The translations under genes were made by a program, and so were the position numbers. Below, in pieces: positions 1-49,667 of a stretch of 49,667 nt of DNA. The stretch's first letter is position 1; every line of letters begins with the position of its first letter. A model generated the notes under the pieces. That model was not told the origin of the DNA and did no database searches. It saw only the letters and a program-made list of their open reading frames with translations. This DNA comes from Leptotrichia sp. oral taxon 879 str. F0557 (GTDB taxonomy: Bacteria > Fusobacteriota > Fusobacteriia > Fusobacteriales > Leptotrichiaceae): the NCBI RefSeq assembly GCF_000469385.1, contig NZ_KI271329.1:1-49667 (forward strand), in the 5' to 3' direction.

Positions 1-326
1 AAACAGTTTTGCCAGTACAGAAAAATGCTCCGACGGATTAATTTATAATAAACGTTATTTAAAAAAATAAGAATTATATCTTAAATTACTTGAAAACATC
101 AGGTTTATATAATTTATTAGAAAAGTTTGTAATAAATTCGTTATTTAAATGGGGATTAGTGCATAGCACTTTCGCCAATATCTAAAATTATAATTTGAAG
201 AAATTAAAATAACTATCATTGCGAAAAAGAGCATGACGTTTGATACCCTTACGTTAAAAAGTTTAAAAATATAAAATATAAATAGGGAAAATAAACATTA
301 ATAAGTAAATCTTTAATAAAAACTTT
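1..326. other. Gene-free left edge with dispersed repeat copies
   Basis: No credible coding sequence is seen on either strand. Positions 1 to about 50 resemble the right part of the GC-richer element at 37224-37265 (shared AAACAGT, then AGCTCCG/TGCTCCG, then AATTTAT). About 151-262 is an imperfect reverse-complement copy of 49108-49219. The stretch lies downstream of the minus-strand M20 gene, so it is probably the 3' intergenic space of that gene. Confidence 0.6.
151..262 (-). repeat. Dispersed intergenic repeat, copy A
   Basis: Read on the minus strand it runs AACGTAAGGGTATC, then GTCATGCTCTTTTTCGCAAT, GTTATTTTAA, and ends TTGGCGAAAGTGC...ACTAATCCCC. The same word order occurs on the plus strand at 49108-49219. 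A short stem (AGGGTAT with ATGCTCT, using G-U pairs) is fully Watson-Crick in the other copy (AGGGCAT with ATGCCCT). This suggests the RNA fold is conserved while the bases drift. Function unknown. Confidence 0.6.
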
Positions 327-1541
327 TTATTTCAAATATTCTAAAATATTTTTTAATTGTAATCCTATTCCTATTTTTAAACTTTCCTCATCAATATTAA
401 ATTTTGGATGGTGCAAATCGTAAATTAAGCCTTTTTCTTCCACTCTTGTTCCTAGTCTAAAAAAACATCCAGGGATTTCATTTAAGAAATAACTAACATC
501 TTCAACATCCATTCTAGGCTGTTTTATTAATTTCAGAGCATTTTTGCCGTATAAGTCGACAATATTATTTTCTACTCTTTTTGTCATTTCTTCGTTGTTA
601 ATTACAGGAGCATAGCCACGCTTAATATCCACATTTACTGTTCCGCCTAGTGATTCTACAAATTTAGGCAGGTCTTTTTCAAGTGTTTCGATTATAAATG
701 TTCTTGTTTCTTCGGACATTGTTCTTGCAGTTCCTTTCATTTCCACTTTATCGCATACCACGTTATCAGCAAAGCCCCCATTGAATGCTCCGATTGTAAT
801 TACGGATTCTTCTCTTGGATCAATTCTTCTGCTAACTATTGACTGCAAGAATTCCATAACTTTTGCTCCGATTAAGATTGCATCAACTCCTTTGTGAGGC
901 AATGCAGCGTGTGCAGAAAATCCGTTTATTGTAAGATGTATTCTTGCTGATGAAGCATGTGCCTTTCCATACTTTATCCCAATTTTTCCAAGTTCTATTT
1001 CTGGAGCCATGTGTAATGCAAAAAAGACATCTATTTTTCGATTTTCATCATTTTCAAATTTTAATGCTCCATTTTTTATCATTCTATCAGCACCGCCAGT
1101 TGTTTCTTCTGCTGGCTGAAAGAAAAATCTCACAGTTCCATGCCATTTATCCTTGTTATCTGCCAAAATCTTTGCTACTCCAAGCTGAATAGTTGTATGT
1201 GCATCGTGTCCACAAGCATGCATTTTCCCAATATTTTTTGACTTGTATTCAACTTCATTTTCTTCGAAAATTGGCAATGCATCAATGTCTGCACGAGTCG
1301 CAACTGTCTTGTTTTTCATATTTTCATTATCATTGTAGATAGTTGCAACCACTCCAGTATTTATAATTTCAAAAAATTCAATCCCATTTTCTGTCAAAAA
1401 TTTCTTTATTAATTTGCTCGTTTCAATTTCTTCATCCCCAAGTTCAGGATTTTCGTGAATAGTTCGTCTAATCTTTACCATTTCATCATAAATTTTATCA
1501 ACATTTTTATTTATAAACTCATTAATTTTAAACAATTCCAT
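327..1541 (-). CDS. M20 family metallo-amidohydrolase (hippurate/N-acyl amino acid hydrolase type)
   Basis: A 404-residue cytosolic metallopeptidase-like protein of the M20D amidohydrolase family, which removes acyl groups from amino acids or related amides. Visible family marks are RRTIHENPELG near residue 27, the metal-binding HACGHDAHT near residue 110, the FFQPAEE motif near 140, and a late HHPKFNIDEE segment. Length is normal for the family. The gene is solitary: it has its own promoter upstream and its only close neighbour is an unrelated unknown gene. Substrate cannot be read from sequence; hippurate, N-acetyl-diaminopimelate or indole-acetyl conjugates are all possible. Family assignment is firm, substrate is not. 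Confidence 0.9.
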   Translation of the reverse strand: MELFKINEFINKNVDKIYDEMVKIRRTIHENPELGDEEIETSKLIKKFLTENGIEFFEIINTGVVATIYNDNENMKNKTVATRADIDALPIFEENEVEYKSKNIGKMHACGHDAHTTIQLGVAKILADNKDKWHGTVRFFFQPAEETTGGADRMIKNGALKFENDENRKIDVFFALHMAPEIELGKIGIKYGKAHASSARIHLTINGFSAHAALPHKGVDAILIGAKVMEFLQSIVSRRIDPREESVITIGAFNGGFADNVVCDKVEMKGTARTMSEETRTFIIETLEKDLPKFVESLGGTVNVDIKRGYAPVINNEEMTKRVENNIVDLYGKNALKLIKQPRMDVEDVSYFLNEIPGCFFRLGTRVEEKGLIYDLHHPKFNIDEESLKIGIGLQLKNILEYLK

Positions 1542-1584
1542 TTTTCCCTCATCCCTTTCTAAATCTCTGTTTTTTTATAATTTT

Positions 1585-1613
1585 ATTATATCAAAAAATA
1601 TTGCCTTTGTAAA
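1585..1613 (-). promoter_or_regulatory. Sigma-70 type promoter of the M20 amidohydrolase gene
   Basis: On the minus strand TTTACA (1608-1613) and TATAAT (1585-1590) are separated by 17 bp. The transcript would start about 40 bases before the ATG of the amidohydrolase, and a GAAAGGGATGAGGG ribosome site follows. Confidence 0.65.
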
Positions 1614-1715
1614 TTTTTGAAAAATAAATGATAATATTTTAAATTGTAATATAATTATATAAATCGCAATACTGATTACGGCATCAAATTTATAGTGTAA
1701 ATTTTTATTATAGAT

Positions 1716-2471
1716 TTACCATTCATTTACAGAATACAAAAGAGCAAGCCTGATTTGTGTTAAAAGCTCTTCCGAAAGGTTATCATATTCAATTTCAAGC
1801 CCTTTTTTATGTGCATAATAAGTAGGGCTGTCATTCCAGGATCCCATTCCACCAAAAACATCAGAAATATCTGAGGCATAAAAAAGGTGTTTGTTAATTT
1901 TGGGTAATTCAGAAAAATATAGTCCATAAAAAGTTTTTTGTATATTTTCAACCTTTTCTCCATTTAAAATATCAATAGCTTTTCTAAAGATATTTCCAAA
2001 ATTTTGAAAATCAATTTTATCAGCTAAAATAGCTATTCTATTCAATACATCTTTAAAATTTTCGGTATTATCATAAAATTTAGGTTTTGATTTTAGAGGA
2101 AGTTTCCATTCATGTTCTGTGTAAATAATATACCATTCATTATTGTAATCTTCCCATTTTGGAGTAAAATAAGTAACTAATTTATTGTCAAAAAAGCAAA
2201 CTATACTAGCTTGACTTATATTAGTAAAATTAAGAGAATCACTATCTTTTATAGGTAGAGGAATTAAGAACTTAATATTTTGTAATCCTCTATCAATACA
2301 ATAATCAAACCATTCTTCAATACTTTTAGCCTTATATTTTTTATTATTAAAAAATATGAAAGTAGCTTTTTTTTCGTAATATACAGGTTTATATTTAATT
2401 CTGCTTCTTTTTTTTAAAGCACTTTTAGTAGCCAGCACAATATTACATATTTGCGCTATTTCACCATTCAT
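1716..2471 (-). CDS. Conserved-looking protein of unknown function
   Basis: I do not recognise this protein. The frame is open from 2486, but the ATG at 2471 is the better start: GGAGGT lies seven bases before it, and the upstream ATG overlaps that ribosome site. The protein (251 residues) has no signal peptide or membrane segment, is rich in aromatic residues and lysine, and starts MNGEIAQICNIVLATKSALK. It contains paired Trp/Tyr-rich strands (KWEDYNNEWYIIYTEHEWK) and ends in a helix with LSEELLTQIRLALLYSVNEW. It is transcribed divergently from the esterase-like gene at 2741. It could belong to the immunity/SUKH-like class of small intracellular proteins, but nothing decisive is visible. Confidence 0.7.
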   Translation of the reverse strand: MNGEIAQICNIVLATKSALKKRSRIKYKPVYYEKKATFIFFNNKKYKAKSIEEWFDYCIDRGLQNIKFLIPLPIKDSDSLNFTNISQASIVCFFDNKLVTYFTPKWEDYNNEWYIIYTEHEWKLPLKSKPKFYDNTENFKDVLNRIAILADKIDFQNFGNIFRKAIDILNGEKVENIQKTFYGLYFSELPKINKHLFYASDISDVFGGMGSWNDSPTYYAHKKGLEIEYDNLSEELLTQIRLALLYSVNEW

Positions 2472-2740
2472 AAAATTAACCTCCATCTTATATTATCTGT
2501 TATTTTATTTTTTATTGTATAACAAATCTAAAGTCATAAAATAAACAAAATTTTTACTGTATAATTTATTTTACTACAATTTCAAAAAAAATTAAATATA
2601 TGTACTTAAAGAAAAAAACTATAATAATATCATAGAGAAATTTAAATAAAATTTCTTAAATATATGCTATAATTAAGTATATTAATCAAAATTTATTTGA
2701 AATAGATTTAATATTCAAAAAATATTAAAAAGGAGCTGTT

Positions 2741-3436
2741 ATGAAAAAATTAAATTTAAGAATAGAAGAAAAAGAGTGTATTTTGTATATAAAAGAAAAT
2801 AAAAACCCAGACTACATTTTGATACAGCCTGTAGACGAAAATGATATCAAAGTTCTAGAAAATGAGGTTAAATATATTTCTGAAAATACAAATAAAAATT
2901 TTAGTCTTATTGCCTTTAAAATAAACGACTGGAACAGCGAACTGACTCCGTGGGAAATGCCACTTCTTCGTGGAAAAGGTAACTTTGGTAATGAAGCAGA
3001 TAAAACATTAGAGTTTGTAAAGGATAAACTGATTCCGAGTTTGGCAGAATTTATAAATATTCAAGATAAGAATGTGAAATATATTTTAGGTGGATATTCT
3101 CTTGCTGGGTTATTTTCACTGTGGAGTGGTTATGAAACTAATACTTTTTATGGAGTAGCAGGTGTTTCTCCTTCTGTGTGGTATGAGGGCTGGATAGATT
3201 TTGTAAGAAATGCTGAACTAAAGGCAAATAATGTATATTTGAGTCTTGGAAAACTGGAAGAAACTTCTAAACATAAAATATTAGCTAAAATTGGTGATAA
3301 TATAAGGGAATATTCTGAAATATTGAAAAATTCTGGAATTGAAAAAAGTATTTTGGAATGGAATGAGGGAAATCATTTTAATAATTCAGATATACGAACT
3401 GGAAAAGGATTTGTTTGGATTTTAGAAAATTGTTAA
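2741..3436 (+). CDS. Alpha/beta-hydrolase, esterase-like
   Basis: A 231-residue cytosolic protein with an alpha/beta hydrolase nucleophile elbow, GGYSLAGL near residue 122, where Ser is the likely nucleophile. A late histidine in EGNHFNN near residue 211 is the probable catalytic His. The pattern resembles the putative-esterase/enterochelin-esterase-like superfamily but is short, with no lid domain and no signal peptide. The start is an ATG preceded by AAAGGAG. An extended -10 (TGCTATAAT, 2665-2673) lies about 70 bases upstream. It is a single gene, followed at once by the inverted-repeat element at 3453. Substrate unknown. Confidence 0.75.
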   Translation: MKKLNLRIEEKECILYIKENKNPDYILIQPVDENDIKVLENEVKYISENTNKNFSLIAFKINDWNSELTPWEMPLLRGKGNFGNEADKTLEFVKDKLIPSLAEFINIQDKNVKYILGGYSLAGLFSLWSGYETNTFYGVAGVSPSVWYEGWIDFVRNAELKANNVYLSLGKLEETSKHKILAKIGDNIREYSEILKNSGIEKSILEWNEGNHFNNSDIRTGKGFVWILENC

Positions 3437-3452
3437 TTTTATTAATTTAAAT

Positions 3453-3684
3453 CCCCTAAGGGTAGAGGCAGAGGTGAAATTCGAGATTCTTTGACTATCT
3501 AGTTAATCTGTAAACAATGTACAAAAGAACTAGAAGTCTAATAAGTTCATCGCTATTTACTGCTCTAAACCTCCTTATAATAGAATATGAGTTTACTGAA
3601 CTCTTTGTTATTATAACAAAAAAAGCTAGAAAATTCTAGCTTAATTTGTCAGTAATTTTATTCTATTATAAGTTCCCCTTAGGG
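3453..3684. repeat. Inverted-repeat bounded structured element (MITE-like or structured RNA)
   Basis: This non-coding segment is bounded by near-palindromic ends CCCCTAAGGG (3453-3462) and CCCCTTAGGG (3675-3684). Inside are nested stems. A 13-bp perfect pair joins 3574-3586 with 3660-3672. A 9-bp hairpin lies at 3623-3631/3634-3642. An 11-bp stem with one bulge joins 3493-3504 with 3528-3538. Short stems lie at 3589-3593/3599-3603, and GAGGT/ACCTC pair at 3471-3475/3569-3573. No open frame of note. The amount of pairing is far above what neighbouring AT-rich spacers show. It could be a miniature inverted-repeat element or a folded RNA between two plus-strand genes. Confidence 0.6.
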
Positions 3685-3751
3685 TTTTTAACAACTTAAT
3701 TATATCATATTTTAAAAAAAAGTCAATTAGTCAAAAAAACATTTTTTTATA

Positions 3752-3780
3752 TTTATAACTCTATATTTTTATGGTATACT
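3752..3780 (+). promoter_or_regulatory. Promoter of the tannase-family gene
   Basis: A weak -35 TTTATA (3752-3757), 17-bp spacer and -10 TATACT (3775-3780), about 40 bases before the ATG at 3822. The ribosome site TAGGAGGAAAT follows. Confidence 0.5.
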
Positions 3781-3821
3781 GGTAATGGTAAAGTAATAGT
3801 TTATTTTTAGGAGGAAATGTA

Positions 3822-5472
3822 ATGAAAAAGTTGAAATTAATAATGATTTTATCGCTTTTAATGGTAGCAGGAATTACAGCTTTTGCAGAAAAAGCGACTA
3901 ATAAAAAAGTTGAAAAAAAATCGGTTGTATTTATTGGAGCAACAAAGGAAAAATGTATGAGTTTAAAAAACAGTAAAATTTATCAGACTGAGATTACAAG
4001 TACAGAGTGGAAAGAGGAAGGGCCTTTGGAAGAAGATGCTAATGCTAGATTTAGTGGTTCCAGTACAGCTAAGGCTTCGGCTCCCGCACATTGTGTAGTT
4101 AGAGGGGAAATTGAAAAGAGAAAAGGGGCAGATGGGAAAGATTACTCGATTGGTTTTGAATTAAGACTGCCTTCGAAATGGAATAATAAATTTCTGTTTC
4201 AAGGCGGAGGCGGATTGAATGGAACTGTTTCACCAGCAGTTGGAAAAGCTCGTCCATCAGGGTCAACAGCAACACCTGCTCTAACTCGTGGATATGTAGT
4301 TGTAAGTACTGATAGCGGACATTCAGGCTCAAGAGATACAAGCTTTGCAAAAGATCAGCAGGCAGTTTTAAATTATGCATTTCAATCTACTGGGAAAGTT
4401 ACAAATGTTGCAAAGCAATTAATAGAAATAATGTATAGTAGTCAACCAAAACATAGTTATTTTATGGGATGTTCAAATGGTGGTCGTGAAGCAATGCAGG
4501 CTGCAATGTACTATCCAAATGAATTTGATGGTATTATAGCTGGGAACCCTGGATTTCAGATTATCAAAAGCAGCGATTGGTGAAGTATGGGATAATAATC
4601 AATTTTTAAAATATGCACCTATTGATACAAATGGTAATAAAATAGTTGCAGAGGCTTTGACAGAGGAAGATTTGAAGGCTGTTGCAGAAGGTGTAGTTGA
4701 AAGATGTGATGCTAAAGATGGATTGAAGGATGGAATTATAAACAGCTGGGAAAAATGTGACTTTAAACCTGAAATGGTTGAGAAAAAAATTGGTAAGAAA
4801 AAAGTTGATTTGCTGAATGCAATATTTAAAGGTGCAAAAAACAGTAAAGGAGAAAATGTCTATGCTTCCTGGCCTTATGATGCGGGAATAAGTACAAGAG
4901 GTTGGCGTATGTGGAAACATGGTACTTCAAAAACAGGAACACCAAATTCAATGAATTTCATGATGGGTGTGTCAAGTTTGAGTGATTACTATATGAAACC
5001 TGCAAAACCTGGAATGAAATCAACAGACTTTGATTTTGACAAAGATGTTGCCAAGACAAATGAAATTGGTGGATTAAATGATGCTGATAAAACGGATTTG
5101 TCAACATTTAAAGCTCGTGGTGGGAAAATGATTATTTATGAAGGTGTATCAGACCCAGTATTTTCAGCCCATGACATTAGAGATTGGTACAAAAAATTAG
5201 TGGGAAATATGGGAAATGTTGATAATTTTGCAAGATTATTCATGGTTCCTGGAATGAATCACTGTGGTGGAGGTCCTGCAATGGAAAACTTTGACGCGTT
5301 AACAGCCCTTGAAAAATGGACAGAAAATGGTGTTGCTCCAGATTACATCGTCGGAAAAGCTGGGAAAGAATATCCAGATCCAAATAAAGAACAGCCACTT
5401 TGTCCATATCCAAAGGTAGCAACTTATGTTGGTGGGGACAAGAATAAGGCAAGTAGTTTTAAATGTGAATAA
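3822..5472 (+). pseudogene. Secreted tannase/feruloyl esterase family protein, disrupted by a single-base frameshift
   Basis: Together the two frames encode about 550 residues, a normal length for the tannase/feruloyl esterase family (alpha/beta hydrolases acting on aromatic acid esters). Residues 1-22 form a signal peptide ending ITAFA, so the product would be exported. The catalytic CS-D-HC signature is present: GCSNGG near residue 218 (nucleophile Ser with adjacent Cys), Asp in GVSDPVFSAHD, and GMNHCGGG. The first frame ends at 4583. The second frame continues cleanly from TTC at 4555 (FRLSKAAIGEVWD). One surplus T in the TTT run at 4554-4556 therefore explains the break. Both halves stay well conserved, so this is a very recent mutation, a phase-variable slip or a sequencing error. 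The Ser is in the first half and Asp/His in the second, so neither fragment alone should be active. Confidence 0.85.
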
Positions 5473-5490
5473 ACAATAAAAGTGTAACAA

Positions 5491-5530
5491 AAAAATGATG
5501 TTTTGAATTAATTTTCTCTACATCATTTTT
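5491..5530 (+). terminator. Terminator of the tannase-family gene
   Basis: Inverted repeat AAAAATGATGT (5491-5501) with ACATCATTTTT (5520-5530), immediately after the stop codon. The same hairpin recurs after the decayed second copy at 6012-6051. Confidence 0.75.
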
Positions 5531-5538
5531 ATTTAATA

Positions 5539-5615
5539 TTTCTGATATACTACTCATATGAAAGGTTTCTCCTTAATGTGGTTTTGGTAGGCTTACATTA
5601 TATCAGAAACCTTTC
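5539..5615 (+). promoter_or_regulatory. Overlapping alternative stems with T-run (attenuator-like)
   Basis: Two perfect 11-bp inverted repeats share part of one arm. TTTCTGATATA (5539-5549) pairs with 5599-5609, and GAAAGGTTTCT (5560-5570) pairs with AGAAACCTTTC (5605-5615). The second stem is followed by a T-run (5616-5621) and looks like a terminator; the first would exclude it. That geometry fits an attenuator, but the only thing downstream is a pseudogene, so it may be a fossil or the scar of a mobile element. Confidence 0.45.
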
Positions 5616-5726
5616 TTTTTTTGTATATTCTTGTCACATATGTATTATCTCACAACACAAAAAATATTTTCTTAAAAGTATTCAAAACTTCAAAATATAG
5701 ATTTTTTGTTATATTAGTATATAGTA

Positions 5727-6004
5727 AATTCATCAAAAATATGCGAAATTTAGATAGTTTCAAGCGTTTATTCATGATTTCTAGAATAAATTGTTGCGAT
5801 AGATATCCTATGATGGAAAATTTTGATGTGCTAACAACTATTGAAAAATGAACTGAAGAAAATATGGCACCAGATTGTCTAGTTGGAAAAGCTGGAAAAA
5901 AATATCCAGATTCAAATAAGGAACAGCTATTTTGTCCATATCCAAAAGTAGCAACTTATGTTGGTGGAGACAAGAACAAGGCAGAAAATTTCAAGTATAA
6001 ATAA
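5727..6004 (+). pseudogene. Decayed tandem copy of the tannase-family gene 3' end
   Basis: In one frame this stretch matches the last ~92 residues of the preceding gene, from KFIKNMRNLDSFKRLFM to VATYVGGDKNKAENFKYK. A Trp codon has become TGA at 5849-5851. The catalytic GMNHCGGG has degraded to RINCCDRY, losing the histidine. The last ~45 residues are still about 80% identical. The terminator hairpin is duplicated with it. No matching 5' part is present, so this is a remnant of a tandem duplication or of recombination between two adjacent paralogues. Confidence 0.85.
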
Positions 6005-6011
6005 TAAATAT

Positions 6012-6051
6012 AAAAATGATGTTGAAAAAATTAAATCAAAACATCATTTTT
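6012..6051 (+). terminator. Terminator behind the decayed tannase copy
   Basis: Inverted repeat AAAAATGATGTT (6012-6023) with AACATCATTTTT (6040-6051), clearly homologous to the terminator at 5491-5530 although the loop differs. Confidence 0.7.
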
Positions 6052-6076
6052 TATTAAAAAAAAGTGAGAAAGGGTA

Positions 6077-6104
6077 TTGACTTTTTTAAAAAATAGGTTA
6101 TATT
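6077..6104 (+). promoter_or_regulatory. Promoter of the L-fucose operon
   Basis: TTGACT (6077-6082), 16-bp spacer, TATATT (6099-6104). The start site should fall near 6111, so the first operator-like palindrome (6122-6133) lies just downstream, where a bound repressor would block the polymerase. It is the best sigma-70 match before fucA and implies a leader of about 300 nt. Confidence 0.65.
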
Positions 6105-6121
6105 AGTAGTAAGATATATAT

Positions 6122-6133
6122 AGGAACGTTCTC
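6122..6133. promoter_or_regulatory. Operator-like palindrome O1 for a LacI-type repressor
   Basis: AGGAACGTTCTC contains the perfect palindrome GAACGTTC with the central CG usual for LacI-family operators. It begins about 10 bases after the predicted transcription start. The likely ligand protein is the LacI-type regulator encoded at 14633. Confidence 0.6.
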
Positions 6134-6189
6134 ATATAATTAATTAATTAGATTATATTGATAATAAGCTACGAAAGACACTATTTAAT

Positions 6190-6393
6190 GAGAACACTCC
6201 TATTAAATAGAAGGAGGAAATTATGATTTTAAAAAAGAAAGATAACAGCTAATCAGGAACGCTTCTATAAATAGATGACAAAATTTTGATTCTTGAAAAA
6301 GAAGTAAAATAGGTAACTAAGAACGCTCCTATGAATAAAAAGAGAAATTGTAATTTGTGGAAAAAATCAAAAAATTAAACTGGGAGCGATTCC
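6190..6393. promoter_or_regulatory. Operator-like sites O2-O5
   Basis: Four further matches to RGGAACGCTYCTATAAATAR: 6190-6201 (GAGAACACTCCT), 6255-6266 (AGGAACGCTTCT), 6319-6330 (AAGAACGCTCCT) and 6382-6393 (GGGAGCGATTCC). Centre-to-centre steps from O1 are 68, 65, 64 and 63 bp, close to six helical turns, so the sites face the same side of the DNA. O2 is itself inside a 9-bp inverted repeat (6181-6189/6202-6210). Confidence 0.55.
6223..6252 (+). CDS. Possible nine-residue leader mini-ORF in the fuc leader
   Basis: ATG with the ribosome site AAGGAGGAAATT, identical to that of fucA, encodes MILKKKDNS and then TAA. The sequence copies the fucA N-terminus (MILEKERK) before diverging. It could be translated and act as a decoy or coupling leader, or be a simple by-product of tandem duplication. 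There are no codon runs pointing to classic amino-acid attenuation. Confidence 0.3.
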   Translation: MILKKKDNS

Positions 6394-6413
6394 ACAAATA
6401 AAAGGAGGAAATT

Positions 6414-7067
6414 ATGATTCTTGAAAAAGAAAGAAAACAAGTAATTGAATATTCTCTTAAATTGTTGTCAGAAGGACTTACAAACGGGACAGCTGGTAAT
6501 GTAAGTATTTTTAACAGAGAGAAAGGGTTGGTTGCAATAAGCCCAACTGGAGTAAACTACTCAGAATTAACTCCAGAAATGATTTCAATAGTTGATTTGG
6601 ACAAAAAACTTATTGAAGGATTAAAACCCTCAAGTGAATTAGAAATGCACATGATTTTATACAGAAATCGTGAAGATGTAAATGCTGTTATACATACCCA
6701 CCCAGTGTACACTACAGTATTAGCATGCTTGAGACAAGATTTACCAGCAATTGATTATATGATTGCTGTAACAGGAGCAACAAAAGTAAAATGTGCTGAA
6801 TATGCTTCGTATGGAACAAAGGAACTAGCTGAAAATGCCTATAAGGCAATGGGAAACAGTCTTGCAGTAATACTCGCAAACCATGGATTGACAACAGCTG
6901 GAAAGGATATAGCAAATGCTTTCAATATAACAGTTCAGGTAGAGTATATCTCTAATTTGTATATAAAGGCGAGAAATATAGGAGAACCTATTATATTACC
7001 TGATAACGAAATGAACAGCATGCTTGAGAGATTTAAAACATACGGACAAATAAAATCTATAAAGTAG
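6414..7067 (+). CDS. fucA: L-fuculose-1-phosphate aldolase (class II aldolase/adducin family)
   Basis: A 217-residue cytosolic Zn-dependent aldolase that splits L-fuculose-1-phosphate into dihydroxyacetone phosphate and L-lactaldehyde. E. coli FucA has 215 residues. Visible motifs are GTAGNVSIF near residue 28, SPTG, SSELEMH with the catalytic Glu near 73, the zinc-binding HTHP near 92, and a late NHG near 155 for the third metal histidine. It is the first gene of the fucose operon, behind a 300-nt leader with five operator-like sites. The start ATG has an excellent AAGGAGGAAATT. L-rhamnulose-1-phosphate or ribulose-phosphate activity cannot be excluded from sequence alone, but the fucI and fucU neighbours favour fuculose phosphate. 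Confidence 0.88.
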   Translation: MILEKERKQVIEYSLKLLSEGLTNGTAGNVSIFNREKGLVAISPTGVNYSELTPEMISIVDLDKKLIEGLKPSSELEMHMILYRNREDVNAVIHTHPVYTTVLACLRQDLPAIDYMIAVTGATKVKCAEYASYGTKELAENAYKAMGNSLAVILANHGLTTAGKDIANAFNITVQVEYISNLYIKARNIGEPIILPDNEMNSMLERFKTYGQIKSIK

Positions 7068-7076
7068 GTGATTGCA

Positions 7077-8534
7077 TTGGGAAAAAAAGCAGTTCTGGCA
7101 TTTGATTACGGAGCTTCGTCAGGAAGATTGGTTTTGGGTATTTTAAATGAGGATACTAAGAAAATAGAATTGAAGGAAATGCACAGATTTAAAAATTGCT
7201 CTGTTAAATTAAATCAATATGAATATTGGGATTTCCCTTATTTATACAATGAATTAAAAGAAGGATTAAAAAAAGTATTTTCGAAGGAAAGTATTGTTAC
7301 TAGTGAAAATATTGAGGTTCTAGGATTAGGTGTAGATACTTGGGGAGTAGATTACGGATGGATTGATGAAAGAGGAGAATTATTATCGCTTCCTATATGC
7401 TATAGAGACACAAGGACAGAACAGGTTTTTGAAGAAGTTCATAATAAAGTTTCTCTTGAAGAAATATTTAATGAAACAGGAGTTCAGTTTTATTCTTTTA
7501 ATTCAGTTTATCAAATATTTTATGATATACATAAAAGAAAAGTTCTTGAAAAAGGAGCAAAACAGCTTCAATTTATGCCAAATTTATTTGCATATTTTCT
7601 TACAGGAAAAAAATCGTGGGAATATACAATCAGTTCCACTAGCGGAATGGTAAATATTGATAATAAGAAATGGAGCAAAAAAATATTTGAAAAGTTAGAT
7701 ATTCCTGAAAGCATTGTTGGAGATATAGAACATGGAGGTCAAGTTCTTGCACCATTGAAGGAAACTATTCAGAAAGAACTAGGAATAAAACCTTTGAATG
7801 TAATCTTGACTGCATCTCATGATTCAGCAGCCGCAATAGCAGGAGCACCATTAGTAGAAAATTCTTTATATGTAATAAACGGAACATGGTCAATAATTGG
7901 TTTTGAATCAGATGTTCCCGTTGTAAATGAAGAAGCTTTTAAAAATAATATTGTAAATGAAGGCGGAATAGAAAAAAAAGCAAGAGTGCTGAAAATGATA
8001 CCAGGTTTGTGGATACTGCAACAGCTGAAAAAAATATTTAATGAAAAAAATCTTGATATAGATTATTCAGATTTTGGAAATATGGCTAAGAAATCAAACT
8101 TGATTTCATTTGTTGATTTAGAAAATGAAAGATTTTTACACGCTGAAAAGATGGACGTTGAAATAAAAGCATATTGCAAAGAAACTGGGCAAGAAGTTCC
8201 AGAAACAAATGAAGATTTACTAAGAGTGGCATACAACAGTTTAAAGAAACAGTACAATAAGGGTATAGAGGAATTAGAAAAACTGGTTGGAAACAAATTT
8301 ACTTCAATTATAGCAATTGGAGGAGGAATACAGGATAAATTCCTATGTCAGGAAATTTCAGATGAAACAGGTAGAGTAATTAAAGCAGGGCCAATAGAAG
8401 CATCAGCGTTTGGAAATATAATAACACAGTTTATTGCTCTTGGACTTGTTAAAAATTTAGAAGAAGGAAGAGAAATTGTAAAAAATTCTGTAGAAATAAT
8501 AGAATATAAATCTAAAAGAAAGGAGGAAAAATAA
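7077..8534 (+). CDS. FGGY-family sugar kinase of the rhamnulokinase type, probably acting as L-fuculokinase
   Basis: About 485 residues with the FGGY/actin-like ATPase fold: FDYGASSGR near the N-terminus, DTWGVDYG, NGTWSIIGFE near residue 270, and the ADENOSINE-loop IGGGIQDKFLCQ near 415. Along its length it resembles RhaB (WDFPYL, SRDxRT-type YRDTRT, MPNLFAYFLTG, WEYTISSTS) more than FucK. In this operon it must phosphorylate L-fuculose to L-fuculose-1-phosphate, or be bifunctional with L-rhamnulose. The frame is open from GTG 7068, but GTG overlaps the fucA stop and has no ribosome site. TTG at 7077 has TAGGTG at the right distance, so I start there. Confidence 0.85.
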   Translation: MGKKAVLAFDYGASSGRLVLGILNEDTKKIELKEMHRFKNCSVKLNQYEYWDFPYLYNELKEGLKKVFSKESIVTSENIEVLGLGVDTWGVDYGWIDERGELLSLPICYRDTRTEQVFEEVHNKVSLEEIFNETGVQFYSFNSVYQIFYDIHKRKVLEKGAKQLQFMPNLFAYFLTGKKSWEYTISSTSGMVNIDNKKWSKKIFEKLDIPESIVGDIEHGGQVLAPLKETIQKELGIKPLNVILTASHDSAAAIAGAPLVENSLYVINGTWSIIGFESDVPVVNEEAFKNNIVNEGGIEKKARVLKMIPGLWILQQLKKIFNEKNLDIDYSDFGNMAKKSNLISFVDLENERFLHAEKMDVEIKAYCKETGQEVPETNEDLLRVAYNSLKKQYNKGIEELEKLVGNKFTSIIAIGGGIQDKFLCQEISDETGRVIKAGPIEASAFGNIITQFIALGLVKNLEEGREIVKNSVEIIEYKSKRKEEK

Positions 8535-10043
8535 ATGGCTGAAAAAATACTGGAAATGAAAAATATAGTTAAAACTTTTCCAGGAGTAAAAGCTCTGGAT
8601 CATGCTTACATTGATTTGTATGCTGGAGAAGTAAATGCTTTTCTAGGAGAAAACGGTGCTGGGAAGTCAACATTAATGAAGGTTCTTACTGGAGTATATC
8701 AAAAGGATGAAGGTGAGATAATTTACAATGGAAAAAGTGTAAATTTTAAAAATCCTAAAGAAGCGCAGGAAAATGGAATAAGTATAATTTATCAGGAATT
8801 TAACCTGCTTCCTCATCTTTCAGTTGCAGACAATATATTTATTACAAGAGAATTCCAAGGGATGAAAGGGATTGTAAATGAGACTAAACAAAATGAAGAA
8901 GCTCAAAAAATTCTGAATCAGCTAGGATTAAAAATATCACCTGAGGAAAAGGTAATGAATTTAAGTGTAGCAGAACAGCAAATGGTGGAAATAGCAAAAG
9001 CACTTTCAACACATGCAAAAATATTGATTATGGATGAACCAACTGCAGCTCTTACAGACAGGGAAATTGAAAAACTTTTTGAAGTCATTGAAAATCTTAA
9101 AAAGGATGGTGTAGGTATAATTTATATTTCACATAGGATGGAAGAACTTAAAATAATTGCAGATAGAGCAACAGTAATGAGGGATGGTAAATATATAGAC
9201 ACTGTGAATTATAAGGATACAACGAATGATGATTTAATAAAACTGATGGTAGGTAGAGATATAACTGAACAATATCCTGCAAGAAATGTTGAAATTGGTG
9301 AAGCTTTGCTAGAAGTTGAAGATTTGTCATATAAAAAACATGTAAAGGCAATAAATTTCTCAGTTAAAAAAGGAGAAATTTTAGGTGTTGCAGGATTAAT
9401 GGGATCTGGAAGAACAGAAATGGCAAAAGTTATTTTTGGAGCCTATGAAAAATCAGGTGGAAAAGTCTTCATGGAGGGGAAAGAGGTACATATAAAAAAT
9501 CCTAAGGAAGCAATAAAGTTAGGTATCGCATATTTGACAGAGGACAGAAAAAAAGATGGACTTTTTCTTAATTTATCAATAGAAGACAATATTATGATTG
9601 CAAATTTAAATTTAGTATCAGATAAATCAGTCTTAAACAAAGATAAATCTGAAAATATAACAAAGAAATACATAGAAAAAATGAAAATAAAAACTCCATC
9701 AAAAGAACAATTCACAAAAAATCTGAGTGGAGGAAATCAGCAAAAGGTTATATTGGCAAGATGGCTTTGTCAAAATAAGAAAATAGTGATATTTGATGAG
9801 CCTACTAGAGGAATAGATGTAGGAGCGAAAAGAGAAGTTTATAATCTTATGAATGAACTAGTTGAAACAGGAGCAGGGATTATAATGATTTCATCTGAAT
9901 TACCTGAAATACTTGGAATGAGTGATAGAGTAATGATTATGCATGAAGGGAAAATAGGTAATATAATAGATATAAAAGATGCAACAGAAGAAAGAATACT
10001 ATATTTTGCGACAGGAGGAATAAATAAATATGAAAAAGAATAA
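8535..10043 (+). CDS. Sugar ABC transporter, duplicated ATPase subunit (RbsA/MglA family)
   Basis: A 502-residue protein with two fused nucleotide-binding domains, typical of carbohydrate uptake CUT2 systems. Domain 1 has an intact Walker A GENGAGKST near residue 38, a signature loop LSVAEQQ and Walker B LIMDEPTAA. Domain 2 has the degenerate Walker A GLMGSGRTE, signature LSGGNQQ near 396, and IFDEPTRG. It drives import with the permease that overlaps its end and the lipoprotein that follows. Start ATG has AAAGGAGGAAAAATAA directly before it, overlapping the kinase end by design. L-fucose is the likely substrate from operon context; MglA/RbsA homologues also carry ribose and galactose. Confidence 0.93.
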   Translation: MAEKILEMKNIVKTFPGVKALDHAYIDLYAGEVNAFLGENGAGKSTLMKVLTGVYQKDEGEIIYNGKSVNFKNPKEAQENGISIIYQEFNLLPHLSVADNIFITREFQGMKGIVNETKQNEEAQKILNQLGLKISPEEKVMNLSVAEQQMVEIAKALSTHAKILIMDEPTAALTDREIEKLFEVIENLKKDGVGIIYISHRMEELKIIADRATVMRDGKYIDTVNYKDTTNDDLIKLMVGRDITEQYPARNVEIGEALLEVEDLSYKKHVKAINFSVKKGEILGVAGLMGSGRTEMAKVIFGAYEKSGGKVFMEGKEVHIKNPKEAIKLGIAYLTEDRKKDGLFLNLSIEDNIMIANLNLVSDKSVLNKDKSENITKKYIEKMKIKTPSKEQFTKNLSGGNQQKVILARWLCQNKKIVIFDEPTRGIDVGAKREVYNLMNELVETGAGIIMISSELPEILGMSDRVMIMHEGKIGNIIDIKDATEERILYFATGGINKYEKE

Positions 10044-10959
10044 AATAATGCAACAATTGGTTACATTTGCCAGTTTAATAATAATGATAATATTTTTCTC
10101 AATAACATCCAGTCAGTTTTTTTCAATAACAAATTTCATGACAATCGCTTTACAGACTGCTATCATTGGAATTATAGCTATAGGAATGACATTTGTAATA
10201 ATAACAGGAGGTATTGATTTATCAGTAGGTTCCATTGTAGCTTTTTCAGGAGTTATAATGGGAATGGCAATGAAAGCTGGAATTCCTACAATTCTAGCAA
10301 TAATTTTAGGACTAGTAAGTGGTATAGCATGTGGAATAATAAATGGACTATTAGTATCTAAAGCTAATCTGCCTCCATTTATAACTACTTTAGGTTTAAT
10401 GATGATTACTAGAGGACTTGTCTTAGCAATAACAAACGGAATCCCAGTTTCAGGATTAAACGATGGTTTTGATAAATTATCAGGTGGAACAGTATTAGGT
10501 ATTCCAAATCCAGTAATTTATCTAATTATAATAACAGCAGTATTCTCATTTGTACTGAAAAAAACAGTCATTGGAAAATATACTTATGCAGTTGGAAGTA
10601 ACGAAGCTGCTTCAAAACTTTCAGGAGTAAATGTAGATAAAATAAAATTATTTGTATATGGATTAAGTGGTTTTCTATGTGCTATTTCAGGAATTCTTCT
10701 TGCATCAAGATTGATTTCAGCACAACCTACTGAAGGAACAGGGTACGAAATGGATGCCGTTGCCGCAGTAGTAATCGGTGGTGCGAGTCTTATGGGAGGT
10801 TCAGGATCAATTTTAGGAACAATACTAGGAGCCTTTATAATGAGTACATTGAAAAATGGGCTTAATATGCTTAATGTATCAGGATTCTGGCAACAATTTG
10901 CCATAGGAGTAGTAGTACTTGTGGCAGTATATATAGATAGTTTAAAAAATAAAAAATAA
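10030..10959 (+). CDS. Sugar ABC transporter permease (RbsC family)
   Basis: A 309-residue polytopic inner-membrane protein with eight to ten hydrophobic segments and the RbsC-family hallmark GGIDLSVGSIVAFSG near residue 60. Further family marks are PPFITTLG and VIGGASLMGGSGS near 250, the stretch that contacts the ATPase. It begins 14 bases inside the ATPase gene with its own AGGAGGAATAAAT, so translation is probably coupled. It should form the homodimeric channel through which the sugar passes. Confidence 0.93.
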   Translation: MKKNKIMQQLVTFASLIIMIIFFSITSSQFFSITNFMTIALQTAIIGIIAIGMTFVIITGGIDLSVGSIVAFSGVIMGMAMKAGIPTILAIILGLVSGIACGIINGLLVSKANLPPFITTLGLMMITRGLVLAITNGIPVSGLNDGFDKLSGGTVLGIPNPVIYLIIITAVFSFVLKKTVIGKYTYAVGSNEAASKLSGVNVDKIKLFVYGLSGFLCAISGILLASRLISAQPTEGTGYEMDAVAAVVIGGASLMGGSGSILGTILGAFIMSTLKNGLNMLNVSGFWQQFAIGVVVLVAVYIDSLKNKK

Positions 10960-10979
10960 ATTTAAAGGAGAGATTTCTT

Positions 10980-11966
10980 ATGAAAAGGTTATTATTATTT
11001 TTAGTAGTATTTGCAGCGATTCTTAGCTGTGGAAAAAGTGAAGACAAAAAAGATGCTGGAGCAGGACAAGCAGCAAATTCTGGAGGCAAAATTAAAATTG
11101 AATTGGTAAGTAAAGGTTATCAGCATGAATTTTGGAGATCAGTAGAAGCAGGAGCTAAAAAAGCTGGAGAAGAATTAGGAGTAGAAGTAAACTTTATTGG
11201 ACCTGAAAAAGAAACTGAAATTGGTAAACAAGTAGGTATGGTTGAAAACGCAATTAACAAAAAAGTATCTGCGTTAGGAATCGCGGCTCTTGACCCAGAT
11301 GCATTGGCAGTAGTAGCAAAAAAAGCTATGGATGCAAAAATACCAGTTGTAACATTTGATTCAAATGTAAAAGGTGATATTACATCAAGTTTTATTGCGA
11401 CAGATAATAAAGTTGCAGGAGCAATGGCTGGAGAACAACTAGCAAAACTTATAAATGGAAAAGGTAAAGTAGCAGTAGTATCTCATAATCCTGGAACAAC
11501 AACAGCTATAGAAAGAGAAGCTGGATTTAGGGAAGCATTGGCAAAATATCCAGATATTAAAATATTAAATACACAATTTAGTGATGGAGATAAATCAAAA
11601 GCATTGGCAATAACTCTTGATATTATCAATGCAAATCCAGATATTGCAGGAATTTATGGAACAAACGAACCTTCTATTTTTGGTGTTGCTAAAGGAGTAG
11701 AAGAAAAAGGGTTAACTGGTAAAGTAGCTCTAGTAGGAATAGACTCATCTGAAGATTTAGCTAAATTCCTTGAAAAAGGAGTTATCTCAGGACTAGTTAT
11801 ACAAGATCCTTACAATATGGGATATCAAACAGTACAACAATTGTATAAACTTTCAAAAGGTGAAAAAGTTGAAAAAAGAATAGACACAGGAGCAATTCTT
11901 GTAACTAAAGAAAACATAAACAATCCAGATATTACTAAAAAGATGTTTCCTTTTGGAAGAAAATAA
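10980..11966 (+). CDS. Sugar-binding lipoprotein of the ABC transporter (RbsB-like, periplasmic-binding protein family 1)
   Basis: A 328-residue precursor. Residues 1-16 are a lipoprotein signal with lipobox ILSC (Cys 17), then a Gly/Ala/Lys-rich linker, then a ribose-binding-type bilobal domain: VSKGYQHEFWRSVEAGAKKAGEELG, ALDPDAL, PVVTFDSNV, ATDNKVAG, and VGIDSSEDL near 254. A membrane-anchored binding protein is common in Fusobacteriota. It delivers sugar to the RbsC-type permease; L-fucose is inferred from the operon. Start ATG has AAAGGAGAGATT. Confidence 0.92.
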   Translation: MKRLLLFLVVFAAILSCGKSEDKKDAGAGQAANSGGKIKIELVSKGYQHEFWRSVEAGAKKAGEELGVEVNFIGPEKETEIGKQVGMVENAINKKVSALGIAALDPDALAVVAKKAMDAKIPVVTFDSNVKGDITSSFIATDNKVAGAMAGEQLAKLINGKGKVAVVSHNPGTTTAIEREAGFREALAKYPDIKILNTQFSDGDKSKALAITLDIINANPDIAGIYGTNEPSIFGVAKGVEEKGLTGKVALVGIDSSEDLAKFLEKGVISGLVIQDPYNMGYQTVQQLYKLSKGEKVEKRIDTGAILVTKENINNPDITKKMFPFGRK

Positions 11967-11994
11967 ATAAACAAAAATTTAAGGAGTGAGACTA

Positions 11995-13779
11995 ATGAAC
12001 AGATTAAGAGGAGAACTTCCTAAAGTAGGAATTCGACCTGTTATTGATGGAAGAAGAAATGGGGTTAGAGAATCTTTAGAAGAAAAAACAATGGGGATGG
12101 CAAAAAAACTTGCAGAGCTAATTTCTTCCACATTAAGACATCCTAGTGGAGAACCTGTAGAATGCGTAATTTCTGATACAACAATTGGAGGATTTTCTGA
12201 AGCAGCAAAATGTAATCAGAAATTTAAAGATCAGAATGTCGGATTATCAATAACTGTGACACCTTGTTGGTGCTATGGAAGTGAAACAATTGATATGACA
12301 CCTGATATTCCAAAAGCAATTTGGGGATTTAATGGAACAGAAAGACCAGGAGCAGTTTATCTTGCAGCAGCATTGGCAGGACATGCACAACTAGGATTTC
12401 CTGCATTCGGAATTTATGGACACGATGTACAGGATTTATCTGATGATTCCATTCCTGACGATGTAAAAGAAAAATTGCTGAAATTCACAAAAGCTGGATT
12501 GGCTGTTGCAACAATGAAGGACAAATCTTACTTATCTGTAGGTGGAGTTTCCATGGGTATAGCAGGATCTATGGTGAATAGCGAATTCCTTCTAGATTAT
12601 TTGGGAATTCGTCCTGAATTCAAAGATATGAGTGAAATTACTAGAAGAATACAAAATGAGATTTACGATAAGGAAGAATATGAAAAAGCTTTGAAATGGG
12701 TCAAAGAACATTGTAAAGAAGGACTAGATATAAACAAAGTTTCTAGAACAGAGGAAGTTAAAAATAAAGAATGGGAGACAGTTGTGAAAATGACTCTTAT
12801 AATAAGAGACATGATGATTGGAAATCCTAAATTGGCTGAAATGGGATTTGTTGAAGAATCTGAAGGAAATAATGCAATAGTATCAGGTTTCCAAGGACAA
12901 AGACAATGGACAGATTTTATGCCTAATGGTGATTTTTCTGAAGCTATATTAAATTCATCTTTTGACTGGAATGGAATAAGACAAGCTTTTACAGTTGCAA
13001 CTGAAAATGATGCTTTAAATGGAATATCTATGCTGTTTGGACACCTTTTAACTGGAACTGCGCAAATATTTGCAGATGTTAGAACTTATTGGAGTCCAGA
13101 AGCTGTAGAAAGAGTTACAGGTAAAAAATTGACAGGAAAAGCTGAAAATGGAATAATTCACTTAATTAACTCAGGGTCAGCTACGTTAGATGCAACTGGA
13201 GATCAAATAAGAGATGGTAAACGAGTTATGAAACCATACTGGGAAGTTACAGAAGAAGAAGTTAACAATGCCTTAAAATCTACAAGCTGGCCTGCAGCAG
13301 ATTATGATTATTTCAGAGGTGGAGGATTCTCTTCTTGCTTCCTTACAAAAGGAGAAATGCCTGTTACAATGTGCAGAATAAATCTTGTTAAAGGGCAAGG
13401 GCCTGTACTTCAAATTGCTGAAGGATATGCAATTGACATAGACAAAGATATTCATGAATCACTTGATAGCAGAACAAATCCAACTTGGCCAACAACTTGG
13501 TTTGCACCTATACTTACTGGTAAAGGAGCATTTAAAGATGTTTATTCTGTAATGAATAACTGGGGAGCAAATCATGGAGCAATATCTTATGGACATATAG
13601 GTGATGAACTGATAACACTAGCATCTATGCTTAGAATTCCAGTATGTATGCACAATGTAAATCCTGACAGAATATTCCGTCCTAAAGTTTGGGCAAGTTT
13701 TGGAGACATGAATGAAGAAGGTGCTGATTACAGAGCATGTGAAAATTTTGGACCAATTTATAAAAAAATAGGTAAATAA
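11995..13779 (+). CDS. fucI: L-fucose isomerase
   Basis: A 594-residue cytosolic Mn-dependent isomerase converting L-fucose to L-fuculose, close to E. coli FucI (591 residues) throughout. Recognisable stretches are [51 protein letters not shown], the metal-site Glu in EESEGNNAI near residue 335, [14 protein letters not shown] with the metal Asp near 361, and a final WGANHG with the metal His near 525. The frame is open from GTG 11986, but that codon is part of the AAGGAGTGAG ribosome site; ATG 11995 is the better start. This gene fixes the operon as fucose (or the closely related D-arabinose) catabolism. Confidence 0.96.
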
Positions 13780-13806
13780 AAAATATGTAAATGAAGGAGT
13801 AAAAAA

Positions 13807-14232
13807 ATGCTTAAAAACATACCTAAAAATTTAAGTCCAGAATTACTGAAAATATTATGTGAAATGGGACACGGAGATGAAATTGTGATAGGAGATGGAA
13901 ACTTTCCTGCAGCAAGTCATGCACAAAAACTTATTAGATCAGATGCAAGCGGTGTAGCAGAACTTCTAGAATCAATACTAGAAATATTCCCCCTTGATAC
14001 GTATGTAGAAAGTGCAGTTTCATTAATGAAAACAGGAAGTGAGTATGTAGGAGAACCTGAAGTATGGAGTGTTTATAGAAAAACTTTAGAAAAACATGAA
14101 GAATTTAAAGACTTTGAATTTGTAGAAAGATTTGAATTTTATGAAAGAGCAAAAAAGGCATACGCCATAATTGCCACATCTGAAGAAGCTATTTATGCAA
14201 ATGTTATTTTAAAGAAAGGAATTATAAAATAA
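13807..14232 (+). CDS. fucU: L-fucose mutarotase
   Basis: A 141-residue cytosolic RbsD/FucU family protein that interconverts the alpha and beta anomers of L-fucose, giving the isomerase its correct substrate. E. coli FucU has 140 residues. Motifs seen are LSPELLKILCEMGHGDEIVIGDGNFPA, with the catalytic His and Asp, and a C-terminal YAIIATSEEAIYANVILKKG. It is the last gene of the operon, 27 bases after fucI, with a GAAGGAG ribosome site and a terminator at 14261. Confidence 0.95.
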   Translation: MLKNIPKNLSPELLKILCEMGHGDEIVIGDGNFPAASHAQKLIRSDASGVAELLESILEIFPLDTYVESAVSLMKTGSEYVGEPEVWSVYRKTLEKHEEFKDFEFVERFEFYERAKKAYAIIATSEEAIYANVILKKGIIK

Positions 14233-14260
14233 CGTATAAATAACAAATATCAAAATAAGG

Positions 14261-14315
14261 GAACACGATTTTATAGATTTTTTAAGCTTTAAATTTTAAT
14301 CTTTAAATTGTGTTC
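14261..14315 (+). terminator. Terminator of the fucose operon
   Basis: GAACACGATTT (14261-14271) pairs with AAATTGTGTTC (14305-14315), one G-U pair, followed by TTTTTAT. It lies 30 bases after the fucU stop. Confidence 0.75.
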
Positions 14316-14346
14316 TTTTTATCAATTATAAATATTAAAATATTAT

Positions 14347-14375
14347 TTGATAAAAAAACTGTATAGTTATATAAA
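14347..14375 (+). promoter_or_regulatory. Candidate promoter of the LacI-type regulator
   Basis: TTGATA (14347-14352), 17-bp spacer, TATAAA (14370-14375). The leader would be about 250 nt, so a nearer, weaker promoter is possible. Confidence 0.4.
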
Positions 14376-14632
14376 TAAAGAAAAAGATAGCATAAATAAT
14401 AAATTCATGGTATTATATTTTTGAACAGGAACACTAAGAAAGGATCTACATATCATAAATTAATCTATTGCATCAAATTTAGAAAATAATTTTATCATTT
14501 TCAAAAAATAAAAGATATAAAAATAGAAAGTTCTAAACTAATATTGAATATTTACTATGGTTAAATATAATGTAATATTTGCTAATGAATTGATATAAAA
14601 AAATAATATTTATGATTTAAGGAAGTAATATA

Positions 14633-15646
14633 ATGAAAATAGAAGAAATAGCTAAATTATCAGGATTTTCAAAATCAACAGTATCTCGTGTAATTTCAAA
14701 TAATGGTTATGTTAGTAAAGAAACAAAAGAAAAAATATTGAAAATTATTGAAGAGGTAAATTATATACCAAATGGAATCGCTCGTTCCTTGTCTAGCAAT
14801 AAGTCAAATACAGTAGCTGTAATTATACCAGATATTCAAAATTCATATTTTGGAGATATAATAAAAGGAATTTCTAACATAATGGATAAAAATAATTTAC
14901 ATATGCTTGTTTACAGTACTGATGAGAATATAAAAAAAGAAAAAAAAGTATTTCAAAATGTAATTGAGCAAAGACCAAGTGGTATTATCCTTTCGGTATC
15001 TCTTCAGCATCATAAAAAAAAGGATATAAAAGTATTACTTGATTCTGGTATTCCTTTTGTTTTATTTGACAGACAAATTTTTGATGAAACATTTACAGGA
15101 GTATTTTTTGATGATATAAAAGGTGGTTATTTAGCAACAGAAGCACTAATTAATTCAGGACATGAAAATATTGCGATAATTACAGGTCCTTTTTCTACAA
15201 CAAATGGATTAAACAGATTGGAAGGATACAAAAAAGCAATGTTGGAAAAAAACCAAAAAGTATCTGAAGAAAATATATATGAAGGGAATTTTCACTTTGA
15301 TAGCGGATATGAAAACACAAAAAAAATTCTTGAAAAAAATAAGAAAATAACTGCAATCTTTATATGTAATAATGAAATGACTTTAGGAGCATTACAAGCA
15401 ATAAGAGAAAAAAATCTAAAAATACCGGATGACATAGCAATAGTATCCTATGACAATCATAAATATTTTGAAATATTAGGAATAAATATAAGTGCAATAA
15501 ATAGAGATATAGAGGAAACAGGAGTAGAAATAGCAAAACTTTTACTTGAAGAAATGAAAAATAATAACAGAAGTAAGAAAATAGTTATTGTATCTCCTAC
15601 CTTAATTCTCAGAAATTCGGAAAAAGTAGTAAAAATTAAAGATTAA
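14633..15646 (+). CDS. LacI-family transcriptional regulator, probable repressor of the fucose operon
   Basis: A 337-residue protein. Residues 1-55 are the LacI helix-turn-helix and hinge (IEEIAKLSGFSKSTVSRVISNNGYVS, then YIPNGIARSLSS). The rest is a periplasmic-binding-protein-like effector domain (VAVIIPDIQNSYFGDI, PFVLFDRQ, GGYLATEALI, FICNNEMTLGALQA). It probably binds fucose, fuculose or a phosphorylated derivative and represses through the CG-centred palindromes at 6122-6393. Position directly after the operon, in the same direction, supports this local role. Start ATG has AAGGAAG. Effector identity is inference. Confidence 0.9.
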   Translation: MKIEEIAKLSGFSKSTVSRVISNNGYVSKETKEKILKIIEEVNYIPNGIARSLSSNKSNTVAVIIPDIQNSYFGDIIKGISNIMDKNNLHMLVYSTDENIKKEKKVFQNVIEQRPSGIILSVSLQHHKKKDIKVLLDSGIPFVLFDRQIFDETFTGVFFDDIKGGYLATEALINSGHENIAIITGPFSTTNGLNRLEGYKKAMLEKNQKVSEENIYEGNFHFDSGYENTKKILEKNKKITAIFICNNEMTLGALQAIREKNLKIPDDIAIVSYDNHKYFEILGINISAINRDIEETGVEIAKLLLEEMKNNNRSKKIVIVSPTLILRNSEKVVKIKD

Positions 15647-16015
15647 GAATAATAGCGATAATATGAATATTCTTACTACAAAATTAAAATAAAACTAATA
15701 TAATGGCTGTACTATATTTCAGAATAAAAATAGGAGAAGTTAAGAGAAAATTATTTTCAATAAAAATAACAATAAATATAAAAAACATAATGAGAATAAG
15801 AAAAGGTTAAAATTTACTTCGCAATATTATCATTTATCGGAATATTAGTAACAAAACTGTCAACTACAATGAAAAACAGAAATTCAGGAAAATTCAGGAC
15901 TGGATGTATAAATAACACAACCTATAAACTGTAAATACATCCAGAACTTTTTTAGCAAATTTTTTTAATATTTTATATTTGAATTATTACATTTTTATAA
16001 ACATAGCTATTTTAT
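15647..16015. other. Spacer with possible gene remnants
   Basis: No intact gene. A frame from about 15809 reads EKVKIYFAILSFIGILVTKLS, which looks like the hydrophobic core of a signal peptide, and runs to a stop inside the terminator at 15900-15944. It lacks a start codon in frame, so it may be the eroded 5' end of an exported protein gene. A short direct repeat AATTCAGGA(A/C) occurs twice at about 15881-15900. Confidence 0.35.
15900..15944 (+). terminator. Terminator between lacI-type gene and DKNYY cluster
   Basis: CTGGATGTAT (15900-15909) pairs perfectly with ATACATCCAG (15935-15944), followed by AACTTTTTT on the plus strand. It best serves plus-strand transcription from the regulator; on the minus strand the T-run is poor. 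Confidence 0.7.
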
Positions 16016-17848
16016 TTAGTCTAATTCTTTTATTTTATACACTTTCTTCTTATCCTTTATTTTATATCCGTTATCATTTTCATTATAATGTTTATCAAGA
16101 GTTTTTACATCTGCTTCCTTAAAAATTTTACCTTTGTAATAGGTATTATTCTTATCTTTTGCATAATCATCATCAAGAATTTGAAAAGTATCAATATCAA
16201 CATTTTTACTTTCTAATGGAACAAATTTTGTATTATTATTTTCATCTTCAGTAAAATAGTACAAATCTTCATTTTGTTTTACTAAAGAATAGTCTATTAC
16301 TTCAAAGTTTTTAGGTTTGAATATTTCTACCTTTTTATTTTTATAATAAATATTATTTTTATCCTTAAAGAAATCATTTTTTAAATATTCAAAGCTATTT
16401 ACATCCACTCCATTTACTTTACGAGTTTCATAATATACTCCCATTTTATCTTTTCCAATAGAATACCCTTCAGGTTCAAAAGTTTTTATATCAGCACCTT
16501 CTATTTTTTTGAAATGATAATAAACGTTATTTTTATCTTTTGAATATTCAGAATAATTTTCGATAGGTTGTAAAGTTTTTAAATCAATTTCTGGAGAAAT
16601 TTCAACTTTTTCAACAACAACTTCATTTTCTTTTTGATAAAAGGAATATACTCCATTTTTATCTTTTACATGTGTATAATTTGCGAATGGCTCAAAAGAT
16701 TTTGAATCAATTCCTTTCATTAGCATTCCTTCGTAGTAAACTCCATTCTTATCTTTGTAAAAATCTCCGTTTAAATCTTCAAATGTCACAGGGTCTAAGC
16801 CCTTTATCATCTTCCCTTTGTCATAAACAGCATTTTTATCTCTTCCTAATGCATAGCCTTCTATTGCTTCAAAAGTTTTTGCATCTGCCCCTTTAACTTT
16901 TTTTACATCGCCATCATAATTATCATAATAATAAACATTATTTTTATCTCGATAATATTCTTTCGATACTTCTTCAAAGCTATTTATATCGGCATTCTGA
17001 ATTTTTTTCACTTCTTCTCTTCCAAGATAATAAACCCCTTTGTCATCTTTGATAATAAGTTTATTTGAGCCAACAACTTTAAAAGTTTTAGGATTTACAC
17101 CTGTTATTTTTTTATTTAAAAAGTATAAGTTATTTTTATCTTTCCCGTATATAGAATCTATTTTAAAACTGCCGCTATCTGCACTCTCTAATTTTTTTAT
17201 TTCAATATCGATATTATAGTTATCATTTCCCGCATCCTCTGCATTTTCGACATCAATATCTGAAATTTTCTGTTCACTTTCTTTATAATTAATAAAATAA
17301 ACGTTATTTTTATCTTTTAAGTAGAAAAGCATCGTCATGTTTTCTCCGTCCACGACTTCTAGAGTATTCATATCTATTCTAGCAGGTTTTATTGATTTTA
17401 TCGTAATTTCTCCATTTTCATATTTATCAAAAGTATAAATACCATTTTTATTAATTAGTATAGTTGGTACGTAAAACTGAACAATAACTTTACTTTTTTC
17501 TGGACTAAATCCTTTAATTTTTATAATTTCATTATTTGTAATATAAAAAACATTATCTTTATCTTTTACAATAAAAGGATTTTCAATCTGAAAAGAATTC
17601 ACATCTACATTTTCCAGCTTTTTATTCTTATAGTAAACATTATCCTTGTCTTTCGCAAAATTATCATTCTCTTCAAAAATTTTAAAAGTCCTAAAATCAA
17701 TATTTTTCACAACTTCTTTTTTCTCAGAATCTTCCACTGTGTCAATAAAATAAATTTTATTTTTCTCTTTAAAATACCCTGCATTTACAACACTCCCCAC
17801 CAAAATAAACAAAAGCAGAATTTTTAACAAATGTCCTTTAATGTTCAC
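16016..17848 (-). CDS. Exported DKNYY-repeat protein, 14 repeats
   Basis: A 610-residue protein beginning with a signal peptide (residues about 1-23, LLKILLLFILVGSVVNA). The rest is a tandem array of about 14 DKNYY-family units of 35-40 residues. Each has the pattern K-D-K-N-N-V-Y-Y-x-x-K-K, then a short turn and A-D-x-K-T-F-E. Units are divergent in sequence but constant in spacing. The family is common in Fusobacteriota and some other Gram-negative bacteria; function is unknown, though the repeat resembles a beta-rich surface or periplasmic solenoid. Start is GTG with AGGAGAGTTGTT. It is the last of three paralogues in one orientation. Confidence 0.88.
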   Translation of the reverse strand: MNIKGHLLKILLLFILVGSVVNAGYFKEKNKIYFIDTVEDSEKKEVVKNIDFRTFKIFEENDNFAKDKDNVYYKNKKLENVDVNSFQIENPFIVKDKDNVFYITNNEIIKIKGFSPEKSKVIVQFYVPTILINKNGIYTFDKYENGEITIKSIKPARIDMNTLEVVDGENMTMLFYLKDKNNVYFINYKESEQKISDIDVENAEDAGNDNYNIDIEIKKLESADSGSFKIDSIYGKDKNNLYFLNKKITGVNPKTFKVVGSNKLIIKDDKGVYYLGREEVKKIQNADINSFEEVSKEYYRDKNNVYYYDNYDGDVKKVKGADAKTFEAIEGYALGRDKNAVYDKGKMIKGLDPVTFEDLNGDFYKDKNGVYYEGMLMKGIDSKSFEPFANYTHVKDKNGVYSFYQKENEVVVEKVEISPEIDLKTLQPIENYSEYSKDKNNVYYHFKKIEGADIKTFEPEGYSIGKDKMGVYYETRKVNGVDVNSFEYLKNDFFKDKNNIYYKNKKVEIFKPKNFEVIDYSLVKQNEDLYYFTEDENNNTKFVPLESKNVDIDTFQILDDDYAKDKNNTYYKGKIFKEADVKTLDKHYNENDNGYKIKDKKKVYKIKELD

Positions 17849-17909
17849 AACAACTCTCCTTTTTTATTCTCAAGTTTTTGATTTATTAACAATTCAAATA
17901 AAATAATTT

Positions 17910-20900
17910 TTATTGTTTAATCTCCATTTCCTCCTCAAAGTCAACTGGATTTTTCCCTTCCATTTTCTTCCCTTCGAAATAAACGTTATTCTTATCTTTT
18001 CCGTATTTTCCAGTCATTGTTACCCTAAAACTGTCTTTATCTGCTCCATTTATTTTTACAAATTTATTTCCATCCATAAAATAAACGCCATTCTTATCTT
18101 TGAAATAATAGGAACTGTCCATTGGCGAATAAATTCTTTCAAGAGTTTCTAAATCAATGCCTTTACTATCCAATCGAGTTACTTCTATTGTTTTTTTGTT
18201 ATCTTCAGTTTCAGTAAATTTATAAACACCATTTTTATCAGATAGTATTATTTCATACCATAATCCGCCATCAAAATAACTAAAATTATCAGAGCTGATT
18301 CCTTTTAATTTTTTTCCTTTATAGTAAACGTTATCTTTGTATTTTATCCACGTTCCCTCCAGTTCTATAATTGACCATTCCTCATCTCTATTTTCAATAT
18401 CTTTAAAATCCATTCCAACTATCTTTTTACCGTTAAAATAGACATAATTTTTATCTTTGTAAAAACCAGCATATTCTACTTTTTCAAATGAACTAGCCTC
18501 TGCCCCTTCTATTTTTTCAAATTTATCCACGTCAAAATAATAAACATTTTTGCTATCTTTAAAATATCCCAAATCTAAGTTTTTTAGATTTTTGAAATCA
18601 ATTTTTATATTGATTGGAACTATTTTAAATTTGTATTTTCCCTCGTCTTCTTCAATTTTATAAATACCATTTTTATCCCTTATAAGATTAGCCCGCATTT
18701 TTTCAAAAGTTTTTGCATCTATTTCTTCTAATTTCTTATTATTTAGATAAATATAATCTTTATCTTTTGAGAAATTACCATAACCAGTATAACTTGAATC
18801 TAAAATTTCAAAAGTTTTTAAATCAGTATTTTCTATTTTATAAAGATTATTATCTGATTCATAATAAACATTATTTTTATCTTTATAATAATAGTCATCA
18901 ATATGTTCAAAAGTTTTTAAATCTAATCCTTTTATATTTATTTTTCGAGTCTTTATTTCTATATTTTCATTTTCTTTTTCAATATCTTCTAAGAAATACA
19001 GTCCATTTTTATCTTTTACAATATTGGAACTAATTTTTTCGAAAGTTTTTGCATCGATTCCATTCAATTTTTTATTTTTATAATAAATATTATTTTTATC
19101 TTTTGCAAAATTATAATCCAAGTCTTTGAATGTTTTCAAGTCAACATTTTCTATTTTATGTAAATTTCCAGAATCCTCGTAGTAAATACTATTTTTATCT
19201 TTAAAATAATAATCGCTATCATCAATTTTTTTAAAACTTCTTAAATCCAATCCTTTTAAGTTCAACTTTCTAGTTTTTATTTCTGAATTTTCATTTTCTT
19301 CTGAAATATTTTCCAAAAAATATACTCCATTTTTATCTTTTATCATTTCATAGTTCAATGCTTCAAATGTCTTTGGATCAATTCCATCCACTTTGTACCC
19401 AAAGATATAAAGATTTTTATCATCTCTTGCAAAATTACCATTAATAATTTCAAATGTCTTTGGATCTGCATAATTCAATTTTTCAAGTTTCATTTTGTCA
19501 TCTCTATCGTTCAAAAAATATATGTTATTCTTATCTTTGTAATATTTGTTGTAAAAATCCCCCAAAAATTCAAAACTCGGAATATCAACTCCTTTTGTAT
19601 CTAAAACTTCCACTTTATAAGTAATTCCATCACTTTCTCTATCCAAATAGTAAACATTCTTATAATCTTTCACAAAATTAAACTCATTATCTAATATTTC
19701 AAACCCTTTGGAACTCACACCTTCCAATTTTTGATTTTCAATAAAAACACTATTTTTATCTATTGAAATAATTCCAAGCTCGAATGTAGATGGATCTGCT
19801 CCTTTCAATATTTTTAAAGTTTTCTTCTCACTATTTTCATCTGTGTCCACATAATAAATAGCATTTTTATCTCTATAATAAAATCCTTCATAAATATTTT
19901 CAAAAGTCACAACATCAATATTAAGATTTTTAATCGGCTTTATTTTAACTTTATCGTTATTATTTATAGAAATTTCATAAACATTCTTCTTATCTTTCAA
20001 ATAAATATCATTAAAGATTTTAAGCCCATCTAGTCCTACAAAATCCAATTTTTCTCCCAAGTAATAAACATTTTTACTATCCACTCCATAATTTCCGTTT
20101 ACAGCTTTAAATGTGTTTTTATCAACATTTTTCACAATCTTTACTTTTCCATCTTCATCATTCACAAAGTAAACATTTTTTCCATCTCTCAAATAATTAC
20201 TAAAAGTAGAATTTCCATCATCCAAGTATTCCAAATTATTTACATCGATTTTCAAATTAATTTTCTCAAGTTTTCCATCAGAAAAATGATAAATATTATT
20301 TTTGTCCTTTATAAAATCACGCAATTTAATCATTTTTTCAGCATTTTTAACATCAATATCGCTTTTAATTTTTTTCAAGTCATTATCTGAATGATAATAA
20401 AAACTATTTTTATCTTTATACAAATCAGACATCTCAAAATATTTAAATGTATCAAAATCAATATCCAAGGTATCTATTTTCTTTATTTCAAATCTTTCAT
20501 TATTATCTGAATCCTTTTCATTTACAGTCATCAAATAATGGTCATTGCCACTTTGAAGAATATAGTCGTTATCTCCTAATTCTTCAACAATTTTAGCATT
20601 ATTTGAAGGAATCCCATCTATTTTTTCCCCAAAATAATAAACTCCATTTTTATCCTTCCCAATTTCATTATTCAAAATATCAAAACTATTCCTATCAATA
20701 TTTTTCAACACTTCCAAGCCAGAATTATAATTAGAGTCAGAATAATCATTTTTTAAAGCAAAAACATTATTTTTATCCCTAAAATAGTAGCTCTCTCCCA
20801 TTCTCTCAAAAGTTTTTGCATCTGCATTTTCAATGTCTTTATGCCTATCAATATAAAAAACTCTATTCTTATCTTTCGCTATCCCATAGTCAAAATATTT

Positions 20901-21500
20901 AAAACTTGCAATATCTACATTTTCCAGCTTTTCTCCTTCGTTGTAAACATTATTTTTATCTCTAGCAATAGAATATCCTAAAATTTCAAAAGAATTCCTA
21001 TCCGCTCCTGTTATTTTTTTCAGATTATCTTTATCCATATAAACATTGCTTTTATCTACATAATAATCTGTGTAGGAATCTTTATCGTTCTCTAAAACTT
21101 TAAAACTTTTCACATCAAGTCCGTCAATCGAAACTTTTCTCGTTTTTATTTCACTACTTGAAAAATAAGGAAACGAATCAGTTTCAAATTTATACAAATT
21201 TTTGTCATCTTTCACATATTTTGTATCCAAAATCTCAAATTCTTTAGGCGAAACATCTTTTATCTTTTTTCCAAGAAAATAAGCATTCTTGCTATCTTTC
21301 CCAAAAAATCCAATTGTTTCCATTTTATCTTCTCCTACATTCTCAAAAGTCTTCGCATCCGCACCTTTCACTTTCAACTTAATTTCAAGATATGGCATTT
21401 CATAATAAACTTCCCCATTTTCCTTTAAATATTCCGCATTTGCAATGCTTCCTGCTAGGATAAATAAAATTAATATTTTTAATAAATTTTTTCTTTTCAT
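17910..21500 (-). CDS. Exported giant DKNYY-repeat protein, about 31 repeats
   Basis: A 1196-residue protein with a signal peptide (residues 1-22, LLKILILFILAGSIANA) and then about 31 DKNYY units. Typical pieces are ARDKNNVYNEGEKL, AKDKNNIYYKNKKLNG and KDKNGVYYFGEKIDG. Some units vary (FGKDSKNAYFLGKK, VKDDKNLYKFE, LQSGNDHYLMT). A higher-order duplication of about 108 residues is visible in the second half, where EIKTRK(L/I)N(L/I)KGLDL recurs at DNA positions about 19235-19290 and 18915-18965. It ends with a short acidic tail. Start ATG has AAGGAGTAAGTGC. The length difference from its neighbours suggests expansion and contraction by recombination. Role unknown; surface exposure is plausible. 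Confidence 0.88.
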   Translation of the reverse strand: MKRKNLLKILILFILAGSIANAEYLKENGEVYYEMPYLEIKLKVKGADAKTFENVGEDKMETIGFFGKDSKNAYFLGKKIKDVSPKEFEILDTKYVKDDKNLYKFETDSFPYFSSSEIKTRKVSIDGLDVKSFKVLENDKDSYTDYYVDKSNVYMDKDNLKKITGADRNSFEILGYSIARDKNNVYNEGEKLENVDIASFKYFDYGIAKDKNRVFYIDRHKDIENADAKTFERMGESYYFRDKNNVFALKNDYSDSNYNSGLEVLKNIDRNSFDILNNEIGKDKNGVYYFGEKIDGIPSNNAKIVEELGDNDYILQSGNDHYLMTVNEKDSDNNERFEIKKIDTLDIDFDTFKYFEMSDLYKDKNSFYYHSDNDLKKIKSDIDVKNAEKMIKLRDFIKDKNNIYHFSDGKLEKINLKIDVNNLEYLDDGNSTFSNYLRDGKNVYFVNDEDGKVKIVKNVDKNTFKAVNGNYGVDSKNVYYLGEKLDFVGLDGLKIFNDIYLKDKKNVYEISINNNDKVKIKPIKNLNIDVVTFENIYEGFYYRDKNAIYYVDTDENSEKKTLKILKGADPSTFELGIISIDKNSVFIENQKLEGVSSKGFEILDNEFNFVKDYKNVYYLDRESDGITYKVEVLDTKGVDIPSFEFLGDFYNKYYKDKNNIYFLNDRDDKMKLEKLNYADPKTFEIINGNFARDDKNLYIFGYKVDGIDPKTFEALNYEMIKDKNGVYFLENISEENENSEIKTRKLNLKGLDLRSFKKIDDSDYYFKDKNSIYYEDSGNLHKIENVDLKTFKDLDYNFAKDKNNIYYKNKKLNGIDAKTFEKISSNIVKDKNGLYFLEDIEKENENIEIKTRKINIKGLDLKTFEHIDDYYYKDKNNVYYESDNNLYKIENTDLKTFEILDSSYTGYGNFSKDKDYIYLNNKKLEEIDAKTFEKMRANLIRDKNGIYKIEEDEGKYKFKIVPINIKIDFKNLKNLDLGYFKDSKNVYYFDVDKFEKIEGAEASSFEKVEYAGFYKDKNYVYFNGKKIVGMDFKDIENRDEEWSIIELEGTWIKYKDNVYYKGKKLKGISSDNFSYFDGGLWYEIILSDKNGVYKFTETEDNKKTIEVTRLDSKGIDLETLERIYSPMDSSYYFKDKNGVYFMDGNKFVKINGADKDSFRVTMTGKYGKDKNNVYFEGKKMEGKNPVDFEEEMEIKQ

Positions 21501-21560
21501 GCACTTACTCCTTATTTTATAAGTTTTAATTTTTATTAAATAAAATACTTTTTCAACTTT

Positions 21561-22634
21561 TTATTCTCTTTCTATTTTTATAAGATTCATATTGTCATCA
21601 ATTTTATAAAACTCATTATTATATTTTATTTCATTGTCTACAATTTTAAAGTAATTTGGATTAACATTATTTAACTTTTTCCCTTGATAATAAACATTGT
21701 TTTTATCCTTTGCATATAAGTATTCGATAATTTGAAACGTTTTGTAATCAGCATTTTCTATCTTTTTTATCTCTACATTTTCTTCATCCACATAATAGAC
21801 ATTCTTTTCATCTTTTATATATTCATCACTTTTTTCACCATTTTTTTCCTTCAAAAATTTAAGTGTTTTTATATCAGCCTCATTTTTAAATTTAATAAGC
21901 GTTTTTCCTTTTTTTATATCATCAGTTTCATCATAATAATAAAAATTATTTTTATCTTTATAAACTCTCATGGAAAAACTTTCAAAAGTATCCTTGTCAA
22001 TTGGAAAATCCATTTTTTTCGCATATATTTTTTCATTCAAATCATTTTCATAAACAAGATAAAAATCATTCCCGCTTTTAATTATGTTATCAGGAACACT
22101 GCTTAACAAAGTCAAAAAATTAAAATTATTCGGACTTACACCTTTCACTTTTTGTCCATAAAAATACAGATTATTCTTATCTTTTGCATAAAAATAGTCC
22201 AAATAAACAAACGTCTCCAAATCAACTTTTTCATCAATTTTTTTCATATCAAAATAAGCATTGTTCTTATCTTTAAAATAATAATCTCCAACTGATTTAA
22301 GTGTTTTTGTATCTACATCTTTCAATTCCTTTTTTTCATCAGCATCAAAAACAATTTTCTCATCCTTCACAAAATGGCTTCCAAATATTTTAGCATTTTT
22401 AGGATCTATTTTTTCAATCTTTTCCCCTTGATAATAAATATTATTCTTATCTTTTGCAAAATCATTTTCCAATATTTCAAATGATTTTTTATCTATATTT
22501 TTTAATATTCTTGTCTTTTCTTCACTCCAGTCCCGATAATAAATTTCACCATTTCTTTTTATATATTCTGCATTCACAATATTTCCTGTCAAAATTAACA
22601 ACCCAAATATTTTTAACAATTTTTTTAAATTCAA
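21561..22634 (-). CDS. Exported DKNYY-repeat protein, 8 repeats
   Basis: About 357 residues: a signal peptide (KLLKIFGLLILTGNIVNA) followed by about eight DKNYY units (AKDKNNIYYQGEKI, FKDKNNAYFDMKK, AKDKNNLYFYGQKV, IKDEKNVYYVDEE, AKDKNNVYYQGKKL) and a degenerate ninth (NNEFYKIDD). The frame is open from GTG 22643, but that codon lies in the TAGGGAGTG ribosome site. TTG at 22634, eight bases further on, is the better start. It is the smallest of three adjacent paralogues and follows the unknown gene at 22647 almost without spacing, so the four are probably co-transcribed. Confidence 0.85.
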   Translation of the reverse strand: MNLKKLLKIFGLLILTGNIVNAEYIKRNGEIYYRDWSEEKTRILKNIDKKSFEILENDFAKDKNNIYYQGEKIEKIDPKNAKIFGSHFVKDEKIVFDADEKKELKDVDTKTLKSVGDYYFKDKNNAYFDMKKIDEKVDLETFVYLDYFYAKDKNNLYFYGQKVKGVSPNNFNFLTLLSSVPDNIIKSGNDFYLVYENDLNEKIYAKKMDFPIDKDTFESFSMRVYKDKNNFYYYDETDDIKKGKTLIKFKNEADIKTLKFLKEKNGEKSDEYIKDEKNVYYVDEENVEIKKIENADYKTFQIIEYLYAKDKNNVYYQGKKLNNVNPNYFKIVDNEIKYNNEFYKIDDNMNLIKIERE

Positions 22635-22646
22635 AATTATCACTCC

Positions 22647-23315
22647 CTAAATTTCTTTCGTTTTTAAATAAAATGGCATCAGTAATTTAAAGCCTTTTAA
22701 AAATTCCTTTGTCAAATCTTCAAGATTTTCAAATTTTTCAATTTCTTCCACATCAAATTTAACAAGCACTTTTCTGATATTTTTCTCTTTCATATCTTCA
22801 AGTAATTTTTCCCTATTTTTTTCACTTCCTTCAATTCTATCCAGCATACAGTTTTCCTTACTTTTTGAAAACTGCACAAAATAATAAAGTGGCTTCTTAA
22901 TTGGCAAGTCTAAAACCTTATTCTGTCTTTCAAGAGTATTTTCCCCAATTTTACGTTCAACAAAACTCACTTCCATCGAAATTCCCACTTTTTTAGTTTT
23001 CTCATTTTTAAAGACTCTAAGTGCAATTCCAGATTCATTTTCAGTATCTCCATCCTGCTTCAAAAACACCCAAAGATAAGGTCTTGCAACCTGTCCTTGA
23101 TTCATCCAGCTGCTAACTTTCTGCAAATGAAATCCCTCCACATTTTCCTCCACAGATTTGGCTATTTCAGTAAAAATCTTTCGTGCATTCTGTCCATTTT
23201 TTCTAAAAAGCTCCATATCTTCCTTTAAATCTCCTGCTTTTTCAGGTTTAATATATTTTCTCCCAGCATAATCTGTATATTCAACTAATGGCTTGTAATT
23301 AAATTTTTTAGTCAT
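22647..23315 (-). CDS. Unknown cytosolic protein at the head of the DKNYY operon
   Basis: A 222-residue soluble protein that I do not recognise. It has no signal peptide. It begins MTKKFNYKPLVEYTDYAGRK, has a helical region with QNARKIFTEIAKSVEENVEG, a central segment KVSSWMNQGQVARPYLWVFLK with conserved-looking Trp and aromatic residues, then beta-rich sequence (GISMEVSFVER) and a C-terminal EEIEKFENLEDLTKEFLKGFK. The central beta region with its aromatic motif faintly recalls modification-dependent restriction (McrB N-domain-like) modules, and a Vsr gene lies upstream, but this is weak. An extended -10 TGCTATAAT (minus strand, 23350-23358) lies about 35 bases upstream. Confidence 0.7.
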   Translation of the reverse strand: MTKKFNYKPLVEYTDYAGRKYIKPEKAGDLKEDMELFRKNGQNARKIFTEIAKSVEENVEGFHLQKVSSWMNQGQVARPYLWVFLKQDGDTENESGIALRVFKNEKTKKVGISMEVSFVERKIGENTLERQNKVLDLPIKKPLYYFVQFSKSKENCMLDRIEGSEKNREKLLEDMKEKNIRKVLVKFDVEEIEKFENLEDLTKEFLKGFKLLMPFYLKTKEI

Positions 23316-23349
23316 AATTTATCATCTCTTTTCATTTAATTTTTATAAA

Positions 23350-23358
23350 ATTATAGCA
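23350..23358 (-). promoter_or_regulatory. Extended -10 element for the DKNYY operon
   Basis: TGCTATAAT on the minus strand, about 35 bases before the ATG at 23315. The -35 region is only T-rich, so this would be an extended -10 promoter. Confidence 0.4.
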
Positions 23359-23574
23359 TATTTTATTAAAATAAAAAACTATACACTTTCTCCATTGTAA
23401 ATAGAAAAAATATATAGCTTCAATTTCACTTTGTAATTTTACTTGTAAAGTATTCAATTTTTTAATTCCTTTTTCTCTTTAATTCCCATTAAACCTTCTT
23501 CCTTTCTAATTCTGAATACTTATCTTTCCCAATGATCTTTTCATGTTTCTAATACTTTAAAATTTATTTTTTAT

Positions 23575-23888
23575 TCAAATATTTTCACACAACTTTTTAT
23601 AGTCATTATTTATCCAGTTTCTATAATTTATCCAAATTGCATTATAAAGCGGTTCTCCTGTTAATTTTTGAATATATAATTTTCCTTCTGGAAAATAATT
23701 TTTCGTAAAAAGATGAATATTAAGGCTCACTGACATTTTTTATCAGTAGTTTCACCTCCAACAAATAAAGGTAATAAGTAATATCCAGTTTCAATCTCAT
23801 AAATATACTAATATTCTCCTATTTCCTTCAATACCATTTTTATTCCTTTTTCTGTCAAAAATTCAGAAAATACTTCTGCAATCCTCAT
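23575..23888 (-). pseudogene. Broken small gene next to vsr
   Basis: From ATG at 23888 the frame reads MRIAEVFSEFLTEKGIKMVL, meets an in-frame TAG at 23808-23810, and continues YIYEIETGYYLLPLFVGGET to a stop. After a one-base shift it resumes as MSVSLNIHLFTKNYFPEGKL through WINYRNWINNDYKKLCENI, ending at 23575. Read through both lesions it would give about 105 residues of coherent protein. Its start overlaps the end of vsr. I do not recognise the family. The C-terminal piece alone (53 codons from 23736) could still be expressed but has a poorly placed ribosome site. Confidence 0.5.
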
Positions 23889-24261
23889 TTTTTCTCATCC
23901 TGTTAACTTCACATTCCCAAATTGTAATAACACTAACATCCATCTCAAAAAGCTTCTCACGAACCTCAATATCCCTCTCTACATTTCTCCTAAACTTCTT
24001 TTCCCAATATTCAGCATGCGTCTTAGGAAAAGTTGCAATTTTACAATTTTCATGCCTATGCCAAAAACATCCATTTACAAATATTGCAGTATTATATTTC
24101 AAAATATAAATATCAGGCGTTCCTGGAAGCTCCGAATAATTAACCCTGTATCTATATCCCATTTTATAAAGCAATTTACGGATATATATTTCAGGTTTAG
24201 TATTTTTAGATTTTATTCTTGCCATGTTCTGGCTTCTTGTGAGAGGTTTTTTCTTTTTCAT
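23863..24261 (-). CDS. vsr: Very short patch repair (Vsr) endonuclease
   Basis: A 132-residue DNA mismatch endonuclease that nicks 5' of T in T:G mismatches arising by deamination of 5-methylcytosine. Family marks are RSQNMARIKSKNTKPE (binding helix), the catalytic Asp in PGTPDIYI near residue 49, the zinc-associated GCFWHRHENC near 65, and WECEV. The length is that of E. coli Vsr minus a short tail. No cytosine methyltransferase gene is visible in this window, so it is an orphan here; normally vsr sits with dcm or a restriction-modification operon. It stops short of a broken gene whose start it overlaps, so the locus may be a decayed modification island. Confidence 0.88.
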   Translation of the reverse strand: MKKKKPLTRSQNMARIKSKNTKPEIYIRKLLYKMGYRYRVNYSELPGTPDIYILKYNTAIFVNGCFWHRHENCKIATFPKTHAEYWEKKFRRNVERDIEVREKLFEMDVSVITIWECEVNRMRKNEDCRSIF

Positions 24262-24267
24262 TTTTTA

Positions 24268-25710
24268 TTAAACCCTCAATTCCTCCCTATCCTCAAGAAT
24301 CTCATCCTTGTATCTATCCAAAATCGGATTAATCTCATTCTTCACAAAATCCTCAGTCTGCTGTCCAGCAAATCCAGTATAATTAGCTGAAACCAAGATT
24401 CCTTCCATATCTTCTGCTTTAAGTCCTAATCTACCGTCTTTTATAATTCTGTCAATTAGTCTGTTAGGATTTCCGTTCAATTTAATTTCCTTTGTTTCTT
24501 CCATCGAAAGTTCTCTAATAATTTCGTGAACTTCTTGTCTATCCATTCCTTTTTTTACTGATTCCATAATGATGTTTTCGGTTGCCATAAATGGTAATTC
24601 CTTTTGAATATTTGCTTCAATCACTTTTGGATAAACGACAACTCCGTCCATAATGTTAAGCCAAATAATCAAAATTGCGTCCACCGCTAAAAATGCTTGT
24701 GGAATCGAAAGTCTTTTACTTGCCGAATCGTCCAATGTTCTTTCAAACCATTGTGTTGCAAAAACTAATGCTCCTGTTTGTGAACTTGAAATCACGTATT
24801 TGGCAAGTGATGAAATTCTTTCACTTCTCATCGGATTTCTCTTGTAAGCCATCGCACTTGAACCAATCTGATTTTTTTCAAATGGCTCTTCTAGTTCCTT
24901 CAAATGCTGCAGTAATCTAAAATCGTTCGTAAATTTATGAGAAGATTGAGCAATATTCGACAATAAATTTAAAATTTGTGCATCTACTTTTCTATCGTAA
25001 GTTTGCCCCGAAACACCTTGTTTTTTACCAAATCCAGCTTTCTCAGTAACCAGTTCATCCAACTGTTTTACTTTTTCAAAATCTCCTTCAAACAACTCTT
25101 TAAAACTAGCCTGTGTACCAGTAGTCCCTTTAACTCCTCTAAATCTCAAGTTTTCAAGTCTGAATTCCAGCTCTTCAAAATCAAGAAGCAAAGAATGAAG
25201 CCACAATGTCGCTCTTTTACCAACCGTTGTAAGCTGTGCCGCCTGAAAATGCGTAAATCCTAGAGTAGGCAAGTCTTTATATTCCAATGCAAAATCTCTC
25301 ATTTTTTCAATCAAAGTAAGCATTCTTCTTTTAATAACTAAAAGTCCTTCCTTAATTTGAATCAAATCAGTATTATCCCCAACATACGCACTTGTCGCTC
25401 CCAAGTGAATGATTTTTCTTGCATTTTTCGCCTGTTCTCCATAAGTATGAACGTGAGCCATCACATCGTGTCTCAATTTTTTCTCAAATTCTGCCGCAAC
25501 TTCAAAATCCACATCATCCTTAAATTTTTTAAGTTCTTCAATCTGCTCATCCGTAATAAAATCAAGCCCAAGTTCCTTCTCAGCCTCAGCCAAATTTATC
25601 CACAACTTTCTCCAGGTTCTAAATTTAAACTCAGGTGAAAAAATATGCAACATTTCCTTACTTGAATATCTCTCCGCCAACGGATTTGAATATATACTCA
25701 TATTTTCCAT
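24268..25710 (-). CDS. purB: Adenylosuccinate lyase
   Basis: A 480-residue fumarase-superfamily enzyme performing two steps of purine synthesis: SAICAR to AICAR, and adenylosuccinate to AMP. Motifs are HLGATSAYVGDNTD near residue 100, GFTHFQAAQ with the catalytic His near 148, and the signature SSAMAYKRNPMRSERI near 290 with the flexible-loop Ser. Start ATG has AGGAGG ten bases upstream. Together with purA and guaB, also in this window, it completes the AMP branch. It ends six bases before vsr on the same strand. Confidence 0.96.
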   Translation of the reverse strand: MENMSIYSNPLAERYSSKEMLHIFSPEFKFRTWRKLWINLAEAEKELGLDFITDEQIEELKKFKDDVDFEVAAEFEKKLRHDVMAHVHTYGEQAKNARKIIHLGATSAYVGDNTDLIQIKEGLLVIKRRMLTLIEKMRDFALEYKDLPTLGFTHFQAAQLTTVGKRATLWLHSLLLDFEELEFRLENLRFRGVKGTTGTQASFKELFEGDFEKVKQLDELVTEKAGFGKKQGVSGQTYDRKVDAQILNLLSNIAQSSHKFTNDFRLLQHLKELEEPFEKNQIGSSAMAYKRNPMRSERISSLAKYVISSSQTGALVFATQWFERTLDDSASKRLSIPQAFLAVDAILIIWLNIMDGVVVYPKVIEANIQKELPFMATENIIMESVKKGMDRQEVHEIIRELSMEETKEIKLNGNPNRLIDRIIKDGRLGLKAEDMEGILVSANYTGFAGQQTEDFVKNEINPILDRYKDEILEDREELRV

Positions 25711-25738
25711 TTTCCCATTTCCTCCTACTTGATTTGAT

Positions 25739-25933
25739 TTATTTTTCCTGTAATTTATACTCTGAATCTAAATTCCAGTTAAATCCAGTACCTAATATAT
25801 CCCAATCATAATTTTTATTTTTTATTTTTGAGTTTTTACGATAACAATTTTCACAACATGTTATTATTTGAGCTTCGGAAGAATATGATAAAATACTCAA
25901 AATCCCAAATAATATAATTACTATTTTATTCAT
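25739..25933 (-). CDS. Small exported cysteine-containing protein
   Basis: A 64-residue precursor with a signal peptide (MNKIVIILFGILSILSYSSEA) and a mature part of about 43 residues starting QIITCCENCYRKNSK. Three cysteines in a CCxxC arrangement could bind metal or form disulfides. It has a GAAGGAGAAT ribosome site and sits between purB and another exported protein. I do not recognise it; its short length leaves room for it being a remnant. Confidence 0.55.
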   Translation of the reverse strand: MNKIVIILFGILSILSYSSEAQIITCCENCYRKNSKIKNKNYDWDILGTGFNWNLDSEYKLQEK

Positions 25934-25982
25934 AATTCTCCTTCATATACACAAAATCTTAATTTACAAAACTTTCTAGTAA

Positions 25983-26459
25983 CTAATTATCCCAAATGTA
26001 AATTGCCCCATCCTTAAAATAAATCTTTTTTACTTCATCTTTATTTACATTAAAACTAAAATCAAAGGGCTTAAATTTGATTCCTTCATTATTTTCTAAA
26101 AATCCTATTATAGAAATTTCTTCATCACTATTAATAAAATTTTCCATCATTGCAGTGGAAATTGTTTTATTTATAATAATTTTTGGATTTTTTCCATTTA
26201 CTTGAAAGTCTTTTTCTGTATAAACTTTTTTATTATTTCCAGTTGCCTTAAAATTTTCATATTCCAATTCTATTTTATTTTTATCAGTTTTTGAAACTCT
26301 AGTTCCAACTAATTTCAATGTAATCGTATTAAAAGATAAATTTTGAGCAGTACTTTCATTCACAGTTTTATCAATTTTAGACTTTTTACCATTTTGTGCT
26401 GGAGCTGAAAATGAAATTGCTCCTACAGCCAACATCAACACTACTAATATTTTTTTCAT
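25983..26459 (-). CDS. Exported protein of unknown function
   Basis: A 158-residue precursor with a signal peptide of about 20 residues (KKILVVLMLAVGAISFSAPA). The mature part is lysine- and asparagine-rich with alternating hydrophobic beta strands (SFNTITLKLVGTRVSKT, KIELEYENFKATGNNK, FDFSFNVNKDEVKKIYFKDG), suggesting a small beta-sandwich in the periplasm. It has a GAAAGGAATGAGT ribosome site. No family recognised. Neighbours are a small Cys-rich exported protein and a rhodanese lipoprotein, hinting at an envelope cluster. Confidence 0.7.
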   Translation of the reverse strand: MKKILVVLMLAVGAISFSAPAQNGKKSKIDKTVNESTAQNLSFNTITLKLVGTRVSKTDKNKIELEYENFKATGNNKKVYTEKDFQVNGKNPKIIINKTISTAMMENFINSDEEISIIGFLENNEGIKFKPFDFSFNVNKDEVKKIYFKDGAIYIWDN

Positions 26460-26535
26460 TACTCATTCCTTTCTTTTTTCAAATAATCTTTTTATATTTT
26501 ATCGTTCATCAATAACGCTCTCTTTCCTGCTTGCA

Positions 26536-26973
26536 TTATTTCACAACTTCCCCATTCCAATCTTTTATTCCACCAAAATCAATCACGTTTGTATAACCTT
26601 TTTCAATCAATTTTAATGCTGCTTCCCTGCTTCGTCTTCCACTTCTGCAATAAACTAGAATTAAAGCATCTTTATTTTTCAATTTTGTTTCTGCTTCATT
26701 TTCAATAGTTTCCAATGGAACAGAAATCGCATTTGGAATATGCCCTTCGTTATATTCTTCCAAAGTTCTAACATCTACAACTATAACTTTTTGAGTTTCC
26801 ATCATCTTTTTAGCTTCATCTGAAGTTATCTTTTTATATTCTGCTTTTTTCCCAGCTTTCGCTTCTTTTGACATTGTTAAATCCTTTTTTTCGTTTCCTG
26901 TTTTACTACAAGAAAATCCAAACACAGAAAATGCTCCTATCATTGTCATCAACATTATTTTTCTTATTTTCAT
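26536..26973 (-). CDS. Rhodanese-domain lipoprotein
   Basis: About 145 residues. From the ATG at 26973 (the upstream ATG at 26991 has no ribosome site, while GGAGAG precedes this one) the protein has a lipoprotein signal with lipobox VFGFSC, a lysine-rich linker, and one rhodanese domain: ISPEAKKMM-like start, VVDVRTLEEYNEGHIPNAISVP and the active-site loop VYCRSGRRSREA. The catalytic Cys is present, so sulfur transfer (or persulfide carriage) in the periplasm or at a membrane is likely. Similar single-domain PspE/GlpE-type proteins act in envelope stress. Confidence 0.85.
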   Translation of the reverse strand: MKIRKIMLMTMIGAFSVFGFSCSKTGNEKKDLTMSKEAKAGKKAEYKKITSDEAKKMMETQKVIVVDVRTLEEYNEGHIPNAISVPLETIENEAETKLKNKDALILVYCRSGRRSREAALKLIEKGYTNVIDFGGIKDWNGEVVK

Positions 26974-26974
26974 T

Positions 26975-27103
26975 TTATCTCTCCATTTCATTATTCAAAT
27001 TTTTTATTTTGTAATTTTTCTCAAATTCAATATCTTGCTTTTCTTTTATAAAATTCTTATTTCTATCCAAAAGTCTTTTTCTAAATTCTAAAATCTTATC
27101 TTT
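26975..27103 (-). pseudogene. Possible remnant of a small coiled-coil gene
   Basis: A frame with no start codon reads DKILEFRKRLLDRNKNFIKEK then QDIEFEKNYKIKNLNNEMER and stops just before the rhodanese start. The charged heptad-like pattern looks coding rather than random, and in-frame stops lie upstream. It may be the tail of a lost gene between purA and the rhodanese gene. Evidence is thin. Confidence 0.3.
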
Positions 27104-27148
27104 TTAATTTACTTCATTTCTTAAATAATTTCCTCCAACTTTCAAAAA

Positions 27149-28450
<1,302 letters not shown>

Positions 28451-28549
28451 TCATTCCTCCTAAATTTTTAGAATTTTCTTACTTTTTTAAAAACTGAACC
28501 ATAAAAACTAAAAAATTTACCTTACTAAAATTTTATCTTTTTACTATTC

Positions 28550-28578
28550 ATTTTACTATATTTACTATTTTTTTTCAA
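28550..28578 (-). promoter_or_regulatory. Promoter of purA
   Basis: Minus strand TTGAAA (28573-28578), 17-bp spacer, TAAAAT (28550-28555), giving a leader of about 95 nt. I see no purine riboswitch core or other structured leader. Confidence 0.6.
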
Positions 28579-28617
28579 TTGATTTAAATCTTTTAATAAA
28601 ATAATTTTCACAAAAAA

Positions 28618-28653
28618 ATAGGAGTTATCTTATTTGTCACAAATAACTCCTAT
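28618..28653 (-). terminator. Terminator of the aro/hutP/HAD transcript
   Basis: ATAGGAGTTAT (28618-28628) pairs perfectly with ATAACTCCTAT (28643-28653). On the minus strand the stem is followed by a run of seven T residues. It lies just after the HAD phosphatase stop. Confidence 0.85.
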
Positions 28654-28682
28654 TAATCAATTTCTATTTTATTTTTAGTAAT

Positions 28683-29354
28683 TTACTTCCCCTCAAAGTA
28701 ATCAAGCACTTCCATTAAGCTATCAAACTTTTTATAAACCAATTTTTCAATTTCCTCTGTTGGTTTCAACTTATCTGGCACCATAATTGGAAATGTCCCA
28801 GCTGCATGAGCCGCTCTTATTCCATTGAACGAATCTTCAAATACAACTGTTTTTTCAGGAGATACCCCAGCTTTTTTTGCACTTATTAGAAATACTTCCG
28901 GATCAGGTTTCCCGTGAACAACATCTTCTGCTGTCACTAAATGGGAAAAATATTTTTTTATACCTTTTCCTTCTGTTAATGCCTCTGCCAGATGTAAATC
29001 CGATGAAGTAGCTAAAATCATCTGTTTATTATTTTTCTTTAAAAATTCAAGCAATTCTAATGCTCCTAATTTTAGGGGAACTTCGCCTTTTAGTCCTTTT
29101 TCCAGTATGTAATTTTTAACTTTTCCCATCATTTCATCATACGGAAATTCCTCACCCAATGCTTCCTTAAACAATATTCTTGCTTTGTCATTTGTAACAC
29201 CTGTAGTTTTTTCCACAATGTCATTTGTTATTATGTATCCTTTTTCTTTAGCAACTTCACGTCCATATTCCACATAAATAGTTTCTGTATCAAACAATAA
29301 TCCATCCATATCAAATAAAAATAGTTCTATTTCATCAAAAAATTTCTTTCCCAT
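28683..29354 (-). CDS. HAD-superfamily phosphatase, beta-phosphoglucomutase-like subgroup
   Basis: About 223 residues from ATG 29354, which has AAGGAAAGG before it; an upstream ATG (29414) would overlap the preceding gene and has no ribosome site. HAD motifs: FLFDMDGLLFDTE (nucleophile and acid Asp), LATSSDL (motif II Ser), GKPDPEVFL (motif III Lys) and VVFEDSFNGIRAAHAAG (motif IV). A helical cap lies after motif I, as in phosphoglycolate phosphatase and beta-phosphoglucomutase. Likely removes phosphate from a sugar phosphate or nucleotide. It is 19 bases after the HutP-family gene and probably shares its transcript. Confidence 0.85.
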   Translation of the reverse strand: MGKKFFDEIELFLFDMDGLLFDTETIYVEYGREVAKEKGYIITNDIVEKTTGVTNDKARILFKEALGEEFPYDEMMGKVKNYILEKGLKGEVPLKLGALELLEFLKKNNKQMILATSSDLHLAEALTEGKGIKKYFSHLVTAEDVVHGKPDPEVFLISAKKAGVSPEKTVVFEDSFNGIRAAHAAGTFPIMVPDKLKPTEEIEKLVYKKFDSLMEVLDYFEGK

Positions 29355-29373
29355 AATAAGCCTTTCCTTAATT

Positions 29374-29808
29374 TTATTTTTCGTTTTCAAGTATTGAAAC
29401 TGAACGATGTGCAACAGAAGTTATCACTTCATTAAATTGTAATATTCCAACACTTAAAAATATTGCTACAGCCAGATGTTCCCCTTCTCTTGCCAGTCCA
29501 ATTTTTCCACCGACACTAAGACCGTTTATAATTGCTTCAATTTGGCTCATTGCTTCCCGCATTGCACCGATTACCGCACCATCGTGAGCATGCACGTCTT
29601 GAATTAGATTATTTCTTTTGGCTGCCATTAAGGCGCTTTCTATAAATTTAAAACGTGATTGCGGCATTGCACCACCAACATTTACTGCGGCCGTCTTTAT
29701 ACCAGCTTTTTTGTAATCCTGCATCAATTTTTTTTCCTCATCACGTGAAGAAATTGACATTTTCAATGCTGTTCTGCATATTTCGACACTTTTATTATTT
29801 TCTTCCAT
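29374..29808 (-). CDS. HutP-family protein
   Basis: A 144-residue protein of the HutP family, named for the Bacillus RNA-binding antiterminator of histidine utilisation, which responds to L-histidine and Mg. Family features are FIESALMAAKRNNLI, the VHAHDGAVIGAMREAMSQIEA segment (metal-liganding histidines), GLSVGGKIGLAREGEHLAVAIF and a C-terminal HRSVS. No hut genes are present; instead it lies between aroQ and a HAD phosphatase. In Fusobacteriota and clostridia such genes often occur without hut, so its target is unknown. Start ATG has AAGGAGATTCC. Confidence 0.75.
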   Translation of the reverse strand: MEENNKSVEICRTALKMSISSRDEEKKLMQDYKKAGIKTAAVNVGGAMPQSRFKFIESALMAAKRNNLIQDVHAHDGAVIGAMREAMSQIEAIINGLSVGGKIGLAREGEHLAVAIFLSVGILQFNEVITSVAHRSVSILENEK

Positions 29809-29844
29809 TTTTGGAATCTCCTTAAAGATATAATTTTTATTTAC

Positions 29845-30282
29845 TTAATTTTCGTACTTTATCAGTAATTCCACAGCTTCTACATATCCTTCCTTACCTT
29901 TACCATAAATCTGGGCAATGCAGGCAGGAGCTGTAACAGAAATTTTTCTAAATTCCTCTCTTTCGTGAATATTGCTCAAATGAACCTCCACAGCAGGAAT
30001 AGATACAGATTTTATCGCATCCATAATTGCATAGCTGTAATGAGTATACGCTCCAGGATTTATTACAATCCCATCAACTTTATTAAAATATGCTGACTGC
30101 AAAAAATCTATAATTTTTCCTTCAGAATTTGACTGCAATATCTCGATTTTTACATCTTCATTTTCAAATTTTTCTTTTATGTATTTACAAATGCTGTTAT
30201 AATCATCATTCCCATAAATACCTTTTTCCCTGATTCCGAGAAAATTTAGATTAGGCCCGTTTATAATTAATATTTTTTTCAT
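29845..30282 (-). CDS. aroQ: 3-dehydroquinate dehydratase, type II
   Basis: A 145-residue dodecameric enzyme making 3-dehydroshikimate. Motifs are LIINGPNLNFLGIREKGIYG with the catalytic Tyr near residue 23, NPGAYTHYSYAIMDAI, and VEVHLSNIHEREEFR with the catalytic His. The ATG at 30282 aligns with family starts; an earlier ATG at 30300 would add six residues. aroK ends 22 bases upstream, so the two are probably co-transcribed. Confidence 0.95.
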   Translation of the reverse strand: MKKILIINGPNLNFLGIREKGIYGNDDYNSICKYIKEKFENEDVKIEILQSNSEGKIIDFLQSAYFNKVDGIVINPGAYTHYSYAIMDAIKSVSIPAVEVHLSNIHEREEFRKISVTAPACIAQIYGKGKEGYVEAVELLIKYEN

Positions 30283-30304
30283 TATTATTTTCCCATCCAT
30301 CTTT

Positions 30305-30802
30305 TTATAAAATTTTCCCCTTTAATACAGTAATTATCCTGTCGACAATTACATCTATATTATCATCATTTTTAATAATAATATCAGCATACCGCCTATA
30401 CAGCTTTATTCTTTCATCATACAGTTTCTGAATATTATCAGTATTCTGTAAAAGAGGTCTATTCCTATGGTTTTCTCTCGAAATGTCGTCAATTGTTCTA
30501 TTAAGAAATACAACAATTCCGTTTTCTTTCAAAATATCAATGTTTTCTTTCTTTTTAACAGCCCCACCGCCTGTCGAAATAATAATTCCCTCTTTTTCCG
30601 ATAATTCCTTCAAATATTTTGTTTCAAGCTCTCTAAAATACTCTTCCCCTTCATTTGAAAAAATGTCTGAAATAATCCTATTTTCCTTTTCTTCTAAATA
30701 TCTATCCACATCCAGAAGCGGATAATCAATTTTTTTTGACAGCCAGTACCCGATTGTACTTTTTCCACAGGCAGGCATCCCAATCAATACTATATTTTTC
30801 AT
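30305..30802 (-). CDS. aroK: Shikimate kinase
   Basis: A 165-residue P-loop kinase phosphorylating shikimate with ATP. Motifs are GMPACGKSTIGYWLSKK (Walker A), LLDVDRYLEEKENRII (shikimate and Mg binding Asp), STGGGAVKK and a lid HRNRPLLQ. Length is normal. It leads directly into aroQ; aroE lies 2 kb upstream on the same strand, split off by three unrelated small genes. Confidence 0.93.
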   Translation of the reverse strand: MKNIVLIGMPACGKSTIGYWLSKKIDYPLLDVDRYLEEKENRIISDIFSNEGEEYFRELETKYLKELSEKEGIIISTGGGAVKKKENIDILKENGIVVFLNRTIDDISRENHRNRPLLQNTDNIQKLYDERIKLYRRYADIIIKNDDNIDVIVDRIITVLKGKIL

Positions 30803-30850
30803 ATATTATCTACCTTTTTTCATAGAATTTTTAATTTTTACTTTCTAAAA

Positions 30851-31039
30851 TTATATTTTTTTAAATTGATTTTCCCCTTCCACATATTCATATCCAGCAT
30901 CTGAAAATCTATCTAAAAGTTCCTTTTTATCAACACCATAATAATTTACAAGATCATCTAAATCTAAAAATTCATCACGCAACTTCATATTTACAAGACT
31001 ATAAAGCAGCATTGTATCTTTAGTTTCAAAATTTATCAT
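30851..31039 (-). CDS. DUF4250 family small protein
   Basis: A 62-residue cytosolic protein with the DUF4250 layout: TKDTMLLYSLVNMKLRDEFL, DLDDLVNYYGVDKKELLDR, then GYEYVEGENQFK. The family is widespread in clostridia and Fusobacteriota, function unknown; the fold looks helical. It sits between a larger unknown gene and aroK, 15 bases after the former. Confidence 0.85.
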   Translation of the reverse strand: MINFETKDTMLLYSLVNMKLRDEFLDLDDLVNYYGVDKKELLDRFSDAGYEYVEGENQFKKI

Positions 31040-31054
31040 TCTTTGCTCCCTTTT

Positions 31055-31852
31055 TTACAAAATTATTTTCACTTTTGACTCATCATTTTCATCAATATTT
31101 TCAATTATGACATTTTTACTTGCGTCAGCAAATAAAGTATAATACTCATTTCCTCGTTTTTCTAGAAAATCTCCAATTCTAACATTTTCAGCCCCAAGAT
31201 TTCCTACCACTTCATAAATTTCGTTATAGATTGTTTCTAAAAATCCAATATCAAAAATAGTAAATAATTCAGGCTCGTTGTCAATTCTTGAAAATGTCTT
31301 TTGCGGAACAATGAAATACAATGTTGATTCATATCCCATATTTATTCCAAAAATAGAGTATCCACGGTGTTCAAGATCATAATTTATAATTGAATATAAA
31401 ATATCCACAAGCGATTCATCATACTCAAGCTCTTTAGAACGGATATTTTCCCAATTTACATTAAGACTGTCAGGATCTATACCTTTTTTTTGAAGCAATT
31501 CCCTAAATCCGTCAGTGTAACCTTTTGCCATAAATTCATAAAGATAGCAATCTGAATATTTTATCATATATTGATAATAAAAATCTGAAAAAGTTTCTAT
31601 TCTTTCGTGTCCTTCTTTCTCATTCAAAAACTCTTCACCCAAATATTTTTTTATAGTCTCTTCAGCTTTAAATAAATATTCTCTTCTTGCTCCTATATAT
31701 TTTATAAATTTATCTCCATCCATTACTTCCGAAGCAAAATCATCAAGTTCATTATAAATTGTAAGATCAAGATGTTTTATACTGTTGGTAGTATTTTTTT
31801 CTTCTTTTTTATTTTCTAGTTCTTCATTACTTTTTATATTTTTTTCACTCAT
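31055..31852 (-). CDS. Unknown acidic cytosolic protein
   Basis: About 265 residues from ATG 31852, which has GAGAGGAGT before it (an ATG at 31867 overlaps that site). The N-terminus is a charged, low-complexity tail (KSNEELENKKEEKNTTNS), followed by a globular acidic region: LYEFMAKGYTDGFRELLQKKG, a motif YDLEHRGYSIFGINMGYEST, and ERIDNEPELFTIFDIGFLE-like sequence. No signal peptide or membrane segment. Unrecognised. It directly precedes the DUF4250 gene, so the pair may work together. Confidence 0.7.
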   Translation of the reverse strand: MSEKNIKSNEELENKKEEKNTTNSIKHLDLTIYNELDDFASEVMDGDKFIKYIGARREYLFKAEETIKKYLGEEFLNEKEGHERIETFSDFYYQYMIKYSDCYLYEFMAKGYTDGFRELLQKKGIDPDSLNVNWENIRSKELEYDESLVDILYSIINYDLEHRGYSIFGINMGYESTLYFIVPQKTFSRIDNEPELFTIFDIGFLETIYNEIYEVVGNLGAENVRIGDFLEKRGNEYYTLFADASKNVIIENIDENDESKVKIIL

Positions 31853-31992
31853 TTTGACTCCTCTCATCTTTTAAATTTTAATTTTTAGCTTTATAATAAC
31901 TTAAATGTCTTATTAATATAATACAACTAAACATACTTAGATTTTAAATAAAATATTTGTAATTTTTAAGTTATTTTTTGAAATCTGTTTTA

Positions 31993-32811
31993 CTATTTAT
32001 TTTCAGATTTTTTACTAATCGATTGAATTATAAATTTAATATTTGAAATATTTTCAAATTTTGCTAATTTTTTTAATTTTTCTTTATTCTCATAAGATAA
32101 TGCAGACATATCTATATAATCATCAAACCATTTGTCGTAGTTTCCATAAGATTTTCTAAGCTTTTTCAAACTCGACTTTGCTGCTGCTGCAGCTTTTTTC
32201 TTTTCCTTTCCTTCATTCCCTCTTACGTCCAGCAATCTTTCCAGCTTGTCATACTCCTCATTTACAAGCGTTTTCATTTGAGCCGACGACATTTTCTTGT
32301 AATCCTCTTTTGAAATTTTATCGCCCACACTATATAAATAGTCATAGATGGCATTAATATTTGCATCTACAGTTTTAGCATCTTTTTCAGCTTCAAGATA
32401 AGTATTCATATTTAAGTTAAATGTTTCCAACACAAGGTAAGTATTAGTATAAGAATATGATTGGAACTCTCCTGCTTCTGCAAGAAAACTCCCAAATGCA
32501 TTTTTTAGAAATTTTGGATATTCCACTACATAATCACTATAATATGCATACATTGTTCTAAAATTAGATTTTCTATTTCCAGAAAGCCTTGCAAATTCCC
32601 TATCAAAATATGAACGATTTTCACTATACAAGCTTGACATTGTTTCTGAATAGGCGGCATTGGCAATAGTTCCAGATCCTGCTGATGAATTAAAGTGTTT
32701 GTCAAAGATTGTTTTTTGCTTTTCATTGCCTGCATCAATAATCTCCTTATTTGTTCGTGCAAAACCAATACTTGAAAAAATGAGTATTCCTATAATTATT
32801 TTTTTTAACAT
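31993..32811 (-). CDS. Exported helical protein of unknown function
   Basis: About 272 residues with a signal peptide from ATG 32811 (MLKKIIIGILIFSSIGFA), then a mostly helical mature region rich in Tyr, Ser and Lys, with FARLSGNRKSNFRTMYAYYSDYV and a lysine/alanine-rich stretch KEKKKAAAAAKSSLKKLRKSYG near residue 212. I recognise no family. It lies between aroE and the 31055 gene on the same strand. The short signal makes a periplasmic location likely. Confidence 0.7.
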   Translation of the reverse strand: MLKKIIIGILIFSSIGFARTNKEIIDAGNEKQKTIFDKHFNSSAGSGTIANAAYSETMSSLYSENRSYFDREFARLSGNRKSNFRTMYAYYSDYVVEYPKFLKNAFGSFLAEAGEFQSYSYTNTYLVLETFNLNMNTYLEAEKDAKTVDANINAIYDYLYSVGDKISKEDYKKMSSAQMKTLVNEEYDKLERLLDVRGNEGKEKKKAAAAAKSSLKKLRKSYGNYDKWFDDYIDMSALSYENKEKLKKLAKFENISNIKFIIQSISKKSENK

Positions 32812-32840
32812 TAAATTTTCCTTTCTTCTCAACTTTGTTT

Positions 32841-33656
32841 TTATTTGTATAATTTTTTTTCTAATCTTTTATGAATTTCTTTTATAATTTCTTTGTTATA
32901 TTCTTCATTATGCCAAATTTCTTCAGATTTTATTGCCTGTGAAATAAGCATTACTAGTCCATTTGCCACTTTTACTCCCTTTAACTTATATTTTATCATA
33001 AGAACTGTTTCTTTCGGGTTGTAAACAATATCCACCACTGCATTTGTATTAATTAAGTTTTTTTCTTCAAGCGGGCAGTTATCAACTGCAGGGTACATTC
33101 CAACTGGAGTACAGTTTACAATAAGCTCAATATCCCTAAGCCCTGCAATCGCTGAATAATGAATTAACCTGTCTTGCGCCCTCACATTAAAGGGGTCATT
33201 TTCAATAATTGTAGCAAGAAAAACATTTTCGGCACCACTGTCAATCAGCCCATTGTAAATAGCCTTTGAAGCTCCTCCAGTTCCAAGCACAAGCACTTTT
33301 TTACCCTTTACGTCAATATCATTTAATTCCAAAGTTTTCAAAAATCCAAAATAATCAGAGTTGTCTCCAATCAGCTTGCCATCTCGACATGTTATCGTAT
33401 TCACTGCCCCAATCTTCTTAGCAGTTTCTGATACTTCATCCAAATATTTAATAACTTCCAACTTATAAGGAATTGTAACATTAATACCATTAAATTCGCC
33501 ATTTTTTATGCTTTCCATCAATTCCCCAATTTCACCAATCTCCTTTTCAATCATCTTATAGCTTGCTTTTTTCCCAGTCAGCTCAAAAAAAATTTCATGA
33601 ATTTCCTTTGAATAGCTATGTCCCAATTTTTCTCCTAATAATCCAAATTTTTCCAT
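32841..33656 (-). CDS. aroE: Shikimate dehydrogenase
   Basis: About 271 residues from ATG 33656 (AAGGAAACAATAAA before it). It reduces 3-dehydroshikimate with NADPH. Motifs are LLGEKLGHSYSKEIHE (substrate binding), NVTIPYKLEVI with the catalytic Lys, GDNSDYFGFLKTLE with the catalytic Asp, and the Rossmann loop LGTGGASKAI. It is followed by an exported protein and preceded by a pseudouridine synthase whose stop is 26 bases upstream. Confidence 0.94.
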   Translation of the reverse strand: MEKFGLLGEKLGHSYSKEIHEIFFELTGKKASYKMIEKEIGEIGELMESIKNGEFNGINVTIPYKLEVIKYLDEVSETAKKIGAVNTITCRDGKLIGDNSDYFGFLKTLELNDIDVKGKKVLVLGTGGASKAIYNGLIDSGAENVFLATIIENDPFNVRAQDRLIHYSAIAGLRDIELIVNCTPVGMYPAVDNCPLEEKNLINTNAVVDIVYNPKETVLMIKYKLKGVKVANGLVMLISQAIKSEEIWHNEEYNKEIIKEIHKRLEKKLYK

Positions 33657-33681
33657 TTTATTGTTTCCTTCTTTCTGCAAA

Positions 33682-34398
33682 TTAAACTTTCAAATTATTC
33701 AATTCTTCCTCTGTCAATTCCCGATATTCTCCAAGTTTCAATTTTTCATCCAGCAAAAGACTTCCCATTTTTACTCGCTTCAAATAAAGAACTTCATTAT
33801 TGACAGCTTTAAACATTCTCTTCACTTGATGAAACTTTCCTTCAGAAATTGTTATATATGCCAAATTTTCATTTTTTTCAGAATTATTACAAATTATTTC
33901 AACTTTTGCCTTTTTTGTTACAAAATTTTCTTCCAATTTTATTCCATTTTCCAACATTTTTATATCATCATCGCTAAGAGAATTTGCTATTTTTACATAA
34001 TATTTCTTATCTACATGTTTTTTAGGAGAAAGTAAATTATGTGACAAAACTCCATCATTTGTAAGCAATAGCAAGCCTTCCGTATCAATATCCAGCCGTC
34101 CAACTGGAAAAATGTCATAAGTTCTGTATTCATTATTCAACAAATCAATAACTGTTTTATGATGATTATCTTCCGTTGCCGAAATTACTCCAGCGGGCTT
34201 ATTCATCATAATATAGACAAATGGCTTATAATAAATAATTTTATCTTCATATTTTACAATATCTTTTTCTTCATCAATCTGAATTTTTCCATCTTTTACA
34301 AAAATATCATTAACACTAATTTTCTTATTTTTTAAAATATCCTTGACTTCTTTTCGTGTTCCAATTCCCGAATTTGCCAAAAATTTATCCAGTCTCAT
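33682..34398 (-). CDS. Pseudouridine synthase, RsuA/RluB/RluE/RluF group
   Basis: About 238 residues from ATG 34398. An N-terminal S4 RNA-binding domain (MRLDKFLANSGIGTRKEVKDIL) is followed by the synthase domain with MNKPAGVISAT and the catalytic Asp in GRLDIDTEGLLLLTNDG near residue 107. It ends in the family tail HQVKRMF. It modifies U in 16S or 23S rRNA; RsuA versus RluB cannot be settled. It lies between pheA and aroE on the same strand. Confidence 0.9.
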   Translation of the reverse strand: MRLDKFLANSGIGTRKEVKDILKNKKISVNDIFVKDGKIQIDEEKDIVKYEDKIIYYKPFVYIMMNKPAGVISATEDNHHKTVIDLLNNEYRTYDIFPVGRLDIDTEGLLLLTNDGVLSHNLLSPKKHVDKKYYVKIANSLSDDDIKMLENGIKLEENFVTKKAKVEIICNNSEKNENLAYITISEGKFHQVKRMFKAVNNEVLYLKRVKMGSLLLDEKLKLGEYRELTEEELNNLKV

Positions 34399-34456
34399 TA
34401 TTCTCAAACTCCTTTAAAACTAGGCTAAAATCAAAAATTTTAAAATGTAAATTTAT

Positions 34457-35632
34457 TTATATTTCTAAATTATACAGCTTATAATTTCCAAGAATTTGTA
34501 AATAATTAGATTTTTCTCTCATTTCCTCAAGTGCCATTTTTACTTTCTCACTAGACATATTTCCTTCAAAATCAATATAAAAATAATATTCCCAAGGTTT
34601 ACTTACTCTTGGCCGTGACTTCAGATTTACCATATTTAGACCATATTTATAAAAAATCTGCAATAATCCAATTAATGCTCCTGACTCATTATTTGCACTC
34701 GTTACTATACTTATTTTATCGCTTCCATCAATTACAATATCCTCATTTGAAATGATAAAAAATCTTGTATAGTTTTCTTCTTCATTATTAATATTTTCCT
34801 TCAGCAATTCCAAGTCGTATACTTCTTTTGTTTTCATATTTGCAATACAGGCATTTTCCTTTTTACCTTTTGATGCGATGTATTTTCCGCTAATTGCAGT
34901 ATTTGTCATTCGATTAAGATGCCACTCATGCTTTGATAGAAATTCTGAACATTGCATAAAAGCCTGTTCATGAGAATAAATGTTTTTTATATCTTCCATT
35001 TTACTTCCTTTTATACCAAGCAAGTTGTGTGAAATCTTATGTCTGACTTCTCCAATTATGTGGATATTTTTTGTATTTATCAAGTCAATGCTATCCCGCA
35101 CTTCTCCAACGATGGAATTTTCTATCGGCAATATTGCAATATCAATTTGATTAGTATGTACAGCCTCTACCAAATCTTTATGTGAATTAAAATGAAAAAT
35201 ATTTTTATTCTCTTCGATATTATAAATATTTGAATTTTTATTATTCTTAAGCAAGTTCATTAGTACTTCGTACGCATAGGAACCAGGTACCCCCGTATAT
35301 CCCAGCTTTTTATTTTCCAATTTCAAATCATTTACATATCTAGTTGAAATACCAATTTTAAACTTCTGATATTCTTTACTGGAATCCATAATGTCCTTTA
35401 AAATCAACTCAATATAGTGATTCAGTTCCTTATTTTTAACTCTTTCTAAGTTTTTCTGAATAACTTCCTTTTCTCGTTTTTCATCGAAAATCTTCTTTCC
35501 AGTTAATTTTTTAAACTGTGCCACTCCCTGCACAATATGTAGCCTTTCTTCCAGTAGTTTCACCAGATGGCTATCCAATCTATCAATTTTTTCCCGAATT
35601 TCTTCCAAATCCAAATTTTTATTTATATCCAT
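34457..35632 (-). CDS. pheA: Bifunctional chorismate mutase / prephenate dehydratase (P-protein)
   Basis: A 391-residue enzyme turning chorismate into phenylpyruvate for phenylalanine synthesis. Residues about 5-85 are an AroQ-type chorismate mutase (LEEIREKIDRLDSHLVKLLEER, then QFKKLTGKKIFDEKRE). About 110-290 are prephenate dehydratase (GYTGVPGSYAYEV, NSIVGEVRDSIDL, and TRFFIIS). About 300-391 form an ACT domain (NESGALIGLLQIFYKYGLN, ESRPR-like KSRPR) for phenylalanine feedback. It heads the aromatic block on the minus strand. Start ATG has AAGGGAAG. Confidence 0.95.
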   Translation of the reverse strand: MDINKNLDLEEIREKIDRLDSHLVKLLEERLHIVQGVAQFKKLTGKKIFDEKREKEVIQKNLERVKNKELNHYIELILKDIMDSSKEYQKFKIGISTRYVNDLKLENKKLGYTGVPGSYAYEVLMNLLKNNKNSNIYNIEENKNIFHFNSHKDLVEAVHTNQIDIAILPIENSIVGEVRDSIDLINTKNIHIIGEVRHKISHNLLGIKGSKMEDIKNIYSHEQAFMQCSEFLSKHEWHLNRMTNTAISGKYIASKGKKENACIANMKTKEVYDLELLKENINNEEENYTRFFIISNEDIVIDGSDKISIVTSANNESGALIGLLQIFYKYGLNMVNLKSRPRVSKPWEYYFYIDFEGNMSSEKVKMALEEMREKSNYLQILGNYKLYNLEI

Positions 35633-36020
35633 TCATCTTCCCTTTTTCTTCTACAAGAAATAATTTGTTTTTATTATAACATAACTTTTTTAATTTTTCT
35701 TTAGAGTATATTAGAAATTAGATTATTTTATATTTCTGATCTTTCAAATCTAACTTCCAACTTTATTCCCAAAATGTAATCTATTTCTTAGGATTTCCCA
35801 TTTAACAAAATTTCAAAGTCATATATTTAACTCCTTAAAATTATACTAAAATCAGAAAAAAAAAGCAAGAAATCTTCCGTGAAAAATTTATAAATATAAT
35901 TTAAAATTTACTGTGTGTTAAATGGTTTTACTATACTGATTTTTTATGATATAATCTCTTTATAAAAGCTAGAAAATAAACTCAATTACTTAAACCTGTA
36001 AAAATATGAAAGAGAAAAAA
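35633..36020. other. Divergent spacer between pheA and the mevalonate genes
   Basis: Non-coding. The plus-strand promoter at 35927-35955 serves the mevalonate gene. On the minus strand a TATAAT (35673-35678) about 45 bases before pheA has no convincing -35. No T-box or other riboswitch signature is visible in the pheA leader, although the gene would be a candidate for one. Confidence 0.5.
35927..35955 (+). promoter_or_regulatory. Promoter of the phosphomevalonate kinase gene
   Basis: TTTACT (35927-35932), 17-bp spacer, perfect TATAAT (35950-35955), about 65 bases before the start codon. Confidence 0.7.
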
Positions 36021-37067
36021 ATGTCAAAAAATAAAATAATAACTAACCAAACCTGCGGAAAACTCTATATTGCTGGAGAATATTCCATTCTAACAGCTGG
36101 GCAAAGTGCAATCATAAAAAACATAAACCTTTTTATGACTTCAAAAATAAATTTTGCTGATAAATATACAATTTTTTCAGATATGTTTGATTATCCTATA
36201 ACTCTTGAAAAAACGGCTTTCGATAAAAAAGCTTCACAAAATTTTGACAAAAATTATTCACTCATCTGTGAAACAATATCCGTTATGACTGAGTATCTAA
36301 AGTTAAATAACTTGGAAATCAAGCCTTTTAATCTGGAAATTAATGGAAAAATGGAAATAGATAACAAAAAACTAGGAATCGGCTCAAGTGGAAGTGTTGT
36401 TGTTTTAACAATAAAATCCATTTTAAGCCTATACAATCTAAAAGTTTCAAAGGAAACACTTTTCAAGCTGTCTTCCTATGTGCTGCTAAAACGTGGAGAT
36501 AACGGATCTATGGGCGATATAGCCTGTATTTCCTACGAAAGCTTAATTTTTTATAAATCCTTTGATAGAAAAAAAATTAGTGAATTAATCAAAAACGAAA
36601 CTCTGGAAAGTGTTCTAAAAACTAACTGGAATTACGAAATTTCTGAACTTCACTTTAACAAAAATAATTTAAATTGTAATTTTTTAGTTGGATGGACAAA
36701 AGAACCTGCTATTTCTAGTAATTTAATAAACATTGTAAAAAGTTCCATTGATGAAAACTTTTTAAAAAATGTAGAAAATATCGTACAAGATTTGAGAATT
36801 GCCATGAAAAATGGAGATAAGCCAATGATAAAAAAATGCATTAATAAAAATGGGAAATTACTTCAAAACTTAAATGAAAATATCTATAGCCAAAAATTAT
36901 TAAAATTAGTAAATTCTGCCCAAAAACTGGATATTTGTGCCAAAAGTAGCGGTGCTGGCGGTGGAGATTGCGGAATTGCCCTTTCCTTTAATAAAAATGA
37001 TACAAAAACTATTATTGATAGATGGGAAAAATTTGGGATTGAATTGCTGTATGTTGAAAAATTATAA
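36021..37067 (+). CDS. mvaK2: Phosphomevalonate kinase (GHMP kinase family)
   Basis: About 348 residues from ATG 36021 (AAAGAG just before it; the ATG at 36006 lacks a site). It phosphorylates 5-phosphomevalonate to the diphosphate. GHMP motifs: GKLYIAGEYSILTAGQSA near the start, the ATP loop KLGIGSSGSVVVLT near residue 120 and a C-terminal KSSGAGGGDCGIAL. With the type 2 IPP isomerase 330 bases downstream it indicates the mevalonate route to isoprenoids; the other mevalonate genes lie outside the window. Confidence 0.88.
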   Translation: MSKNKIITNQTCGKLYIAGEYSILTAGQSAIIKNINLFMTSKINFADKYTIFSDMFDYPITLEKTAFDKKASQNFDKNYSLICETISVMTEYLKLNNLEIKPFNLEINGKMEIDNKKLGIGSSGSVVVLTIKSILSLYNLKVSKETLFKLSSYVLLKRGDNGSMGDIACISYESLIFYKSFDRKKISELIKNETLESVLKTNWNYEISELHFNKNNLNCNFLVGWTKEPAISSNLINIVKSSIDENFLKNVENIVQDLRIAMKNGDKPMIKKCINKNGKLLQNLNENIYSQKLLKLVNSAQKLDICAKSSGAGGGDCGIALSFNKNDTKTIIDRWEKFGIELLYVEKL

Positions 37068-37133
37068 AAAATGTTAATTTTATAAATTTATCTTTATATC
37101 ATTAAAATAAATATCTTTCCTTTATTTATTTTA

Positions 37134-37256
37134 GCAGGATTGCTCATTGCCGCAAATCCTGCACCTATGGCTAGACTCCGACTTTTATTTGCCCAACTTC
37201 GAAACTCCTCCTTTCAGTCGTCAAACAGTCGCAGCTAAACAAATAAAAGCTCCGTC
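37134..37256. repeat. GC-richer intergenic element with stems, repeat family
   Basis: A compact stretch much richer in G+C than its surroundings. GCAGGATT (37134-37141) pairs with AATCCTGC (37155-37162), and CTTTTATTTG (37182-37191) pairs with CAAATAAAAG (37240-37249). Between them lies CTCCTCCTTTCAGTCGTC. Its right part is repeated, partly diverged, at the very left edge of the window. It may be a mobile or regulatory intergenic element; no coding frame is convincing. Confidence 0.5.
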
Positions 37257-37321
37257 AATTTATTAAAATTATATTTTTATTATTTAGAAATATCAGGTTT
37301 TTTAATAATTTCATTATTTAA

Positions 37322-38404
<1,083 letters not shown>

Positions 38405-38479
38405 TAAATCTGCTGATAACTTAACTGTATATCAAAAATTGATTTTAAATGAATATAATTAAAGAAAGAGAGTTAATTA

Positions 38480-39142
38480 ATGAAAAAAAAAATTATAGTT
38501 TATGATTTTGACAAGACAATCTACGACGGAGAAACTGGTGTTAATTTTTCCACATTTTATTTAAAAAAATATCCACTAAAATCTATTTTATTTTTGATAA
38601 AATATTCAAAGGATTTACTTTTTTATCTAATAAAAATAATAAATCTAACTACTTTGAAAGAAAGATATTTTGAATTTTTAGAAAGCCATTCAAGAGAAGA
38701 AATTGAAAAATTAGTCGCAGATTTCTGGGAAACTAAAAAACATAAAATTTATCCGTGGATAAAAAGCGAACTGGAAAAAAACAAAAAAGAATGCGAAATG
38801 GTTATCGTGTCTTCTGCTAGCCCATTATTTCTAATAGAAAAATTTTTATTATCACTTGGCTATGACAAAGTCTTTGGTACAAATTTTGTAAACGATAACA
38901 AGGAAACTTTCATTGCCAAAATTGATGGAGAAAATAATAAAGGTGATGAAAAAGTAAAGAAATTGAACGAATGGGCAAAGCAAAATAATTTTGAGTATGA
39001 AATCATAAAATTTTATTCTGACAGTCTAGCAGACAAGCCACTTTATGATATTTCCAAAAAAACATACTGGATTAAGAATGGAATTAAACTTGATGGAATG
39101 CCACCTCGAAAAACATTATTTGATAAATTATTTTGGAAATAA
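38480..39142 (+). CDS. HAD-superfamily phosphatase, HAD-IB (phosphoserine phosphatase-like)
   Basis: A 220-residue protein with HAD motifs VYDFDKTIYDGET (motif I), VIVSSASPLFL (motif II), GDEKVKKLNEW (motif III Lys) and FYSDSLADKPLYD (motif IV). A helical, partly hydrophobic C1 cap (SILFLIKYSKDLLFYLIKIINL, residues about 33-54) suggests membrane association or a lipid-like substrate. The closing SxxDxPLY pattern is typical of HAD-IB phosphatases acting on phosphoserine or lipid phosphates. Substrate unknown. Probably on the same transcript direction as the mevalonate pair, from which it is 75 bases apart. Confidence 0.85.
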   Translation: MKKKIIVYDFDKTIYDGETGVNFSTFYLKKYPLKSILFLIKYSKDLLFYLIKIINLTTLKERYFEFLESHSREEIEKLVADFWETKKHKIYPWIKSELEKNKKECEMVIVSSASPLFLIEKFLLSLGYDKVFGTNFVNDNKETFIAKIDGENNKGDEKVKKLNEWAKQNNFEYEIIKFYSDSLADKPLYDISKKTYWIKNGIKLDGMPPRKTLFDKLFWK

Positions 39143-39197
39143 TATTTTTAAATAAAGATAAATCTCAAGTATTAATTAAAGTATAAAAACTATAAAA

Positions 39198-39239
39198 AGG
39201 GAACTATTCTAATTCTATCAAAACTAGACATAATTCCCT
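39198..39239. terminator. Bidirectional terminator between the HAD gene and frr
   Basis: AGGGAA (39198-39203) pairs with TTCCCT (39234-39239) with a long internal loop. T-rich runs follow on both strands (ATTTTTATTT on the plus, TTTTTAT on the minus), as expected between converging genes. Confidence 0.65.
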
Positions 39240-39273
39240 ATTTTTATTTCATTCCTAAATTTTATCCAAAAAA

Positions 39274-39831
39274 TTAAACTGTTAACAATTCTTTTTCTTT
39301 TTTACTCAAAGCATCGTCAACTTGTGCGATATATTTATCTGTTGATTTTTGTACTTTTTCTTCGCTTGATTTTAGTTCATCTTCTGTAATTTCGCTGTCT
39401 TTTTCAAGTTTTCTAAGTTTATTATTTACGTCTTTTCTTACGTTTCTGATTGCAACTTTTCCTTCTTCAGCTTCTTTTTTTACCATTTTTACATATTCTT
39501 TTCTACGATCTTCTGTAAGTTCTGGCACAACAAGTCTAATAACTTTACCATCATTTGATGGATTAAATCCTAGGTTTGCCTGTAAAATAGTTTTTTCAAT
39601 TACTGGGATTAATGTTTTATCCCAAGGATCTATTACTAATAATCTAGCTTCTGGAGCTGAAACTGTTCCAACTTGATTAAGAGGAGTTTGAGCACCATAA
39701 GCTTCTACTGTGACTCCATCAAGCATGGAAACACTCGCACGTCCTGCTCTTACGTGAGAAAATTTATCTTTTGTGTTTTCTAAAGATTTTTGCATTTTTT
39801 CTTCAGCTTCTTTTAAAATTGCATCTAACAT
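39274..39831 (-). CDS. frr: Ribosome recycling factor
   Basis: A 185-residue protein from ATG 39831 that splits terminated ribosomes with EF-G. Recognised by LKEAEEKMQKSLENTKDKFSHVRAGRAS, LNQVGTVSAPEARLLVIDPWDK, GFNPSNDGKVIRLVVPELTEDRRKEYVK and the coiled three-helix pattern. It is the last gene of the conserved rpsB-tsf-pyrH-frr order, 58 bases after pyrH. Confidence 0.96.
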   Translation of the reverse strand: MLDAILKEAEEKMQKSLENTKDKFSHVRAGRASVSMLDGVTVEAYGAQTPLNQVGTVSAPEARLLVIDPWDKTLIPVIEKTILQANLGFNPSNDGKVIRLVVPELTEDRRKEYVKMVKKEAEEGKVAIRNVRKDVNNKLRKLEKDSEITEDELKSSEEKVQKSTDKYIAQVDDALSKKEKELLTV

Positions 39832-39898
39832 TCTTACCACCTTTTTATTTTTTATTAAAATATTTTGTTTTTTATTTTCTTATTTTGTTTTATATCAA

Positions 39899-40609
39899 TT
39901 ATTTTTTTACAGTTGTTCCTATATTATCGCCTTGTGCCATTTTCAAGATATTTCCTTCTTCCAAAGCGTTAAATACTACAATTGGCATTTGATTTTCTCT
40001 ACATAATGAAAGTGCTGCCGTATCCATTACTCCAAGATTTTTTGAAATAGCCTCGTCAAATGTTACTGTATCATATCTTACAGCATCATCAAACTTCATC
40101 GGATCTTTGTCATAAATTCCATCAACTTTTGTACCTTTTGCAAGTACATCTGCCTGAATTTCCACAGCTCTCAATGCTCCCGAAGAATCTGTAGTAAAAT
40201 AAGGATTGCTTGTTCCACCTGCAAAAATAACGACTCTTCCTTTTTCTAGATGTCTTATTGCTTTACGTCTAATATAAAGCTCAGCTACTTGCGGCATTTG
40301 AAGCGCTGTCATAACTCTTGTTGGTACTCCTATGCTTTCAATTGAATTTTGCAGTGCAAGTCCATTCATGATTGTTGCAAGCATTCCCATTGTATCTCCA
40401 GTCACTCTGTCAAAGCCTTTTTCCATTCCGCTTATTCCACGAAAAATATTTCCACCACCAATAACGATAGCAATTTGCACACCTTTTTCATGCACATCCT
40501 TTATCTGTTTTGCAAAACTTTCAAGCACTTCATTTGAAAAACCAAATTCTTTGTTCCCTGCAAGTGCTTCTCCACTTAGTTTTAATAATATTCTTTTATA
40601 TTTAAGCAT
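39899..40609 (-). CDS. pyrH: Uridylate kinase
   Basis: About 236 residues from ATG 40609, which has GGAGGCTCC before it. It makes UDP from UMP, is hexameric and typically controlled by GTP and UTP. Motifs are ILLKLSGEALAG, VIGGGNIFRG, MGMLATIMNGLALQ and GGTSNPYFTTDSSGALRA. The ribosome site GGAGGCTCC is itself a small palindrome and could fold on itself. A further palindrome AGGTTATAATAACCT lies at 40636-40650. Confidence 0.95.
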   Translation of the reverse strand: MLKYKRILLKLSGEALAGNKEFGFSNEVLESFAKQIKDVHEKGVQIAIVIGGGNIFRGISGMEKGFDRVTGDTMGMLATIMNGLALQNSIESIGVPTRVMTALQMPQVAELYIRRKAIRHLEKGRVVIFAGGTSNPYFTTDSSGALRAVEIQADVLAKGTKVDGIYDKDPMKFDDAVRYDTVTFDEAISKNLGVMDTAALSLCRENQMPIVVFNALEEGNILKMAQGDNIGTTVKK

Positions 40610-40672
40610 TATAGGAGCCTCCATGAATTTTATATAGGTTATAATAACCTCCGTTTAAAAATTTACGAAAAA

Positions 40673-40694
40673 ATAAGGGGATAATTCCCCTTAT
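40673..40694 (-). terminator. Terminator after tsf
   Basis: ATAAGGGG (40673-40680) pairs perfectly with CCCCTTAT (40687-40694), loop of six, followed by ATTTTTTCG on the minus strand. It lies directly behind the tsf stop, so pyrH-frr may need read-through or its own promoter. Confidence 0.75.
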
Positions 40695-40696
40695 AA

Positions 40697-41581
40697 TTAA
40701 TTTCCAGAAATTTGTGCAGCTACTTCAGCAGCGAAATCTACTTCTTCTTTTTCGATTCCTTCTCCAACTTTAAATCTGTCAAATGAATTTATTGTACTTG
40801 GGGCAATAAATTGTTCGATAGTAACACTGTCATCTCTAACATATTTTTGTTGTACTAAGCAGTTTTCTTCGTAGAATTTTCTCATTTTTCCATCCAATAT
40901 TTTTTCAATGATATTAGCTGGTTTTCCTTCTGATTCTAACTGATGTCTTGCAATTTCTTTTTCTCTTTCCAAATCATCAGCTGTAACTTGTGATTTATCT
41001 AAATATTTTGGATCCATTGCTGCAATGTGCATTGCAACACCTTTTGCTTTTTCAATATTTTCAGGAGTAGCTTCTCCATTAACATTTAATAATACACCAA
41101 TTTTTCCACCTAAGTGAATATAAGTTTCGATAAATCCGTCAGTTGAAACAACTTTTAATCTTCTAATATTCATATTTTCACCAATTTTAGCGATTAATTC
41201 TGTCAAATGAGTTTCAACAGTTTTTCCTTCAAGTTCAAATGCTTTTAATTCATCTTCGCTTGTCAAGTCATGGCTTAAAGTCAATCCTACCAATTTTTCT
41301 CCAAAAGATTTAAATTCATCATTTTTAGCAACGAAGTCAGTTTCAGAGTTGAATTCCAAGATAGCACCTTTTTTTCTATCTTCAGAAATCGCTGCAAATA
41401 CCAATCCTTCTGCTGCAACTCTTCCAGATTTTTTAGCTGCCTTAGCAATCCCTTTTTCTCTTAACCAGTCAATTGCTTTTTCAATATCTCCGTCATTTTC
41501 TTGTAAAGCTTTTTTACAGTCAAGCATTCCTGCTCCTGTTCTTTCTCTTAATTCTTTAATAAGTGCTGTTGTAATTGCCAC
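40697..41581 (-). CDS. tsf: Elongation factor Ts
   Basis: A 294-residue nucleotide-exchange factor for EF-Tu. The N-terminal UBA-like domain shows [23 protein letters not shown]; the core has [19 protein letters not shown] (EF-Tu contact) and [13 protein letters not shown]. Length is typical. It begins 68 bases after the inserted TPR gene, with GGAGGGAAATAAAGTG as ribosome site, and is followed by a terminator. Confidence 0.96.
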
Positions 41582-41649
41582 TTTATTTCCCTCCTATATT
41601 TTTAATTTTTTATTTATTTTACTTAATGATTAATTTATCATTCAAAAAA

Positions 41650-42345
41650 TTATTTTGAAACATTTTTTAGCATATTTAAAATTTCTGGATTTTCGTTATC
41701 AAATTCTAAAAAGTCCTTCGCATATTTTTCTGCCATCTTATAATTTTTAGTACCATAATAACGGATTGCTAATCGGTATATTGAATAAGCATTACCAACT
41801 AATGCCATTTGTTTGTGCTCTCTAAGTTCTTTAAGTTTCTCGTGCGTAAAACCAGCATCTGTTAGTTGCTTTTCATATTTGTCTACTATGTTCTTTTTTT
41901 CGTTTTTCTCTTTAGCGGTCAAATTTAATGATTTTAAAGAATCTTCGTCACTGTATAATAAAAACAGTGAGTACACGCCTGTGTCGTTATCTCCTAATTC
42001 AATTGCCTTTAAATAATACTTCTCTGCCTCTTTTTGATTACCTAATATATCATAATCAGTTCCTATTTCCTCATAAGCGTAAGCATCATTTGGATATTTT
42101 TTAACATATTCTTTTAGTAATGCAATTAGATTTTTCTTATCATTCTTTTCAGATAAAGCAATATATTTATTTTTAAATTCAGTTTTTTCTTTTGAATACA
42201 TATTCATAAGGCTTCCATCTACTGCAAAATATTGGTTATTTACATTTGTCTTATAATTTGAAGTGCTCGCAGTTTTTTTCTGGCTCTTTGCACCCAAAAT
42301 GCTTAAACTTGCTACCAAAAATAATCCGATTAAAATTTTTTTCAT
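41650..42345 (-). CDS. Exported TPR protein lying between rpsB and tsf
   Basis: A 231-residue precursor with a signal peptide (MKKILIGLFLVASLSILGA) and tetratricopeptide-like repeats in the mature part: NDAYAYEEIGTDYDILGNQKEAEKYYLKAIELGD near residues 95-128, and YSIYRLAIRYYGTKNYKMAEKYAKDFLEFDNENPEIL near 185-225. It sits inside the otherwise conserved rpsB-tsf-pyrH-frr cluster, where these two translation genes are normally adjacent. A hairpin at 42434-42455 separates it from rpsB. Its base composition looks like its neighbours. Function unknown; TPR proteins usually act as periplasmic scaffolds. Confidence 0.8.
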   Translation of the reverse strand: MKKILIGLFLVASLSILGAKSQKKTASTSNYKTNVNNQYFAVDGSLMNMYSKEKTEFKNKYIALSEKNDKKNLIALLKEYVKKYPNDAYAYEEIGTDYDILGNQKEAEKYYLKAIELGDNDTGVYSLFLLYSDEDSLKSLNLTAKEKNEKKNIVDKYEKQLTDAGFTHEKLKELREHKQMALVGNAYSIYRLAIRYYGTKNYKMAEKYAKDFLEFDNENPEILNMLKNVSK

Positions 42346-42433
42346 AATTTCTCACCATTTCTTTTTATTTTAGTTCAGCTAATAGAAGTATGAGTCTATT
42401 TTCTTATTTTTTTAATTGCTATTTTACAAGAAC

Positions 42434-42455
42434 AGGGGAATGGTTTTATTCCCCT
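42434..42455. terminator. Hairpin between rpsB and the TPR gene
   Basis: AGGGGAAT (42434-42441) pairs perfectly with ATTCCCCT (42448-42455), loop of six. On the plus strand ATTTTTTTTATTT follows. On the minus strand, where rpsB is transcribed, the trailing sequence GTTCTTGTAAAAT is a poor T-run. It may attenuate rather than stop rpsB transcription. Confidence 0.6.
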
Positions 42456-42491
42456 ATTTTTTTTATTTGATTTTTTAGATTGTATTTCAAA

Positions 42492-43277
42492 TTATGCTTC
42501 TGTAGTTTCTTCGGTAACTTCTTCTACCACTTCTTCAATAATTTCCTCATTTGTAGGAACTTCTACTTCTGCTCCTTCAACAACATTTTCAATTCCACCA
42601 TTTCCTTCAATTGCAGCATTTGCAATAACTTGTGCAAATAATTTTACTGATCTTATTGCATCATCATTTGCTGGGATTTTGTAAGTTACTAAATCAGGAT
42701 CTACATTTGTATCGATTAATGCGATTACAGGGATTCCTAATTTTTTAGCTTCTTCTAATGCTAAGAATTCTTTTTTGATATCAACTACGAACAATGCTGC
42801 TGGTAAAGTGTTCATATCTTTAATTCCACCAATATTTTTAGAAAGTTTTGCCATTTCTTTTCTTAGTAATCCAGCTTCTTTTTTAGTGTATGCTTCGTCT
42901 AAAGTTCCGTCTGCATCCATTTCTTCAAGTTCTTTTAATCTTTTCACTCTTTTTTTGATTGTTTCCAAGTTAGTTAAAAGTCCACCTAGCCATCTATGGT
43001 TTACATAGAATCCTCCAGCTCTTTCAGCTTCTTCCTTAACTGCTTCCTGAGCTTGTTTTTTAGTTCCTACGAATAATACTTTTCCACCTTCTTCAGAGAT
43101 TTGTCTTACAAATTCGTAAGCTGCTTCAGTTGCTCCTAAAGTTTGGTGTAAATCCAAAATGTGGATTCCGTTTCTTTCTGTAAAAATGTAAGGTTTCATT
43201 TTAGGGTTCCATCTTTTTGCCTGATGTCCAAAATGTGCTCCTACTTCTAATAATTGTTTCATTGTAATTACTGCCAT
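42492..43277 (-). CDS. rpsB: Ribosomal protein S2
   Basis: A 261-residue small-subunit protein. Recognised by [76 protein letters not shown] and [30 protein letters not shown]. It carries an acidic C-terminal tail ([14 protein letters not shown]) of the kind seen in several anaerobic lineages. It is the promoter-proximal gene of the cluster. Ribosome site AGGAGGAAAAACGT. Confidence 0.97.
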
Positions 43278-43457
43278 TACGTTTTTCCTCCTAATTTTTT
43301 TGGTTTTTCTCCCACTTTTCTTTAAAAGACAGATTGTAATTTCTATTTTTTATTTTAATCAATTTCTTAATTTTTGCAAATAAAAAACTTTTAAAAAATA
43401 AACTATAAAATTGCAACACCCTATCTCTAAACAGTACAAAGTGTGATTAATCGTTGT

Positions 43458-43487
43458 ATTTTAACATTTTTTTATAACTTTTGTCAA
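43458..43487 (-). promoter_or_regulatory. Promoter of the rpsB cluster
   Basis: Minus strand TTGACA (43482-43487), 18-bp spacer, TAAAAT (43458-43463). It gives a leader of about 170 nt before rpsB, long enough for S2 autoregulation, though I see no clear known S2-binding motif. Confidence 0.65.
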
Positions 43488-43491
43488 TACT

Positions 43492-44079
43492 TTAAAAATT
43501 TTCTATCATTTTTACTTGATCATCCAGCAAGACTGTTCTCATTTTTTCGTTTCTTTCCTGTTTTAATTCACGATATTTTGAAATAAATGTATCTTTTGCC
43601 AGTCTTTGCTCTTTTAATTTTTCAACTTCACGTTTAAAATCTCTTTCATATTTCAATATACGTGATTTCTGCTCATTTGATAAATTCATACTGTCAATAA
43701 AGTTTTTAACTTTATCATTTTTTTCGATAAATGATGACTTTTGCGAATTTATATAAGAATTATAGGCTTCAAACTGTTCATTTGTCAGAACTTTTGCAAT
43801 AGCTCTATATCTTTCCTGCTCGATTTTACCAAGCTTTTCCTTTTTCCCATCAAATTGTACAAGAGTTTTTTCTATACTTTCAGCTTTTTTCTGATATTCA
43901 TCAAATATTTTTGATAATTTTTTCTGCTGGCTATTTGTTGCATTCGTTACCCTAAATATATCATCTTTAGAAATTTTTATAGTATAAACTTTTTGATAAT
44001 AGTCCTCATAGGAATACGAAAAGACGCTTATTCCCATTACCAATGCAAATAAAAGTGCTACTTTTTTTACTTTATTCAT
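43492..44079 (-). CDS. Exported coiled-coil protein with LTxxQ-like repeats
   Basis: About 195 residues from ATG 44079 (AAAGGATGAGA before it). Residues 1-22 are a signal peptide (KKVALLFALVMGISVFSYS). The rest is helical and charged, with three spaced motifs: KVLTNEQFEAYNSY, MNLSNEQKSRILKYE and LLDDQVKMIENF. These recall the LTxxQ elements of Spy/CpxP-type periplasmic chaperones, but length and order differ, so that is only a resemblance. It lies between guaB and rpsB and ends next to the rpsB promoter. Confidence 0.7.
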   Translation of the reverse strand: MNKVKKVALLFALVMGISVFSYSYEDYYQKVYTIKISKDDIFRVTNATNSQQKKLSKIFDEYQKKAESIEKTLVQFDGKKEKLGKIEQERYRAIAKVLTNEQFEAYNSYINSQKSSFIEKNDKVKNFIDSMNLSNEQKSRILKYERDFKREVEKLKEQRLAKDTFISKYRELKQERNEKMRTVLLDDQVKMIENF

Positions 44080-44131
44080 TCTCATCCTTTCATTAATTCA
44101 TAATTCAATTTTTAAATTTTTTAGATATCTT

Positions 44132-45607
44132 CTAGTTATTTGAATTATTGTAGTTTGGCGCTTCCTTTGTAATAATAACATCGTGTGGATGGCTTTCCTT
44201 CAGTCCTGCTCCTGTTATTTTTACAAATTTTCCATTTTCTTTTAATTCCTTAATTGTACCAGTTCCACAATATCCCATTCCAGAACGAAGTCCACCACAA
44301 ATTTGGTAAACTGTATCCTTTAACGCACCTTTATATGGAACCATTGATTCAATTCCTTCTGGAACTAATTTCTCTGTTGCTGCTTCAAGCTGAAAATATC
44401 TGTCGCTGCTTCCTCTCTTCATAGCCGCAAGTGAACCCATCCCTGCATAAGTCTTAAATTTTCTTCCATTATACAAAATTTCTTCTCCTGGCGCTTCATC
44501 AGTTCCTGCAAGCATTCCTCCTAGCATAACACAGTCCGCTCCAGCCGCAATAGCTTTTACAACATCTCCAGATAATTTTATTCCACCATCGGCAATAAGT
44601 CCGATTCCTTTATCCTTACAAACTTCCGCAATATTCATTACAGCCGAAATTTGTGGTACTCCAACTCCTGAAACAACTCTAGTTGTACAGATTGAACCTG
44701 GTCCAACTCCTACTTTCACTGCATTTACTCCTGCTTCTATCAAGTCAAGCGCTGCCTCTGGAGTTACGATATTTCCTCCAATTATGTCTAAATCAGGGAA
44801 AGCCTCTCTAATTTCCTTTATTTTATTAATAACTCCTTTTGAATGTCCGTGTGCCGAATCAACAGCAATAATATCAACTCCAGCTTCTACTAGAGCTGCA
44901 ACTCTTCTTACTGTATCAGTTCCAACTCCAACTCCTGCTCCCACTCTAAGTCTACCATGTTCATCTTTTGCAGCATTAGGATAATTTATAACATTGTCAA
45001 TATCTTTAATTGTAATTAAACCTTTTAATTTAGTACCTTCAACTATTGGTAATTTTTCTATTCTATTTTCCAGAAGAATAGATTTTGCACCTTCAAGAGT
45101 TGTTCCAACAGGTGCAGTTACCAAGTTATCTTTTGTCATAATATCTACAACTTTTAATGATAAATCTTCTCTATATTTCAAGTCACGATTAGTAATAATT
45201 CCCTTTAAATTACCGTCGTTATCAACTACAGGAAGTCCTGAAACTTTATAATTTTTCATTAAGTCATTTGCATCTTTTAAAATAGCGTCTTCCTTTAATG
45301 TAATCGGATTTGTAATCATACCGCTTTCGTATCTTTTTACTTTTGATACCTCTTCAGCCTGTCTTTCAATTGTCATATTTTTATGAATAAATCCAATTCC
45401 ACCTTCTCTTGCAAGTGCAATTGCAAGTTTTGATTCTGTAACAGTGTCCATTGCGGCACTTAGTATTGGTATATTTAGTACCAATTTTTTAGTTAAATTC
45501 GTTTTTAATGATACTTCATGCGGTACCACATCCGATGCTTGTGGAATTAATAGTACATCATCAAAAGTTAATCCTTCAGAAATTACAATTTTGTCTTTTT
45601 GACTCAT
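44132..45607 (-). CDS. guaB: Inosine-5'-monophosphate dehydrogenase
   Basis: A 491-residue enzyme oxidising IMP to XMP with NAD, the gateway to GMP. It contains an N-terminal barrel segment with [10 protein letters not shown], two CBS domains (about residues 95-205: [17 protein letters not shown] and [13 protein letters not shown]), the active-site loop [20 protein letters not shown] with the catalytic Cys, and [18 protein letters not shown]. The length is that of the bacterial enzyme. Promoter at 45720; ribosome site GGAGGATATTTAAA. Confidence 0.97.
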
Positions 45608-45719
45608 TTTAAATATCCTCCTTATTCTATTTTTTTATTTTTTATCCTGCAAATTTAGTAAATTAAGAGAAATTTTATAAAAACTCTTTTTATATAATAT
45701 TTCTTTTTTAAATTATATT

Positions 45720-45749
45720 ATTTTAGCACGAAATAAACCGTAATTTCAA
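45720..45749 (-). promoter_or_regulatory. Promoter of guaB
   Basis: Minus strand TTGAAA (45744-45749), 18-bp spacer ending TGC, TAAAAT (45720-45725), i.e. an extended -10. Confidence 0.6.
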
Positions 45750-45786
45750 TACTTTTTTCAAAAGTTTTTTTATGTCATACTAAATT

Positions 45787-46545
45787 CTAAACATTTATAG
45801 GAGTTTCTAAAAGCACTTGTCCACCATCCACAACTATTGTCTGTCCTGTAATAAATCCAGCTTCACGGCTTGCTAAGAAAACCGCTGTATACCCTATATC
45901 TTCCGGTTTTCCCAAAGTATACAACGGTATTATTTCTCTTATATATTTTGTATAATTTTTAGAATTTTCCATGTTTAAAAGTCCATCACTTAATATATTT
46001 CCTGGCTGAATTGCGTTTACTGTAATTCCATATTTTGCATATTCTAATGCTGCACTACGCATAAATCCAAGTTGAGCGGATTTGCTCGCTCCGTAATGTG
46101 CCCATCCTGAAAGTCCTGTAATAGGTCCTGTAATTGAAGAAGTCAGTATTACTCGTCCATAACTTTGTTTTTTCATATATTTTAATGTTGCTTGTGTTAC
46201 AAAAAAACTCCCTTTCATATTTACATTCTGTACCTTATCCCATTCTTCTTCCGTTATATTTTCAATATTTGTTCTAGGAAAAATACCTGCATTTGAACAA
46301 AGTATACTAAGTTTTCCATATTCTTCGTAAATACTTTGAATTGTATAATCTACCAAATCTTTATTTGTAACATCAAAATGACGAAATTCAACTTCTATCT
46401 CATTTGCAACTTCTTTCCCTCTTTTTTTGTCAATATCTCCTATAATCACTTTTGCTCTTGCCTGTTTCAAAGCCTTTGCAATTCCTTTTCCAATACCTTT
46501 TGCTCCACCTGTAACAAGAGCAACTTCCCCAGCTAAATCAAACAT
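45787..46545 (-). CDS. Short-chain dehydrogenase/reductase (SDR)
   Basis: A 252-residue NAD(P)-dependent classical SDR. Motifs are VALVTGGAKGIGKGIA (cofactor loop), an Asp in IGDIDKKRG after the second strand favouring NAD(H), CSNAGIFPR, and the active-site set Ser in LTSSITG, YGASK. The C-terminus GQTIVVDGGQ is usual. It resembles polyol dehydrogenases and 3-oxoacyl-ACP reductases; the substrate cannot be decided. It stands alone between guaB and small exported-protein genes. Confidence 0.9.
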   Translation of the reverse strand: MFDLAGEVALVTGGAKGIGKGIAKALKQARAKVIIGDIDKKRGKEVANEIEVEFRHFDVTNKDLVDYTIQSIYEEYGKLSILCSNAGIFPRTNIENITEEEWDKVQNVNMKGSFFVTQATLKYMKKQSYGRVILTSSITGPITGLSGWAHYGASKSAQLGFMRSAALEYAKYGITVNAIQPGNILSDGLLNMENSKNYTKYIREIIPLYTLGKPEDIGYTAVFLASREAGFITGQTIVVDGGQVLLETPINV

Positions 46546-46653
46546 TTAAATCACGCCTTTCATTTTATATTTTAAATCTCGTTAGTTGCTCTACAAGTTG
46601 TAAATTGTCCCTTTTTCTTTAGCTATCTCTTCAATTTTTTATATCATTTTCAC

Positions 46654-46785
46654 TTACAGCATCTTTAATATAGTCATTTTACCAATATTTTTAGTTACCG
46701 AAGTATTATTTTTCGATGTATTTACCTTTGTCGAAAATCCATAAATACTGCTTAAAATAAAACTAATCAATAAAAACTTTTTCAT
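46654..46785 (-). CDS. Small exported peptide or truncated exported protein
   Basis: A 43-codon frame with AAGGAG before ATG 46785. It encodes a signal peptide (MKKFLLISFILSSIYGFS) and a short tail TKVNTSKNNTSVTKNIGKM ending at 46654. A one-base shift opens DYIKDAVSENDIKN for a few more residues, which suggests a once longer protein cut by a frameshift. No known family. Confidence 0.4.
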   Translation of the reverse strand: MKKFLLISFILSSIYGFSTKVNTSKNNTSVTKNIGKMTILKML

Positions 46786-46799
46786 TTTTTTACTCCTTC

Positions 46800-47522
46800 T
46801 CAACTCAGTTCCAAAATTTTCTCCTGTGCAATTTTCCCCATATAAAGTTTATTACCTTTTTCAGCCACTTCTTTATATAACTCTTTTGCTTTTTCAAAAT
46901 TTCCAATTTCTTCATATGTTTTAGCTAAATTGAACTTTATCTCTATTTGGTATAATTTTCTTTTCCCTTTCAATAGCTTTTCCAATTCAATAATTTTCTG
47001 TTGCGGATTATTTTCATAATCCAACATAATCCCTATCACAAGTTTTTCTCCACTTTTCCTAAAATTTTCATCAAATATTTTTCTTGCTTCCTCTTTTTCT
47101 CCCATAAAATATTTATATTCCATTAAATTTCTATAGTAACAATATTTTATTATTGGCAACGTTAATCTAGTTATTTTTATTTCATTTAAATACTTTAACG
47201 CTTTTTCTTTCTCGTTTAGCAACCAATAACAAACTGATAAATTAATTCTGTTAAAATCTTTCATAATATTAATTTTAAAAATTTTATACGTTTTTTCTAC
47301 TATTAAAATATATTTTTCAGGATCTAATTTAACAAATAAATAATGAATTCCTATCAAAAATATTATTGAATACGGAAACAAATATATCATTATTATTACT
47401 GACAATATCCATAATAAAAAATATACAAAATAAGACATTCTCAAAAATATGTCCATGCTTAATTTATAAATTAATATAAAAATTATTTCATACAGATAAG
47501 TTTTTAATGCCGCCTTTCGCAT
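46800..47522 (-). CDS. TPR membrane protein
   Basis: A 240-residue protein. Residues about 10-65 hold two or three hydrophobic segments (FILIYKLSMDIFLRMSYFVYF, then LWILSVIIMIYLF and IIFLIGIHYLFV). The remainder is helical with TPR-like units (ALKYLNEIKITRL, YKYFMGEKEEARKIFDENFRK, NLAKTYEEIGNFEKAKELYKEVAEKG). It starts three bases after the pepT stop, so the two are co-transcribed. Function unknown; the domain layout fits a cytosolic scaffold tethered to the membrane. Confidence 0.75.
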   Translation of the reverse strand: MRKAALKTYLYEIIFILIYKLSMDIFLRMSYFVYFLLWILSVIIMIYLFPYSIIFLIGIHYLFVKLDPEKYILIVEKTYKIFKINIMKDFNRINLSVCYWLLNEKEKALKYLNEIKITRLTLPIIKYCYYRNLMEYKYFMGEKEEARKIFDENFRKSGEKLVIGIMLDYENNPQQKIIELEKLLKGKRKLYQIEIKFNLAKTYEEIGNFEKAKELYKEVAEKGNKLYMGKIAQEKILELS

Positions 47523-47525
47523 TTC

Positions 47526-48767
47526 TTACTCTCCTTCAGCATTCAATCTTACAATCTCTACAATTACATCAGTTGCTAGAATCATACTCTCAAGTGCCAC
47601 AAATTCATATTTCCCATGGAAATTTTCTCCGCCTGCAAAAATATTTGGTGTTGGAAGTCCCATGAATGAGATTTTTGAGCCGTCTGTTCCTCCACGGATT
47701 GGCTTGATTATTGGTTTTATTTCAAGGTTTTCCATTGCTTTTTTGGCTATTTCTACGATTTCCATGTGATCTTTTATAATTTCTCCCATATTGTAGTATT
47801 GGTCTTTTATTTCAACTGTTACTAATTCCTTTTTATATTTTTCATTAATTTTTTTGGCAACATTTTCAGTAAATTTCTTTTTTTCTTCAAACTTCTGTCT
47901 GTCGTGGTCTCTTAAAATATATGATAATTCAGCATCCTCACAATTCGCACAGATTTTTTCAAGAAAATAAAACCCTTCGTATCCTTCTGTTTTTTCAGGC
48001 ACTTCATCTGCTGGGAAACTGTTTATAATTTCTGCAGCTATTAAACTTGCATTTATCATTTTTCCTTTGGCTGTTCCCGGATGAACACTTTTACCTTTTA
48101 TTTTAAATACAGCCCCAGCTGCATTAAAACTTTCGTATTCAAGTTCTCCCACTGGTCCGCCATCCATTGTATAAGCAAAATCCGCTCCAAATTCATCTAC
48201 ATTAAAGTTGTCTGCTCCACGCCCAATTTCCTCATCAGGCCCAAACGCTATTTTTACTGTCCCATGCTTAATTTCTGGATGGTTAATCAAATATTTCATA
48301 GCCTCAATAATTTCCACAACTCCAGCCTTGTCGTCAGCCCCTAAAAGAGTTGTTCCATCAGTAGTAATTACAGTTTTTCCCACATATTCCTTTAAATTTG
48401 GAAATTCATCGGCAGATAGAACAATATTTTGTTCCTTATTCAAAATAATATCTTTCCCATCATAGTTTTCCGCAATCTGTGGATTTACATTAACTGCATT
48501 AAAATCAGCAGTATCCATATGTGCAATAAATCCAATAGTTTTTACATCTTTATCAACATTACTTTTCAAAGTTGCATTAACAAAACAATTTTCATTCACA
48601 TACACATCTTCCATCCCAATTTCTTCCAGCTCTTTTACAAGCATTTTAGCAAATTCAAGCTGTGCTGGTGTTGATGGAATACTCTCACTTTTCTCATCCG
48701 ATCTAGTTTCAATCTTTACATATTTCAAAAATCTATCCTTTAATGTTTCATATTTGTTCAAATCCAT
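47526..48767 (-). CDS. pepT: Peptidase T (tripeptidase, M20B)
   Basis: A 413-residue Zn aminopeptidase releasing the N-terminal residue of tripeptides. Motifs are [14 protein letters not shown] (metal His and Asp), [27 protein letters not shown] (catalytic Glu), YTMDGG, and [24 protein letters not shown] near residue 365. Length matches the family. Own promoter at 48808. It is followed by a TPR gene. Confidence 0.95.
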
Positions 48768-48807
48768 TTATTTTCCCTACTTTCTCCATATTTTATAATT
48801 ATAACCT

Positions 48808-48836
48808 ATTTTACAATTTTTTACAGTTTTTTTCAA
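48808..48836 (-). promoter_or_regulatory. Promoter of pepT
   Basis: Minus strand TTGAAA (48831-48836), 17-bp spacer, TAAAAT (48808-48813), about 35 bases before the ATG. Confidence 0.6.
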
Positions 48837-49107
48837 TGCTAATCAAATAATTTATAAATAATTTTATAAAAAATATAAACTATATAGATATAGAACAATA
48901 TTTTTATTAATACTATTTCCTATTTAAAGATTAAAAATCAAAAAAAGTTATGAAATCAAAGTCATTTTTTCTATTATACAACCTATGTAACTATAAAATA
49001 TCCTTTAGTTAAATTTAATCATTAAGTATCTATCTTAAAGATTTTTGTAATTTTATTTATAAATATTATGATTAATAAATGTTTTTTCTTATTTCATTTA
49101 TATGTTT

Positions 49108-49219
49108 TTTTAACGTAAGGGCATCAGACGCCATGCCCTCTTTCGCAATAACAGTTATTTTAACATCTTTAACTGACTGCTACTTAGAGATACTGGCGAA
49201 ACGTTCTACGAACTACCCC
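49108..49219 (+). repeat. Dispersed intergenic repeat, copy B
   Basis: Imperfect copy, in the opposite orientation, of the element at 151-262. It shares TAACGTAAGGGYATC, CTYTTTCGCAAT, AGTTATTTTAA and TTGGCGAAA/CTGGCGAAA, ending ACTACCCC. AGGGCAT (49118-49124) pairs with ATGCCCT (49133-49139) around an eight-base loop. Confidence 0.6.
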
Positions 49220-49272
49220 GCTTACGCAAAACTTTCTTATAAAGAAAAAATAGAACTCGCTTCGTAAAACTA

Positions 49273-49573
49273 CGCTCACTTTCACAAACAAGAGTTATTT
49301 TAACATAAATAAGTTTTATCATTATAAAAATTATGGCGAAAGAAATACCTTCGTATTTAGTTATTTTTACTTTAACGAAATTTTGCTTATTTAATATTTT
49401 CTAAATACAAAAGCCTAGAATTTAAATATAATAATCTATATAATTTAGTATAGAATGTCGTGATTTTTTTGGAACGAAAACGACTAAACACATTTATGTA
49501 TTTCTTTCGCCAGAACCTTCATAGTAAATATATTTTATAGAGCTGCTCTAATCTTTATTTGCGAAAGTGAGTG
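49273..49573. repeat. Nested inverted repeats at the right edge
   Basis: Outer arms CGCTCACTTTCACAAA (49273-49288) and TTTGCGAAAGTGAGTG (49558-49573) match 14 of 16 bases in inverted orientation. Inner arms TGGCGAAAGAAATA (49334-49347) and TATTTCTTTCGCCA (49499-49512) match perfectly over 14. A further small stem CTAAATA/TATTTAG lies inside (49354-49360, 49401-49407). The transcript would fold into a long hairpin; no coding frame is present. Confidence 0.6.
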
Positions 49574-49667
49574 TTAGCGAGTTTCGTTTTCGTAGTAATT
49601 TAGGTTTATCCAAATAATAAATGTTTAGGCTAATTTCCCAAATAAAATTTGGGAATATTTCAAAAAA

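Follow-up and report, generated by a model that had tools for sequence, protein, structure and literature searches.

In most type I toxin-antitoxin systems the antitoxin is antisense-encoded; an antisense or divergent layout is usual, not strictly defining. Ibs/Sib, Fst/RNAII and Ldr/Rdl have short hydrophobic peptides and antisense-encoded or convergent antitoxins. TisB/IstR-1, ShoB/OhsC, Zor/Orz and DinQ/AgrB of E. coli combine a hydrophobic peptide toxin with a non-overlapping sRNA that pairs with the toxin 5'UTR (PMC4147584). In the same source, Ldr loci are described as tandem repeats, and type III systems (ToxIN), reported from Fusobacteria among others, have the order antitoxin RNA, terminator, toxin. 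The full-length aapA mRNA of Helicobacter pylori is silent, its Shine-Dalgarno sequence (SD) being hidden by 5'-3' long-distance pairing (PMC6733600). A 2025 paper (PMC12390103) presents a cyanobacterial case and states that type I systems had until then been reported solely in Proteobacteria, Firmicutes and Tenericutes.

The locus described here occupies positions 3453-3684 of the window, the whole stretch of 49,667 nt analysed from Leptotrichia sp. oral taxon 879 str. F0557 (contig NZ_KI271329.1). On its minus strand it is read, with a probability of about 0.83, as a type I-like toxin-antitoxin module in same-strand tandem order, of which toxicity and transcripts are predicted only. The family is best read as a type I-like toxin-antitoxin of Leptotrichiaceae, in which an antitoxin RNA would silence the mRNA of a membrane peptide encoded just downstream.

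Like TisB/IstR-1, ShoB/OhsC, Zor/Orz and DinQ/AgrB, the module has a small hydrophobic peptide and a putative separate sRNA antitoxin complementary to the toxin 5'UTR; unlike in those systems, where the antitoxin is divergent, it lies upstream on the same strand with a terminator between, and pairing is bipartite (hairpin loop and SD-proximal) in nearly every copy. Short hydrophobic peptides and repeated loci are shared with Ibs/Sib, Fst/RNAII and Ldr/Rdl, from which it differs in the same-strand antitoxin and in peptides without a Pfam match to those families. As in AapA/IsoA and Hok/Sok, the full-length toxin mRNA is predicted to be silent with the SD hidden, a likeness of predicted fold; AapA/IsoA differs in that IsoA is an antisense RNA, and activation by 3' trimming is here presumed. 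The gene order, antitoxin RNA, terminator, toxin, is that of type III ToxIN, but in ToxIN an RNase protein is bound by an antitoxin built from short tandem repeats, whereas here the toxin is a peptide of about 20 residues and the RNA matches an mRNA. Families of short direct repeats in the region: none, which argues against type III. The RNA antitoxin is complementary to the toxin mRNA, as in type I; the antisense or divergent layout is absent, all copies read having the antitoxin upstream on the same strand. The module is undescribed in the literature searched (including PMC12390103, PMC4147584, PMC11264685, PMC5608710, PMC6563280 and PMC6733600, as far as these sources were available), though the type I toxin-antitoxin database or a 2010 survey that introduced new type I families may already list it. 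Relative to the literature searched, the tandem layout appears new, as do the two-part recognition and the occurrence in this phylum.

Anatomy and folding of the window copy

Structured on both strands. The 232 nt fold with z -8.2 on the plus strand and z -8.9 on the minus strand, none of 200 dinucleotide shuffles reaching the real value in either case, so that folding exceeds expectation as the preliminary description had held. The structures which it reported were found overall: inverted ends (CCCCTAAGGG at 3453-3462, CCCCTTAGGG at 3675-3684), a long-range pair, and nested stems, including a hairpin at 3616-3649 and a 15-nt, 80% complementary stem at 3498-3534. The long-range pair is perfect, as claimed, and 14 bp long (3574-3587 with 3659-3672) instead of 13 bp. 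The neighbours are also as named there, the upstream ORF passing the Pfam Esterase cut-off and the downstream gene being a tannase.

The coherent set of predicted signals is that of the minus strand: P1, antitoxin RNA, terminator, P2, 5'UTR hairpin, SD, hydrophobic ORF and anti-SD tail (Table 1). Promoter scan yields P1 and four weaker promoter-like matches (5 found, 2.6 expected). Terminator-like hairpins are present on the minus strand at 3642-3623 and 3468-3453 (shuffle mean 0.0). The transcription signals of this strand reach about 3726, beyond the limits first drawn. A small ORF is present inside the segment, which is therefore not purely non-coding, as it had been called.

Table 1. Predicted features of the module at the window locus, listed in minus-strand order
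Feature	Position	Strand	Remarks
P1, putative strong extended sigma-70 promoter of the antitoxin RNA	3699-3726	-	-35 TTGACT at 3721-3726; 16-nt spacer; TG-extended -10 TATAAT at 3699-3704; 11/12 matches
Predicted antitoxin RNA, ~75 nt	3618-3692	-	presumed start ~7 nt past the -10; presumed end at the terminator
Antitoxin 5' segment CCCTAAGGGG, complementary to toxin mRNA 3' CCCTTAGGGG	3675-3684	-	one of the inverted ends
V1, antitoxin recognition segment 1	3659-3672	-	pairs perfectly over 14 bp with the toxin mRNA, from shortly before the SD into it
V2, antitoxin recognition segment 2	3649-3655	-	matches V2', the loop sequence of the toxin 5'UTR hairpin, by complementarity
Antitoxin intrinsic terminator	3618-3642	-	8-bp stem, then T-run; stem covaries (alignment, 29 copies)
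P2, extended -10 TGTTATAAT, presumed toxin mRNA promoter	3610-3618	-	directly after the first T-run; no good -35
Toxin 5'UTR hairpin	3589-3603	-	loop V2' (3593-3599) complementary to V2
V1', toxin mRNA segment complementary to V1	3574-3587	-	runs into the SD
Shine-Dalgarno AAGGAGG	3570-3576	-	sequence motif
Remnant toxin ORF, hydrophobic	3495-3560	-	21 codons and stop; first codon GTA, in other copies GTG or ATG
Anti-SD segment CACCTCTGCCTC, 3' part of toxin mRNA, CACCTC-rich tail	3465-3476	-	pairing of SD with 3' end, probability 0.79 here
3' end hairpin with CCCTTAGGGG, candidate toxin mRNA terminator	3453-3468	-	other inverted end

The preliminary description had also allowed for an undescribed structured RNA. 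Copies elsewhere agree with this, and so does the lack of Rfam matches (none in the window, and none at E<=1 that concerns the element in four loci searched). A single structured non-coding RNA of ~230 nt with its own function would fit the strong fold of the whole minus strand; it is nevertheless very improbable, since an internal terminator and a second -10 divide the segment, the ORF is coding and under selection, and two RNAs pairing with each other would produce just such a long-range helix. The structure is mostly complementarity of antitoxin RNA and toxin mRNA.

The window copy is probably a decayed module, with the antitoxin half kept and the toxin dead. The toxin frame, which begins with GTA, is open to the usual stop; the toxin is taken as probably dead because a recognised start codon is missing. 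The antitoxin half alone looks functional from its predicted signals. The tannase gene also looks broken in the window genome, since it is split into two ORFs (3822-4583 and 4657-5472, plus strand), one matching the first part of Pfam Tannase and the other the last part.

Copies, peptides and cognate pairing

Multicopy, with strict-pattern matches confined to the family. By DNA search, 20 of 40 genomes (the window's own included) have matches, at 1-10 places each, among them every genome of the same genus except G012; some matches in other families span just ~40 nt around the terminator. Units form tandem arrays in G009 and G011. A covariance model of the core has matches at E<=0.01 throughout the genus (13 of 13 genomes; those in G012 and G005 are weak, 0.001-0.002) and matches in 5 of 11 other genomes of the family. 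With these matches and with strong covariation, the locus is not the single, non-covarying occurrence that the preliminary description had named as counting against it. The strict pattern (T-run, extended -10, SD) is found in 11 of 98 genomes of the phylum, all of the same family, its reversed control giving zero; a related strict pattern applied to 84,980 species genomes picks out 4 stretches, each from Leptotrichiaceae, with L. hongkongensis JMUB5056 among them. Such strict patterns would miss diverged members, and their matches bound only where the module is detectable.

Two model matches were rejected. That at 40616-40724 of the window (E 0.008) covers the start of a long ORF and holds no module. 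That on contig 64 of G000 (L046, 189-307) has the terminator and then the extended -10 without the rest of the module; the pair therefore exists also outside the module, and may be a common composite in the genus. In L046 the terminator is followed directly by TGTTATAAT, ahead of a lipoprotein-like gene, with no module.

Copies were chosen by presence of the SD and an ORF of 12-40 aa with >=50% hydrophobic residues; complementarity was not used. Two of 40 rows (L024 +1966, L030 +1290) were dropped for a missing terminator hairpin, and five copies were added by hand to the 38 remaining, giving 43 for the duplex test. P1 scores >=10/12 in 40 of 43 copies, against 12% of letter shuffles, and has TG in 38 of 43. 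In P2 TATAA is invariant and the adjoining letters are >=90% conserved (29 copies). In the alignment of these 29 copies the terminator and UTR stems covary, with 97.8% of cells paired. The antitoxin is on the same strand as the toxin and upstream of it in all copies read, and signals for a separate antitoxin RNA (promoter and terminator) are predicted in nearly all. The CCCTAAGGG 5'/3' pair does not covary; deviating copies change without compensation.

These data bear on the reading as a miniature inverted-repeat element, a MITE with CCCCTAAGGG/CCCCTTAGGG ends, which the preliminary description had offered. Inverted ends, multiple copies and the tandem arrays of two genomes would suit it, but the window locus has counterparts within similar flanks in related genomes, homology continues past the ends, the ends themselves vary between copies without compensation, and the conserved unit takes in, besides a promoter lying beyond the "ends", an ORF that is coding and under purifying selection. 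It is the least probable of the readings considered.

The ORF of the module begins 11-15 nt past the start of the SD motif in most copies and is mostly 16-21 residues long. Eight peptides examined have 18-21 aa and GRAVY of 0.6 to 2.4, as expected of type I toxins, which are small and usually hydrophobic. Three recurrent peptide groups resemble MSNDDIIRLLIILYIIYRITR, MVDFIAIFILFVIIYYSLNR and MRTFLFVLVVFLLIQGILY respectively. Two groups give pN/pS of 0.29 (12 sequences) and 0.30 (8 sequences), which indicates purifying selection, and these peptide groups are therefore regarded as coding. The peptides match no Pfam or NCBIfam family; at this length most would escape profiles of that kind. PF06716 was rejected as the peptide family, its sole line being at E 0.3, below its cut-off.

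For the duplex test, 55 nt upstream of the T-run were paired with the UTR up to the SD in the 43 copies (duplex energies in kcal/mol). Mean cognate duplex -23.3, non-cognate -10.8. In a dissimilar subset of 26 copies (UTRs <75% alike) the means are -23.8 and -10.3, and 0 of 20,000 permutations reach the observed mean; with the variable part of the antitoxin scrambled, the mean is -10.3. In 24 of the 26 dissimilar copies, and in 30 of all 43, no antitoxin fits better than the own. V1 and V2 diverge between copies yet stay complementary to their targets, and the form of pairing is nearly constant (V1 ~11-16 bp into the SD, V2 6-8 bp with the hairpin loop). Single duplex energies prove little in isolation, because unrelated matches on viral contigs reach -5 to -35; permutation among copies is the real control.

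The own antitoxin is outranked in 10 of the 38 copies chosen by the rules above, in six by the antitoxin of a similar copy (five by <=1 kcal/mol, one by 2.3) and in four through weak own pairing (-7.4 to -13.0). Two of these four, in G002, lie 1.8 kb apart and have exchanged halves, the crossed duplexes giving -25.7 and -29.4; they flank ORFs which are presumably transposase-like (L034 1083-3496; ORFs 1492-2848). For toxin 1570 of G009 the partner is a solitary antitoxin lying 168 nt upstream (-21.8), and for the weakly pairing toxin of G021 it is an antitoxin 442 nt upstream (-23.6). Action in trans is implied, since all four failing copies are matched by other antitoxins of the same genome; rescue of mismatched copies from within the genome would be expected if the antitoxins act in trans under selection.

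A cis-acting leader, in which the P1 transcript would run through an attenuator into a leader peptide and P2 would be no promoter, has in its favour the terminator between P1 and the ORF and the co-directional parts. It is nonetheless quite unlikely. V1' and V2' both lie past the terminator, which leaves their pairing unable to serve as an antiterminator; the extended -10 past the T-run is near-invariant; and a cis mechanism hardly accounts for the reciprocal swaps or the solitary antitoxins.

Solitary antitoxins, decay and mobile copies

Matching silencers, solitary antitoxins, toxin decay and prophage carriage are usual for toxin-antitoxin loci. At a second locus in the window's own genome (G000), 16918-17026 of contig 63 (L002/L045), upstream of what is taken to be a typA-like gene, promoter, antitoxin and terminator are kept and the toxin is lost. 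Eight solitary antitoxins were tested. For two of them, from G000 contig 63 and from G008, a fit of about -28 is found with toxins of G001 and G010; a third is the G009 rescue case above, and the other five give -16 to -21 at best, values of uncertain meaning.

The window locus is intact in four of 11 genus genomes (G006, G007, G002, G003) and damaged on the toxin or promoter side in seven. In G000 the toxin lacks a recognised start codon, in G010 it has lost its stop, and in G009 it stops early. G005 and G011 share a deleted P2 and a broken frame. In G008 the promoters and the antitoxin have been deleted and the SD is changed, while G004 has kept little of the locus. None of the 11 combines P2, SD and an intact toxin at this locus with absence of the antitoxin.

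One module copy (L130) is on a viral contig of 48.5 kb, ~2.5 kb from the terminase gene, with portal and head genes following, and a copy in G003 is among phage repressor, replication and antirepressor genes; other copies are chromosomal, such as one upstream of a typA-like gene and those of the G009 array. In the pattern scan of viral contigs, L130 alone of 39 stretches has the module, the rest being judged other promoters by their ORF and hairpin. Many viral contigs of ~100-120 kb (among L101-L139) have a terminator, TGTTATAAT and an SD before a long protein starting with MVAYSS or MVAFSS. The tandem array of G009 is flanked by two ORFs which look autotransporter-like, one short and one very large (L031, 6194-6715 and 9743-18889). 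Blastn of this array against plasmids and phages gave no match. The two ORFs flanking it share the same N-terminal sequence.

The same RNA-mRNA pair could serve a harmless or regulatory membrane peptide under sRNA control, and conservation of the ORF would fit a beneficial peptide too. This is unlikely, though the least so of the alternatives: the many copies each retain a matching silencer, solitary antitoxins persist without toxins in several genomes, the toxin side decays frequently, and copies are borne by prophages. The toxin-antitoxin reading is preferred.

Proposed mechanism and significance

Toxicity of the peptide and its suppression by the RNA are proposed from sequence. P1 would drive a short antitoxin RNA ending at the intrinsic terminator, with presumed transcript ends, and P2, at the end of the T-run, would drive the toxin mRNA for a hydrophobic peptide of 18-22 residues if active as predicted. 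V2 would pair with the loop of the 5'UTR hairpin (6-8 bp), probably as initial contact; V1 would then pair into the SD (11-16 bp) and presumably block ribosome entry, and the antitoxin/toxin mRNA duplex would probably be exposed to RNase. When toxin mRNAs are folded from the presumed P2 start, pairing of the SD with the 3' tail is predicted in 11 of 11 (probability 0.67-0.93). Most of the structures displayed leave the hairpin loop exposed and the stretch before the SD single-stranded; the antitoxin targets are accordingly regarded as free. The full-length toxin mRNA would be silent through pairing of its 3' end with the SD, and 3' trimming is for this reason probably required for activation of the toxin. 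Read-through from P1 would give a transcript of ~230 nt with antitoxin and toxin paired in cis, which would account for the full-length fold first seen.

With somewhat more confidence than doubt, the copies together are taken as a family of RNA-regulated peptide toxins of Fusobacteriota, with same-strand tandem layout and a two-segment code. Its paralogous pairs would coexist separated only by diverged base-pairing, its specificity halves would be exchanged by recombination, and solitary antitoxins matching the toxins of relatives would be kept; it would form a natural, partly prophage-carried repertoire of orthogonal sRNA-mRNA pairs. If true, Fusobacteriota would be added to the phyla with type I systems, and type I regulation would not need antisense or divergent encoding. 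The dissimilar, mutually discriminating pairs and the reciprocal swaps make the evolution of sRNA-mRNA specificity directly testable, and the family would, if so confirmed, offer compact orthogonal RNA switches.
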